Shown in pieces: positions 1-64,000 of a DNA stretch of 64,000 nt (position 1 is the stretch's first letter; each line of letters begins with the position of its first letter). The position numbers were made by a program, and so were the translations under genes. The stretch lies in the NCBI RefSeq assembly GCF_900101015.1, contig NZ_FNFZ01000013.1:1-64000 (forward strand), in the 5' to 3' direction. The notes beneath the pieces are model-generated. The model was not told the DNA's origin, did not search any database, and worked only from the letters and a program-made list of their open reading frames with translations. The DNA comes from Sarcina sp. DSM 11001. GTDB taxonomy: Bacteria; Bacillota; Clostridia; Lachnospirales; Lachnospiraceae.

Positions 1-184
1 TACAATGGGATAGAGGGTGCGCGTTACACCCGGCTGTGGTAAATGTGGTGTGATCTCCATTGAACAGTGAAGGATACATATTATATTAAAATATTTGTAT
101 ATAGTTTAATGATTTATATGTATTTCATGACGTAGTTAGTATCATTAGAAAAGATCCTTGGTGTTATCCCTTTCGAATGAACAA

Positions 185-265
185 GGGGACGGAAACAAAA
201 GGACCGTCCCCATGTTTGTGCCATGTTTCATTGAGCAAGTGGACAGATACAAAAGGACCGTCCCC
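185..265. repeat. Two GGGGACGG-family hairpin repeats
   Basis: The first unit (185-212) is GGGGACGG, a loop containing AAACAAAAGGA, then CCGTCCCC, which gives an 8-bp perfect stem. The second unit (241-265) keeps the loop and right arm, but its left arm has drifted to GTGGACAG. Both are followed by CATGTTTG. Relatives occur at 2881, 7862, 8870, 8930, 26193, 26240 and 26290. Confidence 0.75.
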
Positions 266-290
266 ATGTTTGACCCCCATGTTTGAGGCT

Positions 291-323
291 GCATTGTACT
301 TCAGGGGAAATGTCAGGAAATAA
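291..323. repeat. Short dispersed repeat, copy 1
   Basis: The sequence GCATTGTACTTCAGG, followed by AAATGTCAGGAAA after a short variable run, is found here and at 4063-4096. Both copies lie shortly before the next plus-strand gene. The function is unknown; it could be a shared leader or a remnant of a small repeat element. Confidence 0.6.
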
Positions 324-349
324 ACTATTTTTGAAGGAAAAAGGTGGAT

Positions 350-1570
350 ATGGGTAAAACAATAAAGGTGAAAAGACTGACTGCTGCGCAATTTCGAAAA
401 GAACTGCGAAGTTATACGAGAGAAGATCTCTCATCCCTTCTGGAGGGTGTGTATACTACTTCCCCGGAAGCTGCCAATTATTTCAATATCCGAATAAAAG
501 GCACAGACTTTGAATCAGCCCTTCTGAAAGAAGTAAAAGAGAACCTTCGAGATTGCTTCTACACAAAAAGGGGGAAAGCAAAGTTGAACCTGCCGCGCGC
601 AAAAGAAGTGATCAGTGATTTTGAAAAGGCTGGACCGAGTTTACAGGGCATTATAGATCTGAGGCTCTGCTGCCTGGAATATGGGATAGATATCATCAAC
701 AATTACACCCGCCTTCCCAGCTCTTTGTTCAGTAGTACCGACCGCATGCTCCAATCTATTGGCAAAGTTTTCCAGAATATTGATGATTCTGAGGAAGGAA
801 CCCTGCTTGCGGATCAGTTCCGCGGCCGTTTGGAAAATGCAGTGAAAGGCTATAATCTGGAAGAGCAATGGTTTTTTGACCAGCTGGAAAAAGAATTGAG
901 GGAAATGCGCTGGCTTTCTGCATCTTCTGCCGGTAGTGAAGAGGCTGTTTCCTCTTCTGTGAAAGAATATGCGGATAGTGTACTGGCGCCTCTGACCGAT
1001 TCTGCGCCAGTTCTGCCGGAGGAGGACGTCACACTCTATTATGATCTGTGGTTTCCCCTGCTTGATTTTGTAAATGAAAGATGTCATATTAACGAGCTCC
1101 GTGATCTGCACCAGCAGCCGGAACTGGATCCTGCAGAGGTTAAGGATATTGCCGATGCACTCTGGGCTGATGTCACTCTCATTGATGAGTATCTGGCAGG
1201 TCCCGGTGCGGGACTTTCCCCGGAACACAAGAGTATTGTTTCCGGATGGAAGAACTGCGTCTCCGGGCGATTTGTTCTTGAAAGACACCTGAAAAAGGGA
1301 TCGATCCTGATTTCCATTGAAGATAATACCGTTTATCAGGTTCGAGGCATCAAGTCCAGCTGGGAAGAAATGTTCTTCTACATGCAGCCCCCTATCATGA
1401 TTGTTGCCACACTCCTGCCCTATCGAGGGATCATCATTTCCGACGGGCTGGTCTCGTCAATGCCGCTTTCGTTTGGAGGCGGTATCAAAAAAACGTTCAG
1501 GGATCAATATAATTCGGCAAAAACGCGAAAACAGATCATCACTTCCCTTCCATCTGCAGCAGGGTGTTGA
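350..1570 (+). CDS. DUF6155-like N-terminal domain protein
   Basis: This is a soluble protein of about 406 residues. The first ~175 residues resemble the DUF6155 family: a short helical start with a 'xxxELRSYTREDL' segment, then a 'FEKAG...LIDLRLCCLEYGIDIINNY' type region. The remaining ~230 residues match no family I know. No signal peptide or membrane segment is seen. The start may be ATG at 350 or GTG at 344; a GAAGGA element at 333-338 fits the GTG better, whereas AAGGTGG lies just before the ATG. The gene stands alone upstream of the oxidoreductase at 1687. The role is unknown. The coding call is strong and the family call moderate. Confidence 0.75.
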   Translation: MGKTIKVKRLTAAQFRKELRSYTREDLSSLLEGVYTTSPEAANYFNIRIKGTDFESALLKEVKENLRDCFYTKRGKAKLNLPRAKEVISDFEKAGPSLQGIIDLRLCCLEYGIDIINNYTRLPSSLFSSTDRMLQSIGKVFQNIDDSEEGTLLADQFRGRLENAVKGYNLEEQWFFDQLEKELREMRWLSASSAGSEEAVSSSVKEYADSVLAPLTDSAPVLPEEDVTLYYDLWFPLLDFVNERCHINELRDLHQQPELDPAEVKDIADALWADVTLIDEYLAGPGAGLSPEHKSIVSGWKNCVSGRFVLERHLKKGSILISIEDNTVYQVRGIKSSWEEMFFYMQPPIMIVATLLPYRGIIISDGLVSSMPLSFGGGIKKTFRDQYNSAKTRKQIITSLPSAAGC

Positions 1571-1686
1571 AGAACTGCCATAAGACCGCTGGAGATGTGA
1601 CTGCACCTGCGGCGGTGTGAACGGCTATGGCGAGGCTGGCAGCAAGACAGCTATTAACTTAAAAGTAGAGAGAGGAAATATTACTG

Positions 1687-2856
1687 ATGAAAGCATTGCG
1701 AATCGGAGTGATCGGTCTGGGAGATATTGCCCACGCTTATTTATCAAACCTGCAGAAGTATCCGGACGCCGTGGAGTTGTACGCCTGTGCCTGCCGCACG
1801 CCGGCGAAGGCACAGGCCAAAAAGGAAGAGTACGGCTTCCGAAAAGCTTATGCGACCGGTGACGAACTCCTGCAGGATCCTGAGGTGGATCTCGTATTGA
1901 ATCTCACGACTCCGGCGGCGCATTATTCCTACAATATTACCGCCCTGCGCGCCGGAAAGCATGTTTATTCTGAGAAGCCGCTCGCCGCGACGTTTGCGGA
2001 AGGGCAGGAGATCATGAAAGCAGCAGCGGAAAAGGGCTTGTATGTGGGCTGTGCGCCGGACACTTTTATGGGTGCCCGCCTGCAGACCTTCCGCAGACTG
2101 ATGGATGAAGGCGTCACCGGCCAGATCGTTGCGGGAACTGCTAACTGTGTTTCGCATGGCTGGGAGTGGTATCACCCGAGCCCGGCCTTCTTTTATCAGA
2201 AGGGTGCCGGTCCTGTGCTGGATATCGGCCCTTATTATATGACAGCCCTTCTCTCCCTGCTGGGGCCGGTCGAATCTGTCTGTGCCATGGGCGTCCAGCC
2301 GCAAAGGGAGCGTATGATCTATTCCGAGCCCATGAAAGGACAGATGCTGCAGGTGGATCAGGATATTATGACCTCCCTGTCCGCAGTCCTGAAATTCAGG
2401 AGCGGCGCGGTCATCAGCTATAATATGATCTGGGATGCCTGGGATTCGGTCATGCCGCGCCTGGAGCTCTATGGTACAAAGGCAACGCTGGTCATGGCTG
2501 ACGAGGACCCTAACCAGGGCCCCAATATTTTCGGCGGAGATACTCTGGTAAAGAATGCGGAGACCTACCGCTGGAAAAACATGCCGCGGCATGAAGGCGA
2601 CGAGGACATTCCCTGGGAGATCGCCGAGGTAAAGCATGACTTTGCTGCGACCAGCTTCGTTACAAATGACCGCGGGATCGGTCTGATCGACATCGTGCAT
2701 GCGATCGAGGAGGGCCGTCCCTGCCGCGCGAGCGGAGCCATGGCCCTGCACATGCTCGAGGTCAGCGAAGCTATCCTGATCTCAGCAAAGGAAAAACGGT
2801 ACGTACAAGTGAATACTACATTTGAACGCCCCGAGGCAATGCCGCAGAGAGACTGA
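1687..2856 (+). CDS. Gfo/Idh/MocA family oxidoreductase
   Basis: This is an NAD(P)-dependent dehydrogenase of sugar or inositol type, cytoplasmic, 389 residues, normal for the family. The N-terminal Rossmann motif is GVIGLGDIAHAY at residues 7-18, and the family EKP signature (YSEKPLA) is at 94-100. The C-terminal half has the expected substrate domain with a GPVLDIGPYY segment. An AGAGAGG ribosome site precedes the ATG. The substrate cannot be read from sequence. Two blocks of this gene recur as an 84-bp relic at 12416-12499, so a second copy once existed nearby. Confidence 0.93.
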   Translation: MKALRIGVIGLGDIAHAYLSNLQKYPDAVELYACACRTPAKAQAKKEEYGFRKAYATGDELLQDPEVDLVLNLTTPAAHYSYNITALRAGKHVYSEKPLAATFAEGQEIMKAAAEKGLYVGCAPDTFMGARLQTFRRLMDEGVTGQIVAGTANCVSHGWEWYHPSPAFFYQKGAGPVLDIGPYYMTALLSLLGPVESVCAMGVQPQRERMIYSEPMKGQMLQVDQDIMTSLSAVLKFRSGAVISYNMIWDAWDSVMPRLELYGTKATLVMADEDPNQGPNIFGGDTLVKNAETYRWKNMPRHEGDEDIPWEIAEVKHDFAATSFVTNDRGIGLIDIVHAIEEGRPCRASGAMALHMLEVSEAILISAKEKRYVQVNTTFERPEAMPQRD

Positions 2857-2880
2857 CCTCCCTGAAAACAAGGTGAAAAC

Positions 2881-2911
2881 AAGGGACGGTCCTTTTGTTT
2901 CTGTCCCCATG
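2881..2911. repeat. GGGACGG-family hairpin repeat
   Basis: GGGACGG, then TCCTTTTGTTT, then CTGTCCCC form an imperfect stem. This is the reverse orientation of the copy at 185-212. It lies 25 bases after the oxidoreductase stop and could act as a weak terminator, but there is no long T-run. Confidence 0.6.
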
Positions 2912-3084
2912 TTTCCGCATCGAGGAAGTACTCGTCAGCCCTTGACATTTGCGGGTGTAGGAAAAACTGTAATAGATGTCTTTGATTACAAGCGTTTCAA
3001 ACAGGCGAATAAGTTAGGCCAGACTTTTTTATTATGAAGGGGAAGCATCTGACAGGAATTCCGGAAGTCATCTGGAGGTGATCG

Positions 3085-4011
3085 ATGTATAGTGAAAAAA
3101 TAACCGTCGGGGCGGGAACAGACTATCCCCTGAAAGGCCTTCTGACGCTTCCGGATGATCTTTCAGGGCCGGTGCCGGCTGTCGTAATGGTTCATGGTTC
3201 CGGTGCCAGCAACATGGACGAAAAGGTGATGAAGCTGAAACCCTTTAAGGATCTTGCGGAAGGTCTCGCGGGGCACGGTGTCGCTTCCCTCCGCTACGAT
3301 AAGCGCACCTATGCGCATGGGTTCAAACTGATCCGTCAGAAAAACTTCACGGTCACAGTAAAGGAAGAGACGATTGAAGATGCGCTTCTGGCCATTAATA
3401 TGTTAAAGAACGACCCCAGGATCGACTGCAATCGTATTTTCATTCTCGGCCACAGCATGGGCGCCATGCTGGCACCCAGGATCGACGCGGAGGGCGCGGA
3501 CGTAAAGGGCCTTATCATGATTGCCGGGACACCTTATCGTCTGGAAGATATTGTGCTCAGGCAGCTGAAACAGGCCGGGCGCGGAAGATCGATCCTGAAA
3601 CGGATCATCAGGATGGAATACAGGTTTTACCGCAAAAAATTCCGGGGACTCTACGAGTTGAGCGACGAAGAGGCAAAGAAAAAGAAGTTCGCGGGAAATC
3701 TGACACTCTATTATTTCAAGGAGATGGGCCAGAGAACAGCAGCCGATTATCTTCTGGCAAGTGAAAAGCCGGCCTTAATCCTGCAGGGTGGAAAGGATTT
3801 CCAGGTGCTCGCCGGGCGGGACTACCGGATGTTCAAAAAACTCCTGGCCGGCAGGGCCAATACTCGATTCAAACTGTATCCTGCCCTGAACCATCTTTTC
3901 GTCAAGGGAATCTACGATGATATCCTGAAAGCCTCCAAAGAGTACAAGGTCGAGCGGCATATCCCGGAAGAGGTGATCGGAGATATTGCCGCCTTTATCA
4001 GGGGCGCGTGA
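3085..4011 (+). CDS. Alpha/beta hydrolase
   Basis: This is a cytoplasmic serine hydrolase of the dienelactone hydrolase/prolyl oligopeptidase-like group, 308 residues. The oxyanion motif HGSG is at residues 37-40 and the nucleophile elbow GHSMG at 122-126 (Ser124). Later LQGGKD supplies a likely acid residue and LNHLF a likely catalytic His. A helical cap of about 60 residues lies between the elbow and the acid. The TGGAGGTG ribosome site is well placed before the ATG. It is probably an esterase; the substrate is unknown. No operon partner is obvious. Confidence 0.92.
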   Translation: MYSEKITVGAGTDYPLKGLLTLPDDLSGPVPAVVMVHGSGASNMDEKVMKLKPFKDLAEGLAGHGVASLRYDKRTYAHGFKLIRQKNFTVTVKEETIEDALLAINMLKNDPRIDCNRIFILGHSMGAMLAPRIDAEGADVKGLIMIAGTPYRLEDIVLRQLKQAGRGRSILKRIIRMEYRFYRKKFRGLYELSDEEAKKKKFAGNLTLYYFKEMGQRTAADYLLASEKPALILQGGKDFQVLAGRDYRMFKKLLAGRANTRFKLYPALNHLFVKGIYDDILKASKEYKVERHIPEEVIGDIAAFIRGA

Positions 4012-4062
4012 ACGCAGGACAGGGGACGTACCCTGACGGTAATATGGAGAATACCAGAGGGT

Positions 4063-4096
4063 GCATTGTACTTCAGGAAAAATGTCAGGAAAGTAA
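4063..4096. repeat. Short dispersed repeat, copy 2
   Basis: This is a second copy of the element at 291-323: GCATTGTACTTCAGG, then AAATGTCAGGAAA. It lies about 70 bases before the methyltransferase start. Confidence 0.6.
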
Positions 4097-4167
4097 AAAG
4101 ATAGCAACATATTCTTTCGCTTAACTGATAAATGTGATTTATGAACAGTCAGCCATGGAGAGGAAGC

Positions 4168-4959
4168 ATGTTAATAACAGACAGCAGGATCGATGCCGGA
4201 AAAGCTTTTGACTGGGGAAGAACTTCCGGGGATTATGCAAAGTACAGAGACATCTATCCGGATGTGTTTTACAAGAAGATCGTTGACAGAGGTCTCTGTG
4301 TAGAGGGACAGGAGGTCCTGGACCTGGGAACAGGTACCGGTGTTCTTCCCCGCAATATGTATCGGTATGGAGCGCACTGGACAGGAACAGATATTTCTCC
4401 GGAACAGATCGAAGCAGCAAGGCGTTTGGCAGAAGCAGGGAATATGAAGATTGATTTCATGGCGATTCCTGCAGAGCAGATTGATTTCCCAAAGGAGTGT
4501 TTTGATGTGATCACTGCCTGCCAGTGTTTCTGGTACTTTGATCATGAAAAGGTAGTGCCAAAACTCGCAGAGATATTAAAACCGGAGGGCAGGCTGTTGA
4601 TCCTGTATATGGCCTGGTTGCCATTTGAAGATGAAATCGCCGGGAAAAGCGAGAAGCTTGTATTAAAATACAGCCCTGACTGGTCAGGTGCCGGAGAGAC
4701 AAGGCACCCTATCCGGATCCCCAATATTACTTATGAGTACTTCGAAATGGCTGATCATGAGGAATATGACATAATGGTACAATTCACTAAGGAATCCTGG
4801 CATGGACGGATGAAAGCGTGCAGGGGAGTGGGTGCATCTTTAGATGAGGAAGAACTGGAAAAATGGGATGAAGAGCACAGGGCGTTGCTGGATAAGATTG
4901 CGCCGGAAGAGTTTGAAGTGCTGCATTATGCAGCATTGACAGTACTTCGAAAAAAGTGA
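4168..4959 (+). CDS. Class I SAM-dependent methyltransferase
   Basis: This is a cytoplasmic methyltransferase of the UbiE/Methyltransf_11 type, 263 residues. Motif I is LDLGTGTGVL at residues 51-60, followed by WTGTDISPEQIEAA (SAM-binding acidic loop) and a FDVITACQCFWYFDHE motif IV region. The start at 4168 is chosen because GAGAGGAA precedes it closely; an in-frame ATG at 4141 lacks a site. The acceptor substrate is unknown. A near-identical but broken copy of its 5' part lies at 5207-5400. Confidence 0.92.
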   Translation: MLITDSRIDAGKAFDWGRTSGDYAKYRDIYPDVFYKKIVDRGLCVEGQEVLDLGTGTGVLPRNMYRYGAHWTGTDISPEQIEAARRLAEAGNMKIDFMAIPAEQIDFPKECFDVITACQCFWYFDHEKVVPKLAEILKPEGRLLILYMAWLPFEDEIAGKSEKLVLKYSPDWSGAGETRHPIRIPNITYEYFEMADHEEYDIMVQFTKESWHGRMKACRGVGASLDEEELEKWDEEHRALLDKIAPEEFEVLHYAALTVLRKK

Positions 4960-5105
4960 GAGAGATTTGGGATGTTGTTGACATTCCAATGAAAACAATT
5001 CATTTAAGCCTTGACTATGGAAACAGATCCTGAATTGAAAGAACAGAAACAGGAATCCAGAATTAATATACAAATATCAGTGATTTTGAGACAAGGGAGA
5101 TGATT

Positions 5106-5204
5106 ATGTCATCACAATCAGGCACAGGTAAAGCAAAAACAAAGGCTGCTTCTAAATAGAAGCAGCCGGAACTGGATATTAATAAGCTGATCAATATTGC
5201 ATAA
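5106..5204 (+). pseudogene. Small ORF remnant with an in-frame stop
   Basis: From ATG 5106 (or 5100) a Lys/Ala-rich peptide of 17 residues runs to a TAG at 5157. The frame then stays open for another 15 codons (KQPELDINKLINIA) to TAA. A GGGAG element precedes the start. The interrupting TAG lies inside a perfect hairpin (5144-5167), so this may instead be non-coding RNA structure or a terminator. I do not recognise the peptide. Confidence 0.35.
5144..5167. terminator. Perfect hairpin after the methyltransferase
   Basis: GGCTGCTTCTA pairs with TAGAAGCAGCC over a two-base AA loop, an 11-bp perfect stem. No T-run follows on the plus strand. It could act in RNA stability or termination. Confidence 0.4.
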
Positions 5205-5206
5205 GC

Positions 5207-5400
5207 ATGTTGATAACAGACAGCAGGATCGATGCCGGAAAAGCTTTTGACTGGGGAAGAACTTCCGGGGATTATGCAAAGTACAGAGACATCTATCCGG
5301 ATGTGTTTACAAGCAGATCTTTGACAGAGGACTCTGTTTGGAGGGGCAGGAGGCAGATTGATTTCCCAAAGAAGAGTTTTGATGTGATCATTGCCTGTCC
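5207..5400 (+). pseudogene. Truncated duplicate of the 4168 methyltransferase
   Basis: About the first 100 bases match the intact gene except for TTA to TTG at codon 2. A T is then missing from the TGTTTTAC run, shifting the frame. Next, about 150 bases covering motif I and the SAM loop are deleted, so a segment ending GGGGCAGGAG is joined directly to GCAGATTGATTTCCC. Similarity ends near 5395, just before the convergent lipoprotein gene. It cannot encode a working methyltransferase. Confidence 0.85.
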
Positions 5401-5422
5401 GCACCAGATCATCTCTAATGCG

Positions 5423-6529
5423 CTAATTCATGGCGGAGTCCAGATAGGCATCCTGGATCTCCTGGGCGATATCGGAGTAATTATCCATGAGCTTGCCGGC
5501 CCAGCCTTCATATGTGCTGTAGGAGTCTCCTCTGGAGTTCATGAGTTCTGCCATTTTTCCGACGCCCTCGTTGCATATCTCGGCAAGTTTTCCGACTTTG
5601 TCGTTGCATATTTCAGCAAGTTTTCCGATATCGGAAACGCCGGAGGCTTCGGAGCGGTATTGGCTTACCAGACCCGGTACTGCCTTTTCCATCTTTTCAG
5701 TATATGTATCAAGGATAGACTGGTAGGAACTGTTGTCTCCGTCAGTGCTGCTGCGGTCATTGTTGTCGAGGTCAGTGTTGTTGCCGGCGCTGTTCGCACC
5801 GCTTACGTTTCTGCTGTCGGTGCTGTTTGCACTGTTTGCACTGTTTCCGCTGATATGGGCAATCTCTGTTTTGTGATTCTGGATGTAGGGGCTTTCTTCC
5901 TGCGATTTCACAAAAAATAAGGGGATCTCATTCGCTTTTGCTCTTCCGGTCATAGGATCAAATTCAACGAATTCAAAGGTATTATCATCCAGGATGTAGA
6001 TAATGTAGGGCTTTTTTGTTCCGGATTCTATTTCGACGAGTTTATTCTTATCGGCATCATATTGATAGATTGTGTCTGTTTTCAGCAGGAAACAGTCGTA
6101 TTCATCGTCCGTTTCATACGGCGCATAAGTACCGCCTTTGGGGATCGTGTCCAGGTAGATGAAGCGTCCGTCGGAGCCAAAGCTCAGATAAGTTGCGCGA
6201 TAGAAGCTCTCGAGGTCTTTGTTATCGTGGACGTCAACGACTTTGTTCCTGACAAGCACGCCGCTGACTTCCCACAGCTGTCCGCCCAGAATGTCATATC
6301 CTTCAGCGCCTTTCTGATCATCCGGATCTGTCTGCGCATCCTGCGAATTCTCTGAAAATGATGTATTTGATGTATTTTTGCCAATGCCTTCTGCTTCAAT
6401 GTTTGGTGAATCTGCAGTAGGCCTGCCGGAGGAAGCTGTGTTTTTACCTGTCGTACTGTTTCCGCATGCCGTCAGGAGGAATATGATCACAGCACAAAGG
6501 GATAATAGTTTGAGTGCCTTCCTTTTCAT
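5423..6529 (-). CDS. Putative lipoprotein, function unknown
   Basis: This is a secreted lipoprotein of about 368 residues. A type II signal peptide is evident: basic MKRKALK start, hydrophobic core, lipobox LLTACG. A Thr/Ser/Asn-rich linker follows, then a mixed domain and a helical C-terminus with three related blocks of the form VGKLAEICN / VGKMAELMN. The start at 6529 has AGGAG upstream; longer in-frame starts would translate the upstream repeat array. It follows another lipoprotein gene (6706-7761) on the same strand, and the two may be co-transcribed. No family was recognised. Confidence 0.8.
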   Translation of the reverse strand: MKRKALKLLSLCAVIIFLLTACGNSTTGKNTASSGRPTADSPNIEAEGIGKNTSNTSFSENSQDAQTDPDDQKGAEGYDILGGQLWEVSGVLVRNKVVDVHDNKDLESFYRATYLSFGSDGRFIYLDTIPKGGTYAPYETDDEYDCFLLKTDTIYQYDADKNKLVEIESGTKKPYIIYILDDNTFEFVEFDPMTGRAKANEIPLFFVKSQEESPYIQNHKTEIAHISGNSANSANSTDSRNVSGANSAGNNTDLDNNDRSSTDGDNSSYQSILDTYTEKMEKAVPGLVSQYRSEASGVSDIGKLAEICNDKVGKLAEICNEGVGKMAELMNSRGDSYSTYEGWAGKLMDNYSDIAQEIQDAYLDSAMN

Positions 6530-6540
6530 CTTCTCTTTTC

Positions 6541-6670
6541 TCCTCATTTTTACAAAGAGCATTTTTACAAAGAGCATTTTTTTAAAGAGTTTTTTTCAAA
6601 GAACATTTTTTAAAGAGTTTTTTTCAAAGAGCTTTCTTGCAATGAGCCTTTACAATAAGCCTTTTTAATA
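6541..6670. repeat. Degenerate tandem repeat after lipoprotein 6706
   Basis: Units of about 17-20 bases resembling TTTTTACAAAGAGCA recur six to seven times with drift (CAAAGAGCA, AAAGAGTTT, CAAAGAACA, CAATGAGCC, AATAAGCC). The array fills the gap between the two lipoprotein genes and reads into the possible N-terminal extension of the downstream one. Confidence 0.7.
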
Positions 6671-6705
6671 AGCCCTTAACATTATGCCCTGTATAAAACA
6701 TGTTC

Positions 6706-7761
6706 TTAGAAGTTGTATCCGTTTTCTCCGGGCAAGTGATCATAAGGAGAACAGACTTTGTCATAGTGCAGAGTTGCCACTTTTCCGTCGATTATGTTGA
6801 AAAACCAATTGTTACCGTGACGCATTTCTGTGTTAATGCCGCCGAAGTTAAGCGTATAGCTGCCTGTCTCGGGGCCAAAGTAGTTGTACTCGCCGGGGGC
6901 TCCTCCTGTGGCTCCAGTAGCACTTTCGGATATTACTTTACCATCGTTAAAATAGATGGTGTGCTCACTGGACGAATTCTTCCCTAACAAGTCTCTGAAT
7001 GTTGATCGAACATTCCAGTAGCCCTGAATCCCCTCATCGATTTCCTCAATGGTGAAATACTTGTCTTTTTCAAGTTTGATCGAGTCCCCCTCCAGTGTGT
7101 AAGGGATCTCCATCTCAGAACCGTCAGCCATGGTGATGAGGATTTTTTTGTCATCGACAGTAAAGGCGAAGGTGTTGCTTCCGTTGTCATGCTTTCCGTT
7201 TCCGTCATAAGAAACCTGGGCAATTTCAGCTTCCTCGTCTGTAAAGCTGATTTTGTTCAGAATCGTATTGGAACCTCCATTGAAAAGCCAAGTCTTTCCA
7301 TTGAGTGCCTGCAGCACAGGGCCATATTTCTGGATCATCAGCTCCTTATTGGCAGAACGGATCTTTTCCTGAGAATCTTTAAAATCGGGGATTGACTCGA
7401 AAATAGCAATTGCGCCCTCATAATCGCCTGCTTCGAGCAATGAGGATGCCGTATTATAATCACATTCGCTCACGTAATTTGCGCTGTTTTCATAATCACC
7501 CAGCTCTGCAAAGGCTTTTTTTGCCTCCTCATACTTACCGGCATCAAACAAAGTCCTGGCCGCTTCATACCTGCAGGTCATGACCATGTCCTGACTGTTT
7601 TCGTAGTCTCCCAGCTCTGTGAACTTTTCGGCAGCCTCTTCGAACTGGCCGTTCTCATACATGGACATGGCCTTCTTGTAATCCCCGCCTTTTCCGCAGC
7701 CGGTTAAAATCACAGCAGCTATCAGCAGCATACACAGGGATGCACATATTCTTTTTTTCAT
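6706..7761 (-). CDS. Lipoprotein with TPR-like repeats
   Basis: This is an extracytoplasmic lipoprotein of 351 residues. The signal peptide ends in lipobox LTGCG. Residues ~28-135 hold three TPR-like units, each with the pattern 'Y..G.FEEA...F.ELGDYENS', a repeat common in Clostridial surface lipoproteins. The C-terminal ~200 residues form a beta-rich domain with a 'TIYFNDGKV' segment typical of lipocalin-like or stress-type domains. GGGAGGAA precedes the ATG. Probable role: cell-envelope binding or sensing; partner unknown. Confidence 0.85.
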   Translation of the reverse strand: MKKRICASLCMLLIAAVILTGCGKGGDYKKAMSMYENGQFEEAAEKFTELGDYENSQDMVMTCRYEAARTLFDAGKYEEAKKAFAELGDYENSANYVSECDYNTASSLLEAGDYEGAIAIFESIPDFKDSQEKIRSANKELMIQKYGPVLQALNGKTWLFNGGSNTILNKISFTDEEAEIAQVSYDGNGKHDNGSNTFAFTVDDKKILITMADGSEMEIPYTLEGDSIKLEKDKYFTIEEIDEGIQGYWNVRSTFRDLLGKNSSSEHTIYFNDGKVISESATGATGGAPGEYNYFGPETGSYTLNFGGINTEMRHGNNWFFNIIDGKVATLHYDKVCSPYDHLPGENGYNF

Positions 7762-8124
7762 AATTTGTTTTTCCTCCCATGATGAATATTTAGAAAAGAG
7801 ATTCTATACGGATATAATAAAAACATTCAGGATCTAATTGGTGGGCTGAGAGCCCACTCTCGGGGACGGTTTTTTATTTCCGTCCCATTTTTCTGCGTGG
7901 GGATTTTTGTCTGAATTCAGCGGGCTGACATACCCCGCCTTCAGGCGGAAACACAACAACGCTCCTGAGGGGCTTAATCAAACCACCAGCATTTGATAAG
8001 ATACTGTTTTATGATAAGATTCAAATAAAAAATACAGGCTGTCCATGTGCCTGCGTGATGCTGCCCATTGTGTATCAGGAGAAAAAAACCTTGAAAAAAA
8101 GGGGAACTGAAGGAGACGTCGATA
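7762..8124. other. Intergenic region with three hairpins
   Basis: No gene was found. A GTGGGCT/AGCCCAC hairpin lies at 7841-7857, a GGGACGG-family hairpin at 7863-7886, and a CCGCCT/AGGCGG hairpin near 7936-7950. The last resembles hairpins seen near IS200/IS605-type ends, but no transposase is nearby. Confidence 0.5.
7863..7886. repeat. GGGACGG-family hairpin repeat
   Basis: GGGACGG (7863-7869) pairs with CCGTCCC (7880-7886) around a T-rich loop. A TTTTT run follows shortly after on the plus strand, so termination is possible. Confidence 0.6.
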
Positions 8125-8861
8125 ATGGGGAGAAAACTTCCGCTTGGAATCCAGGGGTTTCAGAAACTCAGAGAAGAAAATTTCCTGTATGTAGATAAAA
8201 CAGAATATATTTTTCGGCTGGTCCACGATAATGTACCTTTTTTCCTGAGCAGGCCCAGAAGGTTTGGAAAGAGTCTTCTTTTGAACACATTGAAAGCATA
8301 TTGGGAAGGAAAGAAAGATCTGTTTTCGGGGCTTGCCATTGAAAAACTGGAAGAAGGAAATGCAGATGCCTGGAAAGCTCATCCGGTATTCTATTTTGAT
8401 TTTAACGGAGTAAATTATCAGGAAAAAGGATCCCTGGAGCGTGCTTTGGAGTTTCAGCTTCAGAGATGGGAAGAGAAGTTTGCATCTGTTAATGATCACA
8501 ATACTCCTGGAGAAAGATTTCAAAAGCTTTTAATAACAGCCCGGGAGAAAACCGGACTTCGCTGTGTGATTCTTGTAGATGAATATGATAAGCCGCTTTT
8601 GGCTGTTGTGGAAAAACCGGAGCTGCAGGAACATAACAAGGAGGTTTTTACAGGGTTTTCAGTATACTGAAGAGCTACGATGAATATATACAGTTTATTT
8701 TTATCACTGGAGTCTCAAAGTTCCATAAAGTCAGTATTTTCAGTGATCTGAACCAGTTGACGGACATTTCCCTTTCAAAGCAGTATGCGGGGTTATGCGG
8801 TATAACCGATACCGAACTAAAACAATATTTTGAAAAAGAAATTGCGGATCTTGCCGGAGAC
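8125..8861 (+). pseudogene. AAA-ATPase-like / PD-(D/E)XK nuclease family gene, broken
   Basis: The first 181 residues match the AAA-ATPase_like (DUF1703-type) family: conserved LPLGIQGFQKLREENFLYVDKT start, Walker-A-like RPRRFGKSLLLNTL, and LVDEYDKPL Walker B. At 8656-8659 a T appears lost from a run, and the frame changes. In the other frame the protein continues with SILKSYDEYIQFIFITGVSKF and LTDISLSKQYAGLCGIT to about 8855, where repeats replace it. The C-terminal half and the nuclease domain are missing. These proteins are usually multicopy in Clostridia. Confidence 0.85.
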
Positions 8862-8965
8862 CGGGGGAACAGGGGGACAGGACTGAAAGGACCGTCCCCC
8901 TAAAACGTCTAGTTGGAGACCGGGGGGAACAGGGGGACAGAACCGAAAGGACCGTCCCCCTGTTT
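8856..8965. repeat. Tandem pair of GGGGGACAG-family repeats
   Basis: Two units of about 50-60 bases, each GGAGACCGGGGG... then GGGGGACAG, a short loop with GAAAGGA, then CCGTCCCCC, follow one another. They lie exactly where the coding similarity of the broken ATPase gene ends, and directly after the 3' end of the protease gene that is read from the opposite strand. Confidence 0.75.
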
Positions 8966-8978
8966 CCCCTGTTTTGCC

Positions 8979-11900
8979 CTAAAACGGGTTTAAAATCTTG
9001 TCGTACCTGCCCGCTTCGGCGTTAATGGCAGCAGCGCCGCCAGCGGTGCGGACTGCTCCGGTTTCGGAGAACTTCTCAAGCAGCCCTGTATAATCAGCCA
9101 GCTTCTCAAGGTTAAGCTGTTTGAGCTGGCGCATACTGGTTACTGATTCATCCTGAGGTCTGCCCTTCAGCACTGCCTCCGCCGCGTTGACCGCGCCGGA
9201 GAGTTCGCCTTGCGGCATGGCATAATAGGCATAAGACTTGAGGATATAACCGTCCAGGGTTTCCTGGTCGATCCCGCTGCCGGCGATCATTTCGGGTAAA
9301 CCGTCAAGTACCCGGAATGTCTCAGCGATATTCGGATCCCGATAGGTATAAATGAACATGCCCCCGTCATCAGAGATGTAAACCGTGCAATTGGGTGAAT
9401 ACACGCCATACTGGTCGCGCAGCAACGGAGTCAGAATGACATCCGTCACCAGGCCGGCCAGGACGTCCATTCCGCCCTCGTGGCCATTCTGCCCTAAAGC
9501 TCTGTAACTGGCAGACAGCATGTTGTACTGCACGCTGCTGTCGATTACCAGAGCCTCATTCATTTCGGGCAGCGGCAGATCGTATTCGGCCTGCTCGATC
9601 TTACGCGCATCCAGAGAAGCAAGGAAACTGTCCGCCAGCTGCCGGTTCAGAGCGATGCTGTTCTCGTTTCCCGCAAACATGGCCACGGCATTTGTCCTGT
9701 TGTTAAGCCTGTTCTGGATCTCCTTCAGCTTCGTTGTCACGGCTTCGGGCTCGTCCTGAAGCTGTTTTTGCGTGCGGCCGAGAAACTCATAATATTCCAG
9801 ACCCTGTGCGAAGGAGTTGTAGCGCATGCGCTGTGAATCGCGGGCGAATGCGCGGTTAAGCATCAGTTCTTCAGGGTCGTCGGCAATGTCGCTCTTCATG
9901 CCCGCCCTGATAGCCCGGACCTGCTCCAGAATCTTTACGGGGTCGTCGAACCTGGTCCCAAAGAGGATCTCCCTCATAAGGTCATAGCCCTCTTCCAGGT
10001 CATCATCCATCGAAATCCAGGAAAGCTGCAGCCAGGGATGAACGCCGTCTTTGCCGTCCTGCCAGGCGGATGCGAGGATTCTGTAATTATATAAGTACCG
10101 GCTGATCATCCCCGCCAGATCCCCTTTCGAATGGGAATCTGTCTCCAATGCAGTGACCAGGTCGGTGTACAGGGTCAGCCAGTGGATGTCCTCCCGGCCA
10201 AAACCAGAGGTATCCAGGAGCAGGTTGACTTTCCCGATGTCCTCTATGTTTGCCGCAGCGTCAATATGGCGGATCCCATCCTCGCCGGTCTCGTCGCTGA
10301 CTTCATAAAGCTTCCAGTCTTCCGGCAGGGACTCCACCGTTACAGCCTGCAGGCCGGCGACCATGTCGCTGGTATCCTCCGTCTCGGGAGCTGCGTTGGA
10401 AGAAGCCACGATTTCGGCGATCTCTTCCTCAGTCATTCCTTCTTTGACAGCCGCCAGTTTTTCAGCTGACTCTGCGTCTTTGATTTCCCTGGAACCCGGC
10501 TCGGGCCAGGTTGTTACCAGGGCAGTTGTCCGGCTGTCAGCCAGCCAGTCGCAGACAGCTTTTTTATACAGTCCCTGCGCATTCCACTTATCCATCTGGA
10601 ACAGACCGTCCTGGTAATCCAGGTAATTCCAGGGATCTCCGGAATAGACTTTGTATTCGATGATCGGCAGGATCTTATCTTCAACAAGGTCGCCGGACTC
10701 CCGGGTCAGCAGAGCCGATGTTTCTAAAGAGGCCATCACGGCGTCCACCTGATCGGCGGGAAATCCGTTTTCAGCCACATCGGCAATCGCTTTGTCCACA
10801 ATTTCCCGGAATACTTCCGCATCTTCGGGATTGACATTTTTGGCAATGAAAGTAACAGCATCCTCCGGTCCCATTGTCACAATGTGAGATTCAAGAGTCC
10901 CGTAGGGCAGAGCATCACGGAAGGACTGCTGGAGGCCGGACGCGCCGTCGGCAAAAAGATCTGTCATTGTGTTTATGACCAGCTCCTGTTCCAGGTCATT
11001 TCTGAGGCCCGGACAAACAAAACCATAGATGATGACAGAGGCATTCTCGGTATTGCTTCCCTGTTCCAGGGGGAAGGGGAGCGACAGGACGACCGGTTCG
11101 GTGATGGGGTCATAGCTGCTGTCTGTAAAAGAGAATTCCTTCTTTTCATAGGCGGAAAAATAACCGTCAAGGAGCTCCAGGAACGCGGCATAGTCCTCAA
11201 ACCGGCCATACAGGTAAGCGGCGCAGTTGGAGGGGTGGTAATATCTGGCATGGTAATCCTTGAGCATCTCCCAGGTCATATCGGGGATGAAATCCGGGTC
11301 GCCTCCTTGTTCATTGCACGTCTTTGAACCGGGGAACATTGCCCGCACGGCATTGTTAAAGGCATTTGTCTCCAGTGTCCGCATTCCAAGCATCTCGGTG
11401 TACACAGTACCCTCGATCGTAAGCGGGGCATCCGCGTTATCCAGGCGATAGCGCCAGGCCTCGGTACGGAATATCTTTTCGTTTTTCAATATAATCGGAT
11501 GGAAGCAGCTGTCGACGTAAAAATCCGCATATTTTAAAAGCTGTGCCTCTGACAGGCTCGCCACCGGATAGGTGGTATAACCCGAGTAGGTGAGAGCGTT
11601 CATGTAGGTGTTGTAAGTCTGGTGCTTCAGATTGAAAAACAGCTGCGTGGATGGATACTTCTCGGAACCAGACAGGACGGCATGCTCAAAAACATGCGGA
11701 AGGCCTGTCTTATCAAGGGTTTCTGTAAAGAACGTCAGATCAAATACCCGGTTCGTATCGTCGTTGGCGATGTAGTATAGCTCCGCCCCTGTCTTTTGGT
11801 GCACAAATCGTACGGCTGTGGCGTCCATCAGAGGATAGTCTCGTGTTTCCACTGCTTCAAACCCCTTTACCACCTGTCCGACCTGCGGGAGGCTGGCAGT

Positions 11901-12191
11901 GTCCTCCCCGGCAGCGGTTTCAGACGCCGCATTGCCGTCAGGCGTTTCCGTGGCTGCGGTATCAGACGCCGCATTGCCGTCAGGTGTTTCGGCGGCCGCG
12001 GGCAAAGCCCCGGGAACAGATCCCGACAGCAGCGCCAGCACCAGCAGCATGGGGAATAAACGTTTTTTCAGATCGAGTTTATTATTGAGTTTATTATTGA
12101 GTTTGTTATTGAGTTTATTATTGAGTTTGTTATTGAGTTTATTATTGAGTTTGTTATTGAGTTTATTATTGGGTTTATTATTCTGAAGCAT
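8979..12191 (-). CDS. M16C-type zinc metalloprotease (PreP-like), secreted
   Basis: This is a large insulinase-family protease, about 1070 residues, resembling the presequence protease group (normally ~970). The inverted zinc motif HVFEH is at residues 166-170, with the downstream 'FNLKHQTYNTYMNALTYSGYTTYP' region typical of M16C. A signal peptide (core MLLVLALLSGSVPGALPAAA) lies at ~48-67, preceded by an odd Asn/Lys-rich stretch of NNKL repeats. A linker with two TPDGNAAS units follows. The start at 12191 has GGAAGGG upstream; an in-frame start at 12305 looks too long. It probably degrades peptides outside the cell or in the wall. Confidence 0.93.
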   Translation of the reverse strand: MLQNNKPNNKLNNKLNNKLNNKLNNKLNNKLNNKLNNKLDLKKRLFPMLLVLALLSGSVPGALPAAAETPDGNAASDTAATETPDGNAASETAAGEDTASLPQVGQVVKGFEAVETRDYPLMDATAVRFVHQKTGAELYYIANDDTNRVFDLTFFTETLDKTGLPHVFEHAVLSGSEKYPSTQLFFNLKHQTYNTYMNALTYSGYTTYPVASLSEAQLLKYADFYVDSCFHPIILKNEKIFRTEAWRYRLDNADAPLTIEGTVYTEMLGMRTLETNAFNNAVRAMFPGSKTCNEQGGDPDFIPDMTWEMLKDYHARYYHPSNCAAYLYGRFEDYAAFLELLDGYFSAYEKKEFSFTDSSYDPITEPVVLSLPFPLEQGSNTENASVIIYGFVCPGLRNDLEQELVINTMTDLFADGASGLQQSFRDALPYGTLESHIVTMGPEDAVTFIAKNVNPEDAEVFREIVDKAIADVAENGFPADQVDAVMASLETSALLTRESGDLVEDKILPIIEYKVYSGDPWNYLDYQDGLFQMDKWNAQGLYKKAVCDWLADSRTTALVTTWPEPGSREIKDAESAEKLAAVKEGMTEEEIAEIVASSNAAPETEDTSDMVAGLQAVTVESLPEDWKLYEVSDETGEDGIRHIDAAANIEDIGKVNLLLDTSGFGREDIHWLTLYTDLVTALETDSHSKGDLAGMISRYLYNYRILASAWQDGKDGVHPWLQLSWISMDDDLEEGYDLMREILFGTRFDDPVKILEQVRAIRAGMKSDIADDPEELMLNRAFARDSQRMRYNSFAQGLEYYEFLGRTQKQLQDEPEAVTTKLKEIQNRLNNRTNAVAMFAGNENSIALNRQLADSFLASLDARKIEQAEYDLPLPEMNEALVIDSSVQYNMLSASYRALGQNGHEGGMDVLAGLVTDVILTPLLRDQYGVYSPNCTVYISDDGGMFIYTYRDPNIAETFRVLDGLPEMIAGSGIDQETLDGYILKSYAYYAMPQGELSGAVNAAEAVLKGRPQDESVTSMRQLKQLNLEKLADYTGLLEKFSETGAVRTAGGAAAINAEAGRYDKILNPF
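12070..12182. repeat. 12-bp tandem repeat encoding NNKL
   Basis: About nine units of a 12-base sequence (TTATTGAGTTTA / TTATTGAGTTTG alternating) encode NNKP plus eight NNKL units at the very N-terminus of the M16 protease, before the hydrophobic core of its signal peptide. The alternation suggests growth by 24-base steps. Confidence 0.9.
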
Positions 12192-12415
12192 AGGCTCGTC
12201 CCTTCCATTAACCTGCTTATAATGCAGTCCCTGTATCATGGATATGACACCGCTTGTTGTATAGCTGTCTGCCTGCTCCGCCGCAGGCATGCTGCCTGTC
12301 TTCAAGCTGCCCTCTATGTCATATCATTTCCCTATCGCATCTATTTAAAATTATACATCCGGAAAGCAGTAATTCAAGATGAACGGGAATGAATAACCAA
12401 TTGTCAGCCCCTTGA

Positions 12416-12499
12416 CATCAGCTATAATATGATCTGGGATGCCTGGGATTCGGTCATGCCGCCCCTGCCGCGCGAGCGGGGCCATGGCCCTGTACATGC
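12416..12499 (+). pseudogene. Relic of a Gfo/Idh/MocA oxidoreductase gene
   Basis: Positions 12416-12462 are identical over 47 bases to 2412-2458 inside the intact oxidoreductase. Directly adjoining, 12463-12499 match 2719-2755 with two differences. The intervening 260 bases are deleted. The remaining 84 bases cannot encode a protein. This shows a past duplicate of the gene that was almost entirely lost. Confidence 0.85.
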
Positions 12500-12658
12500 A
12501 TAGCCAGACATACCCATAGGAAAAGGTGTTACAGTGACACGTAGAAAAGTCAAAAGGGGATATTTGGAGATATGCTGCGATTAACTCCTTTGAGATTGTA
12601 TCACCTTTGAGATCGTATCATATAAAAGAGATGACATGATGTTGGATACGAACCATTT

Positions 12659-12688
12659 TTCACACAGCACACTTACTATTAGTATATA
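12659..12688 (+). promoter_or_regulatory. Possible sigma-A promoter
   Basis: TTCACA (12659-12664), an 18-base spacer, then TATATA (12683-12688, within TATATAAT). It lies about 110 bases before the DUF1295 gene. Based on consensus match only. Confidence 0.35.
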
Positions 12689-12795
12689 ATTAGGTATGAT
12701 AACATTGACAACTGCTGGTGTGGGTAAAACCGTGATGATCTGAGTTGATAAATCGTACAGACTGGGTGAAAAGTTGACAGAAAGGAGAATTCATC

Positions 12796-13590
12796 GTGAT
12801 GCAGTATCTCATTATTCTTTTGACAGCTATCATTTTTAGTGCCTGCGGATTCTACATGTATATCTATTTTTTTTCATTGGGATACGGCTTTTCGATTGCC
12901 GCGATTGGTGCAGTCATGCTCTTCCTGTTCAGGGAATCACTTACCTGGGGAACAGCGCTGCAGTGTCTGCTCTTTATGGTCTACGGCATCCGTCTGGGCG
13001 GCTATCTGCTCATCCGTGAGATGAAAAGTCAGGCCTATAAAAAAGTCCTCAATCCTGAGATGACCCGCAGCCGGCAGATGGGTATGGTACCCAAGGTGTC
13101 TATCTGGATCAGCTGCGCTCTGCTCTATACCCTGGAGGTCTCACCGGTCTTTTTCCGTCTGAAAAACGGGGACGGCACAAGCGGCACTGTTATCGCGGGG
13201 CTGATCATCATGGCCTTCGGCATTTGCCTGGAAATGGCTGCTGACATGCAAAAATCCGCTGCCAAGAAAAAGAATCCATATCGCTTTGTGGACACCGGTC
13301 TTTACCGGATCGTGCGCTGCCCCAATTATCTGGGAGAACTGATTCTCTGGGCTGGTGTTCTGGTCTCCGGGATCGGCTCTCTGCACGGGACCCTTCAGTG
13401 GGCTGTTTCCGTTTTGGGCTTTATTCTGATTGTCTATATCATGTTCAGTGGTACCCGCCGCCTGGAAATCCGCCAGGACCGTAACTACGCACTGGATTCT
13501 GAGTATCTGAAATATATTAAAACGGTTCCGATCCTTCTTCCCTTTGTTCCGCTCTACAGCGTGAAGAAATATACTTTCCTTGTAGCGTAA
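12796..13590 (+). CDS. DUF1295 family membrane protein (steroid reductase/ICMT-like)
   Basis: This is an integral membrane protein of 264 residues. It has about six hydrophobic segments and the conserved C-terminal signature PYRFVDTGLYRIVRCPNYLGE, found in DUF1295 and the related isoprenylcysteine methyltransferase and steroid 5-alpha-reductase folds. A final 'R.LEIRQ...Y..DSEYLKYIKTVPILLPFVP' region also fits. The start is GTG 12796 or ATG 12799, both behind AAAGGAG. The substrate is unknown; a lipid-modifying or reductase role is inferred from the fold. No neighbour clarifies it. Confidence 0.88.
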   Translation: MMQYLIILLTAIIFSACGFYMYIYFFSLGYGFSIAAIGAVMLFLFRESLTWGTALQCLLFMVYGIRLGGYLLIREMKSQAYKKVLNPEMTRSRQMGMVPKVSIWISCALLYTLEVSPVFFRLKNGDGTSGTVIAGLIIMAFGICLEMAADMQKSAAKKKNPYRFVDTGLYRIVRCPNYLGELILWAGVLVSGIGSLHGTLQWAVSVLGFILIVYIMFSGTRRLEIRQDRNYALDSEYLKYIKTVPILLPFVPLYSVKKYTFLVA

Positions 13591-13745
13591 TTCTGTTACT
13601 TAACGACTAATTTATCCATTGGAATTCAAGAGGGATGATGCGGTTCAGATAACAAGTGCAGCAGCCTGTTGACCTGTATGCTACAGAATATACAGGTTTG
13701 GCTTTAATATCAGTTGATCAGAAATGACATTTAAAGGAGACCAGA

Positions 13746-14225
13746 ATGATCAGACTGCGGGTAGAAAAGGAATCCGATTTTTATAATTCACTGGATCCAT
13801 CCAATATGAGAATAAGCGAAGATGTATATGCTTATCTGAAGACATTTTGCATTGAAATCGAGGCCCAGCCTGAGCTCCATGATACGATTCAGATTCTCTG
13901 CAGCGAACCCTTCGATGCGGAAAGAGCAAAACAGTCACTTGTTGATGCCGTGGACAGAGAACAGAAAAGAATTGATTATCAGATTATGACAAACCGCAGG
14001 AGAATGCGCGTTGCTTATCTCATCGGCGCAGCACTCAGTGTTTTAGGGTTTTGGCTGGCTAAACTGCTGGATATAGTGGTACTGCAGATGATCTCGTTTC
14101 TGGGCACAATAGCTGCCAGGGATGCTTTCACGATACAGATGAAAATCAACCCGGATCTTGAGCGCTTGAAAAGGTATACGGAGCCTTTCCGCCGGATGAA
14201 ACTGGAAGTGATCCGGGAAAAATAA
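13746..14225 (+). CDS. Hypothetical protein with a hydrophobic hairpin
   Basis: This is a 159-residue protein. An acidic, mixed N-terminal ~85 residues is followed by two adjacent hydrophobic stretches (AYLIGAALSVLGFWLAKLL and IVVLQMISFLGTIAA), then a basic amphipathic tail. It is probably anchored in the membrane with both ends in the cytoplasm. AAAGGAGACC precedes the ATG. I do not recognise a family. It stands between unrelated genes. Confidence 0.7.
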   Translation: MIRLRVEKESDFYNSLDPSNMRISEDVYAYLKTFCIEIEAQPELHDTIQILCSEPFDAERAKQSLVDAVDREQKRIDYQIMTNRRRMRVAYLIGAALSVLGFWLAKLLDIVVLQMISFLGTIAARDAFTIQMKINPDLERLKRYTEPFRRMKLEVIREK

Positions 14226-14388
14226 GCATTTGTCGATCTTAGTTGATTTCAGACGTTACATATCCACTCCTTCGAGAGGGTGTGGAATGTAACAGCAACG
14301 GTTACAAAGGGGACGGTTCTGAATATACGAAGGGGACGGTTCTGCAGTGGTTCACATGATCAAATCGAATAAAAGGACAACACGAAAG
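14226..14388. repeat. Intergenic region with tandem GGGGACGGTTCTG elements
   Basis: AGGGGACGGTTCTG occurs twice (near 14309 and 14332). Upstream is an imperfect hairpin around CCACTCCTTCGAGAGG (14265-14285) followed by TGTAAC/GTTACA (14289-14307). These belong to the dispersed hairpin family or are decayed relatives. Confidence 0.5.
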
Positions 14389-15378
14389 ATGAAGAAAGTT
14401 GACAGCTTCCTCCACATGAACTGCATTGTTGTTTTCAATAAGACAAAGGACAAGGTCCTTTTCTGCAGACGCAGGAAAGATCCTTTTGCCGGGCGTCTTA
14501 ATTTTGTCGGCGGCAAGGTGGAAGAGGGAGAAGCATCCGAAGACGCGGCTTACCGCGAACTGGAGGAGGAAACAGGAATCTCTCAAAAGGAGATTCGACT
14601 GTTCCGCTTGATGGATATCACCTATTATCATCAGGCTTTTATACTGGAAATGTTTGTGGGAAAACTGGAGAATGACGTTGAGTTGAGAGAAGAAAAGAAT
14701 CCACTGCTCTGGCTTCCGCTTACAGAGGATTTTACCAATCGGGAGCGCTTTGCCGGAGAACAGAACATCGCCCACATCATCAATATTGCCATGTTATTTC
14801 CTGTTCCGGAAAGATTATCTATTCAGGAAAGTTTTCCTGTTCCGGAAAGATTATCTGTTCAGGAAAGAGATGCAGCGTATAATAGTATAGTGAATAAGAT
14901 CAAATGCATCCGCAGCGGCGGGCAGACCGGAGCTGACAGGGCTGCTCTTGATATGGCAGGGAAATATGGAATCAGGATCTGCGGCTGGTGTCCTCTGGGA
15001 GGCTGGGCAGAGGATTTTCCTTCCCCGCCGGGGCTTTTAGAGAAATATCCGGAGCTCAGGGAAACTCCTTCCTCCGAGACCTCTCAGAGGACCAAATGGA
15101 ATATACGGTATACAGATGCCATTCTGACGATTATACCGAAAGGCTCAGGTGAGTCCATAGGAACCGAGGTCGGGATACAGGAGGGGATTCTGTTGAAGAA
15201 GCCCATGTTTACTGCCCAGGGATTGGAAGATGTGCCGGAGATTGTTGCATGGCTGAACACATTGCCGGATAACCTTGATCTTTGTGTGGGAGGCCCCAGA
15301 GCAAGCGAATGTCCGGAGGTATATCAGATAACGACAGAAATACTGTCCCGGGTTCTGGATTCATTGCAGCATCGTTAG
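14389..15378 (+). CDS. Nudix hydrolase fused to a SLOG-type (YpsA/molybdenum-carrier-like) domain
   Basis: This is a two-domain cytoplasmic protein of about 329 residues. Residues ~10-150 form a MutT-like Nudix hydrolase with the full Nudix box from GGKVEEGE to REL-EEETGI (about 41-64). After a linker holding two copies of FPVPERLS, residues ~173-329 match the 'putative molybdenum carrier' SLOG/Rossmann family: IRSGGQTGADRAALD, CGWCPLGGWAED, and TKWNIRYTDAILTI. SLOG proteins bind nucleotide-derived ligands, so a nucleotide-pool or signal-clearing role is inferred. The start could also be GTG 14347 or ATG 14356. Confidence 0.88.
   Translation: MKKVDSFLHMNCIVVFNKTKDKVLFCRRRKDPFAGRLNFVGGKVEEGEASEDAAYRELEEETGISQKEIRLFRLMDITYYHQAFILEMFVGKLENDVELREEKNPLLWLPLTEDFTNRERFAGEQNIAHIINIAMLFPVPERLSIQESFPVPERLSVQERDAAYNSIVNKIKCIRSGGQTGADRAALDMAGKYGIRICGWCPLGGWAEDFPSPPGLLEKYPELRETPSSETSQRTKWNIRYTDAILTIIPKGSGESIGTEVGIQEGILLKKPMFTAQGLEDVPEIVAWLNTLPDNLDLCVGGPRASECPEVYQITTEILSRVLDSLQHR
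14797..14868. repeat. 36-bp in-frame tandem duplication in the Nudix-SLOG linker
   Basis: Two 36-base units encode FPVPERLSIQES and FPVPERLSVQER. They differ at only a few bases and lie exactly between the two domains. Confidence 0.9.
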
Positions 15379-15467
15379 CAGCATTTCTTGAAAGCTGTTA
15401 CAAAAATCGATTTTCGATTTTCAATGACAACTATCTTGACACACAGGGGTTCCCGGGAGGAATATCA

Positions 15468-15668
15468 ATGGTTAATGCACCTGATATTGCATTTTCAACT
15501 GTCGAAGAGCGGAGAGAATATATAAGAAAGAGATACCCCTGTATTGCGGACTGCGATATGTGCGGACTGTGCAAGGTTTTTCATGGTCATGATGCAGAGT
15601 ACGCCTTTGAGGACTATATTTCAGGAAAACGTCAATTTATGGATGTCGCAGCAGATTATAAGAGATAG
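15468..15668 (+). CDS. Small Cys-rich protein, function unknown
   Basis: This is a 66-residue protein. The centre holds four cysteines in CIADCDMCGLC, a likely metal-binding knuckle, followed by an acidic and aromatic C-terminal half (HDAEYAFEDYISGKRQFMD). The start at 15468 is chosen because GGGAGGAATATCA precedes the ATG; a longer in-frame start would overlap the Nudix gene. It lies 45 bases before the asparaginase gene on the same strand, so the two are probably one transcript. The composition resembles short Clostridial proteins of unknown role. Confidence 0.7.
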   Translation: MVNAPDIAFSTVEERREYIRKRYPCIADCDMCGLCKVFHGHDAEYAFEDYISGKRQFMDVAADYKR

Positions 15669-15712
15669 GGAGCGGATCAAGGAGGAGAAGACGTGCTGCA
15701 AGAAAGAGGGTT

Positions 15713-16732
15713 GTGATTGTCGTGAATAAAAAAGTCTTGATTATCAATACAGGAGGTACGCTGTCTTCGGTCGCAAAGGAGCATGGACTGACTCCGGGGC
15801 TTACGACGGACTCCATGCTGCGTGAGCTCCACGTGGTGGCAGGAGAAGCGGAACTGATCACACAGGAGTTCTCTTCACTGGACAGTGCCAATATTTTTCC
15901 GGAGGACTGGGTGCGGCTTGCACAGGTGATCAGCCAGCAGCGGGATAACTATGACGGGATGGTTGTAATTCACGGCACTGACACCCTGGCGTATACGTCA
16001 TCCATGCTGTCCTTTATGCTCCAGAATATCCGCATTCCGATCGTGATCACCGGCAGTCAGCTGTCGATCTCCAACCCGGTAGCGGATGCGATGGAGAACC
16101 TGCGATGCGCAATCTACATGGCGCAGAGCGGATGCCCGGGAGTATTTGTGGCCTTTAACAGAAAAGTGATGCTGGGATGCAGGACATCCAAGGTGCGTTC
16201 CCTGAGTTTTGATGCTTTTGACAGTATTAACTGTGATAATGTCGCGGAGATCAGTTCCATCGGGATGAAGATCAATACCCATATGCTGCCGAAGAAAAAC
16301 GGCATTTTCCGCCTGCAGGACCGCTACTGTCCGGATGTGGCGGTGATCAAGCTGTTTCCGGGCATTCACAGGGAAGTACTCCAGATGTATGCTGAAAACG
16401 GCTACCGAGCCTTTTTTATAGAAGCATTCGGATTGGGAGGCATGCCTTTTCTGCGACATGACTTCATCAGCGGGATCAGCAGACTGACAGAACAGGGCTG
16501 CACCGTCCTCGTCGGTACACAATGCCGATTCGAGGGGAGCAGCCTCGAAGTATACGAGACCGGCCGGCTCGCGCTTGAGGCAGGAGCACTGCAGGCATAT
16601 GATATGACGTCTGAGGCGGCAGTGACCAAGCTGATGTGGGTGCTGGGACAGACAGATAATCCTCTGGAAATAAGGGAATACTTCCTGCTGAACCTGTGCG
16701 GCGAAGTCTCTATCCCTCCCAGAAATGTGTAG
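15713..16732 (+). CDS. ansA: L-asparaginase, type I-like
   Basis: This enzyme hydrolyses asparagine to aspartate and ammonia in the cytoplasm (no signal peptide). It has 339 residues, normal for the bacterial type I group. Both active-site signatures are present: TGGTLSS at residues 13-19 (nucleophile Thr) and HGTDTLAYTSS at 87-97 (Thr-Asp pair), plus TGSQL. Start codon choice is GTG 15713 or GTG 15722; an AAGAGGG element lies just upstream and fits the second slightly better. A hairpin at 16897-16949 closes the unit. Confidence 0.93.
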   Translation: MIVVNKKVLIINTGGTLSSVAKEHGLTPGLTTDSMLRELHVVAGEAELITQEFSSLDSANIFPEDWVRLAQVISQQRDNYDGMVVIHGTDTLAYTSSMLSFMLQNIRIPIVITGSQLSISNPVADAMENLRCAIYMAQSGCPGVFVAFNRKVMLGCRTSKVRSLSFDAFDSINCDNVAEISSIGMKINTHMLPKKNGIFRLQDRYCPDVAVIKLFPGIHREVLQMYAENGYRAFFIEAFGLGGMPFLRHDFISGISRLTEQGCTVLVGTQCRFEGSSLEVYETGRLALEAGALQAYDMTSEAAVTKLMWVLGQTDNPLEIREYFLLNLCGEVSIPPRNV

Positions 16733-16896
16733 ACTGCTACAAAACTGGAGGGAATCGCAGCTACCAGAGAGCGGGATGCCAGCAACTGTTGCCATCCCTT
16801 TTCCGGTCTGCTCTGTTTCCTCAAAACCGGTTGCTGCAGCCGCAGTCTGCTCAACGGCAGAATCCCCAACAGTCACTGCGAAAACACTCTTAATAC

Positions 16897-16949
16897 AGGG
16901 GACTGCTGAAGTGTGTCAGGCAAAAACCGACATACTTCAGCAGTCCCCT
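16897..16949. terminator. Hairpin between convergent genes
   Basis: AGGGGACTGCTGAAGT (16897-16912) pairs perfectly with its complement at 16934-16949 across a 21-base loop. No long T-run follows, so it may be a weak terminator for the asparaginase gene and the opposing gene. Confidence 0.6.
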
Positions 16950-16958
16950 TGTGTTGCA

Positions 16959-17018
16959 TTTACGATATTTACGGTATTTACGGTATTTGCGGTATTTACG
17001 GTATTTCCGGTATTTCCG
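16959..17018. repeat. 9-bp tandem repeat at the end of the 16996 gene
   Basis: Six to seven copies of a 9-base unit (TATTTACGG, with TATTTCCGG and TATTTGCGG variants) run across the stop codon of the minus-strand gene. The coding part yields the terminal PEIPEIP. A C-to-A change in the repeat creates the TAA stop, so repeat growth has set the protein's end. Confidence 0.85.
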
Positions 17019-18267
17019 GAAGGAAGGTACCATTATATTTGTTCGGATATGAGGTATTATCTCCGTCAGATTCCGACGGCTGTTCTATACTTCCATTGTC
17101 GGAAGGATCCTGTGAGGGATCCTGGTCTGATCCGCCGGGAGTCTCCTCATAGGGATCATCCGCAAAGCTTACTGAAGGATCTTCCGAGGAATCCTGGTCT
17201 GTGCTGAATTCCGTGTCTGCGCCGGGATCTGTCTGATCATCCCCGGAGGGATCCTGTGAGAACTGCTGATCCTCATCGGATGGAAGGTCCGGCCACAGGG
17301 ATGGATCGGAATCCTGCGAATCGTTTCCCTGTCCTCCCTCATCCCATGCGTCCTCTCCCGGATCAGGGAGATTCTGAGACTGATTTGAAGAATCACTGCC
17401 GTCCGGCGTGTCTTCTATCTGACCGGCGCCGCTTTGTGCTTCCGGAGCGTTTGTGTCGTCCTGTCCATTCTCTGTGTCCCTGCGGAGCCAGGGAATCGGA
17501 ATTTCGATATCCGGGAGCTCCAGATCAGCCAGCAGCTCCTCCCACGTTGAGAAATGTGGCCTGGTGTCATTATTATTGATGTTGTCTGACCATTCGATGT
17601 CACTATTGTTTTCGGGGGGGGCCTGTGGTTCCCCTTCTATATCATCACTTTGTGGATCATCCGCCTGTTCCGGTTCTTCAGGAACATTAACAGGATCTTG
17701 ATACCGGGCTGTCTGTGGCATTTCGTAATATTCGGAAATGTCTTCATCCGTAGATGGGCTTTCTTCATCGCTGTCGGGATCGTTCTGCCCTTCCATCTGT
17801 TCGACTCCGCCTGTTCCGGCATCACTTAGGGCTGCTTCCTGTTCTTTGGTCTGTTCTGCTCCGCCGGTTATGGCATTGTCCTGTCCTCCGGCCTGATCCG
17901 CTCCGTGATCCGCTCCGTCTGTTCCGGCATTACTCTGTTCACCAGTCTGTTCCGCTCTGCTGGTTTCGGGAACGCCCCCATCTGGACCACTCGCTGCGAG
18001 GTGGTCTGCAGCCTGCACCGGGCCGCCCTGCTCTGAAGGTTCGATTTTTTCATTTCCGGCAGCCCGGGATCCGGCCTGGTTCGCACCAGCGGATATTGCA
18101 GGTTCCGTTTCTGGCACTGCCTTTGCTGTTTCAGAAATGTCCCTGCGAATGAGGAAACCCAGAAGGATAAAGACGAAGAGAACTGCTGCCAGATATATGA
18201 GCAAACATATTTTTTTTCGGGTCAGTTTCCGCCTGTTTATGGAAACTCTGTGTTTTCTGCTTTTCAC
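16996..18267 (-). CDS. Membrane-anchored acidic low-complexity protein
   Basis: This is a protein of 423 residues with a basic N-terminus, one membrane segment at about residues 23-41 (LLIYLAAVLFVFILLGFLI), and a long extracellular part dominated by Asp, Glu, Ser, Gln, Gly and Pro. Sub-repeats of Gly-Ala-Glu-Gln type and DPS/SQDPS type are visible. There is no sortase motif and no recognisable enzyme domain. The start is a GTG. It follows the GH105-like gene by 62 bases on the same strand, so both may be made together at the cell surface. Possible role: spacer or cation-binding surface polymer; unproven. Confidence 0.7.
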   Translation of the reverse strand: MKSRKHRVSINRRKLTRKKICLLIYLAAVLFVFILLGFLIRRDISETAKAVPETEPAISAGANQAGSRAAGNEKIEPSEQGGPVQAADHLAASGPDGGVPETSRAEQTGEQSNAGTDGADHGADQAGGQDNAITGGAEQTKEQEAALSDAGTGGVEQMEGQNDPDSDEESPSTDEDISEYYEMPQTARYQDPVNVPEEPEQADDPQSDDIEGEPQAPPENNSDIEWSDNINNNDTRPHFSTWEELLADLELPDIEIPIPWLRRDTENGQDDTNAPEAQSGAGQIEDTPDGSDSSNQSQNLPDPGEDAWDEGGQGNDSQDSDPSLWPDLPSDEDQQFSQDPSGDDQTDPGADTEFSTDQDSSEDPSVSFADDPYEETPGGSDQDPSQDPSDNGSIEQPSESDGDNTSYPNKYNGTFLPEIPEIP

Positions 18268-18329
18268 AGGACTTTTTTACCTTCCGCTTAGTGTTTTGGT
18301 GTATAGAGACAATTATAAATCTTTAGATG

Positions 18330-21224
18330 TTAATGCGTGGAGTTTTGAAGAAAATCCCTGTATTTTTTAACGTCTTCACAGTATTTAATAATCGAAAGCA
18401 TGGCAAATTTCATATCATTCGGATAACTGTCTTTGCTTAAAACATCAAATGCATAGGAAACAGCTCTTAAATGAAGTTCGACCAGATCACCGCCGATTGT
18501 TATTGAAAATCCATCATCAAGCAAGTGTGCAGGGATGTTCCTGACAGAGATCAGGTATCTGCCGTCGGACAGCTTCTCTGCAGTATCGGAGAAATCCTGT
18601 GGTTCGAAGTTTTCCCCATGAAAAGAATAGGAAAGATAGTCTTCATTTTCATCGTTCAGGCGATAATAGATGTTGACTGTTGTGTCGGAGTCAAGCACAA
18701 GAGAGTAGGATAATCCGGCAAGGGCTTCAACGTTCTTTCCCGGTTCCACGGTGCATAAGCGATCTTCTTTTCCATTCAGGGCAGTATCTAGATCATTCTG
18801 ATTATAGGGAGCATAGCCCAACTCTGGTATTTCTGTGTATTTACCGCCTTCGCCCAAAGAAAAACCATGTATCCGGGAGAGATACTGCTGCGCAAAATAA
18901 CCATATTCTTTTAGCGCACTTGCAGCTTGTGCCGCTTCCTGTGGAAATGAAGTCTCATCCTCCGCGTATAAATCGTTCGCCATATTTAGATACTCCAGTA
19001 CCGAGTAGGTATCCTCCACTGTCTTAGCATTGTCTTCCCCGTAGTGGAAAACAGCAGTGATCTCTTCAGCCATCTGAAGTGTATTGACGTAACAGGTAAA
19101 AATATACCATCCGGAGTCATTCATATAGTCTGGATTCAGAGGAACAGGATCCGCATCCAGCCCGGTGCAGCTGAACGTCATGTAGCTGTCCTCATAATAA
19201 GCCGGATCTCCAGGCAGGTTCATATAGAAATTGACGCCGATCTCACCGGTCAGGACCAGGGAATGGCTTTCGAATCTTGCGAATCTTTCGAATGTGGGCT
19301 GAGGCAGTTCGAAGGTCACATTGATCGTCCCGTATTCTATGCCGTTATAAGACACAGTCACTGTATAGGTGCCGGGCTCTGCAGGATCATAATCTTCACT
19401 TTCTTCAAAGATGAGTTCGTCCTTTGTGATCAGGCGATCTGATCCATTATCAAAATGAAGGGAAAGCTCAACATTTGAAAAGTCGGGCACTTCATTCAGC
19501 AGAAGAGTCTTGTCCTCTGTCCCGGAGAGCGTATAACTTTCAGGGTTATTGTGGATCCGGGCGGCTTCTTCGGCATAGGTTGAGGCCATAATCAGAGGAC
19601 CGACGCCCTTGGCTTCATTATCCACATAAGGTTTTTTCAGATATCCTTCCGGACTTGTTTCCACACCGGAGGATTGATACACATTATGAAGGAAATACTC
19701 ACCGCCGCTTATTTCCAGATCGTTCATTACGACACCGTTGAAGGCGCGGAGACCGGCTTCACCATACTCATCGCCGACATAACCTTCGACATAGGACTTC
19801 ATCATGGCATAGGCCATCAGCGCGGAACCGGAGGTCTCGAGCCTGTTTTTGTTGCCGGTGCTGCCTGTCAGCTCCCGACCGAAGTTGATGACGTTGTACC
19901 ACATTCCTGTGTCAGAATCCTGATACTTCATCATGCCGTCAAAGAGCTTTTTTTCGTTTTCGATGAGCGAATTTTTATACGAATGGAGCTCTTCGTTACT
20001 TCCGTCATCTTCGCCATCAGGCATCATGCTTATGATATCCGCCAGCGCGGCAGCGTACCAGCCAACGGCACGGAGCCAGTACTGCTGATTCGGTCCAGCT
20101 TGCGGCCCCCAGCCATGGTAGTAGAGGCAACTGTACGAGTCGTAAAGATTTTCTCCTACCCATAACATGCGCTCGGCGACTTCTTTGTAGATTTGATTCT
20201 GGTCAGGAGGATTAGGAGGGGAGCTGTTCACAAAGTCCCCGGACTGAAAATTACCGTTGTCCAGGGCGTTTGCAACCTCCATAAAAAACGGCAGAGCCAT
20301 ATAAAGACCATCCAGGGCGAACTGGTAAGTTTCCCAGTTTTCGTTTCCCATTTTATGTTTAAAGTTGTTTCCTGCGTCCGGTATTGTCTCGAATTTACGC
20401 ATGATATTGTAAATATTGATGATCAGCTTCTTATATTTTTGGTCGCAATCAGGCGGGAGCTCTCCCTCTTTATTACGGAGCAGGTCAAAAAGAGCCCGTG
20501 CGGGCGGGATGGAATCAAGTTCGTCTTCTCTGTAAGAGTTTTCCAGGGCATCAGTAGAATCCACCTGCCCCGATTCGGTTATGTTGTATTGATAGAAATT
20601 GTTCACATCTTCAAAATAGGTATCGAAATCCAGCATCAGGAAGGCATCCATCATGATACCGTTATAATAGGTCCAACTCCTTTGTTTTTGCTCTGAATCC
20701 CACGGAAATCCACCATTTCTCGCAGATTTATCTACTGTAGTATTCATAAGATAACTGGCCAGAGAAGCAACATGCCCGGCATTTTCAGCTGTAACGTCGG
20801 ACGCGGTACTGGTGGTACCTTCACCACTGCCATTTCCCGCATCTTTTGCGGATTCGAAGACGGACTCATCAGAAACATCCTCTTCTGATCCGCCAGAGAA
20901 CTCATTGATGTTTTCATCCCCGGATTCAGCAGAGAAAACATCGCTGTTCTCATCCCCGGATTCAACAGAGAAAACATCACCGTTTTCATCCCCGGATCCA
21001 ACAGAGAAAACATCGCCGTTTTCATCCCCGGATCCTTCGGAAAACTCATAATCAAATCCTTCAGGGAATCCGCCCTCCGATCCATCTGAGATTTCATCAG
21101 CGAAAACAGACAGCGAAAAAGCCCCGGACAGTAATGAAGCCGGCAGCACGATCAGCAGCATCAGAATGATCACTCTGGTAAAAAGAGGTCTTGCGAGGAT
21201 AGTAAAGAGATTTTTTTTATACAT
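18330..21224 (-). CDS. Secreted GH105/GH88-like glycoside hydrolase with repeated C-terminal modules
   Basis: This is a secreted protein of 964 residues. A signal peptide lies at ~15-43 (cut near VFA-DE). Residues ~60-110 are acidic 12-residue repeats. Residues ~145-560 fit the unsaturated rhamnogalacturonyl hydrolase (alpha/alpha-barrel) family: YYNGIMMDAFL, the long helical core, WLRAVGWYAAALADII and LETSGSALMAYAMMK. An Ig-like strand block follows (GTYTVTVSYNG). The last ~330 residues hold two related modules beginning SLVLTGEIGVNFYMNL and SLVLDSDTTVNIYYRL. It probably acts on pectin-derived oligosaccharides. AGGAAGGTG precedes the ATG. Confidence 0.82.
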   Translation of the reverse strand: MYKKNLFTILARPLFTRVIILMLLIVLPASLLSGAFSLSVFADEISDGSEGGFPEGFDYEFSEGSGDENGDVFSVGSGDENGDVFSVESGDENSDVFSAESGDENINEFSGGSEEDVSDESVFESAKDAGNGSGEGTTSTASDVTAENAGHVASLASYLMNTTVDKSARNGGFPWDSEQKQRSWTYYNGIMMDAFLMLDFDTYFEDVNNFYQYNITESGQVDSTDALENSYREDELDSIPPARALFDLLRNKEGELPPDCDQKYKKLIINIYNIMRKFETIPDAGNNFKHKMGNENWETYQFALDGLYMALPFFMEVANALDNGNFQSGDFVNSSPPNPPDQNQIYKEVAERMLWVGENLYDSYSCLYYHGWGPQAGPNQQYWLRAVGWYAAALADIISMMPDGEDDGSNEELHSYKNSLIENEKKLFDGMMKYQDSDTGMWYNVINFGRELTGSTGNKNRLETSGSALMAYAMMKSYVEGYVGDEYGEAGLRAFNGVVMNDLEISGGEYFLHNVYQSSGVETSPEGYLKKPYVDNEAKGVGPLIMASTYAEEAARIHNNPESYTLSGTEDKTLLLNEVPDFSNVELSLHFDNGSDRLITKDELIFEESEDYDPAEPGTYTVTVSYNGIEYGTINVTFELPQPTFERFARFESHSLVLTGEIGVNFYMNLPGDPAYYEDSYMTFSCTGLDADPVPLNPDYMNDSGWYIFTCYVNTLQMAEEITAVFHYGEDNAKTVEDTYSVLEYLNMANDLYAEDETSFPQEAAQAASALKEYGYFAQQYLSRIHGFSLGEGGKYTEIPELGYAPYNQNDLDTALNGKEDRLCTVEPGKNVEALAGLSYSLVLDSDTTVNIYYRLNDENEDYLSYSFHGENFEPQDFSDTAEKLSDGRYLISVRNIPAHLLDDGFSITIGGDLVELHLRAVSYAFDVLSKDSYPNDMKFAMLSIIKYCEDVKKYRDFLQNSTH
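20895..21045. repeat. 36-bp tandem repeats in the GH105-like gene
   Basis: About four copies of a 36-base unit encode GDENGDVFSVES-type 12-mers just after the signal peptide region. The copies differ by few bases, which implies recent expansion. Confidence 0.85.
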
Positions 21225-21564
21225 GGGACACCTTCCTGACTTTCCTGGTTAAAACCAAACGGCGCTTTTAAAAACCATACATTCTGCACTGAAAGTCTTC
21301 TGTCAGCGCCTGATCCTGTGTGTAACGTTTCTTACTCTTACTGGTTTAGAGTTCCTCAACAAAATTATACAGAAACCCTGCAGGACTCGCAAGCGAAGAA
21401 TACCCGCAGGAATATTGAAAATGACTATGAAATTCATTATTATTTTATCATCATAATTATTGTATCATCATCCATCGTCGGCTGACAGTGATGTTGAACT
21501 TTCATTCAGGACCCGCGGTATGAAACTATTTTAATAATCTTTTATAAAGGAGAAAAATATCACT
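21225..21564. other. Divergent intergenic region
   Basis: This region holds the 5' flanks of the GH105-like gene (minus) and the CoA-transferase region (plus). It is AT-rich around 21420-21470 (repeated ATCATCAT/ATTATT). No clear promoter pair or other gene was identified. Confidence 0.4.
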
Positions 21565-21738
21565 ATGGAGAATTACAATAAGACGGATCCGGCAGAGGTA
21601 CGCCTGGATGCGCTGTTTATTCATACTTTCACACATGTGCAGTGGAAAACGTACACGGATCAAAGAAAAAGTAAATGCATGGCGGAAGACGGAAAGGAGA
21701 TTTTTTATGGGCGCTTTAGACGGCTTCAAAATACTTGA
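21565..21738 (+). CDS. Possible small ORF upstream of the CoA-transferase
   Basis: A 57-residue frame starts at ATG 21565 behind AAAGGAGAAAAATATC, a good ribosome site. It overlaps the first 32 bases of the CoA-transferase gene in another frame. The peptide (MENYNKTDPAEVRLDALFIH...) matches nothing I know. It may be a leader peptide, a truncated gene or chance. Confidence 0.35.
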   Translation: MENYNKTDPAEVRLDALFIHTFTHVQWKTYTDQRKSKCMAEDGKEIFYGRFRRLQNT

Positions 21739-22999
21739 TTTTACGACCCTTCTTCCCGGGCCTTATGCCACGATGACGCTGGCAGATCTGGGGGCGGAGG
21801 TTCTCAAGGTGAGCGGGCGGGATAAATATGATCTGGTGGTCAACTGGCCGCCTGTGATCGAAAGCGCTCAGGTGACCGGCGCGCAGGCCTGGCTGGGCCG
21901 CAACAAGAAGACTATATTCCTGAATTTAAAAAAACCTGCGGCTGTGGAGGCGGTCAAAAAACTGGTCATGGAATATGACATTGTCGTCGAGCAGTTCCGG
22001 CCCGGCGTTATGGATAAGCTCGGTGTTGGCTATGAAGAGCTGCGCAAAGTCAATCCCCGTCTGATCTACTGTGCGATCACAGGCTATGGACAAAGCGGCC
22101 CCTTTGCGATGAAGGCAGGCCACGACATCAACTACCTGTCCCGGTCAGGCATCGCATGGGCTGCCGGAAGGAAGGCAGGCGGCCCCGGTCTCTATAACTT
22201 CCAGATCGCGGACGTGGCCGGCGGCTCCATGAACGCAGTTTCCGGTATTCTCGCGGCCATCATTTATCGCGAACGCACAGGTGAAGGACAGTTTATCGAT
22301 GTCTCCATGCAGGACAGTGTTATTCCTTTTAACTCCATGGACGGTGCGAGTTATTTCGCGGGCGGCCCCATGCCCATGCGGGAAAGCGGTATGCTGAACG
22401 GCGGCGGCATCTATGATTTTTACGAGACCTCTGACGGCAGGTTTATGGGAGTCGGCTCCCTGGAACCCAAATTTTTCGCAGCTCTTTGTGTCGGACTTGG
22501 GCATCCGGAGTGGAAGGATGGGAAAATTCTGAAAACAGACACCGGGATGGTCAAAAAGACTTTCCGCGAGGTTTTTAAAACAAAGACACGGGACGAGTGG
22601 ACAGCAGTTTTCGAGGACCTCGATGCCTGTGTTGAACCCGTCATGGATCTGGAGGAAGTCTCAAAGGATGAACACCTGGTGCAGCGCGGCATGTGGCCGT
22701 CTGTTGAGGTTCCGGTCTCAGGCTCCTCTGCCTCATCCGGTGCCAATGATAGTTCCTGTTCAGGCGATGCCTCATCCAGTGCCAGCGATAGTTCCTGTTC
22801 AGGCGGTGCCTCCAATGCTTCTGATGGATCCGGTTCAGGTGAAGCGGGCGGGATCCGTATCACACAAATGGGGTGTCCCATGAATCTTTCAGCCTGTCCT
22901 CCCCGCTACGACCATGCGGGATATCCGGAAGGTTATCACACGGAGCAGATCCTGCAGTCGCTTGGTTACAGCCCTGAAGAGATTGCCGAAATGACCTGA
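21707..22999 (+). CDS. Family III CoA-transferase (CaiB/BaiF)
   Basis: This enzyme moves CoA between carboxylic acids, in the cytoplasm; 430 residues. The family start LDGFKILDFTTLLPGPYAT and LADLGAEVLKV are present, as are LNLKKPAAVEAVKKL, FRPGVMDKLGVGYEEL, and YCAITGYGQSGP. The catalytic Asp is expected in the DINYLSRSG stretch. ATG 21707 follows GGAAAGGAG. It is odd in carrying a Ser/Cys/Ala-rich low-complexity insert at about residues 338-382, made by a 39-base duplication, just before the conserved C-terminal tail. The substrate is not predictable. Confidence 0.92.
   Translation: MGALDGFKILDFTTLLPGPYATMTLADLGAEVLKVSGRDKYDLVVNWPPVIESAQVTGAQAWLGRNKKTIFLNLKKPAAVEAVKKLVMEYDIVVEQFRPGVMDKLGVGYEELRKVNPRLIYCAITGYGQSGPFAMKAGHDINYLSRSGIAWAAGRKAGGPGLYNFQIADVAGGSMNAVSGILAAIIYRERTGEGQFIDVSMQDSVIPFNSMDGASYFAGGPMPMRESGMLNGGGIYDFYETSDGRFMGVGSLEPKFFAALCVGLGHPEWKDGKILKTDTGMVKKTFREVFKTKTRDEWTAVFEDLDACVEPVMDLEEVSKDEHLVQRGMWPSVEVPVSGSSASSGANDSSCSGDASSSASDSSCSGGASNASDGSGSGEAGGIRITQMGCPMNLSACPPRYDHAGYPEGYHTEQILQSLGYSPEEIAEMT
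22735..22845. repeat. 39-bp tandem duplication inside the CoA-transferase gene
   Basis: Two full and one partial unit encode blocks such as ASSSASDSSCSGGAS. The insert interrupts an otherwise conserved enzyme near its C-terminus without breaking the frame. Confidence 0.85.
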
Positions 23000-23176
23000 T
23001 TTTATGGGAACGCAGTCTTTACTTTTACGGGGCCGCAGGCTTCAATTTTGCGGGGCTGCAGGCTTCACAGGAGACTGTTGAAATGATGGGATCTCCCTTT
23101 AGGAGCTGCATGGTTTTTTTAATAAGGCAAAGACCAGGGTATGTTTTTTAACAATAACGGAAGGGAGGATGTCACG

Positions 23177-24289
23177 ATGAAAAGAGCAATCGCAATTGGA
23201 TTAGTGTTAACATTGCTGTTGTCTACTGAGACATTCGGGGCAAGTCAGAGCAGCACCGGAAGCGAATCTGCAGTCATAGAGACCACTGCTGCGGCTGAAG
23301 AGGAGCGCACTCCGGTGGCAGGTGTGGAGATTCCGATCACGGATCTTGAACCTCTTATGATCGGGCAGATGGAAGATAAGGAAGCAGGGACGGGATGCAC
23401 CGTACTGGTCTGCAGGGATGGAATGAGAGCAGGTCTGGATATCCGCGGCGGAGGGCCCGCATCGCGCGAAAGCCAGCTGCTTGATCCCCTCACTTCAGCG
23501 CAGTTTATTCATGCGATTGTGTTGTCGGGGGGCAGTGCTTATGGCCTCGGGACGGCAAACGGTGTCATGTCCTATCTTGAGGAACATGGAATTGGATATG
23601 ATACGGGTGTCGCGCTCGTACCTCTTGTGGCCCAGTCCGATATCTTTGATCTGTCTGTAGGAGACGGGGCAGTCCGTCCTGACGCGGATATGGGATATCA
23701 GGCAGCCAAATATGCTTTCGAAGCGCCAAACTATCAGGACGGAAACTACGGTGTTGGATGCGGGGCTTCTGTCGGAAAGATAGCAGGAATGGACTACGCC
23801 ATGAAGACGGGCATCGGAAGCTATGCCGTGCAGATCGGAGATCTGAAAATCGGAGCCATCGTAGTAGTGAATGCGCTTGGAGATATTTACGACTGGAGGA
23901 CAGGCCAACAGGTCGCCGGTCTTTTGACAGAGGATAAAACAGGCCTGCGCAGTACCATGGATTACATGAGTGCTTCCATTGAGGCCAGGGAGAACAAATT
24001 TACAGGGAATACGACGCTGGCGGTCGTAGTTACGAACGCAGAGTTTTCCAAGCCTCAGCTCTGCAAGATCGCCGGACTGGCCCACAACGGATATGCAAGG
24101 TCCATTAATCCGGTCCACACGTCTGCGGACGGAGACAGCATTTACGCGGTTTCTGTCGGAAACGTCAATGCCGACCAGGATCTTGTAGGTTCACTGGCGG
24201 CTGAAGTGGTCAGCGAAGCCCTGCTCCGCTCAGTGTATAATTCGGAGAGTGCTTACGGACTGCCGGCGGCTTCCGATCTGGGACAATGA
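23177..24289 (+). CDS. P1 family (S58) aminopeptidase/esterase, exported
   Basis: This is a DmpA-type self-processing N-terminal nucleophile hydrolase, about 370 residues. The start at 23177 has GGGAGGATGTC upstream. Residues 1-20 form a signal peptide (MKRAIAIGLVLTLLLSTETFG), unusual since many relatives are cytoplasmic. The core motifs TGCTVLVCRDGMRAGLDIRGGGP, LSGGSAYGL and GNYGVGCGASVGKI are present. The self-cleavage and nucleophile site is in TGNTTLAVVVTNA. It probably releases N-terminal or D-amino acid residues outside the cytoplasm. Confidence 0.92.
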   Translation: MKRAIAIGLVLTLLLSTETFGASQSSTGSESAVIETTAAAEEERTPVAGVEIPITDLEPLMIGQMEDKEAGTGCTVLVCRDGMRAGLDIRGGGPASRESQLLDPLTSAQFIHAIVLSGGSAYGLGTANGVMSYLEEHGIGYDTGVALVPLVAQSDIFDLSVGDGAVRPDADMGYQAAKYAFEAPNYQDGNYGVGCGASVGKIAGMDYAMKTGIGSYAVQIGDLKIGAIVVVNALGDIYDWRTGQQVAGLLTEDKTGLRSTMDYMSASIEARENKFTGNTTLAVVVTNAEFSKPQLCKIAGLAHNGYARSINPVHTSADGDSIYAVSVGNVNADQDLVGSLAAEVVSEALLRSVYNSESAYGLPAASDLGQ

Positions 24290-24347
24290 TCCGGAAGAGT
24301 GATTCGGGAACAAGGAAGACCGGCAATTTGAACAGGAGGGAAAAGAA

Positions 24348-26171
24348 TTGTTGAGGAAAAGAATAACAGCGCTTCTGCTGGCCGTTATCCTTGCTGTGCC
24401 TGTGTTCGTCCGCGGAGCGGAGGTAAACGAAACGGGCCAGACGTCAGGTACGGAAAGGGATGAAATGGGCCAGGTGTCAGATACGGATGGGAAGGAAATG
24501 GCATGGTGGCAGAAGGTCAATGCTTATGAGGTTTATGTCAATAGTTTTCAGGATTCGGATGGGGATGGTTATGGTGATCTGAACGGGATCCGTCAGAGGC
24601 TGGATCATCTGGAGAAGCTGGGCGTGGGTGCTGTATGGCTTACGCCGGTTTATGAATCCCCTATGGTGGACAATGGTTATGATGTGGCGGATTATTATAA
24701 GATCAATCCGCGCTATGGAAGTATGGAGGATATGGATCGTCTGATCAGTGAAGCGGGTGAAAAGGGGGTCCGTATTGTCATGGATCTGGTCTTCAATCAT
24801 ACTTCTGATCAGTGCGAGTGGTTTAAGGAGTCCGCAAAGGGGAAGGAGAATGACTACAGCGACTGGTATATCTGGCGTGATGGGAAGCCGGATGGCAGTG
24901 AGCCGAATAACTGGAGGAGTATCTTCGGCGGGTCTGCCTGGACCTGGTGCGAAGCCCGGCAGCAGTATTATCTGCATACCTTTGCGTCGGCGCAGCCGGA
25001 CCTGAACTGGGAAAATCCAAAGGTGAGACAGGCGCTCTATGATGTGGCCAATTTCTGGCTGGACAAGGGTGTCGGCGGTTTCCGCATGGATGCTATTCCC
25101 TACATCAAGAAGCCGGCAGATTTCTCCGATGGTACGCCTGACGATAAGGACGGCAGGGTGAGTATCCACGATATGACCGCGAATACGGACGGGATCCTGG
25201 ATTATCTGCATGAATTCAAGGAGAAGGTGGCCGAGGGGAAAGATATCTTCACCGTAGGCGAGGCCAACGGGGTAGCTGCGGATCAGTTGTCGAAATGGGT
25301 CGGTGAAAACGGCGTGTTTGACATGATCTTTGAATTCAGCCACGTGAATCTGGAGTTTTCGGGAGCTGAGGTCTGGTGCAAGGCAAAAGACTGGTCGCTT
25401 TCTGATCTGAAGAAGGCGCTGACCGACAGTCAGGAGGCCACAAAAAACAACGGATGGTATCCTGTATTCTTCGAAAATCATGATAAGCCCCGTTCCATAG
25501 ATCATTATTTCCCGGAAGATGCGGATCCGGTTCTCGCAGGAAAGGCCATGGGAACGGTCTTAATGACGCTCAGAGGGACCCCTTTTATCTATCAGGGCCA
25601 GGAGCTGGGCATGAGGAATGTGGATTGGGATACCATTGAACAGTACAATGACCTGAATTCCTATTCCCAGTATCAGACAGCTCTGGCCGAGGGATATTCT
25701 GAGAAAGAGGCAATGGAATTTGTCCATCGCTTCAGCCGGGACAATGCCAGGACGCCTATGCAGTGGAGCAGCAGTGAGCAGGCAGGCTTCACTACCGGGA
25801 CTCCCTGGCTGCCGGTCCATGAGAACTATGAGAAGGTGAACGCGGAAACAGAGCAGGAAGATCCCGGTTCTGTTCTGTCCTGGTACCGGAAGCTCGCTGA
25901 GCTTCGGGCAGACACCCCCGCGCTGATTGAAGGCGCCTATGAAGAACTGTTCAGGGACAGCAAAGAGATTTATGCGTTTACGCGTGAAGATGGCGCGGAC
26001 AAACTCCTGATCGCCGTAAACTTCACCGGACAAAATGTGACTTTTGATCAGGTACAGGCCGGACTGTCGGATAATACATCTCCTGAGATCCTCATGAGCA
26101 GTTATGAAGATTCAGAAGCTGCCGCGGGAACGCTTCGCCCTTATGAAGCGCAGGTAATTAAAGTGAACTGA
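24348..26171 (+). CDS. Secreted GH13 alpha-glucosidase/alpha-amylase
   Basis: This is an alpha-glucan-degrading enzyme of the oligo-1,6-glucosidase/alpha-glucosidase subfamily, 607 residues. The TTG start has CAGGAGGG eight bases upstream. A signal peptide (ALLLAVILAVPVFVRGAE) makes it extracellular, unlike most of this subfamily. The calcium-loop-like DSDGDGYGDLNGI, region GYDVADYYKINPRYG, VMDLVFNHTSDQ, nucleophile region GGFRMDAI, acid FTVGEANG and FFENHDKPR are all present. A C-terminal beta domain closes the protein. It lies 58 bases after the P1 peptidase gene, so the two secreted enzymes may share a transcript. Confidence 0.94.
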   Translation: MLRKRITALLLAVILAVPVFVRGAEVNETGQTSGTERDEMGQVSDTDGKEMAWWQKVNAYEVYVNSFQDSDGDGYGDLNGIRQRLDHLEKLGVGAVWLTPVYESPMVDNGYDVADYYKINPRYGSMEDMDRLISEAGEKGVRIVMDLVFNHTSDQCEWFKESAKGKENDYSDWYIWRDGKPDGSEPNNWRSIFGGSAWTWCEARQQYYLHTFASAQPDLNWENPKVRQALYDVANFWLDKGVGGFRMDAIPYIKKPADFSDGTPDDKDGRVSIHDMTANTDGILDYLHEFKEKVAEGKDIFTVGEANGVAADQLSKWVGENGVFDMIFEFSHVNLEFSGAEVWCKAKDWSLSDLKKALTDSQEATKNNGWYPVFFENHDKPRSIDHYFPEDADPVLAGKAMGTVLMTLRGTPFIYQGQELGMRNVDWDTIEQYNDLNSYSQYQTALAEGYSEKEAMEFVHRFSRDNARTPMQWSSSEQAGFTTGTPWLPVHENYEKVNAETEQEDPGSVLSWYRKLAELRADTPALIEGAYEELFRDSKEIYAFTREDGADKLLIAVNFTGQNVTFDQVQAGLSDNTSPEILMSSYEDSEAAAGTLRPYEAQVIKVN

Positions 26172-26192
26172 GAAGTCTGCGGGGGAGACTGC

Positions 26193-26323
26193 GGGGACGG
26201 TCCTTTTGTGTCCGTCCCCTTGTTTACGTTAGTGGATAAACAGGGGGACAGACCCAAAAGGACCGTCCCTCAATTTCGAGTGGATAAACAGGGGGACAGA
26301 CCCAAAAGGACCGTCCCTCTGTT
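26193..26323. repeat. Array of three GGGGACGG-family repeats
   Basis: The unit at 26193-26219 is a perfect hairpin (GGGGACGG, loop with TCCTTTTGTGT, CCGTCCCC). Two near-identical units of 49 bases follow: each starts GTGGATAAACAGGGGGACAG, has a CCCAAAAGGA loop and ends CCGTCCCT. The array lies between the GH13 gene and the convergent phosphatase gene and may end transcription of both. Confidence 0.8.
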
Positions 26324-28243
26324 TCAAGGCCCCTTATATTCCAGGCACATCATAGTCAGGTCGTCAAACTGTTCGGCATCCCCGACGAAAGAATCCACGG
26401 CGCTTTTCACTCCCTGGAGGATTTCTTCGGGGGTGTTGTCTGTGCAGGATCTCAATGCCGTGATCATGTGGTCCGTGCCGAACATTTCGCCGCTGCCGTC
26501 AGTTGCTTCCGGGACACCGTCTGTGTAGACAAAGAGTTTGTCTCCCGGGTTTAACTGGAGATCATAACCTTTGTAATGAACACCCTCCATTCCGCCTACG
26601 ACGAAACCGTGTGTATCTTTGTAAAGCTCGAACGAACCGCCTTTTTCACAAATAGCCGGGAATTCGTGGCCCGCGTTTGCGGCAGTCAGTTTTCCGGTGG
26701 ATATTTCCAGAATGCCCAGCCAGACGGTCACGAACATTTCTGCCTGATTGTTATCGCAGAGCAGGTCGTTGGCTTTTTCCAGGATAGTGGACGGGGTGCG
26801 TTCCTGTCTTGCCAGATCTTCGAGGATCCTTTTGGAAAGCATCATGAACAGGGCTGCCGGGATGCCCTTTCCGCTTACATCTGCTATGACCAGACATAAA
26901 TGGTCTTCGTCGATAAAGTAGAAGTCGTAAAAATCCCCGCCTACGTCCTTTGCCGGATCCATGGTCGCAAACAGGTCGATCTCCGCCCGATCCGGGAAGG
27001 GCGGGAAAATATGGGGCAGGACACTTTTCTGGATCTGCCTGGCTGTGCTCAGCTCCTTGACGATTCGTTCCTGTTCCTTGATCATATTTTCCTGTTCCAT
27101 CTGCTCCCGCTCCATCCGGCGGATAGTATCCATCTGCTGGTTCAGAGCCAGGCTGGTCCGGTCGATCTCCTGCTGCATTGTTTCGAATTCCTGGATCGTG
27201 TAGGGGACAGACGCCATGGGTTCCAGCTCGCCCTCTCCCATACGGATGATTCCTTTCAGCAGCAGGTTAAACTGACGCATGAACCCTTTCAGCCACAGGC
27301 GGTAGATCGCCAGGGCGATCAACAATACTACGATGGCTATGAGGCAGATCGCGCCGCGGACGCGGCGGATCACTTGCTCGTAGTTTTCCATGGGAACTTC
27401 CCTGACCAGGGTCCAGGCGGGGGATTTCATTGTCATGGAAAATGCACTTACAGGATTCCCGTTCTCATCGTTGAAGACCGTTTCGCTGTTACTTTCACTG
27501 ATGAGCCGCTCCGGATTCGAGCATGCATCCTGACCCGTGTGATAGATTTCTGTCTGTTCTGCCGTAAAAAGATGCCAGGTACTTTTTCCGTCCTGCATTG
27601 TCTCAAACAGTTTTTCAAAAATGGTCTCGTCCATCAGTACCATCACGTAGCACTCGCCGTAATTCACATCCACGGATTTCCAGGCGGCGATCATGATGTT
27701 CTGCGGAGTTTTAGCATTTTCAAATCCGTACAGGGCAGCTCCCGGAACAGGACCTGCCCAGATCATCTGGCCGCGGGGGGCATTCAGGATCTGGGCTTTC
27801 ATGTCCTCCGAAAGCGGGTTTTCTTCCGGATCGTCCAGAAAGAAGTTTCCTTCCGGAAGTGCCCCGAAAATGCTTCCGTCTTTCCGCATGAAAAGCAGGC
27901 CGAAGATTCCTTCATGCCGGGCAATTTCTGTTCGAAGATAATCCCGGCAGCTGATTCTCGCATGGATCAGGTTCACTTCCGAGGTATACTGCAGTCTTGC
28001 GTAGTCCGACACCCGGCTGTCCGACAGTATGTTCCGGACTTCACCGATGGATGAAGCGATGAGCGGTGTGATCGAACGGGAAATTGTGTCAAAGCTGGCA
28101 GCATTGACTTCCTGCTCCTGCTGCAGGATCATGCTGATGTAGGCGCGGGAAAACAGCGTGGTCAGCATTGTGACAATGAACAGGGTCATGACGACCACCG
28201 GCAGCAGCATATGAATCTGGAGTGATTTCAGCTTTTGCTTCAT
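26324..28243 (-). CDS. Membrane sensor SpoIIE/RsbU-type phosphatase
   Basis: This is a PP2C-family serine phosphatase with an extracellular sensor, 639 residues. Membrane segments lie at ~10-30 and ~303-323; the region between them is extracellular and looks like a Cache-type ligand domain. A HAMP-like stretch and a coiled coil (~375-425, RMEREQMEQENMIKEQERI) follow. The SpoIIE domain has TARQIQKSVLPHIFPPFP, AKDVGGDFYDFYFID, VIADVSGKGIPAALFM, and FVYTDGVPEATD metal-binding residues. It probably controls an anti-sigma-factor antagonist, though none is encoded here. It overlaps the preceding solute-binding gene by four bases (ATGA), which implies translational coupling. Confidence 0.92.
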   Translation of the reverse strand: MKQKLKSLQIHMLLPVVVMTLFIVTMLTTLFSRAYISMILQQEQEVNAASFDTISRSITPLIASSIGEVRNILSDSRVSDYARLQYTSEVNLIHARISCRDYLRTEIARHEGIFGLLFMRKDGSIFGALPEGNFFLDDPEENPLSEDMKAQILNAPRGQMIWAGPVPGAALYGFENAKTPQNIMIAAWKSVDVNYGECYVMVLMDETIFEKLFETMQDGKSTWHLFTAEQTEIYHTGQDACSNPERLISESNSETVFNDENGNPVSAFSMTMKSPAWTLVREVPMENYEQVIRRVRGAICLIAIVVLLIALAIYRLWLKGFMRQFNLLLKGIIRMGEGELEPMASVPYTIQEFETMQQEIDRTSLALNQQMDTIRRMEREQMEQENMIKEQERIVKELSTARQIQKSVLPHIFPPFPDRAEIDLFATMDPAKDVGGDFYDFYFIDEDHLCLVIADVSGKGIPAALFMMLSKRILEDLARQERTPSTILEKANDLLCDNNQAEMFVTVWLGILEISTGKLTAANAGHEFPAICEKGGSFELYKDTHGFVVGGMEGVHYKGYDLQLNPGDKLFVYTDGVPEATDGSGEMFGTDHMITALRSCTDNTPEEILQGVKSAVDSFVGDAEQFDDLTMMCLEYKGP

Positions 28244-30222
28244 GGCTCTTGCACCTCCGATCCAGCCCCGGAATCTTTAGCATCATCCTCTATTATCAAG
28301 AGTTTCTGCTTTGCCCCGTTTCCGTAATCTGCGTATTGTTCAGGGGTATAGGGATCCACACCGTTTTTGATCTGTATCTCCCGGACCATGGGAACGATGA
28401 CAGCAGCCGCTTCATCCCATTTTTTCTGATACGCTTTAAACACTGCCGGCTCGTCCATCTCGACCAGCTTTCGGACTGTATCGTCCCGGACCGCTTCCCA
28501 TTTTTCGTCGGTTTCTGCAAGGATCAGATCCACCATGACGTCCTCAAGGAGCGCATCCGCTTCTGAGAGGATGCGGAGCTGATTCCGGTTGAGGCTGCTC
28601 AGACAGGACGAGATCGCCTCTCCGCAGTCATTGCGGAAATCCAACCCGCCGGCGTTATAGAAAGCATCGGTAGGCAGTTTTACTCCATAATGCTCACAGA
28701 TGTCCCGGGCTATGTTATTAGTCATGGTAGCTGCTTCGTATTCACGGGTGATCGTGGCAAAATCCAGTGAATATCCGTCCGGGTGGGTCAGATTATCGCG
28801 CAGGAGGGGCCAATTGCTGGGCATTACATCAAAGCTTCCCCATTGTTGATAAAAATTGTCCGGATCAGTACTGCCTGCCTTGTAGGCATCCAGCTGCTGC
28901 TGGCCGTATTCGTTCATCCGGGGAACGCCGTCCTTATCGTAGTCCCAGGTCTCTCCCTGCCGGCCCAGAGTAAGCTCCCGCACGCAATCGGGATCGCACA
29001 TGTAATTGAAGAGCTTCAGGGCTTCTTCCTTGTGCGGGCTGTTGGCTGAAATGAACCACATATAGCCGGGGCCGTTGCCCAGCAGCTGATAGACGTTGGT
29101 ATAATAAGTGGTGGCAGCAGTCGGAACGATATTATATCCGGTAAGCGTGTCCGGATCCTTTTTGACGCTTTCACTGTATAACCCCCTGTAGACGCTGTGC
29201 CGTCCCATATACTGGCCGCGGGCACATTTGGCGTCGAATTGCTCCTGAGTCTGGGTGAAGAGATCCAAATCGTAAGAGCCGTCTGCCTTGCCTGCCCGGT
29301 AGAGTTTGTTATGCCATTCCATGCATGCCCACCACATGGAATGTGCCGGATCAGTATAGCCGTCATAGACTTCGTTTGTGAACATATTGTTCTGATACCT
29401 ATACGGCGCCCAATAATCAAGGCTCAGTTCGGAGCGGAAAGCGGTATCATAACCGGTGAAATTGTCTGTGCCGTACAGATAGGTGGGATACCCCTCCTCC
29501 GTGAAAGGGTGATTCTCGTGCATCTGCTGGAGCACCTTCAGATAATCATCCTCATTGTTGATGGGCGGGTAACCCAGCTCTTTGTAATAGTCCCAGCGGA
29601 CAACATAACCGCGGGTGCTGGTTTCTTTGGAAAATCCGACTCCGTTGTAGCCGATTTTAGCCGGGAAGAAGTAGAATCCGTCCTCTTCATCTCCCAGCTG
29701 TTTGAACACATCATAAGTCAGCCGCGCCTCCCCCTGGAGGAAATTCGGACAATACTCCTCCAGATAGGGATCGACATTCAGAGCTACGCCGTTTTCCAGA
29801 ATCCTGGACAGATTTTTGCTGGTGGCGACAATGTCCGGCAGATCGCCGCTGGCCAATCCCGCATCGTACTCCTCATCTGTCATATAAGAATACCGGATTT
29901 CCACACCCACCAGATCCGCCATATACTGCCACATGCCAAGTTTCTCATAATAACGGGACCCGGAACGTGTGGCGTTGTCGCCGATCGTCAGGACAATGCG
30001 GTTCTCAGCGGAGGCAGATTCTCCAGTTGGGGCAGATTTCCCAGCGGAGGCAGATTTCTTAGTGGAGGCAGATTTCTTAGTGGAAGCAGATTTCTTAGTG
30101 GAAGCAGATTTCTTAGTGGAAGCAGATCTCTCAGCGGAGGCAGGCTTCTCAGCAAAGGCAGGAAGGGGCAGGAGCAGAAATATCAATACTGCAGATAAGA
30201 CTAACGACAGGGTTCTTTTCAC
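28240..30222 (-). CDS. Extracellular solute-binding protein (ABC type)
   Basis: This is a sugar-type family 1 solute-binding protein of 660 residues, larger than usual. It has a GTG start and a signal peptide (VLSAVLIFLLLPLPAFA) but no lipobox cysteine, so it is probably released or wall-held rather than lipid-anchored. Five near-identical ASTKKS units follow at ~30-65. The mature part has TIGDNATRSGSRYYEKLGMWQYMADLVGVEI, SGDLPDIVAT and YGTDNFTGYD segments of the LipO/YtcQ-type group. There are no permease genes nearby; instead it is coupled to the membrane phosphatase, suggesting a sensory role. Confidence 0.9.
   Translation of the reverse strand: MKRTLSLVLSAVLIFLLLPLPAFAEKPASAERSASTKKSASTKKSASTKKSASTKKSASAGKSAPTGESASAENRIVLTIGDNATRSGSRYYEKLGMWQYMADLVGVEIRYSYMTDEEYDAGLASGDLPDIVATSKNLSRILENGVALNVDPYLEEYCPNFLQGEARLTYDVFKQLGDEEDGFYFFPAKIGYNGVGFSKETSTRGYVVRWDYYKELGYPPINNEDDYLKVLQQMHENHPFTEEGYPTYLYGTDNFTGYDTAFRSELSLDYWAPYRYQNNMFTNEVYDGYTDPAHSMWWACMEWHNKLYRAGKADGSYDLDLFTQTQEQFDAKCARGQYMGRHSVYRGLYSESVKKDPDTLTGYNIVPTAATTYYTNVYQLLGNGPGYMWFISANSPHKEEALKLFNYMCDPDCVRELTLGRQGETWDYDKDGVPRMNEYGQQQLDAYKAGSTDPDNFYQQWGSFDVMPSNWPLLRDNLTHPDGYSLDFATITREYEAATMTNNIARDICEHYGVKLPTDAFYNAGGLDFRNDCGEAISSCLSSLNRNQLRILSEADALLEDVMVDLILAETDEKWEAVRDDTVRKLVEMDEPAVFKAYQKKWDEAAAVIVPMVREIQIKNGVDPYTPEQYADYGNGAKQKLLIIEDDAKDSGAGSEVQEP
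30020..30150. repeat. 18-bp tandem repeats in the solute-binding protein gene
   Basis: About six 18-base units (AGTGGAAGCAGATTTCTT on the plus strand) encode STKKSA six-residue blocks directly after the signal peptide. Neighbouring units differ by one or two bases. Confidence 0.9.
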
Positions 30223-30575
30223 AGCGCCACATCCTTTCTTCGCTTCGGAGATACCTGGACCACTACTAAATTTATTACAAATAGCGTTACAAAAAACGTT
30301 ACTTCATTATAACTTAATAATATGGATTACTCCAGATTGTTCCTGTATAATTGTCTGAGTTGAATTATTGTTGAATTGTTGTTTCAAAATCAGAGACGAT
30401 CCCGAAGGGGAATGATTCTGAAAAAAAACTAATGGGACGATTCCGAAGGGGAACGATTCTGATGGGAAACAATCCTGACGGGACGATCCCGTAGGAAATC
30501 AATTCTGATAGACAATCCCAACGGAAAATCATTTTGATGGAAAACAGTCCTGATAAGATAAAAGGAGGAAACTGT
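30223..30575. repeat. Intergenic region with degenerate tandem repeat (30385-30545)
   Basis: Units of about 30 bases of the form GACGATTCCGAAGGGGAACG then ATTCTGATGGGA recur five to six times with drift between two divergent genes. They look like relatives of the GGGACGG family. TATAAT (minus strand, 30306-30311) with a weak TGGAGT 17 bases upstream is a possible promoter for the solute-binding gene. Confidence 0.6.
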
Positions 30576-31010
30576 ATGGATACGGTAACAAATGAGAAAT
30601 TAGAGGAAAGGACAGCAATAACGGATTCCGGCTTCGATTTTTCTGATATCGAGAAAAAACTGTTGGATGAGGATGCTCTGAAAAAAACAACCTGGCAGGA
30701 CCTGCTCAAGGAGTATGAGCCCTGGATCGTCAGGGAATACGCCGCGCATGCCAGAGAGTGCACGCCGGAGCAGCGGACCCGGTGGGAGAAGGCGATCAAC
30801 CTCTGCCATCAGAAGATATTGAGGAAGACGAGGATATTTACTCTTTTGTTCGCGGTTTTGGCAATCGCCATATTCGCGGAGTCCCTGTTAGTGAAAGAGC
30901 TGACATTCCCGATCCGTATCCTCATGCTGGTTCTGGCTGTCTATTGCAGCGTGAACTGCTGGTCTCACTGGCTGCTCAACAGGAAATATTCTCAGGCGGA
31001 GGAATTATAA
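30576..31010 (+). CDS. Hypothetical membrane protein, two transmembrane segments
   Basis: This is a 144-residue protein. An acidic, helical N-terminal ~85 residues is followed by two hydrophobic helices (IFTLLFAVLAIAIFAESLL and IRILMLVLAVYCSVNCW) and a short basic tail, so both ends probably face the cytoplasm. AAAGGAGGAAACTGT precedes ATG 30576, which decides the start. I do not recognise a family. The next gene on the strand is the LRR protein at 31083. Confidence 0.72.
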   Translation: MDTVTNEKLEERTAITDSGFDFSDIEKKLLDEDALKKTTWQDLLKEYEPWIVREYAAHARECTPEQRTRWEKAINLCHQKILRKTRIFTLLFAVLAIAIFAESLLVKELTFPIRILMLVLAVYCSVNCWSHWLLNRKYSQAEEL

Positions 31011-31082
31011 AAGGAGCATGATGGATCTGATCGTGATGGCCTGGGAGTAGTTTTTGATATTGGTCATAAAGGGGGAGACCTA

Positions 31083-31589
31083 ATGCAGACTTACACATTC
31101 AAACCCAATGATGACGGGCTTTCGATGGCAGTCATGTCTTATGAAGGCGATGAAGCTCATGTTGTGATACCGGAGCAGTATTGCGCAAAACCGATCTCGG
31201 TCCTCTACGACAAGCTGTTTGCCGGACACAAGGAAATTGTGGACATCCGTTTCCCGGATACAGTTACGGATCTGGGGGAGTTTGTCTTTGACGGATGTAC
31301 CGCATTGAAGCATATAGAACTGCCGGCCTCTCTGAAGTATCTCTGGGGGCAGACATTCGCGAGATGTGAGGTGGAGGAGATCTTCCTTCCGGAGAATATC
31401 TTTTCAATACCACCCCATGCATTTAAGGATTGCAGGAACCTCCGCAAGGTGGTCTGTGGATCCGGCTTGAAAAAGATTTATGCAGGTGCCTTCAGCGGCT
31501 GCACCAACCTGACTGAGCTGATTGTCGGGAAAGAGGTTGAGATCAGTGATGATGCCATGATCCCTCCGGAGGCGGTGAAAAGAGTGTAA
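31083..31589 (+). CDS. BspA-type leucine-rich repeat protein (LRR_5)
   Basis: This is a short LRR protein of 168 residues with about four repeats of the BspA pattern: FPDTVTDLGEFVFDGCTALKHI, LPASLKYLWGQTFARC, IPPHAFKDCRNLRKV and IYAGAFSGCTNLTEL. No signal peptide is seen, so it is probably cytoplasmic, unlike most BspA proteins. GGGGGAGACCTA precedes the ATG. Probable role: protein-protein binding; the partner is unknown. Confidence 0.85.
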   Translation: MQTYTFKPNDDGLSMAVMSYEGDEAHVVIPEQYCAKPISVLYDKLFAGHKEIVDIRFPDTVTDLGEFVFDGCTALKHIELPASLKYLWGQTFARCEVEEIFLPENIFSIPPHAFKDCRNLRKVVCGSGLKKIYAGAFSGCTNLTELIVGKEVEISDDAMIPPEAVKRV

Positions 31590-31687
31590 GTTGGTGAACA
31601 GGGTTTAAGAAAAAGGGTATATCTTGAAAATATGCTGCGAAATAAGGAAAGACCAGAAAAGGGGAGACAGACAGGGGGATCAATTAG

Positions 31688-32539
31688 ATGAAGAAGAAAA
31701 CATTTCTGGAGGAGCTTCTGGAGGCAAAAGCACATCGATATGCGGTGGGCGCCTTTAATATTTTCAACCACCTGTCCGCAAGGGCGGTTGTACAGGCGGC
31801 AGCGGACCTTGATATTCCGGTCATCCTGCAGACATCCGTGGTAACTGTGAAAGAGTTCGGACCGGTGGGGCTTGGCGCGATGCTGCGGCAGATCGCGGAG
31901 GAGGCTCCTGTGAACGTGCTCATCCATCTGGACCACTGCCAGGACGTGGAACTGGCAAAAGCCTGTGTCGACGCGGGCTGGGACTCGGTCATGTATGACG
32001 GGTCCAGACTGTCGATGGAGGACAATATCGCCGGCTGCCGGGAGGTGGTCGCCTACGCCCACAGAAAAGGCGTCCAGGTAGAAGGCGAGCTCGGCAGGAT
32101 CGTCGGTGTCGAGGATGCAGTGAAGGTCTCCGCGGATGACGCCTCGCTCGCCGGCCTGGAGGATTCCATCTATTTTGTCAGGGAATCCGGGATCGATGCC
32201 TATGCTCCTGCGATCGGAACAGCGCACGGTGTTTACAAGGGAACACCTAAGATCAATTTTGATCTCGCGGCTCAGCTGAAGGAGGCTGTCGACACACCTG
32301 TTGTGATTCACGGAGGAACAGGACTGTCCGAAGAAACCTTCCGACGCCTGATCTGCAGCGGTGGCGCCAAGGTCAACGTCTCCACGGCGATCAAACACGC
32401 CTATCTGGATACCGCCAGGGAATACTTCGGGGAATTTCCGGAAAAAATAGATCCCATCGATTTTGACCGGCATCTGAGCAGCGCGATCCGGGAGACTGCA
32501 AAAGAGCACATGACAGTTTTTACAAAGGACAGGATCTGA
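31688..32539 (+). CDS. Class II aldolase, fructose-bisphosphate/tagatose-bisphosphate type
   Basis: This is a zinc-dependent ketose-bisphosphate aldolase of 283 residues, cytoplasmic. Zinc and catalytic residues are evident: IHLDHC (His and catalytic Asp), VEGELG, IGTAHGVYKG and VIHGGTGLS, then KVNVSTAI for phosphate binding. The PHP-domain gene begins one base after its stop codon, so the two form an operon. A second member of the family lies at 51372. The precise sugar (fructose, tagatose or other) cannot be decided. Confidence 0.92.
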   Translation: MKKKTFLEELLEAKAHRYAVGAFNIFNHLSARAVVQAAADLDIPVILQTSVVTVKEFGPVGLGAMLRQIAEEAPVNVLIHLDHCQDVELAKACVDAGWDSVMYDGSRLSMEDNIAGCREVVAYAHRKGVQVEGELGRIVGVEDAVKVSADDASLAGLEDSIYFVRESGIDAYAPAIGTAHGVYKGTPKINFDLAAQLKEAVDTPVVIHGGTGLSEETFRRLICSGGAKVNVSTAIKHAYLDTAREYFGEFPEKIDPIDFDRHLSSAIRETAKEHMTVFTKDRI

Positions 32540-32540
32540 T

Positions 32541-33587
32541 ATGGAAAAAAACGTCATTAAATCCGAACAAGTAAGGATTGATTTCTGTTGCCGTCCACCT
32601 TATCTGGTGGATCTTCATACCCATTCGACCCGTTCGGACGGCGCGGACACTCCGAAACAGCTGATCGACAACGCTGCCGCGCGCGGCATGAAAGTGCTGG
32701 CGATCACGGACCACGATATCCGGCCTCCGGAAAAAATCCAGATAGATCAGATTCAGGAAGATCAAAGCCGGAAAGATTCCGTTCCGGTCATGATGGATGC
32801 CGTGGAATATGCCATGTTTAAGGGGCTGTACTTGATCCGGGGGATAGAGATCTCCTGCGAGACTACGGCGGAAGACTGCCACATTGTCTGTCTGGGATGC
32901 GACTGGAAGGATCCTTTTTTTGACGGGCTCGAAAAATCTGTGGTGGAATCCAAAGTCGGCAGTTACCGGGAACTGGTAAAACGTCTGAATGCGGACGGCA
33001 TGAAGATGACATGGGAGGAAGTCCTGGACAATGGCGGAAACCCTGTGCAGGAGGATCAGATCCAGAAAAAGATGATCTTTGAACTGATCGCAAGAAAAGG
33101 ATACCAGAAGGACTGGAGCGCCGCGAAGCTCATGGTCAAGAATACCCCCGCCTATCAGATCCTCCGTGAGAAGCCGGATTCGGTTGAAGTGATCCGCCAG
33201 GTCCACAGGTGCGGAGGGATTGCTATCATGGCCCATCCCTATCTGGTGAACGAACCGGTCCTGCTTCCGGCAGGAAGGATGGACAGGGCAGCTTATATCG
33301 ACCGCCTCATCGCGGCAGGCTTGGATGGAATTGAGGCCTGCTACCCCTATGCAAAGACCAGCTATGGAGGGAACCTGACGCAGGGCCAGATCGAGCGGGA
33401 AGTCCGGGAGCGCTATACTGACCGCGTCGCTGTCATTTCCGGAGGTTCCGATTACCATGCTGATTTTAAAAAAGGAGTGGACCCGGCAAAAGCGAGAAAC
33501 ATTGGCGAATGCGGCATTACGATGGAATATTTTCAGCAGAATGAGGTTCTGCAGGCACTTTTGTCCCGTACTGTGAAAAGCCTTTAA
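32541..33587 (+). CDS. PHP domain phosphoesterase
   Basis: This is a metal-dependent phosphoesterase of the PHP family, 348 residues, cytoplasmic. Motif 1 is DLHTHSTRSDG, motif 2 ITDHDI, then GIEISCE, MAHPYLV and SGGSDYHADFK, which together give the expected metal ligands. It resembles the 3',5'-nucleotide bisphosphatase/RNase AM group in layout. Its ATG is one base from the aldolase stop, with CAGGAT/AGGAC inside the aldolase end as the ribosome site. The pairing suggests removal or recycling of a phosphorylated product linked to the aldolase step, but this is only inference. Confidence 0.9.
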   Translation: MEKNVIKSEQVRIDFCCRPPYLVDLHTHSTRSDGADTPKQLIDNAAARGMKVLAITDHDIRPPEKIQIDQIQEDQSRKDSVPVMMDAVEYAMFKGLYLIRGIEISCETTAEDCHIVCLGCDWKDPFFDGLEKSVVESKVGSYRELVKRLNADGMKMTWEEVLDNGGNPVQEDQIQKKMIFELIARKGYQKDWSAAKLMVKNTPAYQILREKPDSVEVIRQVHRCGGIAIMAHPYLVNEPVLLPAGRMDRAAYIDRLIAAGLDGIEACYPYAKTSYGGNLTQGQIEREVRERYTDRVAVISGGSDYHADFKKGVDPAKARNIGECGITMEYFQQNEVLQALLSRTVKSL

Positions 33588-33589
33588 TG

Positions 33590-33690
33590 AAGAGAAAACT
33601 TTGACGAAGAAAATTCTTTTGCGAAGAAAATCCTTTTGCGAAGAAAAACCTTTTGCGAAGAAAAACCTTTTGCGAAAACAGTTCATATAC
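33590..33690. repeat. 18-bp tandem repeat after the PHP gene
   Basis: Four to five units of GAAGAAAATCCTTTTGC type (17-18 bases) begin within ten bases of the PHP stop codon; units drift toward the end. No hairpin is formed by a single unit. Confidence 0.8.
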
Positions 33691-33815
33691 GGAAATATTC
33701 TTTCCACAAAGATTAATCTTTCCGTGAAAGTAATCCGCTGACGAAGATCATCCTTCCATAAATAAACCCTCCTGCCAGGATAATAAAGCGTAAGATTATT
33801 TCAGGAGAATACTCC

Positions 33816-34442
33816 ATGTTACAGACAGTAGTTTCCGTAGATCCTCTCACAGAGAGCAATTGCTATATCCTCGTGGAAAACGACAGGTGCCTGGTGATCG
33901 ATCCCGGCGAACACGTAAAGCTGCTGAGTAAATTGAAAGACTGTGGATGGGAGCCGGAACTGATCCTGTTGACCCATGAACACTGTGACCATATGGCAGG
34001 ACTGGACGCCCTGCGGGATCAATACCCGCAGGCGTGTTTTGCAGCGACTGCGGTCTGTAATGCAGGCATTCAGAGCCTGCGCCTGAATTTGTCACGGATC
34101 ATGGAAGTATATATGTATTTTCGTGGAAAACCCGGGATCCATTATGAACCGTTTTTCTGCAGGCCTGCAGATGAGATCATTGCCGGGGATGCGCAGCTGG
34201 AATGGCGCGGCCACTTGCTTCGTCTGGTGCCTTTGCCAGGCCACACACCGGGGAGCGGGGGAATCTTTCTGGATGAAGACGTGTTCTTCAGCGGAGATTA
34301 TCTGATTCCGGATGAGGAGCCGCTGCTGCGCTTTCCGGGCGGAGACGCGGAAAGCTATGAAAAGATCACGAAGCCCTTCCTGCGTTCGCTCCCGGCAGGT
34401 ATCCGCATCTGCCCCGGTCACGGGGAGCCATACAATTTGTAG
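33816..34442 (+). CDS. MBL-fold metallo-hydrolase
   Basis: This is a glyoxalase II-like metallo-beta-lactamase fold hydrolase, 208 residues, cytoplasmic. The metal-binding motif THEHCDHMAG, then PLPGHTPGS, FFSGDYLIP and CPGHGEPYNL provide the dinuclear zinc site. CAGGAGAATACTCC precedes the ATG. It most likely hydrolyses a thioester or lactone. It follows the aldolase-PHP unit by ~230 bases containing a repeat array, so co-transcription is uncertain. Confidence 0.92.
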   Translation: MLQTVVSVDPLTESNCYILVENDRCLVIDPGEHVKLLSKLKDCGWEPELILLTHEHCDHMAGLDALRDQYPQACFAATAVCNAGIQSLRLNLSRIMEVYMYFRGKPGIHYEPFFCRPADEIIAGDAQLEWRGHLLRLVPLPGHTPGSGGIFLDEDVFFSGDYLIPDEEPLLRFPGGDAESYEKITKPFLRSLPAGIRICPGHGEPYNL

Positions 34443-34446
34443 GTAT

Positions 34447-34849
34447 TCATGAGGCGCCCGTAAAGATAATCTCCAGTTCTCTGGCGCTGTGCCTTGTCGT
34501 TTCTATCATTTCTTTCATCCAGGGGCCGTAGTTGTAATTCCATAAAGCCTGTATCATCAGGCTGTAAGAAGCATCGTCTTTCAATTCCTGTGCATGATCC
34601 CCAAGCGATCCGCTGTTATAGTACAGGAAATACCGGTCTATGAGATTCAGTACCTTTTCCTTTTTTGCCCCTTTCAGATTTTCCTGGTCCAGAAGCGGAT
34701 CCGGCTATAGCCTGAGCCTGACCATTACTGCTTCCACCGGCTGCTGGATCAGTCCCGGAAGCTGGATTTGTCTGCTTATCCGCCGCGCTGCAGGCCGCAG
34801 ACAGAAACAGGCACAGAAGGATGGAAAACAGGAAGAAGATTTTTTTCAT
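34447..34849 (-). pseudogene. Frameshifted lipoprotein gene
   Basis: From about 34849 the minus strand encodes a good lipoprotein signal (MKKIFFLFSILLCLFLSAACS) followed by a Gly/Ala/Ser linker. In that frame the protein soon ends. In the next frame a sensible C-terminal part continues: PDPLLDQENLKGAKKEKV, RYFLYYNSGSLGDHA and LWNYNYGPWMKEMIE, ending at TGA 34447. One shift near 34690-34705 would join them into ~133 residues. The gene is read convergently with the MBL gene and ends five bases from it. No family was recognised. Confidence 0.7.
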
Positions 34850-34990
34850 AATCGCACCAGTACTTTCGGAAGGAGACAAGGAGCCGTCCCTTGTCTCCCG
34901 ATGGTTACCCGCTGTTTCTGCAATCGTGGAGAATACAAACTGACCCACGAAAATATCAACCCTGGAGAATAGTAATAGTATGGTTAAGCC

Positions 34991-35023
34991 AAAAGGCCGG
35001 ACAGAGAGGGACCTCTGTCCGGC
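34991..35023 (-). terminator. Rho-independent terminator of the ABM gene
   Basis: On the minus strand an 11-bp perfect stem (GCCGGACAGAG with its complement, 6-base loop) is followed by TTTT. It lies ~145 bases beyond the stop of the ABM monooxygenase gene. Confidence 0.7.
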
Positions 35024-35094
35024 TGTGAATGTTCGTCCGGTCGTTGTTTTCTTGTCAGTTCGATCTTTTGACAATTGAAACCGTTTGTCTGCCC

Positions 35095-35168
35095 GGTCTT
35101 ATCAGAGCTTATCAGAGTTTATTAGAGCTCATAAGAACTCAGCTGAGTTCACTGGAGTTCATCAGAGC
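35095..35168. repeat. 10-bp tandem repeat after the ABM gene
   Basis: About seven units related to TTATCAGAGC (CTTATCAGAG, TTTATTAGAG, CTCATAAGAA, TTCACTGGAG, TTCATCAGAG) follow the minus-strand stop codon at 35169 without a gap. Confidence 0.75.
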
Positions 35169-35453
35169 TTAGAGCTCATTGAAAAGTTCAGCTCCATAGG
35201 CCTTCTCGCAGAGACTGCCCAGCTGCGGTACGATTCCGGTAAAATGCGGGGTTGCATTGTGGAAGTCGATCGCGGCCTGGTCTTTCCAGCACTCGATGAA
35301 GGCGAAGATGCAGTTATTTTCCACGCTCTGATTGATGGAATAGAAAACATTTCCTTCCTCAGCTCGGGACTTTTCCACAAGTTCTTTTGCCAGCTCAATA
35401 AATTTGTCAATGCACTCTTCCTTCACAAGCATCTTTGCAAAAATCTTGATCAT
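35169..35453 (-). CDS. ABM-domain protein (putative quinol monooxygenase, YgiN-like)
   Basis: This is a small antibiotic-biosynthesis-monooxygenase fold protein of 94 residues. It begins MIKIFAKMLVKEECIDKFIEL and has the family pattern of a conserved EEGNVFYSINQSVEN strand, FIECWKDQAAIDFHNATPHF and a C-terminal helix. Such proteins are dimeric cytoplasmic enzymes acting on quinones or similar. AAAGAAAGGAGCCAGGT precedes ATG 35453, which rejects the longer in-frame start. An extended -10 promoter lies at 35520. Confidence 0.9.
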   Translation of the reverse strand: MIKIFAKMLVKEECIDKFIELAKELVEKSRAEEGNVFYSINQSVENNCIFAFIECWKDQAAIDFHNATPHFTGIVPQLGSLCEKAYGAELFNEL

Positions 35454-35519
35454 ACCTGGCTCCTTTCTTTCCTTTGAGCGGTGCTTCTCTGCACCGGGCT
35501 GCAGATGTTCATTACAGTC

Positions 35520-35528
35520 ATTATAGCA
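35520..35528 (-). promoter_or_regulatory. Extended -10 promoter of the ABM gene
   Basis: On the minus strand TGCTATAAT is a perfect extended -10 element. The -35 position, TTTTAA-like, is weak, as is common with extended -10 promoters. It lies ~70 bases before the ATG. Confidence 0.5.
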
Positions 35529-35653
35529 GACCCGGGTTTGATTAAAAATGTATAGATGGACATAGATTGTTGATTGTTGTGTGAAGTGCTGTCTGAATTG
35601 CTGCCAAAAGTGTACGTAAAAAAGAGACACAGAACCATCCCCTTCTCCTGAGT

Positions 35654-35960
35654 TTATGTGATTCCGAAGCGCTTTCTCAGAGCCGGTCTGGTCCCGTTTT
35701 CCATAGTATAATAGGCAAAATGGAATGCTTCCTCCATGGAAACAGTGTCGGAGTCTAACAGCTGCAGGAGCATTTCTATATACCCGCTCATGACACTGTC
35801 CAGAATGATATATTCCCTGCTGCCCTCTGTGTAGACAGGAAAATTCCCATCGCTTTTAAGTGCATCCTTGAGCATCTGGCGGTATGCGCGGGAGAAGGTG
35901 CTGCTGTGATAGTCGATCACGAACTCGAATTCTATGAGAGCATCAAGTGATGTACCCCTG
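35654..35960 (-). pseudogene. Probable 5'-truncated transcriptional regulator (TetR-like C-terminus)
   Basis: An open frame of 88 residues from ATG 35920 can be read back to about 35960 (GTSLDALIEFEF). It looks like the ligand/dimer domain of a TetR-type regulator: FVIDYHSSTFSRAYRQML, SVMSGYIEMLLQLLD and MEEAFHFAYYTMENGTRPALRKRFG. No helix-turn-helix is encoded upstream and no ribosome site fits ATG 35920, so the 5' part is probably lost. The family call is tentative. Confidence 0.45.
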
Positions 35961-36166
35961 GACGACGATCTTCGCCGGCCGGGGGGTTACGCACTGATTC
36001 GATGATCACTTACTGGATCACTTACTGGTAACAGGGCAGACTGCCACAAAACCTGTTTACCATCCCCTGTCTCCAAAGAACTGTCCCCGGTCTCCGATTC
36101 CTTTTTTCCGACAGGACAAGTAACGGAGTACTGCCGGACAGGATATCATCTGGATAGGATATCGAT

Positions 36167-37489
36167 ATGAATCATTCATTTGAAAAAGAAAGTACTTCCG
36201 TAGGGCCGGCAATTGAGTACCGCAATGTGTACAAGCGCTTCGAACGCATGGGTGCCCAGGCTCTCCGCGGACGTCATGCCCGTATGAGCGGAGGCAGGAT
36301 AAAGGAAAGAGAAGTTTTTCCCTCAGGCGGTGGATTAAAGGAAGAAGCCGGTTTTTACGCGGTCAAGGATTTGAGCGCCTCTGTCAGGGAGGGAGAGCTG
36401 ATCACGATCCTAGGCTCCTCCGGATGCGGCAAGACGACTTTGCTGAAAATGACCAACAGGCTGTATGAACCGGACGGGGGAACGATCCTTTTGTTCGGAG
36501 AGGACATTCAAAAGCAGGATCCAGTGCAGCTGCGCAGGAGGATGGGGTATGTAATCCAACAGGCGGGTCTTTTTCCGCATATGACGGTAGAGGACAATAT
36601 CAGCGTGATCCCGCGTCTGCTCAAATGGGAGCCTGAGCGCTGCCGGGAACGTGTCACACAACTGCTGGATCTGGTCGGCCTAGAGCCGAAGCAATACCGG
36701 AACCGCTACCCTTCCCAGCTCTCCGGCGGCCAGCAGCAGCGGGTCGGCCTGGCCCGCGCGCTTGCAGCGAAACCTCGGGTAATAAAGACAGTGGAGAAGG
36801 GCGGGCGGCTCGTCTATCTGTTTTCTGTAGGAACTACTTGTTACTACAGCTTTGTTTACACGGATGGCCCCGCACCGGATTTTTCCTTTACCGGGATGGA
36901 GTTCCTGCCGTTTTCTTTTGGAAACAAACCGGTCCCGAAAAATGTCTATTTTGGCGCGGAGACCGCTTTTCAGCTTTCTTCCTGGTATAACGGAAACCGC
37001 CACTGCGGCCGCTGCGGCGGTCGTATGAGCGTCCATCCCAAAACCCGCTGCATCCGGTGTACTTCCTGCGGGAACATAGATTACCCTCGCGTTATGCCGG
37101 CCGTGACCATTGCGGTGATCAACGGGGACAAGCTCCTGATGATCCGCTACAGGCCGCGGGAGGAAGATGGATATGCCGGCACTTCCCTGATCGCAGGTTT
37201 TATCGAGGTTGGTGAGACCATTGAAGATGCCGTTTGCCGCGAGGTCATGGAGGAGGCCGGCCTGAAGGTCTCCAATATCCGCTATTACAAGTCCCAGCCC
37301 TGGGGTTTTGCCTCCAACCTGATGATCGGAGTCATCTGCGACCTCGATGGAAGCGATGAGACCGCTGTGCATGATACTGACGAAGTGGCGGAAGCTGTCT
37401 GGATTCCCCGGGATGAGATCCGGGTGTACGACAACGGCGTTTCCCTCACCTTCGAGATGATTGACCGGTTTAAAAAGGGTGAAATATAA
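36167..37489 (+). CDS. In-frame chimera: truncated ABC ATPase joined to NudC-like NAD pyrophosphatase
   Basis: One 440-residue frame joins two unrelated enzymes. Residues ~15-196 are an OpuCA-type ABC ATPase with Walker [10 protein letters not shown] (83-91), Q-loop YVIQQ and signature LSGGQQQR (175-182). It stops right after ARALAAKP, before Walker B, D-loop and H-loop. From ~200 the protein is NudC-like: zinc ribbon cysteines 260, 263, 278 and 281, a Nudix box at ~324-346 (GFIEVGE...REVMEEAG) and the NudC marker SQPWGF (356-361). The ATPase half also carries a ~35-residue insert (~27-62). The ATPase should be inactive; the Nudix half may work. Confidence 0.9.
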
Positions 37490-37498
37490 AAAAGGGAG

Positions 37499-37580
37499 TC
37501 TTAAAAAAGAAGCTTGTAAAAAAGAAGCTTGTAAAAAAGAAGCTTGTAAAAAAGGAGCTTGTAAAAAGGAGCTGCAGAAG
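37499..37580. repeat. 15-bp tandem repeat after the NudC chimera
   Basis: Four to five copies of AAAAAAGAAGCTTGT begin within ten bases of the chimera's stop codon. Three copies are identical. The array ends in CTGCAGAAGCTGCAG, a small palindrome. Confidence 0.85.
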
Positions 37581-37620
37581 CTGCAGGCTCCCACAGATGA
37601 AAAAAGATAAAAAGAGAAAA

Positions 37621-38064
37621 ATGAAAATCATGGTCAGTGCCTGTCTGGCAGGCGAAAACTGTAAATATAACGGTGGGAACAATCGAAATGAAATAGTTCT
37701 GAAGCTGATGGCAGACAATGAGGTGATCACGGTCTGCCCGGAACAGATGGGCGGACTTCCTACGCCGCGTGTCCCTTCGGAGGTCAGGGATGGCCTGGTC
37801 ATTACAAAAGACGGGAGAATCGTAGATGCGGAATTCCGCTCAGGCGCAGCAAAGTGTCTCCAGCTTGCAAAACGCCTGCAGCCGGATCTGATTATTTTGC
37901 AGTCCCGCAGTCCCAGCTGTGGAGTAAAGCAGCGGTACGACGGCACATTTACCGGAACACTGGTGGATCAGGCTGGTGTTACCGCACAGCTTCTGATGGA
38001 AAACGGTTTTCGCTGCCTTGATGTGGAGGATCTGGTCACAGTCCAAAGAGGTTTTAAAAGATAG
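37621..38064 (+). CDS. DUF523 family protein
   Basis: This is a small cytoplasmic protein of 147 residues (or 155 from ATG 37597). The family signature is clear: MVSACLAGENCKYNGGNN, VITVCPEQMGGLPTPR, and LQSRSPSCGVKQRYDGTFTG. The conserved cysteines suggest metal or cluster binding. The function of DUF523 is not settled; some relatives are fused to a DUF1722 domain. A terminator follows at once. Confidence 0.92.
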   Translation: MKIMVSACLAGENCKYNGGNNRNEIVLKLMADNEVITVCPEQMGGLPTPRVPSEVRDGLVITKDGRIVDAEFRSGAAKCLQLAKRLQPDLIILQSRSPSCGVKQRYDGTFTGTLVDQAGVTAQLLMENGFRCLDVEDLVTVQRGFKR

Positions 38065-38106
38065 AATGCTCACAGAGGTTAACTCCGTGAACATTCTTTC
38101 TTTCTG
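38064..38106 (+). terminator. Terminator after the DUF523 gene
   Basis: GAATGCTCACAGAG (38064-38077) pairs with CTCCGTGAACATTC (38083-38096) with two non-Watson-Crick positions, followed by TTTCTTTCT. The stem begins in the stop codon. Confidence 0.75.
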
Positions 38107-38321
38107 CTCCTGATATACCGGTTAATACCCAATAGAAAAATTCGCTTTGCTATACGCGGGCACACTTGCCATGCAAGTGTGCCCGCGTCGTTCCTCCAGG
38201 GTTTTTGCGCTGAATACCACGTAAAAACGCCTGTTATCCCGGGTTTTACAACGAAAATCCCATCGCGAAGCGATAACAAAGCTTCGCATTGTTGGAATGG
38301 GATTTTCGTACGTTACTACTA

Positions 38322-38352
38322 TTCACGCCCTCGACTGGGCGTGTATAGTAAC
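38322..38352. repeat. Paired hairpin element, left copy
   Basis: CACGCCC-TCGACT-GGGCGTG with outer arms GTTACTACTAT and ATAGTAAC. A copy with the same core is at 41423-41461. The two flank the radical SAM operon in the same orientation. Confidence 0.75.
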
Positions 38353-38390
38353 CGAATTGCCTCGTGGGAACTACCGGAAAGATGTGCTGA

Positions 38391-38419
38391 TTGTATGCTG
38401 TTTTTTCCTATGCTAAAAT
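38391..38419 (+). promoter_or_regulatory. Likely promoter of the radical SAM operon
   Basis: TTGTAT (38391-38396), a 17-base spacer, and TAAAAT (38414-38419). It lies ~190 bases before the radical SAM start. Confidence 0.5.
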
Positions 38420-38606
38420 GTATTTACAGAGACAGTAATGATATGTTTCCTTTATCGGATCGGTCGTGAACCTATACATTACTAAATCGTTATTAAATTG
38501 GTCGCAAAACCATACGAGAAAAGCAGAAGATAAAAACAGAAGAGCAAAACAGAGTAGAAAATACTGGAAATCGCATAAACCGGCAGGACCGGACAGAGAG
38601 GACAGA

Positions 38607-40004
38607 ATGGCAAAAATTCCTTTTATTTTTCGAAAGACAAAGACAGTGCGCAATCTGAAGTCCTACATGGACACTGCCTTCAGTGAAGTTCTGCACACTA
38701 CTTTAAATCCGAATGGCCCCGGTGCTATCCGGATCCACCTGATCCCTCCGAAGGAGGAGGAAAATTCTTTTAATCCCAGCATTGCTATTATTAACGGGAC
38801 CGATATTCTGCCGGTCAATTTCGCCTGGGCGGTCATTCTGGCGGAAATGATCCGGGAGACCAACCACTATGACGGAAAAGAGATCGGAGAGCCGGAAATA
38901 CAGAGTATTCTGGACCGCACCACTGAAAACGTGCGGAAGATCCTTCCGGTTTTTTCCCGTAAACGTATTCAGGCGGACATGCAGACCATCTACACGACGA
39001 TCCGGCAGATCGCCTACCGTGAGCAGGTGACCACGGATGTTCATTTCATGAGTATAGGCGATTACGCGCCGTTTATGCAGGCACCCCACCGCATGGATCT
39101 GATGGTCAGCGCCATGACGAAGGAGGGAAACTGGCACTGTAACCAGAAGTGCGTCCACTGTTATGCCGCCGGCCAGCCCCTGTCCGATGAGAGGGAGCTT
39201 TCCACGGAAGACTGGAAAAAGGTTCTGGACATCTGCCGCAGGGTCGGTATCCCTCAGGTGACCTTCACGGGAGGTGAGCCCACCATGAGGGAGGACCTTT
39301 TTGACCTCATCAAATATGCCCGCTGGTTTATCTCACGACTTAACACCAATGGGATCCGGCTGACTCCGGAATACTGCAGACAGCTCCGTGAAGCGGAGCT
39401 GGACAGCGTGCAGATCACGTTCTATTCCGCGGACCCGGAGATTCACAACCGCCTGGTCGGCGCCGCCCGGTATGAGGAGACGCTGGCGGGAATCAAAAAT
39501 GCCCTGGAACAGGGACTGTCGGTGAGCATCAATACGCCCCTGTGTACGCTCAACCGGGAGTATGAAAAAACACTGGAGCTCCTGCATGAACTCGGAGTCA
39601 TTTATGTGACCTGCTCCGGGCTGATCACCACAGGAAGCGCAGCGGGAGCCCTGTCGGAGTCTCTGCAGCTGGGGAGTGAAGAACTGGAAGAGATCCTGCG
39701 TCAGGCTGTTTCCTATTGCCACCAGAACGGCATGGAGATCGCCTTCACTTCCCCCGGATGGCTGGATGAGAAGGTCTTTGAGGAACTTTGCATTCCGTCG
39801 CCGTCCTGCGGAGCCTGCCTCTCCAATATGGCCATTACCCCGGGCGGAAACGTGGTACCCTGTCAGAGCTGGCTTTCCGGCCAGCCGCTGGGAAACATGC
39901 TCACCGATGACTGGAAGGACATCTGGGACAGCGGGCCCTGCCAGACCCGCCGGGATTTTTCTGCCCGGCTGACCGGCGAATGTCCCCTGAGGAGGTACTG
40001 CTGA
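38607..40004 (+). CDS. Radical SAM/SPASM-type enzyme, probable peptide modifier (ACGX-like system)
   Basis: This enzyme has 465 residues and is cytoplasmic. An N-terminal ~165-residue region of unclear fold comes first, then the radical SAM core with CNQKCVHC (Cys 178, 182, 185) for the 4Fe-4S cluster and TFTGGEPT (220-226) for SAM. The C-terminal ~75 residues hold a Cys pattern CIPSPSCGAC...VPCQSW...GPC...GECPLRRYC typical of SPASM auxiliary-cluster domains. ATG 38607 follows GAGAGGACAG. Its stop overlaps the start of the next gene by one base, so it is translationally coupled to the Cys-repeat membrane protein, its likely substrate. From memory it fits the rSAM 'ACGX' systems. Confidence 0.88.
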   Translation: MAKIPFIFRKTKTVRNLKSYMDTAFSEVLHTTLNPNGPGAIRIHLIPPKEEENSFNPSIAIINGTDILPVNFAWAVILAEMIRETNHYDGKEIGEPEIQSILDRTTENVRKILPVFSRKRIQADMQTIYTTIRQIAYREQVTTDVHFMSIGDYAPFMQAPHRMDLMVSAMTKEGNWHCNQKCVHCYAAGQPLSDERELSTEDWKKVLDICRRVGIPQVTFTGGEPTMREDLFDLIKYARWFISRLNTNGIRLTPEYCRQLREAELDSVQITFYSADPEIHNRLVGAARYEETLAGIKNALEQGLSVSINTPLCTLNREYEKTLELLHELGVIYVTCSGLITTGSAAGALSESLQLGSEELEEILRQAVSYCHQNGMEIAFTSPGWLDEKVFEELCIPSPSCGACLSNMAITPGGNVVPCQSWLSGQPLGNMLTDDWKDIWDSGPCQTRRDFSARLTGECPLRRYC

Positions 40005-41404
40005 TGAAATACAGACTTAAGGTGCTTTTGATAAGCCACAGACTAAAAAGAGTTGAAAAAAAGCCCGCAGAGCGAGCTTCGTATTCAGGACAGAGAGGTC
40101 TCGCCCTTCTTATGACGGCTTTTCTGGTCGTGTTTTTCCTGACTTTCTCCGCGCCTTTTTCACAGGTCGCGGAAGCAGCCACTCCTACCGATGAGATCGA
40201 GCATTTCCTGATCACTGTGGACGTGCAGGAGGACGCCTCCCTGCAGATGACCTATCACATAGACTGGAAGGTGCTGGACGATGAGACCTACGGCCCTCTG
40301 GACTGGGTGGATATCGGTCTTCCCAACAGCCACCATTCCGGGATCACTGCTCTGGGAGACAACATCAGCAACATAGAGGACAATGGCTCTTCTGCAGCCG
40401 TCTATCTGGACCGCAGCTATTACAAGGACGAGGTGGCAAGCTTTGAGTTCTCCTTTGTCCAGGACAATATGTACCAGATCGGCCGCTACGTCGAGGGAGA
40501 GACGGTATTTGCCTACACGCCTGCCTGGTTTGACGAGATTGAAGTGAAAGATCTGACCATTCGGTGGAACGCGGACAAGGCCGGCGCCTGGCAGCCGGAC
40601 TGTCTGCAGGACGACGGTTACCTGGTCTTTTCTTCTGCACTTTCGCCGGGTGAACATTACTCCATTACCGTGGCCTACCCCAATGACGCCTTTGCCTTTT
40701 CCAGTGACCGTCAGGCGGGGAGCGATGATACGGAGTCAGAGTGGAGCAGCACAGACGATGACTATGATTATAACTATGAGAGCAGTACAGGCGGCGATGA
40801 TCTGGTATCGATCATAGGCGGACTGATCGTATTATTCGTTTTCTTCGTAATGCCCCTCATGATGGTCGTCAGGTTCTTCCGCTGGATCGCCGGCGGCGCA
40901 GGATTCGGCAGTTCTTCCTCCGACGGCGTTTCCTACCAGAAAAAGATCACCCGCACCAAGATCGAGTATTATGAGACCTGTCCCGGCTGCGGAGCCGCCC
41001 ACGAGGAAGGCAGGGACGACTGTCCATACTGCGGCCGCAGTATGATCAAAAGCAGGGAGGTCGTTGAGGAAAAAGACCTGGATAAACCGGAAAACTACAG
41101 CAGAACCGGTACCTACAGATACGGGAACTCCCCCAATACCTTCATTCACGTGAATGTGATCAATGTGCCTGTTGTCCGCCCCTCCGGCCGCCGCAGCACG
41201 GGGGGCAGCTCCAGAAGCTCCAGGCCCTGGTCTTCCTGTGCCTCTTCCTGCGCCTCCTCCTGTGCTTCCAGCTGCGCCTGCGCGTCAAGCTGTGCATGTG
41301 CCTGCGCCTGTGCTTCATCCGGCCGGGCCGGCTGTTCGGCCAAGGAATTTTTCACGGAAAGGATCCACAGCGGCAGAGTCAGGGTGAAGGGATATCAGTC
41401 CTGA
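40004..41404 (+). CDS. Membrane protein with Cys-rich repeat tail, probable radical SAM substrate
   Basis: This protein has 466 residues. A membrane segment or signal lies at ~32-50, followed by an extracellular beta-rich DUF2207-like domain (~60-225), an acidic Ser/Asp/Tyr linker, and a second membrane helix (~267-290). The cytoplasmic part has a zinc ribbon (CPGCG...CPYCG, ~326-344). Residues ~410-444 carry ten cysteines in SSCA/ACA units, then GRAGCSAKEF. This tail looks like the repeated Cys targets of rSAM-modified peptides, and topology puts it on the enzyme's side of the membrane. GAGGAGGTACTGC precedes the ATG inside the radical SAM gene. Confidence 0.85.
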   Translation: MKYRLKVLLISHRLKRVEKKPAERASYSGQRGLALLMTAFLVVFFLTFSAPFSQVAEAATPTDEIEHFLITVDVQEDASLQMTYHIDWKVLDDETYGPLDWVDIGLPNSHHSGITALGDNISNIEDNGSSAAVYLDRSYYKDEVASFEFSFVQDNMYQIGRYVEGETVFAYTPAWFDEIEVKDLTIRWNADKAGAWQPDCLQDDGYLVFSSALSPGEHYSITVAYPNDAFAFSSDRQAGSDDTESEWSSTDDDYDYNYESSTGGDDLVSIIGGLIVLFVFFVMPLMMVVRFFRWIAGGAGFGSSSSDGVSYQKKITRTKIEYYETCPGCGAAHEEGRDDCPYCGRSMIKSREVVEEKDLDKPENYSRTGTYRYGNSPNTFIHVNVINVPVVRPSGRRSTGGSSRSSRPWSSCASSCASSCASSCACASSCACACACASSGRAGCSAKEFFTERIHSGRVRVKGYQS

Positions 41405-41422
41405 ACTGAAGGAGGATCACTT

Positions 41423-41461
41423 GTTACTCCACGCCCTCGATAGGGCGTGTATAGGAGTAAC
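41423..41461. repeat. Paired hairpin element, right copy
   Basis: GTTACTCC-ACGCCC-TCGATA-GGGCGT-GTATA-GGAGTAAC. Inner and outer arms pair, while the outer arm sequence differs from the left copy at 38322-38352 yet is still self-complementary. It lies between the Cys-repeat gene and the convergent marR gene and may terminate both. Confidence 0.75.
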
Positions 41462-41463
41462 GA

Positions 41464-41901
41464 TCACTTTTCGTCGCAGATCCGGCTCATATTCTGTGCG
41501 ATGGTGTCCAGGCAGAGATACATATTTTTTCGCATTTCCTCTGAGATCCCTTTTCCGGCCTGTTCCAGAACTTCATCGGCACGGAGGCTGACCTGGGCAG
41601 CCAGCCGTTTCCCATCCTCTGTCAGCCGCAGGGCAGCACGATAGCGCGATTCTCCGTAGGGTTCGAGGATCCCTTTTTTCTGAAAGGCGCTGATGGCGCG
41701 GGAAACATCCGCCTTGTCCCGCTGGCACAGGTCCGCCAGCTTTGCGGCGGTGATATTTCCCTCGTTGGTGGCGATCATGACCAGATACAGGGCATAAGCC
41801 CCCCGGAATCCGTGCTTTTTCATTTCAACTGTTGCCAGCCGGTTCCAGGATCTGGAGATGCTGAAAATAGACATTGTAAAGTGTTCAAACCGCTCGATCA
41901 T
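41464..41901 (-). CDS. MarR family transcriptional regulator
   Basis: This is a winged-helix DNA-binding protein of 145 residues, cytoplasmic dimer. The recognition region ITAAKLADLCQRDKADVSRAISAFQKKGILE and wing RYRAALRLTEDGKRLA are typical of MarR. It begins 18 bases after the degV gene on the same strand, so it is the second gene of that operon. Two GTTGA-N4-TCAAC sites at the degV promoter suggest that it represses its own operon. Confidence 0.92.
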   Translation of the reverse strand: MIERFEHFTMSIFSISRSWNRLATVEMKKHGFRGAYALYLVMIATNEGNITAAKLADLCQRDKADVSRAISAFQKKGILEPYGESRYRAALRLTEDGKRLAAQVSLRADEVLEQAGKGISEEMRKNMYLCLDTIAQNMSRICDEK

Positions 41902-41919
41902 AAGAACCTACCCTGCGTT

Positions 41920-42759
41920 TTATTTTTTTCGGAAGAAGGCTACCGCTACACCGCCCGGACCGGCATGTGTTCCGATCACGCTGCAGAGCTGGGTCTGTTC
42001 CAGATGATCGACATTTCCTTCCCAGATCGTCCTGCTGTCAGAGATATAATTCTGCAGCAGTTCATCGGATACTCCGGTGTATCCCAGCAGGATGGGCCTG
42101 GAAAAATCGACGCCGTTCTTTTGGATCGACTCGATCAGCAGATTATTCGCCTTTTTGGAGCCCCTTGCCTTGCCGAGCATGACCAGTTCCCCGTCCTTTG
42201 TAGAAATGACAGGCTTGATGTTGAGCATACCACCTGCAAAAGCTGCGGTTTTGGAAATCCTTCCGCCTTTCTGCAGATATTCCAGGGTCTCGAGGCGGGC
42301 CAGCAGACAGATGTCGTTGCGTTTCTGGATCAGGTGCTCTGTGAGTTCATCCAGCTGCATCCCCTGCTCTGCGCATTGCAGAGCATACTCTGCGAGCACG
42401 CCGGACCCGATGGAGACATTCCGGCTGTCGACAACACGCACATTCGGAAAGTCCTCCGCCGCGATCCGGGCACTCTGGTAGGTGCCTGACAGCTTAGAGG
42501 TGACGGTGATCACGACCGCTTCTTCCCCTCTGGCCTCCAGATCGCGGAATACCTTTACAAATGAATCCGGCGTCGCCTGGCTCGTCCTGGGAAGCACCGG
42601 ACTCTCTTCCAGCTTCTGATAAAACTCCGTTTTGTCCAGCGTAACACCGTCGATGAATTCAGTCTCTCCGAAAGTGACGGTAAGCGGAACGACAATAAAT
42701 CTGTCACTATACTGATTTCCCACATCGACGGTGGAATCAGTGATGATACGAATTGCCAT
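41920..42759 (-). CDS. DegV family fatty-acid-binding protein
   Basis: This protein has 279 residues. DegV proteins bind a fatty acid and, in Firmicutes, can act as FakB subunits that present it to the FakA kinase. It has ITDSTVDV at the start, the TSKLSGTYQSA phosphate-site loop, VVDSRNVSIGSG and LEYLQKGGRISK. All are normal. No fakA is in the window. It is first in an operon with marR and has a well-formed promoter and operator at 42883-42934. Confidence 0.93.
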   Translation of the reverse strand: MAIRIITDSTVDVGNQYSDRFIVVPLTVTFGETEFIDGVTLDKTEFYQKLEESPVLPRTSQATPDSFVKVFRDLEARGEEAVVITVTSKLSGTYQSARIAAEDFPNVRVVDSRNVSIGSGVLAEYALQCAEQGMQLDELTEHLIQKRNDICLLARLETLEYLQKGGRISKTAAFAGGMLNIKPVISTKDGELVMLGKARGSKKANNLLIESIQKNGVDFSRPILLGYTGVSDELLQNYISDSRTIWEGNVDHLEQTQLCSVIGTHAGPGGVAVAFFRKK

Positions 42760-42882
42760 TGTATTAAAACCTCCATAATGAATGATTGTCTTGAAAATAA
42801 TCTTATTTAAAGTCTTGTATAATAGTCCTGATTAATTTCCGTGATCTGCAAAACGTTCTGCAGCGGCAGGATCGTTTTGATT

Positions 42883-42934
42883 GTTGATTTGTCAACGAAC
42901 ACGGACTATAGCATCTGTTCGTTGATATGTCAAC
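42883..42934 (-). promoter_or_regulatory. Promoter with two MarR-like operators for degV-marR
   Basis: Minus strand: TTGACA (42933-42928), a 17-base spacer, TATAGT (42910-42905). Two near-identical palindromes, GTTGATATGTCAAC (42921-42934) and GTTGATTTGTCAAC (42883-42896), sit over the -35 and just after the predicted start of transcription. Together they also form a long inverted repeat (TCAACGAAC/GTTCGTTGA, 16-base gap). This is a strong candidate for autoregulation by the MarR protein. Confidence 0.75.
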
Positions 42935-42958
42935 AACTTTGTTTGAAGGTACGAAAAA

Positions 42959-43056
42959 GGATACAGGGAACGGCTTTGTCTCCTTTTCGAATAACAAAAA
43001 TGCTGAGGGATACAGGGGGCGGTACTTTGTCCCCTTTTCAGATAACATAATGCTGA
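42959..43056. repeat. 50-bp tandem repeat before the DUF4298 gene
   Basis: Two units of about 49 bases run GGATACAGGG..., CTTTGTC(T/C)CCTTTTC, AATAACA and ATGCTGAG. The second ends in the DUF4298 ribosome site. The inner part recalls the GGGGACGG family. Confidence 0.75.
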
Positions 43057-43069
43057 GGGAGAAATAACT

Positions 43070-43450
43070 GTGACTGACACGAAAGACACGAACGGCAGAA
43101 GAGACAGAAGAAACAAAAGAGACAGAAAAGACACGAGGAGCGGGACCGGCGGAGACAGAATAAGCCGGGTCAGAGAGATGGAGGCCCGTCTGAACAGGAT
43201 CAAAGCCTGGCTTGACGGCTATGTTACACAGGACATAGTGGAGGATGTCCGACTCCTGTCCGAGTACTATCAGGGACCCCTGTGGCGGTCTGATTTTGAA
43301 GCAGATGAGGCCGGGGAGTTTCCTGCTGATCTCCTGCGAGGGGTCCTTTCGGAGGATGGAATTTACAATGTCCTGACGGAATATGAAAAACTCCTTGAAA
43401 AAGAGCCCGGAAAAGAAGAAACAGGGGATAACGAAGGTAAAAGGGAATAG
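43070..43450 (+). CDS. DUF4298 domain protein
   Basis: This protein has 126 residues. A very basic, Arg/Asp/Lys-rich tail of ~28 residues precedes the DUF4298 domain: ISRVREMEARLNRIKAWL, RLLSEYYQGPLWRSDFEADE and FPADLLRGVLSEDGIYNVL. It has a GTG start behind GAGGGAGAAATAACT. DUF4298 is a small Clostridial/Bacillar domain of unknown function. The basic leader may be an unusual extension created by repeat-like sequence, since it encodes repeated DRR/NKRDRKD. Confidence 0.85.
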   Translation: MTDTKDTNGRRDRRNKRDRKDTRSGTGGDRISRVREMEARLNRIKAWLDGYVTQDIVEDVRLLSEYYQGPLWRSDFEADEAGEFPADLLRGVLSEDGIYNVLTEYEKLLEKEPGKEETGDNEGKRE

Positions 43451-43600
43451 AGAAACAGAAAATAACGAGAAGATAATAATGAAACAGAAAATAACGAGAA
43501 GATAATAATGAAACAGGAAATGATATAACCTGGGGATGATAAAGATATAACCGGGAGATAATGAAGATATAATCAGGAGAAAATGAAATAGAAGATATAC
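43451..43600. repeat. Tandem repeat after the DUF4298 gene
   Basis: A 29-base unit (AACAGAAAATAACGAGAAG then ATAATAATGA) occurs twice without change and a third time in part. Looser units with GATAATGAAGATATAA follow. The array starts within five bases of the stop codon. Confidence 0.8.
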
Positions 43601-43641
43601 AAAAGACCTGCCCGGCAATCCTCTGCCGCGGCAGGTCTTTT
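43601..43641. terminator. Bidirectional terminator between DUF4298 and bioY
   Basis: AAAAGACCTGCC (43601-43612) pairs perfectly with GGCAGGTCTTTT (43630-43641). The A- and T-tracts serve both convergent genes. Confidence 0.85.
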
Positions 43642-43737
43642 CAGGAGAAAGCCTTTCTGCGCTTATAGACTTAATATGCAGCTTTGCTGCGTTAAATTCG
43701 TTGGTCTGATACGGGCGCTCAATGAATTAGTGCGCTG

Positions 43738-44325
43738 TTACACAGCGGGTTCATTTGCATATGCTGTTCTGCGGATCGCGTTTTCCACGGGAAGACCTAT
43801 GATTATGACTGCAGCCATTTTGATGATGTTGCCGGGGATGAAAGGGATCACACAGGCTGCAAGCGATGCTTCGAGAGTCATTTCTGTGATGAACATGAAC
43901 CATGCCGTTCCAATGACGTAGAGCACGATATTACCGGCTGTCATACCAAGAATCATGAACAGGATCTTCACAGGTTTTTTGGCGGTTTTGCCATACTTTT
44001 TATAGATGAGTCCTGTGAGCCATGCGCAGGGGATATAACCGATAATATAGCCCCCTGTCATACCCAGCACAATTCCGAGTCCGCCGGTCCAGCCTGCCAA
44101 TACGGGAAGTCCAACCGCCGCCAGAAGAACATAGATCAGCTGGCTTAGTGCACCCAGAGGACCGCCTAAAAGGACACCTGACAACATAACGGCAAAGGTT
44201 GCCAGCGAAACCGGCACTCCGCCTGCCAGCGGAATGGACAGAGGCGCCAGTATACAGGTGATCGCTGCACACATAGCGCACAGTACCAGGTTTCTTGTAT
44301 TAGAAAGAGAATTGCGACTGATCAT
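43738..44325 (-). CDS. bioY: Biotin transporter substrate-specificity protein
   Basis: This is the S component of an ECF biotin transporter, 195 residues, about six membrane helices. BioY markers include LAPLSIPLAGGVPVSLATFAVML, LLGGPLGALSQLIYVLLAAVGLPVLAG and GGYIIGYIPCAWLTG. No ECF energizing genes are adjacent, so it must use shared EcfA/T subunits. A BirA-type operator lies ~200 bases upstream. It serves biotin-dependent enzymes; the 5-oxoprolinase subunit PxpC at 58022 belongs to a biotin-dependent-carboxylase-related fold but need not use biotin. Confidence 0.95.
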   Translation of the reverse strand: MISRNSLSNTRNLVLCAMCAAITCILAPLSIPLAGGVPVSLATFAVMLSGVLLGGPLGALSQLIYVLLAAVGLPVLAGWTGGLGIVLGMTGGYIIGYIPCAWLTGLIYKKYGKTAKKPVKILFMILGMTAGNIVLYVIGTAWFMFITEMTLEASLAACVIPFIPGNIIKMAAVIIIGLPVENAIRRTAYANEPAV

Positions 44326-44817
44326 TGGATGCCTTCTTTCTACTTCATTGTCCTGACAACTACTTTACTGTTTCAAAAAAAGAATGCTGTCAGCATGTGG
44401 ATGTTAAATGGTCAAATAGACACAAAGGAGACACTGCATGAAGTGTTGGGTAGAAAAGACTGACTTACTGCAGTGCTCCTCGTGTTTCTAAATGATGACT
44501 TAAGGATACATTATAAAAAATGAATTGTCAACTTAAAAATCAATCTCGGGTTAACAAATGGTTAACAATATGACTTTCGAGCCGTCTGGTAAACCTTTTC
44601 AGCTGCCGGCAGGCCTTTCATGATGCCACAGACCTCCAGTTCTGCCGGACAGGCCTCTGCAGCTCTGCCGGACAAGCCTCTCCGGCTGCCGGCAGGCCTT
44701 TCATGTTGTCTTGATTAAAAATAGTAATGATGATAAAACATAATAAAACAGCTAAACAGAATGATAAAAATGTTGAAAAGGCATTTCTTTCTTTCTCACT
44801 TGCATTGCGCCCCTCTC
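44326..44817. other. Intergenic region upstream of bioY and the dipeptidase
   Basis: It contains the BirA operator (44525-44557). It also contains two copies of GCTGCCGGCAGGCCTTTCATG (44601-44621 and 44686-44706) with GCCGGACA(G/A)GCCTCT units between them, forming a small repeat cluster. No gene was seen. Confidence 0.6.
44525..44557 (-). promoter_or_regulatory. BirA operator and promoter of bioY
   Basis: TTGTCAACT (44525-44533), 15 bases, GGTTAACAA (44549-44557) fits the Firmicutes BirA box (inverted TTGTTAACC with 14-16-base gap). On the minus strand TTGACA lies within the box, and TATCCT 17 bases on can serve as -10. Biotin-bound BirA would then block the promoter. A further ATGGTTAACAAT lies next to it. 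Confidence 0.65.
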
Positions 44818-44931
44818 ATGGATGCGGGAATCGAAGAAATCTATAAAGCGAAGCAGCAGAGTACCACATCCATAGGAGCTGCTGCACCGCATGGGGGCGG
44901 AGGTTCATGCCAACAGGAGGAAAACCAATGA
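44818..44931 (+). CDS. Possible 37-residue ORF coupled to the dipeptidase gene
   Basis: A frame from ATG 44818 (or 44770, 53 residues) ends in TGA overlapping the dipeptidase ATG (ATGA). The peptide reads MDAGIEEIYKAKQQ, then STTSIGAAAP, then HGGGGSCQQEENQ. No good ribosome site precedes it. It could be a leader peptide for translational coupling, a tiny precursor-like peptide, or chance. I do not recognise it. Confidence 0.3.
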   Translation: MDAGIEEIYKAKQQSTTSIGAAAPHGGGGSCQQEENQ

Positions 44932-45938
44932 TCCCGGTCATTGATATGCATTGTGACACTATTTCCGCAATCTATAAACGTCGTTGGAGAAACGTAGAAG
45001 CCTGCCTGCGGGACAACACCCTGCATCTGGATCTGAAGAGAATGAAGGAGGCGGGGTATATGGGGCAGTGCTTTGCCCTGTTTACATATATGCCTTCGAT
45101 ACAGGAAGAAGGGGAGGATCCGTTTGAATATGCGAAAACACTTTCTGAAACGCTGGACGCAGAACTTGCCGCGAACGCTGATCTGATCAGGCCGGCGTAT
45201 TCGGCAGATGATATCCGACAGAATTTCCGCGGCGGATTCCAGTCCGCGATCAGGACGATCGAAGAGGGTGCTGTATATGAAGGGGATCCCGAAAAGATCC
45301 GCTGGTTTTATGACCACGGTGTCAGAATGTCGACTTTGACATGGAACTTTGAGAACGAGCTGGCTTATCCGAACCGGTATATCCAGTCTCCCGGGACCGG
45401 TCTGTTTCAGGCGATCCCGGAGACAGAGCGCGGGCTGAAGGCGGCGGGGCGTGACGCTGTGCAGCTCATGGAGGAACTCGGCATGCTCATCGATGTCAGT
45501 CATCTCGGCGATGCCGGCATCCTGGAAATCCTGGATCTTGTTGACGCGCATACTCCGGTGATCGCTAGCCATTCCAACGCCCGGACCGTCACTCCCCACC
45601 CCCGCAATCTGACTGACGCTATGCTCCGGAGCATAGCGGAACACGGCGGTGTGACCGGCATCAATTTTTGCGCAGATTTTTTGACTGAGGATAAAAAAGG
45701 CAGGAGCCGGATCAGCGATATGATCACTCACATCCATTATATCCGCAATATTGCCGGTATTGATGCCATCGGCCTCGGGTCGGATTTTGACGGGATCGGG
45801 GACGAACTGGAACTGAACGGAGCAGGAGATATGCAGAAGCTGGCCGACGCTTTGTCCGCAGCAGGATTTACCACCGGGGAGATTGAGAAGATTTTCTGGA
45901 AAAATGTGATGCGGGTGTTTGAAGAGGTGCTTGGCTGA
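44928..45938 (+). CDS. Membrane dipeptidase family protein (peptidase M19)
   Basis: This is a zinc dipeptidase of the renal dipeptidase family, 336 residues, without a signal peptide. Zinc ligands are seen in VIDMHCDTIS, in LIDVSHLGD, and in ASHSNARTV, with IGLGSDFDGI at the end. GSDFDG is a family hallmark. CAGGAGGAAAACC precedes ATG 44928, which decides the start. It hydrolyses dipeptides, often with D-residues or dehydro bonds. The DUF1275 gene follows by 31 bases on the same strand. Confidence 0.95.
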   Translation: MIPVIDMHCDTISAIYKRRWRNVEACLRDNTLHLDLKRMKEAGYMGQCFALFTYMPSIQEEGEDPFEYAKTLSETLDAELAANADLIRPAYSADDIRQNFRGGFQSAIRTIEEGAVYEGDPEKIRWFYDHGVRMSTLTWNFENELAYPNRYIQSPGTGLFQAIPETERGLKAAGRDAVQLMEELGMLIDVSHLGDAGILEILDLVDAHTPVIASHSNARTVTPHPRNLTDAMLRSIAEHGGVTGINFCADFLTEDKKGRSRISDMITHIHYIRNIAGIDAIGLGSDFDGIGDELELNGAGDMQKLADALSAAGFTTGEIEKIFWKNVMRVFEEVLG

Positions 45939-45969
45939 GCTGTGTAGAGATTCAAGGAGAAGAGTTGAG

Positions 45970-46617
45970 ATGCAGACTTCGGAAAGCTTTAGGCTGAGTG
46001 CGATCCTGTCCTTTTCTGGTGGATTACAGGACGCATATACTTACAACGTAAGGGATCACGTATTCGCAAATGCGCAGACGGGCAATGTAGTACTCATGAG
46101 CCAGAACCTGATGTTGGGAAATTTCAGGACAGGAATGCACTATCTGTTTCCTTTGTTGTCCTTCGCTGCGGGAATCATGGTTGCGGAACAGATTGAATAC
46201 AAATACAAGCAGAGCAGAGGAGTCCATTGGAGACAGATGACACTCATCCTGGAAGTTATCATACTGGGCCTTGTCGGATTCATGCCTCCGGGGCTTAATA
46301 TGATCGCGAATATGGCGGTCTCTTTTGCCTGCGCCATGCAGGTGCAGACCTTCAGGAAGGTGCATGGGTACGGATACGCGAGCACAATGTGTATCGGCAA
46401 TCTCAGGAGCGGAACGGAGAGTCTGTCCCACTATCTGAGAAACAGGGACGGGACTTCCTCCACCAAAGCCCTGCTCTATTTCGGGATCATCCTGGTCTTC
46501 GCCCTTGGTGCCGGAGTCGGCGGTGTTCTGTCGCATAAATGGGGGATCAGAACCATATGGATCTCCCCGCTTCTTCTCGCCATTGTTGCAGTGATGATGA
46601 GAAGAGAAAGTGAATGA
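45970..46617 (+). CDS. DUF1275 (YoaK-like) membrane protein
   Basis: This is an integral membrane protein of 215 residues with six hydrophobic segments. Family markers are SFSGGLQDAYTYNVRDHVFANAQTGN near the start and MQVQTFRKVHGYGYASTMCIGNLRSG in the middle. ATG 45970 follows AAGGAGAAGAGTTGAG. It probably forms an operon with the dipeptidase. Transport substrate unknown. Confidence 0.9.
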   Translation: MQTSESFRLSAILSFSGGLQDAYTYNVRDHVFANAQTGNVVLMSQNLMLGNFRTGMHYLFPLLSFAAGIMVAEQIEYKYKQSRGVHWRQMTLILEVIILGLVGFMPPGLNMIANMAVSFACAMQVQTFRKVHGYGYASTMCIGNLRSGTESLSHYLRNRDGTSSTKALLYFGIILVFALGAGVGGVLSHKWGIRTIWISPLLLAIVAVMMRRESE

Positions 46618-47051
46618 ATATTGGAATTGTCCGGACGGAGTTTCTGAATAAAATGGTCTATATTGTTATACTATTTGACTTAATCAAGCGGAAAATACCG
46701 GTTTCAGGAAGTTTTGATCCATGAAAAGGTTAAACAGTTTGGCCATTTCTTTATAATTTCTGTCCTTAATCATTCTTATTTTTGACTGATCTGAAGGGTA
46801 TTATCTGTTCAGCTCAGGGACAAGATTTAAAAAGACCTGCTGCAGGTCTTTTTTGCTGTCCAGGGTAATAATACTATTCAAGACTTAATTTAAGACTCTC
46901 TTGAAGAGATCTGCTGTCTGATCAGAAATAAAATCGGATCAGAAATAAATAGGTGTGATGGCACATTAAAATATACTGTGGGAATGTTATTGATGCAGCG
47001 ATGGAGCCTGTGAACACATCATAATAAAACGTTACAGCAAAGGGGGTACTT
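46618..47051. other. Intergenic region with a terminator
   Basis: Apart from the terminator at 46829-46854 it is AT-rich and I see no gene. It contains the 5' flank of the MFS gene, with no convincing promoter hexamer pair. Confidence 0.5.
46829..46854 (+). terminator. Rho-independent terminator
   Basis: AAAAAGACCTGC directly followed by its complement and TTTTTT, an 11-12-bp stem with almost no loop. It is 210 bases after the DUF1275 stop. Confidence 0.8.
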
Positions 47052-48266
47052 GTGGAAAAGAAAGGATTTTTCGTATCGCTGGGGAAAAGAAAACTGGGTG
47101 TGGTCCTGAATTTGTTCTATGCCTATATGTCGCTGGGACTGGTCCTGATCATGCTGGGAGCGATCCTGCCGGACCTCAAGGCGGATTACGCCCTTTCCTA
47201 TCAGGTGGGCGGAGCGCTTCTGTCGGTCCAGTCTGTGGGATATGTCCTGGCCGGTCTTCTGGCAGGCTATCTGCCGCTGCTGCTGGGAATCAAGGTGTCC
47301 TATATCCTGATCCAGCTGTCGGTGACCCTGGGCTTTATCATGCTGCTGATCAGCGGCAATCCTGTCTGGCTTCTGATCGCAATGCTCCTGATCGGCGTTG
47401 GAAAAGGCGGCATCACAAATTACAATAATCTCCTGATGAATATTTACAGCGAGGGGAATGCCGGTCCTCTGAATATACTGCATGCCTGCTTTGCCGCAGG
47501 CGCTGTCATTGCGCCTCTGATCGCTCTGGCTGTGTCCGGCTGGCGGATGGCAGTGATCATTGGATGTGTCTGCTGTGTGGCCTCTCTTGTGTTCCTGGTG
47601 CTGGCCGGTTTTTCAGACGCGGATCTCGAGAATGCTGATTCTGCTGATGCTGCAGCTGCCGGGACAGAAGAGGGCAGGAAGAAGAAAGTGGACTACGGCT
47701 TTTTAAAAGAAAAACTGTTCTGGGTCACGGTCCTGATCTGCTTTTTCTATCAGGCTGTGGAAGCCTCCTTTATGGGATGGATGACCAGTTTTCTGATCGA
47801 TACGGGGGTCATGGAGGCCTCTCTTGCCCAGTTTACCACCTCCGTTCTCTGGCTGGCCCTGATGGCAGGCAGGCTCCTCTGCTCCGTTGCCGCCAGAAAA
47901 TTCAGACCCCTTCACATGATCCTGGCCCTGACGCTCATTACAACCGTGTTTATGATCCTTCTTCTGCTGAACCGGTCTCCGGCCGGGCTGATCATAGCGA
48001 CTGCAGGGATCGGTCTCGGCATGTCAGGCATGTTTGGAACCTCTGTCTCTAACGCGGGAGATATTTTTTCAAGGTATCCGGTCTGTATGGGATTCTTTGT
48101 GTTTCTTGCCAGCATGGGTGCCATTGTGGCTCCCGCGATCATCGGGGTCGTCGCCAATAAAGCGGGGATGCATACCGGTATGTCCACACTTCTGGTTTTT
48201 GCGGCCTGTATGGTCGCGGCAGCGGTCGTGAATCTGCTTATGCAGAGACGGGAGAAACAGGCCTGA
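47052..48266 (+). CDS. Major facilitator superfamily transporter
   Basis: This is a membrane transporter of 404 residues with twelve predicted helices, divided by a charged cytoplasmic loop at ~195-220 (DADLENADSADAAAAG...GRKKKVDYG). The first half has GLVLIMLGAILPDLKADYALSY and GVGKGGITNYNNLL, similar to sugar/FucP-like MFS proteins. It has a GTG start behind AAAGGGGGTACTT. Substrate unknown. The charged loop carries a short Ala/Asp expansion, as seen in other proteins of this window. Confidence 0.9.
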   Translation: MEKKGFFVSLGKRKLGVVLNLFYAYMSLGLVLIMLGAILPDLKADYALSYQVGGALLSVQSVGYVLAGLLAGYLPLLLGIKVSYILIQLSVTLGFIMLLISGNPVWLLIAMLLIGVGKGGITNYNNLLMNIYSEGNAGPLNILHACFAAGAVIAPLIALAVSGWRMAVIIGCVCCVASLVFLVLAGFSDADLENADSADAAAAGTEEGRKKKVDYGFLKEKLFWVTVLICFFYQAVEASFMGWMTSFLIDTGVMEASLAQFTTSVLWLALMAGRLLCSVAARKFRPLHMILALTLITTVFMILLLLNRSPAGLIIATAGIGLGMSGMFGTSVSNAGDIFSRYPVCMGFFVFLASMGAIVAPAIIGVVANKAGMHTGMSTLLVFAACMVAAAVVNLLMQRREKQA

Positions 48267-48271
48267 CAAAT

Positions 48272-48291
48272 CAAAATCCCCTGTGAGGTAC
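48272..48291. repeat. Direct repeat of the terminator arm
   Basis: AAATCCCCTGTGAGGTACTG occurs here and at 48358-48377, where it is the left arm of the following terminator. This looks like a partial duplication of a terminator. Confidence 0.7.
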
Positions 48292-48356
48292 TGAACGCCG
48301 TGCAGACTGATGCAGGAATGATCAGAGCATGAATAAATGACATGGACAGATGATAT

Positions 48357-48418
48357 GAAATCCCCTGTGAGGTACTGCGCGTGATAGCGATCAATGCAGT
48401 GCTTCACAGGGGATTTTC
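48357..48418. terminator. Bidirectional terminator between MFS and ATP-grasp genes
   Basis: GAAATCCCCTGTGA... pairs with ...TTCACAGGGGATTTTC, a stem of about 20 bp with one mismatch around an inner loop. It serves both convergent genes. Confidence 0.8.
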
Positions 48419-48457
48419 TTTTGCTTTTTGGGAAAAAATACAAAACAGGAAGACAGT

Positions 48458-49675
48458 TCAGGATTCCTCCACAGGCGGGATCTGCTTCTGCGGGACAAAG
48501 GCATAGCGGACAAAGCTGTTGACCTGGCGCATTGTGTCAAAACATGCGATGCAGACCTGATTCCCCATTGTGCCGGCAAGCGCGTCAGGCATGCGGGTCA
48601 TCATGGCGAGATTGGCGCCGTATTCGGTTCCGATCTCTTCGAGGGAATGGGTGTAGGGGATCTCGTCCCTGCGGCCGCAGTAGACACAGAAACGTTTGGG
48701 ACCTGAATAGGTGGTGCGGCTTTCATCAAAAGCGATCATATCCGCCCAGATCCTGAAGACATCCACGCTCTGGGAGTAATTGAGCATATCGGGTGTAAAA
48801 CCGCCGGCCGGGCGCATGTTCACTTCGAGACCGACGACATCTCCCACATTTCCGATGCCTTCCTTGTCCTTTGTCAGGCGGAAGAATTCCAGATGGAAGA
48901 AACGGCTCCGCACATCGAAGGCCTTGAGGACGCGTTTTCCGGCATCTTCGATATCCGGTGCGACCTGTTTGTTCACATAGTAATACACGGGTACGCCTTC
49001 ATTGACCATGTCCATGATCGAATTTGGAGAAATGTGGCTCGCGGCAAAGAGCACTTCTCCTTTTGAGTTGATGACACCGTCATAGGTTTCCACCACACCG
49101 GTGATATATTCCTCCATGACATAGGGCAGTTCAGGAATCTGGTGGAAAAACTCCCGCAGGTCATCATCATTTTCCAGACGCCAGGTGGCGAGGGCACCGA
49201 CACCCCGGTCGGGCTTTACGATCACGGGATATCCCACCTCGTCAATGAAATGCTTTGCAGTCTCCAGATCGACGACCTGCGAATAGCGGGCAGCGGGGAC
49301 ACCGGCTTTTTTATAATATTTTTTCATGGCCGTTTTGGACCGGTACCGCATGATCTGGTCGGATTTGAGTCCGGTCGTGATGTTGAAGTCCGTCCGGAGT
49401 GCGGCATCCAGTTCCATCCAGTACTCGTTATTGGACTCGACCCAGTCGATCTTTCCGTATTGGCCGGTGAAATAACCCATCGCCCGGATCATATGGTCAT
49501 AATTCCTCATGTCCTCTACTCTGTAGTACTCGGTCAGAGCATTTTTCAGCCTGTCGCTAAGGCTGTCGTAGGAAGCATCCCCGATTCCGAGTACATTGAC
49601 TCCATTGTCATGGAGCCCTTCACAGAATCGTTCGTAGGCAGTCGGAAAATTAGGTGAAATAAAAACAAAATTCAT
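48458..49675 (-). CDS. ATP-grasp ligase-like protein with C-terminal zinc-ribbon cysteines
   Basis: This is a cytoplasmic protein of 405 residues. N-terminal pre-ATP-grasp region: MNFVFISPNFPTAYERFCEGL. ATP-grasp core: FIDEVGYPVIVKPDRGVGA (nucleotide loop), VMEEYITGVVETYDGVI, and the metal site GLEVNMRPAGGF. After the core it has CVYCGRRDE and GNQVCIACF, two CxxC pairs that could hold zinc. Such proteins join a carboxylate to an amine or thiol using ATP; the substrate is unknown. ATG 49675 follows AAGAGGTACGCC. Confidence 0.9.
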   Translation of the reverse strand: MNFVFISPNFPTAYERFCEGLHDNGVNVLGIGDASYDSLSDRLKNALTEYYRVEDMRNYDHMIRAMGYFTGQYGKIDWVESNNEYWMELDAALRTDFNITTGLKSDQIMRYRSKTAMKKYYKKAGVPAARYSQVVDLETAKHFIDEVGYPVIVKPDRGVGALATWRLENDDDLREFFHQIPELPYVMEEYITGVVETYDGVINSKGEVLFAASHISPNSIMDMVNEGVPVYYYVNKQVAPDIEDAGKRVLKAFDVRSRFFHLEFFRLTKDKEGIGNVGDVVGLEVNMRPAGGFTPDMLNYSQSVDVFRIWADMIAFDESRTTYSGPKRFCVYCGRRDEIPYTHSLEEIGTEYGANLAMMTRMPDALAGTMGNQVCIACFDTMRQVNSFVRYAFVPQKQIPPVEES

Positions 49676-49716
49676 GGCGTACCTCTTATGAAGAAATCCC
49701 CGGGATGATCCCCGGC

Positions 49717-49748
49717 GCGCAAGACTCGCGAGCGAGTCTTGAATGTTC
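49717..49748. repeat. GCGCAAGACTCGCG palindromic element, copy 1
   Basis: GCGCAAGACTCGCGAGCGAG, then TCTTGAATGTTCAT. The same element with two changes that keep base pairing (wobble) is at 61495-61526. Confidence 0.7.
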
Positions 49749-50167
49749 ATTCGTCGACCAGTAACGGCAGGAGCATTTCCAGTATAGCACTCACAACGGG
49801 GACATGACAATCAATGGATGAATAATCGAATACCCGACGAATACCGGATTGAGTCTTCCCTGTGCGATTTCCCCGTACGATTTTCCTGTGAGTTTACCTG
49901 TATGGTTTTGCGGTAAGTTTTTCAGTAAGTTTTTCCGCAACAGCGGGTTGCTTGTCAATTCTGTATCTGCGTTTCATAATAAGTATGAATAAACAACGAG
50001 TCAAGCGGCTGCAAATGCCATGCTCGCATGAGCATTTGCAGACATTTGACGAGCGTCCAAACATGAGGAAGAAGCCGTTTTGCGCGCGTTTTTCGTGCAA
50101 AACGAGCGGATTCCGAATGGTTGGAGCGATGCGAGAGCGCCCGTGGCGTGGAGCAGCGCGTAGTTTA

Positions 50168-50197
50168 TTCATACATGTTTGCGGGCACTTGCCCATG
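50168..50197. repeat. TTCATACATGTTTGCGGGCA element, copy 1
   Basis: A 30-base element found also at 63133-63162 with one difference. It contains the small stem GGGCA-CT-TGCCC. The reverse strand of both copies can encode MGxCPQTCM, which explains the spurious short frames there. Confidence 0.75.
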
Positions 50198-50297
50198 GCC
50201 GCAAGCAGGAATAAAAAGACAAGTGCGGCCAGCTGGAGCTGGCCGGTATATGAATTTACACACGAAAAAACGTGCTTGTACGAGGAGGTGCAGTTCC

Positions 50298-51065
50298 ATG
50301 ACAGTGCAGAATATAATCAGAAATTTACGTGAAAAGCACGGCCTTTCACAGGATCAGCTGGCGGGGCGTGTGATGGTGACCCGGCAGGCGGTGAGCCGCT
50401 GGGAGACAGGAGAAACACAGCCGAATACAGATACTCTCAAGCTCCTGTCAAAAGAATTTGATGTGTCGATCAACACACTTCTGGGCAGCCCGCGGAAGCT
50501 GATCTGCCAGTGCTGTGGCATGCCCCTGTCGGAAGACGGTATGATCAGCAAAGAAGCGGATGGAAGCTTTAATGAAGATTACTGTAAATGGTGCTACGCG
50601 GACGGGACCTATACCTACAGCGACATGGATGATCTGATCGATGTATGCGTCGGACACATGGCAAATGAAAACTTTTCTGAAGAACAGGCCCGTTCCTATA
50701 TGAAACAGATGCTGCCCAAACTGGATTACTGGAAAAGATATGATGAACTGAGTGACGGCGGGCAGTTTGAGGCATTTAAAAAGCAGTTGATCGAAGAGAT
50801 CAATGCCCTGCATATCGAAGGGATGCCAAAAGTGGAGAAGCTGAACGCTCTTGTCGGAAAGTATGTCAATCTGGCCTACCGGCTTCCGGGTGGAGCCAGT
50901 GTCAAATTCCTGGATGACAATACAACTTATCTGGGGAATCAGCTGGAACCGGAGTTTGGCGGGGGTCGGTGCTTCGGCGTTCTCGCCAACATGGATTTCA
51001 TCCTGGTCTCCACTTATGGAAAGGATGGTGCTGATCCGGAACTGGTCCTTTACAAAAAAAGGTGA
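50298..51065 (+). CDS. XRE family regulator with zinc-ribbon and ligand-like domain
   Basis: This protein has 255 residues. Residues ~5-60 are a Cro/C1-type helix-turn-helix (LREKHGLSQDQLAGRVMVTRQAVSRWETGETQP). A zinc-ribbon motif CQCCGMPLSED...DYCKWCYADGTY follows at ~72-105. The rest resembles the domain that in other Clostridial proteins follows 'QCCGMPL' ribbons, with a final ~70-residue beta part. GGAGGTGCAGTTCC precedes ATG 50298. It probably regulates by sensing a metal or small molecule. Target unknown. Confidence 0.88.
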   Translation: MTVQNIIRNLREKHGLSQDQLAGRVMVTRQAVSRWETGETQPNTDTLKLLSKEFDVSINTLLGSPRKLICQCCGMPLSEDGMISKEADGSFNEDYCKWCYADGTYTYSDMDDLIDVCVGHMANENFSEEQARSYMKQMLPKLDYWKRYDELSDGGQFEAFKKQLIEEINALHIEGMPKVEKLNALVGKYVNLAYRLPGGASVKFLDDNTTYLGNQLEPEFGGGRCFGVLANMDFILVSTYGKDGADPELVLYKKR

Positions 51066-51371
51066 TCTGCCCCGGGACGACGCCCGGAGCAGGCCGGGAG
51101 TTATGCGCCCGGTATCGATAAACAGCTGACGAGCTCTGTAAGAGCGGCTGTAAACCTATGCTGTAAATTTATGCTGTAAATCTATGCCGTAAACCTGTAC
51201 TGTAAACCAGTCGTTCAGCAGCCGTTACAGCCGGGTACAGCAGGTTTTCATATGTTGTCAATTTCCTGTGATTTGATATAATAAATCATGACGGATTCAA
51301 AATATCCTCAAATTATTCAAAATACACACATTTAGAACTCTTATAAGCCTGTAAATGAGAGGAGAAGAGGT
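51066..51371. repeat. Intergenic region with 15-bp tandem repeat (51145-51205)
   Basis: Four units close to TATGCTGTAAATTTA follow the regulator gene, with drift. A promoter for the aldolase gene lies at 51255-51282. Confidence 0.7.
51255..51282 (+). promoter_or_regulatory. Promoter of the class II aldolase gene
   Basis: TTGTCA (51255-51260), a 16-base spacer, TATAAT (51277-51282). The expected transcript start is ~80 bases before the ATG. Confidence 0.65.
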
Positions 51372-52214
51372 ATGATCGTCACTCTTAAAGAATTGCTGGA
51401 AATTGCCAAAGCGGAAAACAAGGCTATTGGTTCTTTTACCTGCCCTAATATGGAAATCGTGATGGGAACGATCCGTGCGGCAGAAGAGAGCCAGTCGCCT
51501 ATTATCATCCAGATCGCTGAGGGGCGCTTAAAACATACGCCGCTCAATATGATCGGCCCCTTGATGGTGCAGGCCGCAAAGGACGCATCTGTAAAGATCG
51601 CAGTGCATCTGGATCACGGCCTTACTATCGGCAAAGCCAGGGAAGCTCTGGGATATGGTTTTACCTCCGTCATGTTCGACGGTTCCCATTATTCCCTGCA
51701 GGAAAATATCGATAAAACCAATGAGATCGCGAAGCTTGCCCGGCAGACGGGGGCTTCCGTCGAAGCGGAACTTGGCACCATCGGCGGCAAAGAAGCTACT
51801 GAGCGCGACGAGGTTTCCAAGTATACGGACGTGGGGGAAGCAAGAATGTTTGCGGAAAATGCCGACATCGACGCCCTGGCGGTGGCTATCGGCAACGCGC
51901 ACGGTCATTACAAAGGAAAACCCGAGCTGAATTTTGAACGTCTGGCAGAATTGCAGAAAGCAGTGAATGTTCCGCTGGTACTTCACGGGGGTTCCGGAAT
52001 CTCCGATGAGGATTTCCGCCACTGTATCGATCTGGGAGTCCGCAAGATCAACATTGCGACCGCCAGCATGGACGCGGCGATCACATTTGCGGGGCGCTAC
52101 ATGGCAGAGCCCGGCGAGCACGACTACTACCACTTTAACGAAAACATGGTGCAGGGCGTCTATGAAAATGTGAAACACTGCATCAAGGTCTTTAACAATA
52201 AAGAGCCGCTGTGA
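51372..52214 (+). CDS. Class II ketose-bisphosphate aldolase
   Basis: This is a zinc-dependent aldolase of 280 residues, cytoplasmic; second family member in the window. Evident sites are VHLDHGL, VEAELGTIGG, IGNAHGHYKG, VLHGGSGIS and KINIATASM. It resembles GatY/KbaY and FbaA; the VEAELGxIGG/GNAHG pattern fits either. AGAGGAGAAGAGGT precedes the ATG. It has its own promoter and a strong terminator, so it is a single-gene unit. Confidence 0.93.
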   Translation: MIVTLKELLEIAKAENKAIGSFTCPNMEIVMGTIRAAEESQSPIIIQIAEGRLKHTPLNMIGPLMVQAAKDASVKIAVHLDHGLTIGKAREALGYGFTSVMFDGSHYSLQENIDKTNEIAKLARQTGASVEAELGTIGGKEATERDEVSKYTDVGEARMFAENADIDALAVAIGNAHGHYKGKPELNFERLAELQKAVNVPLVLHGGSGISDEDFRHCIDLGVRKINIATASMDAAITFAGRYMAEPGEHDYYHFNENMVQGVYENVKHCIKVFNNKEPL

Positions 52215-52250
52215 TCAGACAGCATTATTAAGAATCCGGCCTGAAAAAAA

Positions 52251-52308
52251 ACAGGGGATGGTTCTGTGCTTCCTCCCTCCCTGGAGGAGACACAGAACCA
52301 TCCCCTGT
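52251..52308. terminator. Strong bidirectional terminator
   Basis: ACAGGGGATGGTTCTGTG (52251-52268) pairs perfectly with its complement at 52291-52308. An A8 tract precedes and a T-rich stretch follows. The arm shares GATGGTTCTGTG with 35624-35640 and resembles the GGGGACGG family. Confidence 0.85.
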
Positions 52309-52363
52309 CTGTCTCTTTCTGGTCCCGTCTACATCCTGGTCCAGCGTCCCTGTGGGGATCGTC

Positions 52364-53905
52364 TTACAGTCCGAAAGTCGGGAAGATCACATAGGTGTAG
52401 AGCATGGCGATGATCATATATTCTACCAGGATCACGAAGAATGCTTTGAAGGTGATGCGGAGTACATCGCCCTCCCGGCCGATCTGGTTGACGGTCGCGC
52501 AGGCGGCGACGACGTTGTTCGGGCAGATGAGGTTGCCCAGGGATCCTGCGGCATTCTGGCCGGCGAAGACAGTGATCGGGTTGATGTTAAGGAGCTGGGC
52601 AGCCTCCATGTGCATGCCGGCAAACATGATATTGGATCCCAGTCCGGTGCCGGTGATGAAGGAGCCGAAGGCACCGATGACAACGGCTGCGGCCGGATAG
52701 GCAGTGCCGGCGATCCCTGCGATCGTCTTTGCTGCTGTGGACATCATGCCGGTCGTTTCGGACTGCATGATGTAGGAGAGGCAGAGCAGGCTTCCCATGG
52801 TGATCATGACCGGAGCCAGAGACTTGATGGTCTCTTTGATGACTTTTTTCATTCCCTTCCAGTTCATGCCGAGAGTGATCATGCCGAGCAGGGAGCAGAA
52901 CAGAATGACGACGTCCACCCATACGATATAGCCGAGGATACACATTGTCGCGAAGCCGTTTTCCGGGAAGAGGGCAGGTACGCCGTAGCGGACCAGCGGG
53001 ATCAGGACCAGCATGTAGATGTAAGGGGAGAGCGCTTGAAACGCACTGTATTTCCTCTTGATATTTCCCTGAGATACGTATTTGAATTCCTTTGGGGTAT
53101 TAATGGGGACCAGCTTCAGGAAGAAGATGGATAGGATGATTCCGATGATACCGGTACCCAGGGAAGTGATCTCCGGGCCGATGAAGTTGGAAAGAGCGAA
53201 CATCACCAGTCCGCCGGAGACGCCGGCGAAGACCAGATAGTGAATGATGCCGCGGAATCCCTTTGGCCCGAACGCGATGAGTACGGCTATGAAGGGAACG
53301 ATGAGCAGGCCGAGGGAGTTGATCCTTCCGACCATAGCGGAGTTGAGGGCGGTGGTTGAGACGCCGGCATTTACCAGCGCGGCGCCGCCGTTGATGGTGG
53401 TAAGGCCCGCGCCGCCCCATGAGGTACAGGTACAGTCACCCAGCAGGGAAACCGCGATCGCAATGATGGGGTCGAATCCCAGGGCGGTCAAAAATGGCGC
53501 AGTCAGGGCAGCCGGAGCACCGGCTCCTGCCGCTCCTTCCAGAAAGATTGGGAAAAAGATACCGATGATGATCAGCTGGACCCGGCGGTCATTGCCGGAG
53601 ACCTGCGTGATCGCCGCTTTCACGTCTTCCATGGCGCCGGTGTCCTTGAGCGCGTTCAGGATCGTAAAGGCGCCAAAGACCATGACGACGATCTTGAAGC
53701 CTTCCTTAATGCCCTTCCAGACATTGGCGTCGAGTACAACGATGTTTTCCCTCAGGGTGAGCCCCGTGATATTAAAATAGGTCAGAGCCAGAAACATGCC
53801 CCATATAAGAGCGATGGGTGCGATCTTGTATGCCGACATCCGGAATGCCATGATGCCGACGAGTACGATCACGATTGGGCTGATTGCGAGAATAAAACTT
53901 AACAT
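52364..53905 (-). CDS. lctP: L-lactate permease family transporter
   Basis: This is a membrane transporter of 513 residues with about 12-13 helices, the size typical of LctP. Markers are FFPIFLEGAAGAGAPAALTAPFL, GDCTCTSWGGAGLTTINGG and FGSFITGTGLGSNIMFAGMH. It moves lactate or related 2-hydroxy acids with protons. The L-2-hydroxyacid dehydrogenase gene lies upstream on the same strand (183-base gap with a tandem repeat), so the pair probably handles one hydroxy acid. Confidence 0.94.
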   Translation of the reverse strand: MLSFILAISPIVIVLVGIMAFRMSAYKIAPIALIWGMFLALTYFNITGLTLRENIVVLDANVWKGIKEGFKIVVMVFGAFTILNALKDTGAMEDVKAAITQVSGNDRRVQLIIIGIFFPIFLEGAAGAGAPAALTAPFLTALGFDPIIAIAVSLLGDCTCTSWGGAGLTTINGGAALVNAGVSTTALNSAMVGRINSLGLLIVPFIAVLIAFGPKGFRGIIHYLVFAGVSGGLVMFALSNFIGPEITSLGTGIIGIILSIFFLKLVPINTPKEFKYVSQGNIKRKYSAFQALSPYIYMLVLIPLVRYGVPALFPENGFATMCILGYIVWVDVVILFCSLLGMITLGMNWKGMKKVIKETIKSLAPVMITMGSLLCLSYIMQSETTGMMSTAAKTIAGIAGTAYPAAAVVIGAFGSFITGTGLGSNIMFAGMHMEAAQLLNINPITVFAGQNAAGSLGNLICPNNVVAACATVNQIGREGDVLRITFKAFFVILVEYMIIAMLYTYVIFPTFGL

Positions 53906-53929
53906 ACGAATCCCCCGTTATAGTTAATA

Positions 53930-54015
53930 ATGAGTACTGATAACAATGAGTACTGAGAATGCTGTATACAGCCTGAGTAATGCTGTATACAGCCTGAGTA
54001 ATGCTGTATACAGGT
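53930..54015. repeat. Tandem repeat between the dehydrogenase and lctP genes
   Basis: A 24-base unit (AATGCTGTATACAGCCTGAG plus T) occurs three times, preceded by two looser AATGAGTACTGA units. Each unit holds the palindrome CTGTATACAG. Confidence 0.8.
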
Positions 54016-54088
54016 AATGGTGAACATTGATAGTGACGAGTACAGGTGCTTTTTCTAAAAAATCGTGTCTGTTTCCCCGGCAGTTTTC

Positions 54089-55048
54089 TTACTGCAGGAT
54101 CATCGGGTGCAGCTTCATATTTTCGCGGACATCGTCACAGCAGGCGTGGAAGGCTGCCTTCTCATCTTCAGGCAGGTCATATTCAATGATCTGTTCGACA
54201 CCGTCTGCTCCGATGACAGCAGGAACGCCCACGAAAACACCGTGCTCGCCGTATTCACCGTCCAGCAGTGTGCTGACGGGGATGATCGCCTTCTCGTCGT
54301 GGAGGATCGCCGCGACCAGACGGCAGAGGGTGGTGCAGATTCCGTATTCGGTGCAGCCCTTGCCGTCGACAGTCACCCATGCATTGGCGACCGCCTGCTT
54401 TTTGACGGCGTCATTGTCAAAAACGAACCGGCTGTCTTTTTTTGCGAGATCAGCGAGTGGCTGGCCGCCAAAGGAGATCTGGGACCAGGGGATCATGATC
54501 GAATTGCCGTGTTCGCCCATCATGCAGCCGGAAATGGAATTATGAGCGACACCTGTCTGCTGGTAGAGGATATTTTTGAGGCGAGCAGTGTCAAGGCCGG
54601 TGCCTGTGCCGAAAACATGATTTCTGGGCAGTCCGGAGAGCCGTGCGATCTGGCCGGTCACTACATCGCAGGGGTTGGTGATATTGATCCAGAGTCCGTT
54701 GAAACCGCCCGCGATCACCTTAGGCACATAATCAGTCACCTGCGGGATCGTGAAATTCATCTCATCCAGCCTGTCATGGTTGGGAGTAGCCAGAAGCTCG
54801 ATCTTACCGATGGCATTTACAATGATATCGACATCCGCAAGGTCCTCGTAGTTTGCAGAGTGTACGGAAACTGTGTGGGGACAGTTGGAAATGGCGTCGC
54901 GTATATCCTGCACTTCACTGCGCAGCTTTGCCTCTTTGTTGTCTACAAAAACAAGCTCGTCCACAAGCCCGCTTAGAGCCAGCGCGTAAGCGCAGTGTGT
55001 TCCGACGTGGCCAAGACCGATGATGGCAATTTTTCTCTTCTTTAACAT
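54089..55048 (-). CDS. L-2-hydroxyisocaproate/L-lactate dehydrogenase-like enzyme
   Basis: This is an NAD-dependent 2-hydroxyacid dehydrogenase of the LDH/MDH family, 319 residues, cytoplasmic. Rossmann motif IIGLGHVGTHCA is at ~9-20; GTGTGLDTARLKN and the catalytic His in GCMMGEHGNS follow. The substrate loop reads GKIELLATPNHDRLDEMNF, which resembles L-2-hydroxyisocaproate dehydrogenase rather than the GAPQKPGETR loop of true L-lactate dehydrogenase. It probably reduces 2-keto acids from branched amino acids, or lactate-like substrates. It lies beside lctP. Confidence 0.9.
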   Translation of the reverse strand: MLKKRKIAIIGLGHVGTHCAYALALSGLVDELVFVDNKEAKLRSEVQDIRDAISNCPHTVSVHSANYEDLADVDIIVNAIGKIELLATPNHDRLDEMNFTIPQVTDYVPKVIAGGFNGLWINITNPCDVVTGQIARLSGLPRNHVFGTGTGLDTARLKNILYQQTGVAHNSISGCMMGEHGNSIMIPWSQISFGGQPLADLAKKDSRFVFDNDAVKKQAVANAWVTVDGKGCTEYGICTTLCRLVAAILHDEKAIIPVSTLLDGEYGEHGVFVGVPAVIGADGVEQIIEYDLPEDEKAAFHACCDDVRENMKLHPMILQ

Positions 55049-55597
55049 ATTGACCTTTCCTTTCCTCGGGGACTGCCCACAGATGACCTCCGAAAGCTGC
55101 AGCCGGATAAAAGCATGGCAGTGCAGCAGTATAAAAGATGCCCTGGAGTTGTAGTCATCCGCAGTTATTAAGCGGCAGTTCCTTAATTCTGCGTGTGTTA
55201 CCGGATCTTGAAACGGAAAAATGAATCAATTGCGGTAAGTTACAACAAAAAACCGTTTACCAGTTTATCATATTAAAGTACTAAAATTCAATTTTTTTTT
55301 TGGAATTCTGTGTTCTGTTTTCTGGCTTTTCTTTATCTCAGCGCTTAATCCCGGCATCTAGGCACTTAATCCCGGCTTTTATTCTTCATCGCGCAATACT
55401 TGTCTCCTGTCTTCCTTCAGGTTTTTTATTGGGAACCACGTAAAAAAAGCCCCGGGTTTCGAGGCGGTCTGAACTGTGATCGTGAGATGAAAGATGAAAT
55501 GAAACAATGCTGAAACAATGCGTTCTTTGCGTTGTAAAGGGTGGATGAATGAAGTAATATAGAAAAGATACAAGAAAATGAAGACAAGGAGACCGTA
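55049..55597. other. Intergenic region between dehydrogenase and TSUP genes
   Basis: No gene was seen. It holds repeated GCACTTAATCCCGGC-like units (about 55341-55376), the string TTCATCGCGCAATAC (55384-55398) shared with 61523, and ACCACGTAAAAA (about 55435) shared with 38218. The minus-strand promoter of the dehydrogenase is not clear. Confidence 0.5.
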
Positions 55598-56332
55598 ATG
55601 AGTTTATCTGTTCTTTTGCCGGTCATGCTGATCATCCTGACAGGGGCCTGTGTCCAGAGTGCCCTGGGGTTCGGGGCTACGATGGTCACAATGGGATTTC
55701 TGCCGCTGCTCATGGATTACGGCAAAGCCCTGGGGCTTTCGATCGCCCTGGTCACCATCAGCACAGCTTATATTTCTGTGAAGTACAGGAAACAGATCCA
55801 ATGGAAGATTATGCTGCCGTTCCTGATCCCCACCGCTGTGATCTGCGGGATCGTCAATTTCCTCTCGGCGAAGGTCAGTTCCGATGTGATGTATTTCCTT
55901 CTGGGCATTATGTTTGTAGCTGTGTCGATCTTCTTTTTTGTGTTTTCAAATAAAATACGGATACGCCCTACAATCACCTCCGGGACGATCCTTGGAACGA
56001 TCTGCGGCATTTCCTACGGTCTGTTCGGCTCCGGGGGACCTATGGCGGCGCTGTATCTGCTGCCTGCCACAAAAGATAAAACAGAATACCTGGCGACCAT
56101 CCAGGCCTTCCTGTTTGTAAACAATACTATGATCGTGATCATCAGTCTGGTCCTGGGCCGTCTGGATATGGGGGATGTGCCCATGGTCGGCGCAGGGGTG
56201 GTCGCTCTGCTGGCAGGGACTCTCCTGGGACTCAGGATCCATGACCAGATCCCTTCCGAAATCTTTGGAAAGGTCATCTATTCTTTCGTCGGGATCGGAG
56301 GGATCTGGATCATTGTCAGCCGCCTTCTGTAG
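55598..56332 (+). CDS. TSUP family transporter (TauE/SafE)
   Basis: This is an integral membrane protein of 244 residues with about seven to eight helices. Typical TSUP features: CVQSALGFGATMVTMGFLPLL in the first half and GISYGLFGSGGPMAALYLLP with the repeat-swapped G-x-G-G-P motif in the second. The family exports or imports sulfonates, sulfite or organic acids. Nearby genes do not name the substrate. The pxp operon converges on it. Confidence 0.92.
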   Translation: MSLSVLLPVMLIILTGACVQSALGFGATMVTMGFLPLLMDYGKALGLSIALVTISTAYISVKYRKQIQWKIMLPFLIPTAVICGIVNFLSAKVSSDVMYFLLGIMFVAVSIFFFVFSNKIRIRPTITSGTILGTICGISYGLFGSGGPMAALYLLPATKDKTEYLATIQAFLFVNNTMIVIISLVLGRLDMGDVPMVGAGVVALLAGTLLGLRIHDQIPSEIFGKVIYSFVGIGGIWIIVSRLL

Positions 56333-56402
56333 GCGGCACCCGCAGGTATGGGTTATTCTTATTTTTGTGGTTTCTTATTCTATAATTGACGTGAGGGGCG
56401 CA

Positions 56403-57179
56403 TTACCTGTCCCTGAGGACCTCTGAGAGGGGGGTGACAGCGGCGCCCTCTGCTTCGAGCGCGCTGCGGATCTGTGTCACAAACGCAAGTGCCTTCACAT
56501 TGTCCCCGTGGACGCAGATGGAATCCGGCACGATCTCTATGTCTTTTCCGTCACAGGCGGTGACTTTGTGCTCCTTTACCATGCGGATCACCCGGCGGAT
56601 AGCCTCGTCCTCGTCGTGAATGACAGCGCCTTCCTGATTCCGGGGCATCAGGCTTCCGTCCGGCATATAGGCCCTGTCCGCGAATACCTCCCTGGCCGCG
56701 GGAAGACCGATGTCTTCTGCTGCCCGGATGCTCTCACTCCCGTAGAGGCCGAGAAGGATCAGCGAAGGGTCAAAGGCCTGCACAGCTTTGGCAATCGCAA
56801 GAGCAAGCGCATAGTCCTTGCCCGCCATGTTGTAGAATGCGCCGTGAGGTTTGACATGGCTGATGCGGACGCCGGCGGCTTTTGCGAAAGCATGCAGCGC
56901 TCCGAGCTGGTAGGTGATGTACGCGCCTGCCTCTGCCGGGGATACGTTCAGGTTTCTCCGGCCAAAGCCCATCAGGTCAGGATATCCCGGATGTGCGCCG
57001 ATCCCGATCCCGGCATCGCGCGCCATTGCCACTGTTTTCTGCATGACCAGAGGATCGGAGGCGTGGTATCCGCAGGCGATGTTGCAGGAGGAGATCAGAG
57101 GGATCACCTTTTCATCCATTCCGATAGTATAAGCGCCGAAGCTTTCTCCCAGATCACAGTTCAGATCAACCTTTACCAT
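56403..57179 (-). CDS. pxpA: 5-oxoprolinase subunit A
   Basis: This is the LamB/YcsF family subunit of ATP-dependent prokaryotic 5-oxoprolinase, which opens 5-oxoproline to glutamate. It has 258 residues. The start VDLNCDLGESFG and the motifs SCNIACGYHASDP, IGAHPGYPDLMGFGRR, HVKPHGAFYN and CVHGDN are all present. It is last in the operon ycsG-pxpB-pxpC-ycsI-pxpA, with 54 bases to ycsI. Confidence 0.97.
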   Translation of the reverse strand: MVKVDLNCDLGESFGAYTIGMDEKVIPLISSCNIACGYHASDPLVMQKTVAMARDAGIGIGAHPGYPDLMGFGRRNLNVSPAEAGAYITYQLGALHAFAKAAGVRISHVKPHGAFYNMAGKDYALALAIAKAVQAFDPSLILLGLYGSESIRAAEDIGLPAAREVFADRAYMPDGSLMPRNQEGAVIHDEDEAIRRVIRMVKEHKVTACDGKDIEIVPDSICVHGDNVKALAFVTQIRSALEAEGAAVTPLSEVLRDR

Positions 57180-57233
57180 ATCTTTTTTCTCCTTCTCTTT
57201 TCTTGTTCCCTTTTCCGCTGTCCCCCGGTCAAC

Positions 57234-58025
57234 TCAGTCTTTCAGATCGACATTTTTTACGTCGAGCAGCAGCATATGCCCAGGGGCGTGGGTGATCGCG
57301 AAATCCGGCTTGACGTTCATGACCACCGACTGGGGGGTCACACCACAGGGCCAGAACATGGTCACTTCGTCTTCATGAATATCAACGGGATCGCCGAATT
57401 CCGGATGGTTGATGTCTTTGATCCCGATGATGGAAGGGTCGCCGATGTGGATCGGGCTTCCGTGCACCTTGGGGAGCTGGGCTGTGACAGTCACGGCCTT
57501 CACGACCTGTTCCGGAGGGACAGGCCGCATGGAGACGACCATCTTTCCGGAAAAAACACCGGCGGGAACAGTATCGATCCCCGTGATGTACATGGGGACA
57601 TTGCGGCCCATGGTGTTGTGCCGCATTTCGATGCCTGCCTCGATCATTTCCGATTCAAAACTAAAAGAACAGCCGATCAGAAAGCTCACGAGATCATCGC
57701 TCCAGAACTGTTCGACATCTGTGTATTCCCCGGTGCAGACGCCTTTTTCATAGATCCTGTATCTGGGGAAATCTTTTGCGATATCGCAGTCCTCAGCGAC
57801 GAACTTTGTGAACCGGCTTCCGGTGTCCAGGACCTCCAGCACAGGGCAGGCTTTGGGGTTGCGCTGTGCGAAGAGAAGGAAATCATAGGCATGCTCTTTG
57901 CGGAGCACGATGAGATTTGCCTGCGCGTAACCGGGACACAGGCCGCTGGTGGGCTCCGTAAAACGGCCTTCGCGGATGATGTGTCTCATTTCGACAGGGG
58001 TTAAGCCTTTATAGTCGCTGATCAT
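57234..58025 (-). CDS. ycsI: DUF1445 putative hydro-lyase (YcsI; D-glutamate cyclase-like)
   Basis: This protein has 263 residues, cytoplasmic. The DUF1445 family includes the animal D-glutamate cyclase, which makes 5-oxo-D-proline. Markers are LCPGYAQANLIVL, FLIGCSFSFESEMIEAGI, MVVSMRPVPP, and FWPCGVTPQ with ITHAPGHML near the end. It overlaps pxpC by four bases, and GGGAGGAAGAAG precedes ATG 58025. In this operon it may feed D-glutamate-derived 5-oxoproline to PxpABC. Confidence 0.93.
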   Translation of the reverse strand: MISDYKGLTPVEMRHIIREGRFTEPTSGLCPGYAQANLIVLRKEHAYDFLLFAQRNPKACPVLEVLDTGSRFTKFVAEDCDIAKDFPRYRIYEKGVCTGEYTDVEQFWSDDLVSFLIGCSFSFESEMIEAGIEMRHNTMGRNVPMYITGIDTVPAGVFSGKMVVSMRPVPPEQVVKAVTVTAQLPKVHGSPIHIGDPSIIGIKDINHPEFGDPVDIHEDEVTMFWPCGVTPQSVVMNVKPDFAITHAPGHMLLLDVKNVDLKD

Positions 58026-59155
58026 CTTCTTCCTCCCTTCCTGCTGTTGTTCCACTGACCCCGTCTCCAGCCGGTCCTCCGGCTTCCGTTGTCTGCAGAA
58101 CGAAGTTTCTGTACTGTGATACTTTGCAGCCCGGCTGCCGGGACCCCGCTGCCCTGAGATGCCGTGTCAGATGCCTCCGCGAGGTTCCGTGACGGTCCGC
58201 CTTCCTTGAGCAATCTGCAGTGCTCCTTCCAGGCCTTGTCCGCCTCCCTCATCAGGCGCTGGGCTTCCTTTACTGTACATTTTACAAACTGCACCTTCCG
58301 GCCCGGACGGAGCTGGGCGAAGAGGGGGATGTCCACATCGATGAGTGAAGCGATCTTCGCGTAGCCTCCGGTAGTCTGCCGGTCTGCCATCATTACGATA
58401 GGTTCTCCCGTGCCGGAGATCTGAACACTGCCGTTGACGATCCCGTCCGAGAGAATATCGTAACCGTTCTTTGAGGCCACTGCCGGACCGCTCAGGCGGA
58501 ATCCCATGCGGTCGCTGTGGCTGCTGATCTCATAGGCGCTCTCATAAAAAGTTCGGATCCCCTCCTCAGTAAACATTTCCTCCTGCGGGCCGGGGACCAC
58601 GCGCACTTTCGTTATTCCCGAATCAGTGGAAGCACTGAGCTGCCGTTCCGGAACCCAGCGCCAGGACAGGTCTTGCTGTCCTTTTTCCGGGTGCCTCAGT
58701 CCAATGACATCTCCGGCACGGAGAGCTCTTCCTTCAAATCCGCCGATGCCGCAGCGCAGGTTGGTGCTCCTGCTGCCCATCACCTCCGGGATATCGAGCC
58801 CGCCCGCCACCGCGAGGGATCCGTAAGTGCCGGCATTTCCCGTAGTGATCCTGACAGTTGCGCCTGCAGGCACATGTACTGCCTTGTCTGCGGGGTAGAC
58901 CTTTCCGCCGACATCGATGCCGAAATCTCCGCCGCAGACCGCGAGATTGACTTCCTCGTCAAATTCAAGGATCGGTCCTATGAGGCAGAATTCGAGGACG
59001 GCTTCATCATCCTGATTGTCCACCAGCACGTTCGCCATCCTGGAAGCGACCTTGTCAATAAATCCTCCCGGCGCAAACCCGCTGTTCTGATATCCGAGTC
59101 TTCCCTTGTCCTGAACCGTGGTGCGGGGGCCGGGAAAGATCACATGCATTGCCAT
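58022..59155 (-). CDS. pxpC: 5-oxoprolinase subunit C (KipA-like)
   Basis: This is the biotin-dependent-carboxyltransferase-type subunit of 5-oxoprolinase, about 377 residues. Markers are FPGPRTTVQDKGRLGYQNSG, the SGTGEPIVMMADRQTTGGY motif and the GYAKIASLI segment. The last ~60 residues form an extra low-complexity basic tail (PSRNLAEASD...GSRRTGWRRGQ), beyond the usual ~330-residue length. Start ATG 59155 lies nine bases after the pxpB stop, with GAGAGGAG as its site. Confidence 0.95.
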   Translation of the reverse strand: MAMHVIFPGPRTTVQDKGRLGYQNSGFAPGGFIDKVASRMANVLVDNQDDEAVLEFCLIGPILEFDEEVNLAVCGGDFGIDVGGKVYPADKAVHVPAGATVRITTGNAGTYGSLAVAGGLDIPEVMGSRSTNLRCGIGGFEGRALRAGDVIGLRHPEKGQQDLSWRWVPERQLSASTDSGITKVRVVPGPQEEMFTEEGIRTFYESAYEISSHSDRMGFRLSGPAVASKNGYDILSDGIVNGSVQISGTGEPIVMMADRQTTGGYAKIASLIDVDIPLFAQLRPGRKVQFVKCTVKEAQRLMREADKAWKEHCRLLKEGGPSRNLAEASDTASQGSGVPAAGLQSITVQKLRSADNGSRRTGWRRGQWNNSRKGGRR

Positions 59156-59163
59156 GTTCTGCG

Positions 59164-59889
59164 TCACTCCTCTCTGATCCACTCATATTGATAGGTCCTG
59201 TCCTCGACCTGCTGTCTGATCTCACGGAACCGCCTCTCTGTGATCGGTACAAAGTGAATGTATTCTCCTGCCTCGTAAAGGATCGGCTTTTCGCGTTCAT
59301 GATCATACAGCTCCAGTGGTGTACGTCCGATGATCTGCCATCCTCCCGGGGAAACCAGGGGATAAATACCTGTCTGGTCCGCCGCGATCCCTACAGAACC
59401 CTTCTCGAGACGCTCCCTGGGATTTTTCAGGCGCGGAGTGCTGAGCGCCCGGTCCATACCGCCCAGATAGACGAACCCGGGCATAAAGCCGAGCATGTAG
59501 ATCAGATAATCCACACGGGTATGCCGGCGGATCACCTCTTCTTCCGAAAATCCCGAATGTGCGCAGACTGCCGGCAGGTCCGGACCATATTCCCCTCCGT
59601 AGCAGACCGGGATCAGGATCGTCCTTTTCTGACCGGCTTCTCCGTCTGTATCCATCAGGGAAAGCTCTTCCCTCAGGCGGTCCGCCAGTTCATCATACCC
59701 GATGACGAGGGCATTGTAATGCACCATAAGCGTGGCATAGGTCTGTACGTATTCCGAGACCCCTTCAATTATTTTGCTGCTGAGATATTTCCTGGCGATG
59801 CGCACGATCCTGCTGATCTCCGGGTCGATCTCATTTCCAAAGACGATGGTCAGGGCGGAATCCCCCACCGGCAGTATTCTGTAATCCAT
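59164..59889 (-). CDS. pxpB: 5-oxoprolinase subunit B (KipI-like)
   Basis: This protein has 241 residues and works with PxpC. Markers are ILPVGDSALTIVFGNEI, IPVCYGGEYGPDL, YLIYMLGFMPGFVYLGG, TPRLKNPRERLEKGSVGIA and YPLVSPGGWQIIGRTP. In Bacillus the KipI homologue also inhibits the sporulation kinase KinA; nothing here tests that. It is second in the operon, 63 bases after the NRAMP-like gene. Confidence 0.96.
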   Translation of the reverse strand: MDYRILPVGDSALTIVFGNEIDPEISRIVRIARKYLSSKIIEGVSEYVQTYATLMVHYNALVIGYDELADRLREELSLMDTDGEAGQKRTILIPVCYGGEYGPDLPAVCAHSGFSEEEVIRRHTRVDYLIYMLGFMPGFVYLGGMDRALSTPRLKNPRERLEKGSVGIAADQTGIYPLVSPGGWQIIGRTPLELYDHEREKPILYEAGEYIHFVPITERRFREIRQQVEDRTYQYEWIREE

Positions 59890-59952
59890 AAATAATCCTT
59901 TGAAATGATGAAAGGTACACTGACAGCCGTTTTTTTGACCTGACTATGCGGA

Positions 59953-61221
59953 TCAGGCGGAAAGCAGTGCCTGAAGTCCTGTGATAAATGCGCGCATGTT
60001 TCTCGCGGCAATGAAGATAAAGACTGCGATCACGATGACGACAAGGACATTGAACCATGTCTTGTTTTTGTATTCCTTCATGATGGCGGTGTCGTTTGCG
60101 ACGATCAGAAGAAGGATGCCTGTGATGGGCAGAAGCAGCGCGTTCGCGGCCTGTGCGAACAGAATGATCTGTGTGGGGCTGGCGCCCAGTGTGCAGGTGG
60201 CAAAAATACCAAATGCGAGGACGATGATCCAGAATACCTTGAAGCGGGCTTCCTTCATGTCTTCACCCCAGCCGAGAATACCGGAGGAGGCGAACGCTGC
60301 AGCCAGCGGAGCGGTGAGCGCGCTGGAGATGCCTGCTGCAAAGAGGCCGATCCCGAAGATCACAGTCGCCCAGCTGCCCAGAAGGGGAGTCAGGGCTTTG
60401 GCCATATCGGCACCGGACGCGATCGTGCCGCCGGTGGCGTGGATCGTAGCGGCGGCGCATATGATGATCGACATGGAAATGATGCCCCCGAGTCCGATGG
60501 AAATGACAGAATCAAATCTGGAATTGCCCAGTGCGTCCTCTTTGTCGCCGGTCTTTCCCCACTTGGTGGAAGCGGAAGCGGCATGGAGATAAATATTATA
60601 AGGCACAACGGTCGTTCCCATCAGGGCTGCGACCGTCATCCAGTCGCCTCCGTCCGGGACCCTGAAACCGAACAGACCGCTGAAAACAGCGCCCCAGTCC
60701 GGTTTGGCAGCAAACGCACAGATCAGGAAGATCACTCCCATCAGCACGACAAGCGCCGTGAGGAAGTTTTCCACCCGTTGATAGCTGCCGGAGAAAAGCA
60801 GGAAAAAAGCGATGATCCCCAGGATAAGCGCAAGAATGATCTTGGCGGTCTGATTGTTCGCCGCAGGGATCGCAGCCTGGATACCGAGGATCGATCCGGT
60901 AAGGTTGCCTGTCTCATAGGCAATGTTGCCGACAAAGACTGCCGCAATGACAAGAATGGAGATCAGGACACGCGCTCCGACACCTGTGAACTTTGCACGC
61001 AGAGCTTCACCCAGTCCCATCCCGGAAACAATACCGAGCCGCGCAGCCATGGACTGCATGACAATGACGGAGATGACGGACAGAAGCATTGCCCAGAGCA
61101 GTGTGTAGCCTGCCGTGGCTCCGGAAATGGAGCACGATGTGACAGTGCCGGGCCCTATAAATGCCGCTGCGACCAGAGCGCCGGGTCCCACATTCTTAAT
61201 CCTTGTAGCCAGTTTACTCAT
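59953..61221 (-). CDS. ycsG: NRAMP-like transporter lacking metal-site residues (YcsG-like)
   Basis: This is a membrane transporter of the NRAMP/APC fold, 422 residues, 11-12 helices. True NRAMP metal transporters have DPGN in helix 1 and MPH in helix 6. Here the matching positions read FIGPGTVTS and TTVVPYNIYLHA, so the Asp, Asn, Met and His ligands are missing. It leads the pxp operon, as ycsG does in the Bacillus subtilis ycsFGI-kipIAR operon. An organic substrate such as 5-oxoproline is therefore more likely than a metal. GAGGAGGTATTTGT precedes the ATG. Confidence 0.9.
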   Translation of the reverse strand: MSKLATRIKNVGPGALVAAAFIGPGTVTSCSISGATAGYTLLWAMLLSVISVIVMQSMAARLGIVSGMGLGEALRAKFTGVGARVLISILVIAAVFVGNIAYETGNLTGSILGIQAAIPAANNQTAKIILALILGIIAFFLLFSGSYQRVENFLTALVVLMGVIFLICAFAAKPDWGAVFSGLFGFRVPDGGDWMTVAALMGTTVVPYNIYLHAASASTKWGKTGDKEDALGNSRFDSVISIGLGGIISMSIIICAAATIHATGGTIASGADMAKALTPLLGSWATVIFGIGLFAAGISSALTAPLAAAFASSGILGWGEDMKEARFKVFWIIVLAFGIFATCTLGASPTQIILFAQAANALLLPITGILLLIVANDTAIMKEYKNKTWFNVLVVIVIAVFIFIAARNMRAFITGLQALLSA

Positions 61222-61289
61222 ACAAATACCTCCTCTATGTTATTTAATGATCCGCGCACTGATTGAAAAAACGCACGTGAATCTTCAAC

Positions 61290-61318
61290 ATTCTACTATG
61301 GAAAAACGACAGGCGCAA
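61290..61318 (-). promoter_or_regulatory. Possible promoter of the pxp operon
   Basis: Minus strand: TTGCGC (61318-61313), a 17-base spacer, TAGAAT (61295-61290). It lies ~70 bases before the ycsG ATG. Confidence 0.45.
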
Positions 61319-61494
61319 TAAATGATGGCCATGTTACTCTCAGACCGGCACGAAATTCGAGGCGTTTTTCGCGTGTTTTTCGCCAAAAACCGGAGTTTTA
61401 ACCGGGACATCGCGGGATAGAATTGACCGTAAGGTATTGATTTACCCTGCGGTATACGGCAGTATATTCTGTAAAAGTTTTTACAGATCGCGGG

Positions 61495-61526
61495 GCGCAA
61501 GACTCGCGGGCGGGTCTTGAATCTTC
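61495..61526. repeat. GCGCAAGACTCGCG palindromic element, copy 2
   Basis: GCGCAAGACTCGCGGGCGGG, then TCTTGAATCTTCAT; relative of 49717-49748. The changed bases keep the stem through G-T pairs. Confidence 0.7.
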
Positions 61527-61601
61527 ATCGCGCAATACCCGTGGCTTCAGACGTCTTTGGATACGTGTGTATGAACAGATACAAAAAGGATGGACAGATC
61601 G

Positions 61602-62846
61602 ATGACTAATCTAAAAAAGTATATAGAAATGAACCTGACTGAATCTGAGGAAAAAAGACTGATCGAGTTTAAGAGGGACATGCATATGCATCCGGAGCTG
61701 TCTCATCAGGAATTTCGGACAACGGAAAAAATCAGGGATTTTCTCCGGACGATTCCCGGAGTGGAAATCCTGGATCTGCACAGAGATCTGACTGGTGTGG
61801 CGGCGAGGATCCGGGGGACGAAGATATCTGATGCTTCGGATATATCTGCTGCTTCGGATACAGGGAGACCAGAACCTGCGGTCAGTGAGATCGGTCTGCG
61901 CGCCGATATCGATGCCATCAGGCAGAAGGAGTGTTACGAGAGTCCCTGGAAGTCGAGGACAGAGGGTGTCATGCATGCCTGCGGCCACGATTTCCATACA
62001 GCTTCCCTCCTGGGAGCTGCGATGCTCCTCTCAAAATGCAGGGACAAGTGGCAGGGCACGGTGGATCTTTTGTTCCAGGAGGCGGAAGAGACGACTGACG
62101 GCGCAAAGGAAATGATCGATGCGGGATTGTTTGAGGTGATCCATCCGCAGATGTTTTTCGGATTTCACAACCGGCCGGAGGTGGAAGCCGGGAAGGTCGT
62201 CTGCCACAGGGGCGCCCTGATGGCAGCGAAGACAAACTTTCATATTACGGTGAAGGGGGTAGGAGGCCATGGCGGAAACCCCCATCTCTGCACGGATCCT
62301 ATCGTCTGCGCGGCAGCGATGATCCAGGCTCTGCAGACTATTGTCAGCCGCAACACCGACCCTCTGCAGAGCGTCGTCATGACGATCGGCTCGATCCACG
62401 GCGGGAGCGTTGAGAATCTGATCTCGGATGAGGTGAAGATGACTGCCAGCATCCGTGCTCTGGAACCAGAGGCAAAGGAAAAAGCCGTCCTTCGGGCTGA
62501 GGAGATCATTTACGGGACAGCGCGCACCTACGGCTGTGAAGCGAAGATCACTTACCGGGAGATCCTTCCGCCCGTTTTGAATACCGATGAGATGTATGAA
62601 CTGGCCAGAAAGGCGGCGGTGACTGCCGTCGGGGAAGCTGATGTCATAGATGCGCGGCCGACCATGGCAAGTGAGGATTTTTCCCTCATCATGGACAGGA
62701 TACCCTCCTTTTTTTACTGGATCGGGAGCGGCACACCAGGGGAGGTCCCGCATGCATGGCACAGTGAAGCCTTCCATACCGACAACAGGGGGATCAGGAT
62801 CGCGGCAGTGACCATGGCCTGTGCGGCGGCAGAGGTGCTGGGGTAA
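61602..62846 (+). CDS. M20D family amidohydrolase/peptidase
   Basis: This is a zinc amidohydrolase of the N-acyl amino acid/IAA-amino acid hydrolase type, 414 residues, cytoplasmic. Metal ligands are in GLRADIDAI, HACGHDFHTA (135-144), FQEAEET (158-164) and FGFHNRPEVEAGK, with HSEAFHTDNRG at the end. A short Asp/Ser/Ala insert (ISDASDISAASDTG, ~75-88) arises from a small duplication. ATG 61602 has AAAGGA eleven bases upstream; ATG 61590 has none. It releases amino acids from acylated or aryl-linked forms. Confidence 0.94.
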   Translation: MTNLKKYIEMNLTESEEKRLIEFKRDMHMHPELSHQEFRTTEKIRDFLRTIPGVEILDLHRDLTGVAARIRGTKISDASDISAASDTGRPEPAVSEIGLRADIDAIRQKECYESPWKSRTEGVMHACGHDFHTASLLGAAMLLSKCRDKWQGTVDLLFQEAEETTDGAKEMIDAGLFEVIHPQMFFGFHNRPEVEAGKVVCHRGALMAAKTNFHITVKGVGGHGGNPHLCTDPIVCAAAMIQALQTIVSRNTDPLQSVVMTIGSIHGGSVENLISDEVKMTASIRALEPEAKEKAVLRAEEIIYGTARTYGCEAKITYREILPPVLNTDEMYELARKAAVTAVGEADVIDARPTMASEDFSLIMDRIPSFFYWIGSGTPGEVPHAWHSEAFHTDNRGIRIAAVTMACAAAEVLG

Positions 62847-63304
62847 AAAGTCCCTGATGATCAACTGGTGAAAAAATCAACTGACGAAAAAACCAACTGA
62901 CAAAAAATCTCCTGAAAAAAACTCCTGAGAAACTCCTGAGAAAAATCTTCTGAAAAAATCACCTGGGAAAAAACCTGAAAATATGATTTGAGAAAAATCT
63001 TCTGGTAAAAAGTCTTCTGAAGAAACGATCAATACCTCCGCACCTGATTTTTTTCGAGTGAAGGCAGAATGAAACAGAATTATATGATAAAATAAGAGAG
63101 CAGACAAAGACCGCGCGGGGATAAATGCGTACTTCATACATGTTTGCGGGCACTCGCCCATGCCACAAGTATGTCAAATTGATCCTGCGGGTATAAATGT
63201 ATATTCCCGGCAGATGACTGAAGCAGGTGCAGCTTATGTACAGTTATCCCGCGTCGGCAACTTATTTTTATAATCTTTTTTAAAGTAACAGGAGGGTTTT
63301 TGAA
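62847..63304. repeat. Intergenic region with tandem repeat after the M20 gene (62850-63020)
   Basis: Ten or so drifting units of 16-17 bases of the type AACTGACGAAAAAACC / CTCCTGAGAAAAATCT begin right after the stop codon. A copy of the TTCATACATGTTTGCGGGCA element follows at 63133-63162. No gene was seen. Confidence 0.75.
63133..63162. repeat. TTCATACATGTTTGCGGGCA element, copy 2
   Basis: This matches 50168-50197 at 29 of 30 positions, with stem GGGC-ACTC-GCCC. Confidence 0.75.
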
Positions 63305-63883
63305 ATGGCAAAAAAGGTTTTACTCTTGTGCGGCGATTTTACTGAAGATTACGAGACAATGGTTCCTTTCCAGGCCCTTGGGGTCCTGGGCTATCAGGTC
63401 GATGCAGTCTGCCCGGATAAGAAGGCAGGAGAAACTGTCGCGACTGCTGTCCATGATTTCCTCGGAGAGCAGACTTATACGGAACTGAGGGGTCACAATT
63501 TTGCCCTCACAGCAGATTTTGACGCGGTTAAGACAGAAGACTATGAGGGTCTCTTCATCACCGGAGGACGTGCTCCGGAATACATCCGGCTGAACGCCCG
63601 CGTGCTGGAGATCGTGCGTGAATTCTTTGCGGCCAATAAACCGGTCGCAGCGATCTGCCACGGTCCTCAGGTGCTCGCTGCAGCGGGTGTGCTGAAGGGC
63701 TATAAGGCAACCGCCTATCCCGCAGTCGGTCCTGATGTCACACTGGCAGGCGGAAACTATGTAGAAGTTCCTGTGGACCAGGCTGTTGTTGACAGGAATC
63801 TTGTCACTGCTCCCGCATGGCCCGGAGATACTGCTATTGTCCGTGCGTTTGCCGAGCTGATGGGAGCAAAGATTACGATCTGA
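63305..63883 (+). CDS. DJ-1/PfpI family protein
   Basis: This protein has 192 residues, cytoplasmic. It has the family's nucleophile elbow in [15 protein letters not shown] (Cys118), an acidic partner near [10 protein letters not shown] (Glu14 or Glu17) and [13 protein letters not shown]. Members act as glyoxalases, deglycase-like enzymes or chaperones; the exact activity is open. AACAGGAGGGTTTTTGAA precedes the ATG. It stands alone near the window end. Confidence 0.94.
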
Positions 63884-64000
63884 CCGGAAACTGGATAACA
63901 GGGTCCCGGCATTATATGCTGCGGCAGAAACCGTTTACTGATGGATATTCATTGATGCATAACTGATAGGAACGGATAGACTGATAATCACTGATAGAAA
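63884..64000. other. Window end, no feature seen
   Basis: The last 117 bases hold no gene and no clear hairpin. TGATAG/TGATA-like strings recur, which may be the start of another repeat array cut by the window edge. Confidence 0.4.

Follow-up and report, generated by a model that had tools for sequence, protein, structure and literature searches.

A radical SAM enzyme strictly paired with a membrane protein bearing a conserved Cys-Ala tail in gut and rumen bacteria

What is known of radical SAM maturases comes mostly from small peptides. SuiB makes C-C bonds, and the ACGX systems combine radical SAM enzymes with simple-repeat substrates, the repeat of which differs from the Cys-Ala tail described below. 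In the His-Xaa-Ser (Hxs) systems, radical SAM enzymes are likewise paired with simple-repeat substrates, as described in the available part of PMC9062424, and there too the repeat differs from the one found here. According to an excerpt of PMC8326336, CteB/SCIFF-type systems comprise a radical SAM enzyme with a SPASM region and an RRE, together with a Cys-rich substrate; the present unit resembles them in its radical SAM and SPASM regions, in a Cys-rich candidate substrate and perhaps in an RRE. The CteB/SCIFF substrate is a small peptide, however, whereas the protein encoded beside the present enzyme is a membrane protein of 466 residues with alternating Cys and Ala. The same excerpt describes QhpD, a radical SAM enzyme that adds thioethers to an enzyme protein, not to a natural product (PMC8326336).

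The window (the whole stretch of DNA that was analysed, 64,000 nucleotides of contig NZ_FNFZ01000013.1 of Sarcina sp. DSM 11001) contains a two-gene unit composed of an enzyme ORF (38607-40004) and a partner ORF (40004-41404), both on the + strand. Pfam matches, genus homologues and an AlphaFold2 model (pLDDT 84.8) identified the first product as a putative radical SAM/SPASM maturase of 465 aa (38607..40004). Its start was placed at the ATG at 38607, where the alignment of the genus homologues begins, and its stop at 40004; an alternative in-frame GTG lies at 38466. PF04055 (Radical_SAM, E 4e-27) and PF13186 (SPASM, E 3e-6) both scored above their gathering scores, as features of the radical SAM/SPASM superfamily. 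The sequence contains TGGEP and CNQKCVHC, the latter being the CX3CX2C motif for the radical SAM iron-sulfur cluster (39138..39161, + strand; Cys178, whose codon starts at 39138, Cys182 and Cys185), which is Cys in 50 of 50 alignment rows. The PF13186 match marks a reduced SPASM/twitch region (39807..39983, + strand), in which Cys401, 404, 419 and 459 were retained in 50, 49, 50 and 50 of the 50 rows, respectively. These alignments covered 49 of the 80 enzymes and 48 of the 74 partners described below besides the window sequence; L131 was omitted because of a stop within the enzyme frame. Cys336 was also retained in 50 of 50 close relatives; its candidacy as a universal catalytic residue was weakened by L195, which has Val there.

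The auxiliary Cys set varied among more distant enzymes. It was fuller in L062-L071, from two other families of the phylum, than in the clade of the window, and L188, L193 and L195 carried (C)GAALS in place of CGACLS and had partners with short tails. At the N-terminus, the secondary structure of the model suggests an RRE-like domain of strands followed by three helices (about residues 25-137; 38679..39017, + strand). In VIA-align the alignments of SkfB and SuiB to the model start at residues 41 and 33, whereas most other structural matches begin near residue 150 (CteB and TigE at 146-157). Pfam PqqD gave no match to this domain, and we regard it as RRE-like at the level of the predicted fold.

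The start of the partner gene (466 aa; 40004..41404, + strand) shares one base with the enzyme stop; were the in-frame ATG at 39980 used as start instead, the overlap would be 25 bases. From its N-terminus, the partner comprises a hydrophobic helix that may be a signal peptide or an anchor (40097..40159, by hydropathy; helix 29-52 in the model), a beta-rich domain predicted to be an extracellular beta-sandwich (residues 60-230; 40181..40693), a second hydrophobic helix, predicted by hydropathy, charge pattern and the model to span the membrane (residues 267-296; 40802..40891), a zinc-ribbon-like CxxC...CxxC predicted to be cytoplasmic (40979..41032), a Ser/Gly/Arg linker and the tail, all on the + strand. 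The tail core (41237..41335, + strand) is a Cys-Ala/Val repeat ending in GRAGC, with ten Cys in 33 residues (412 to 444). It consists of Cys, Ala, Ser, Gly and few other residues, with almost no aromatic residue or Lys, and was modelled without structure at low confidence. Behind it lies a segment with a conserved K-x-F (Lys447 and Phe449; 41336..41401, + strand), a candidate recognition (follower) element that could be a docking element. The charge and hydropathy patterns predict that the tail is cytoplasmic; a third, mild hydropathy peak near the tail was present in 4 of 49 partner proteins. Thus, motifs, Pfam matches, ORF ends and hydropathy agreed with the preliminary description of this DNA, which had claimed a radical SAM core with a Cys-rich SPASM-like C-terminus, a one-base overlap, and a partner with two helices, a zinc ribbon and a ten-Cys tail, and which had likewise placed the tail inside the cell.

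The CACACAxxGRAGC core of 13 residues (xx = SS or GG) was found in 73 of 74 partners, with the Cys, Ala, Gly and Arg codons free to vary (counted over the partner of the window plus 73 of the 74 described below, L133 being cut in the tail). When the tail was taken as the densest Cys cluster, Ala or Val came directly after 732 of the 734 cluster Cys in 91 partners, the last Cys of each cluster left aside: 606 of 606 in those same 74, the partner of the window among them, 56 of 56 in all nine of L053-L061, and 70 of 72 in eight of the ten of L062-L071, where L063 and L067 were cut or masked. Among 48 loci, window included, the enzymes lay at a mean pairwise distance of 0.34 and the ectodomains at 0.47, against 0.11 for a segment of the tail; enzyme and ectodomain distances were correlated in these loci (r 0.86). 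By this measure the tail is the most conserved part of the partner; the ectodomain is likewise conserved. The ribbon Cys326, 329, 340 and 343 are invariant in the partner alignment; one ribbon Cys is lost in L028, and the aligned L058-L071 partners lack the ribbon and keep the tail, suggesting that the unit can do without the ribbon but not without the tail. In the distant relatives L062-L071, the enzyme was about 35% and the partner 23-26% identical to those of the window, and the tail was of the type GCACVSCACACVSCACACACAGGxGAGC. It was seen in nine of these ten loci, in one of them truncated, and L067 was masked ahead of it; G+C was 62-67% in five of the ten and 44-51% in the others. The tail has persisted in different genera and even in distant relatives despite changes in synonymous codons, a conservation that lies far beyond chance.

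At the cut-offs used, the two proteins occurred in the same genomes in all three surveys. Within the genus of the window, 29 of 62 genomes had the enzyme, and the identical 29 had the partner; some pairs spanned contig ends (e.g., G009 and G083) and copies were broken in G080 and G082. Both proteins were found in the same 10 of 392 genomes of the order sample and the same 11 of 398 of the phylum sample, surveys in which enzymes were sought at E <= 1e-70 with at most four candidates scored per genome, so that more divergent enzymes lacking a partner may have escaped detection; the genome of the window counts as a match in all three surveys, and the samples of order and phylum overlap in part. 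When a profile built from the tail by itself was run against 200 genomes of the family, each from a different genus, it matched 16, and in all 16 the 3' end of an enzyme gene lay just upstream. From named genomes, the best 80 of 543 relatives were taken as loci; most of these bear the title Lachnospiraceae, and rumen or gut samples were the source of many. The partner lay directly downstream in 74, and the other six end within 1256 bases of the enzyme. The flanks of four weaker radical SAM matches in the genome of the window showed no such tail pattern. The enzyme and the Cys-tail protein are therefore a strict pair in the genomes searched, and the co-occurrence counts ruled out chance neighbours. 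Regular occurrence of the tail protein without the enzyme, which the preliminary description had named as evidence against its reading, was not found in these genomes.

Two copies were broken. In L049 (genome G080), the enzyme ORF enters the Cys-tail DNA in another frame and the ectodomain is absent, by deletion or assembly collapse; in L037 (genome G082), the partner is frameshifted ahead of a tail that is intact in another frame, through sequencing error or slippage in the repeat. The pair is also present in L197 (MT837216.1, 1-7415), an unverified contig from human faeces that was deposited as 'Bacteriophage sp.', a label that is doubtful because its other ORFs look bacterial. Carriage of the pair on plasmids was rejected, as no plasmid match was found to the enzyme at E 1e-40 or to the partner at E 1e-8.

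Of 74 related pairs, 54 had a partner start (taken as the ATG nearest the enzyme stop) that overlapped the stop by either one base or four, which suggests that the two genes are translationally coupled. When antisense and out-of-frame shadow ORFs were removed by eye, no third gene was common to at least 10 of 81 loci (the 80 and the window), many flanks of which end at contig ends; the largest upstream ORF clusters were common to only 9 and 7 loci. Nor did a protease or exporter recur beside the pair among these 81 loci with their often truncated flanks, in line with the earlier remark that none lies alongside. A link to cyclic-di-GMP was dropped, as a crude pattern found GGDEF- or EAL-like ORFs upstream in 3 of 62 loci checked (of the 80), and for anti-phage defence the sole PADLOC matches were viperin models across the radical SAM core. 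Elsewhere in the window, the N-terminal portion of an ABC-transporter ATPase and a NUDIX/zinc-ribbon domain (NADH pyrophosphatase-like) are fused in frame within one ORF at 36167-37489 (+ strand), which a deletion or misassembly could explain.

We favour, with moderate confidence, a two-gene RiPP-like unit in which the maturase acts in the cytoplasm on the (Cys-Ala/Val)n tail of the membrane protein encoded next to it, leaving the tail uncut and most likely introducing thioethers. The tail is very probably the substrate of the enzyme, and the modified product is likely to stay attached to the membrane protein; that the bonds are thioethers has about an even chance. The enzyme, with its N-terminal RRE-like domain and reduced SPASM region, would be translated just ahead of its substrate, and the tail, synthesized just after the enzyme, would lie on the same side of the membrane, where the K-x-F segment behind the core could dock onto the enzyme. 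As its family does, the enzyme would abstract a hydrogen from a peptide carbon, which a Cys sulfur would attack as in SkfB-like members, and thioether crosslinks would join Cys sulfur to Ala/Val or neighbouring carbons. The flexible tail might in this way become a rigid thioether-bridged knob at the inner membrane face, beneath the extracellular beta-sandwich domain. Thioethers in a Cys-Ala repeat are favoured because, in the excerpt of PMC8326336, Ala can stand in for the natural acceptor of SkfB, and CteB links Cys32 to Thr34, two residues apart. However, alternation with Ala is not specific to thioethers, as metal binding or epimerization could use it too, and SuiB equals SkfB in Z as a fold match to the enzyme. 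Further, a protease encoded elsewhere could later clip the tail. Against the RiPP-like unit stand an RRE visible at fold level only, with only SkfB and SuiB clearly reaching the N-terminal domain, the auxiliary Cys that differ between the relatives named above, and the NCBIfam maturase models, none of which reached its cut-off among the 25 best listed per enzyme (for the window, the best 25 of 66).

The regular alternation of the tail is also what an epimerase might act on. The enzyme would then epimerize alternate tail residues to give an alternating D/L (Cys-Ala)n chain, and such a chain could adopt a beta-helix within the membrane or at its surface. A repeat of period two is consistent with a process whose second epimerization takes place two residues away from the first, and the invariance of Cys336 in close relatives recalls epimerases that use a critical Cys (both from the excerpt of PMC8326336); Cys followed by Ala or Val and the mild hydropathy peak in a few partners point in the same direction. 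Proteusin-type epimerases have a C-terminal RRE and no auxiliary cluster, as far as that excerpt goes (PMC8326336), whereas in the present enzyme the RRE-like domain is N-terminal and the auxiliary Cys are conserved. We give epimerization a rather slim chance. Dense Cys near a zinc ribbon would equally suit an unmodified metal- or cluster-binding sensor, with the enzyme acting elsewhere or helping to load the cofactor. We regard this as unlikely: in metallothionein-like proteins the residue after Cys is variable, whereas here it is almost without exception Ala or Val, and an enzyme resembling peptide maturases is adjacent wherever the DNA of the 80 loci permits checking. On the other side, a protein of DUF2207, a family weakly matched here, has an effect on how S. 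mutans tolerates acid and peroxide, according to the available part of PMC10457818.

Another radical modification of Cys or Ala, such as C-C or C-O crosslinks or a heterocycle, seems distinctly improbable in a core almost devoid of aromatic residues and Lys; SuiB-type chemistry would be short of partner residues in a tail of such composition. Formylglycine-type modification, which has the motif CxAxR or CxPxR, was set aside when inspection by eye found neither in the tail. A conventional RiPP, in which the tail would be cleaved and secreted as a peptide and the membrane protein would be an unusual leader, could draw on the position of the tail close to the extreme C-terminus, behind a flexible linker and modelled at low confidence. 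We consider it highly improbable, as no protease or transporter recurs beside the pair, the ectodomain is conserved too, and a cytoplasmic C-terminal tail would require an export of its own.

Among known systems, the best fold matches of the enzyme were the RiPP maturases SkfB and SuiB, with the N-terminal RRE-like domain included. SkfB (sporulation killing factor sactisynthase, PDB 6efn) is 19% identical to the enzyme of the window, and its substrate is a short secreted peptide, unlike the membrane partner here; the SkfB equivalog model TIGR04403, with a cut-off of 300 bits, gave 50.9 for the enzyme of the window, 68.7 for L069 and 57.3 for L062. CteB/SCIFF and other ranthipeptide synthases (PDB 5wgg) matched the enzyme by sequence at E 1e-14. 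Sactipeptide and ranthipeptide systems have a short leader-plus-core precursor, a dedicated protease or exporter in the cluster and a product with thioether crosslinks; here we found a 466-residue membrane protein and no such neighbour. The N-terminal domain of the partner matched DUF2207 (PF09972) weakly, over a region that leaves out the tail (E 0.04-0.05; 14.5 bits, and 14.3 for the L053 and L059 partners, below the gathering score of 24.4), and the search for solved relatives by sequence gave a single match at E 0.44. The partner of the window had no NCBIfam match at E <= 1, in a search in which repeats score poorly and the presence of an ACGX model in the library is unconfirmed; of three other partners, two had none and L053 had three weak matches, all far below cut-offs. 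The pair was not found described in a literature search, the coverage of which left out most subscription journals and bioRxiv. Membership of the ACGX class, raised in the preliminary description, thus gained no support, and its interpretation as a whole is partly supported; the tail may be crosslinked, and the partner may serve as a surface or sensor protein, as it proposed.

We conclude that a RiPP-maturase-like working of the enzyme is well supported. Assignment to one of the known RiPP classes is not, given that the substrate would be a large membrane protein and no protease or exporter recurs. The pair in gut and rumen bacteria probably points to a protein modification for which we found no description. 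It seems to us evenly balanced whether this is a new class, in which the maturase would crosslink, in ladder fashion, an alternating polymer of Cys and Ala on the cytoplasmic end of a membrane protein, and the product would remain in the envelope as a lasting component with a structural or signalling role, perhaps a redox-active one, rather than being a secreted natural product. If so, in-place modification of a large membrane protein would extend radical SAM chemistry to the cell architecture of these bacteria, and the Cys-Ala repeat could serve as a compact, genetically encoded crosslinking tag. To our knowledge, quinohemoprotein amine dehydrogenase has neither a Cys-Ala repeat nor a membrane anchor. 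The bonds that QhpD makes in it are Cys-Asp and Cys-Glu, unlike those proposed for the Cys-Ala tail, and yet, as in the reading favoured here, its thioethers are placed in a protein and not in a natural product (excerpt of PMC8326336).
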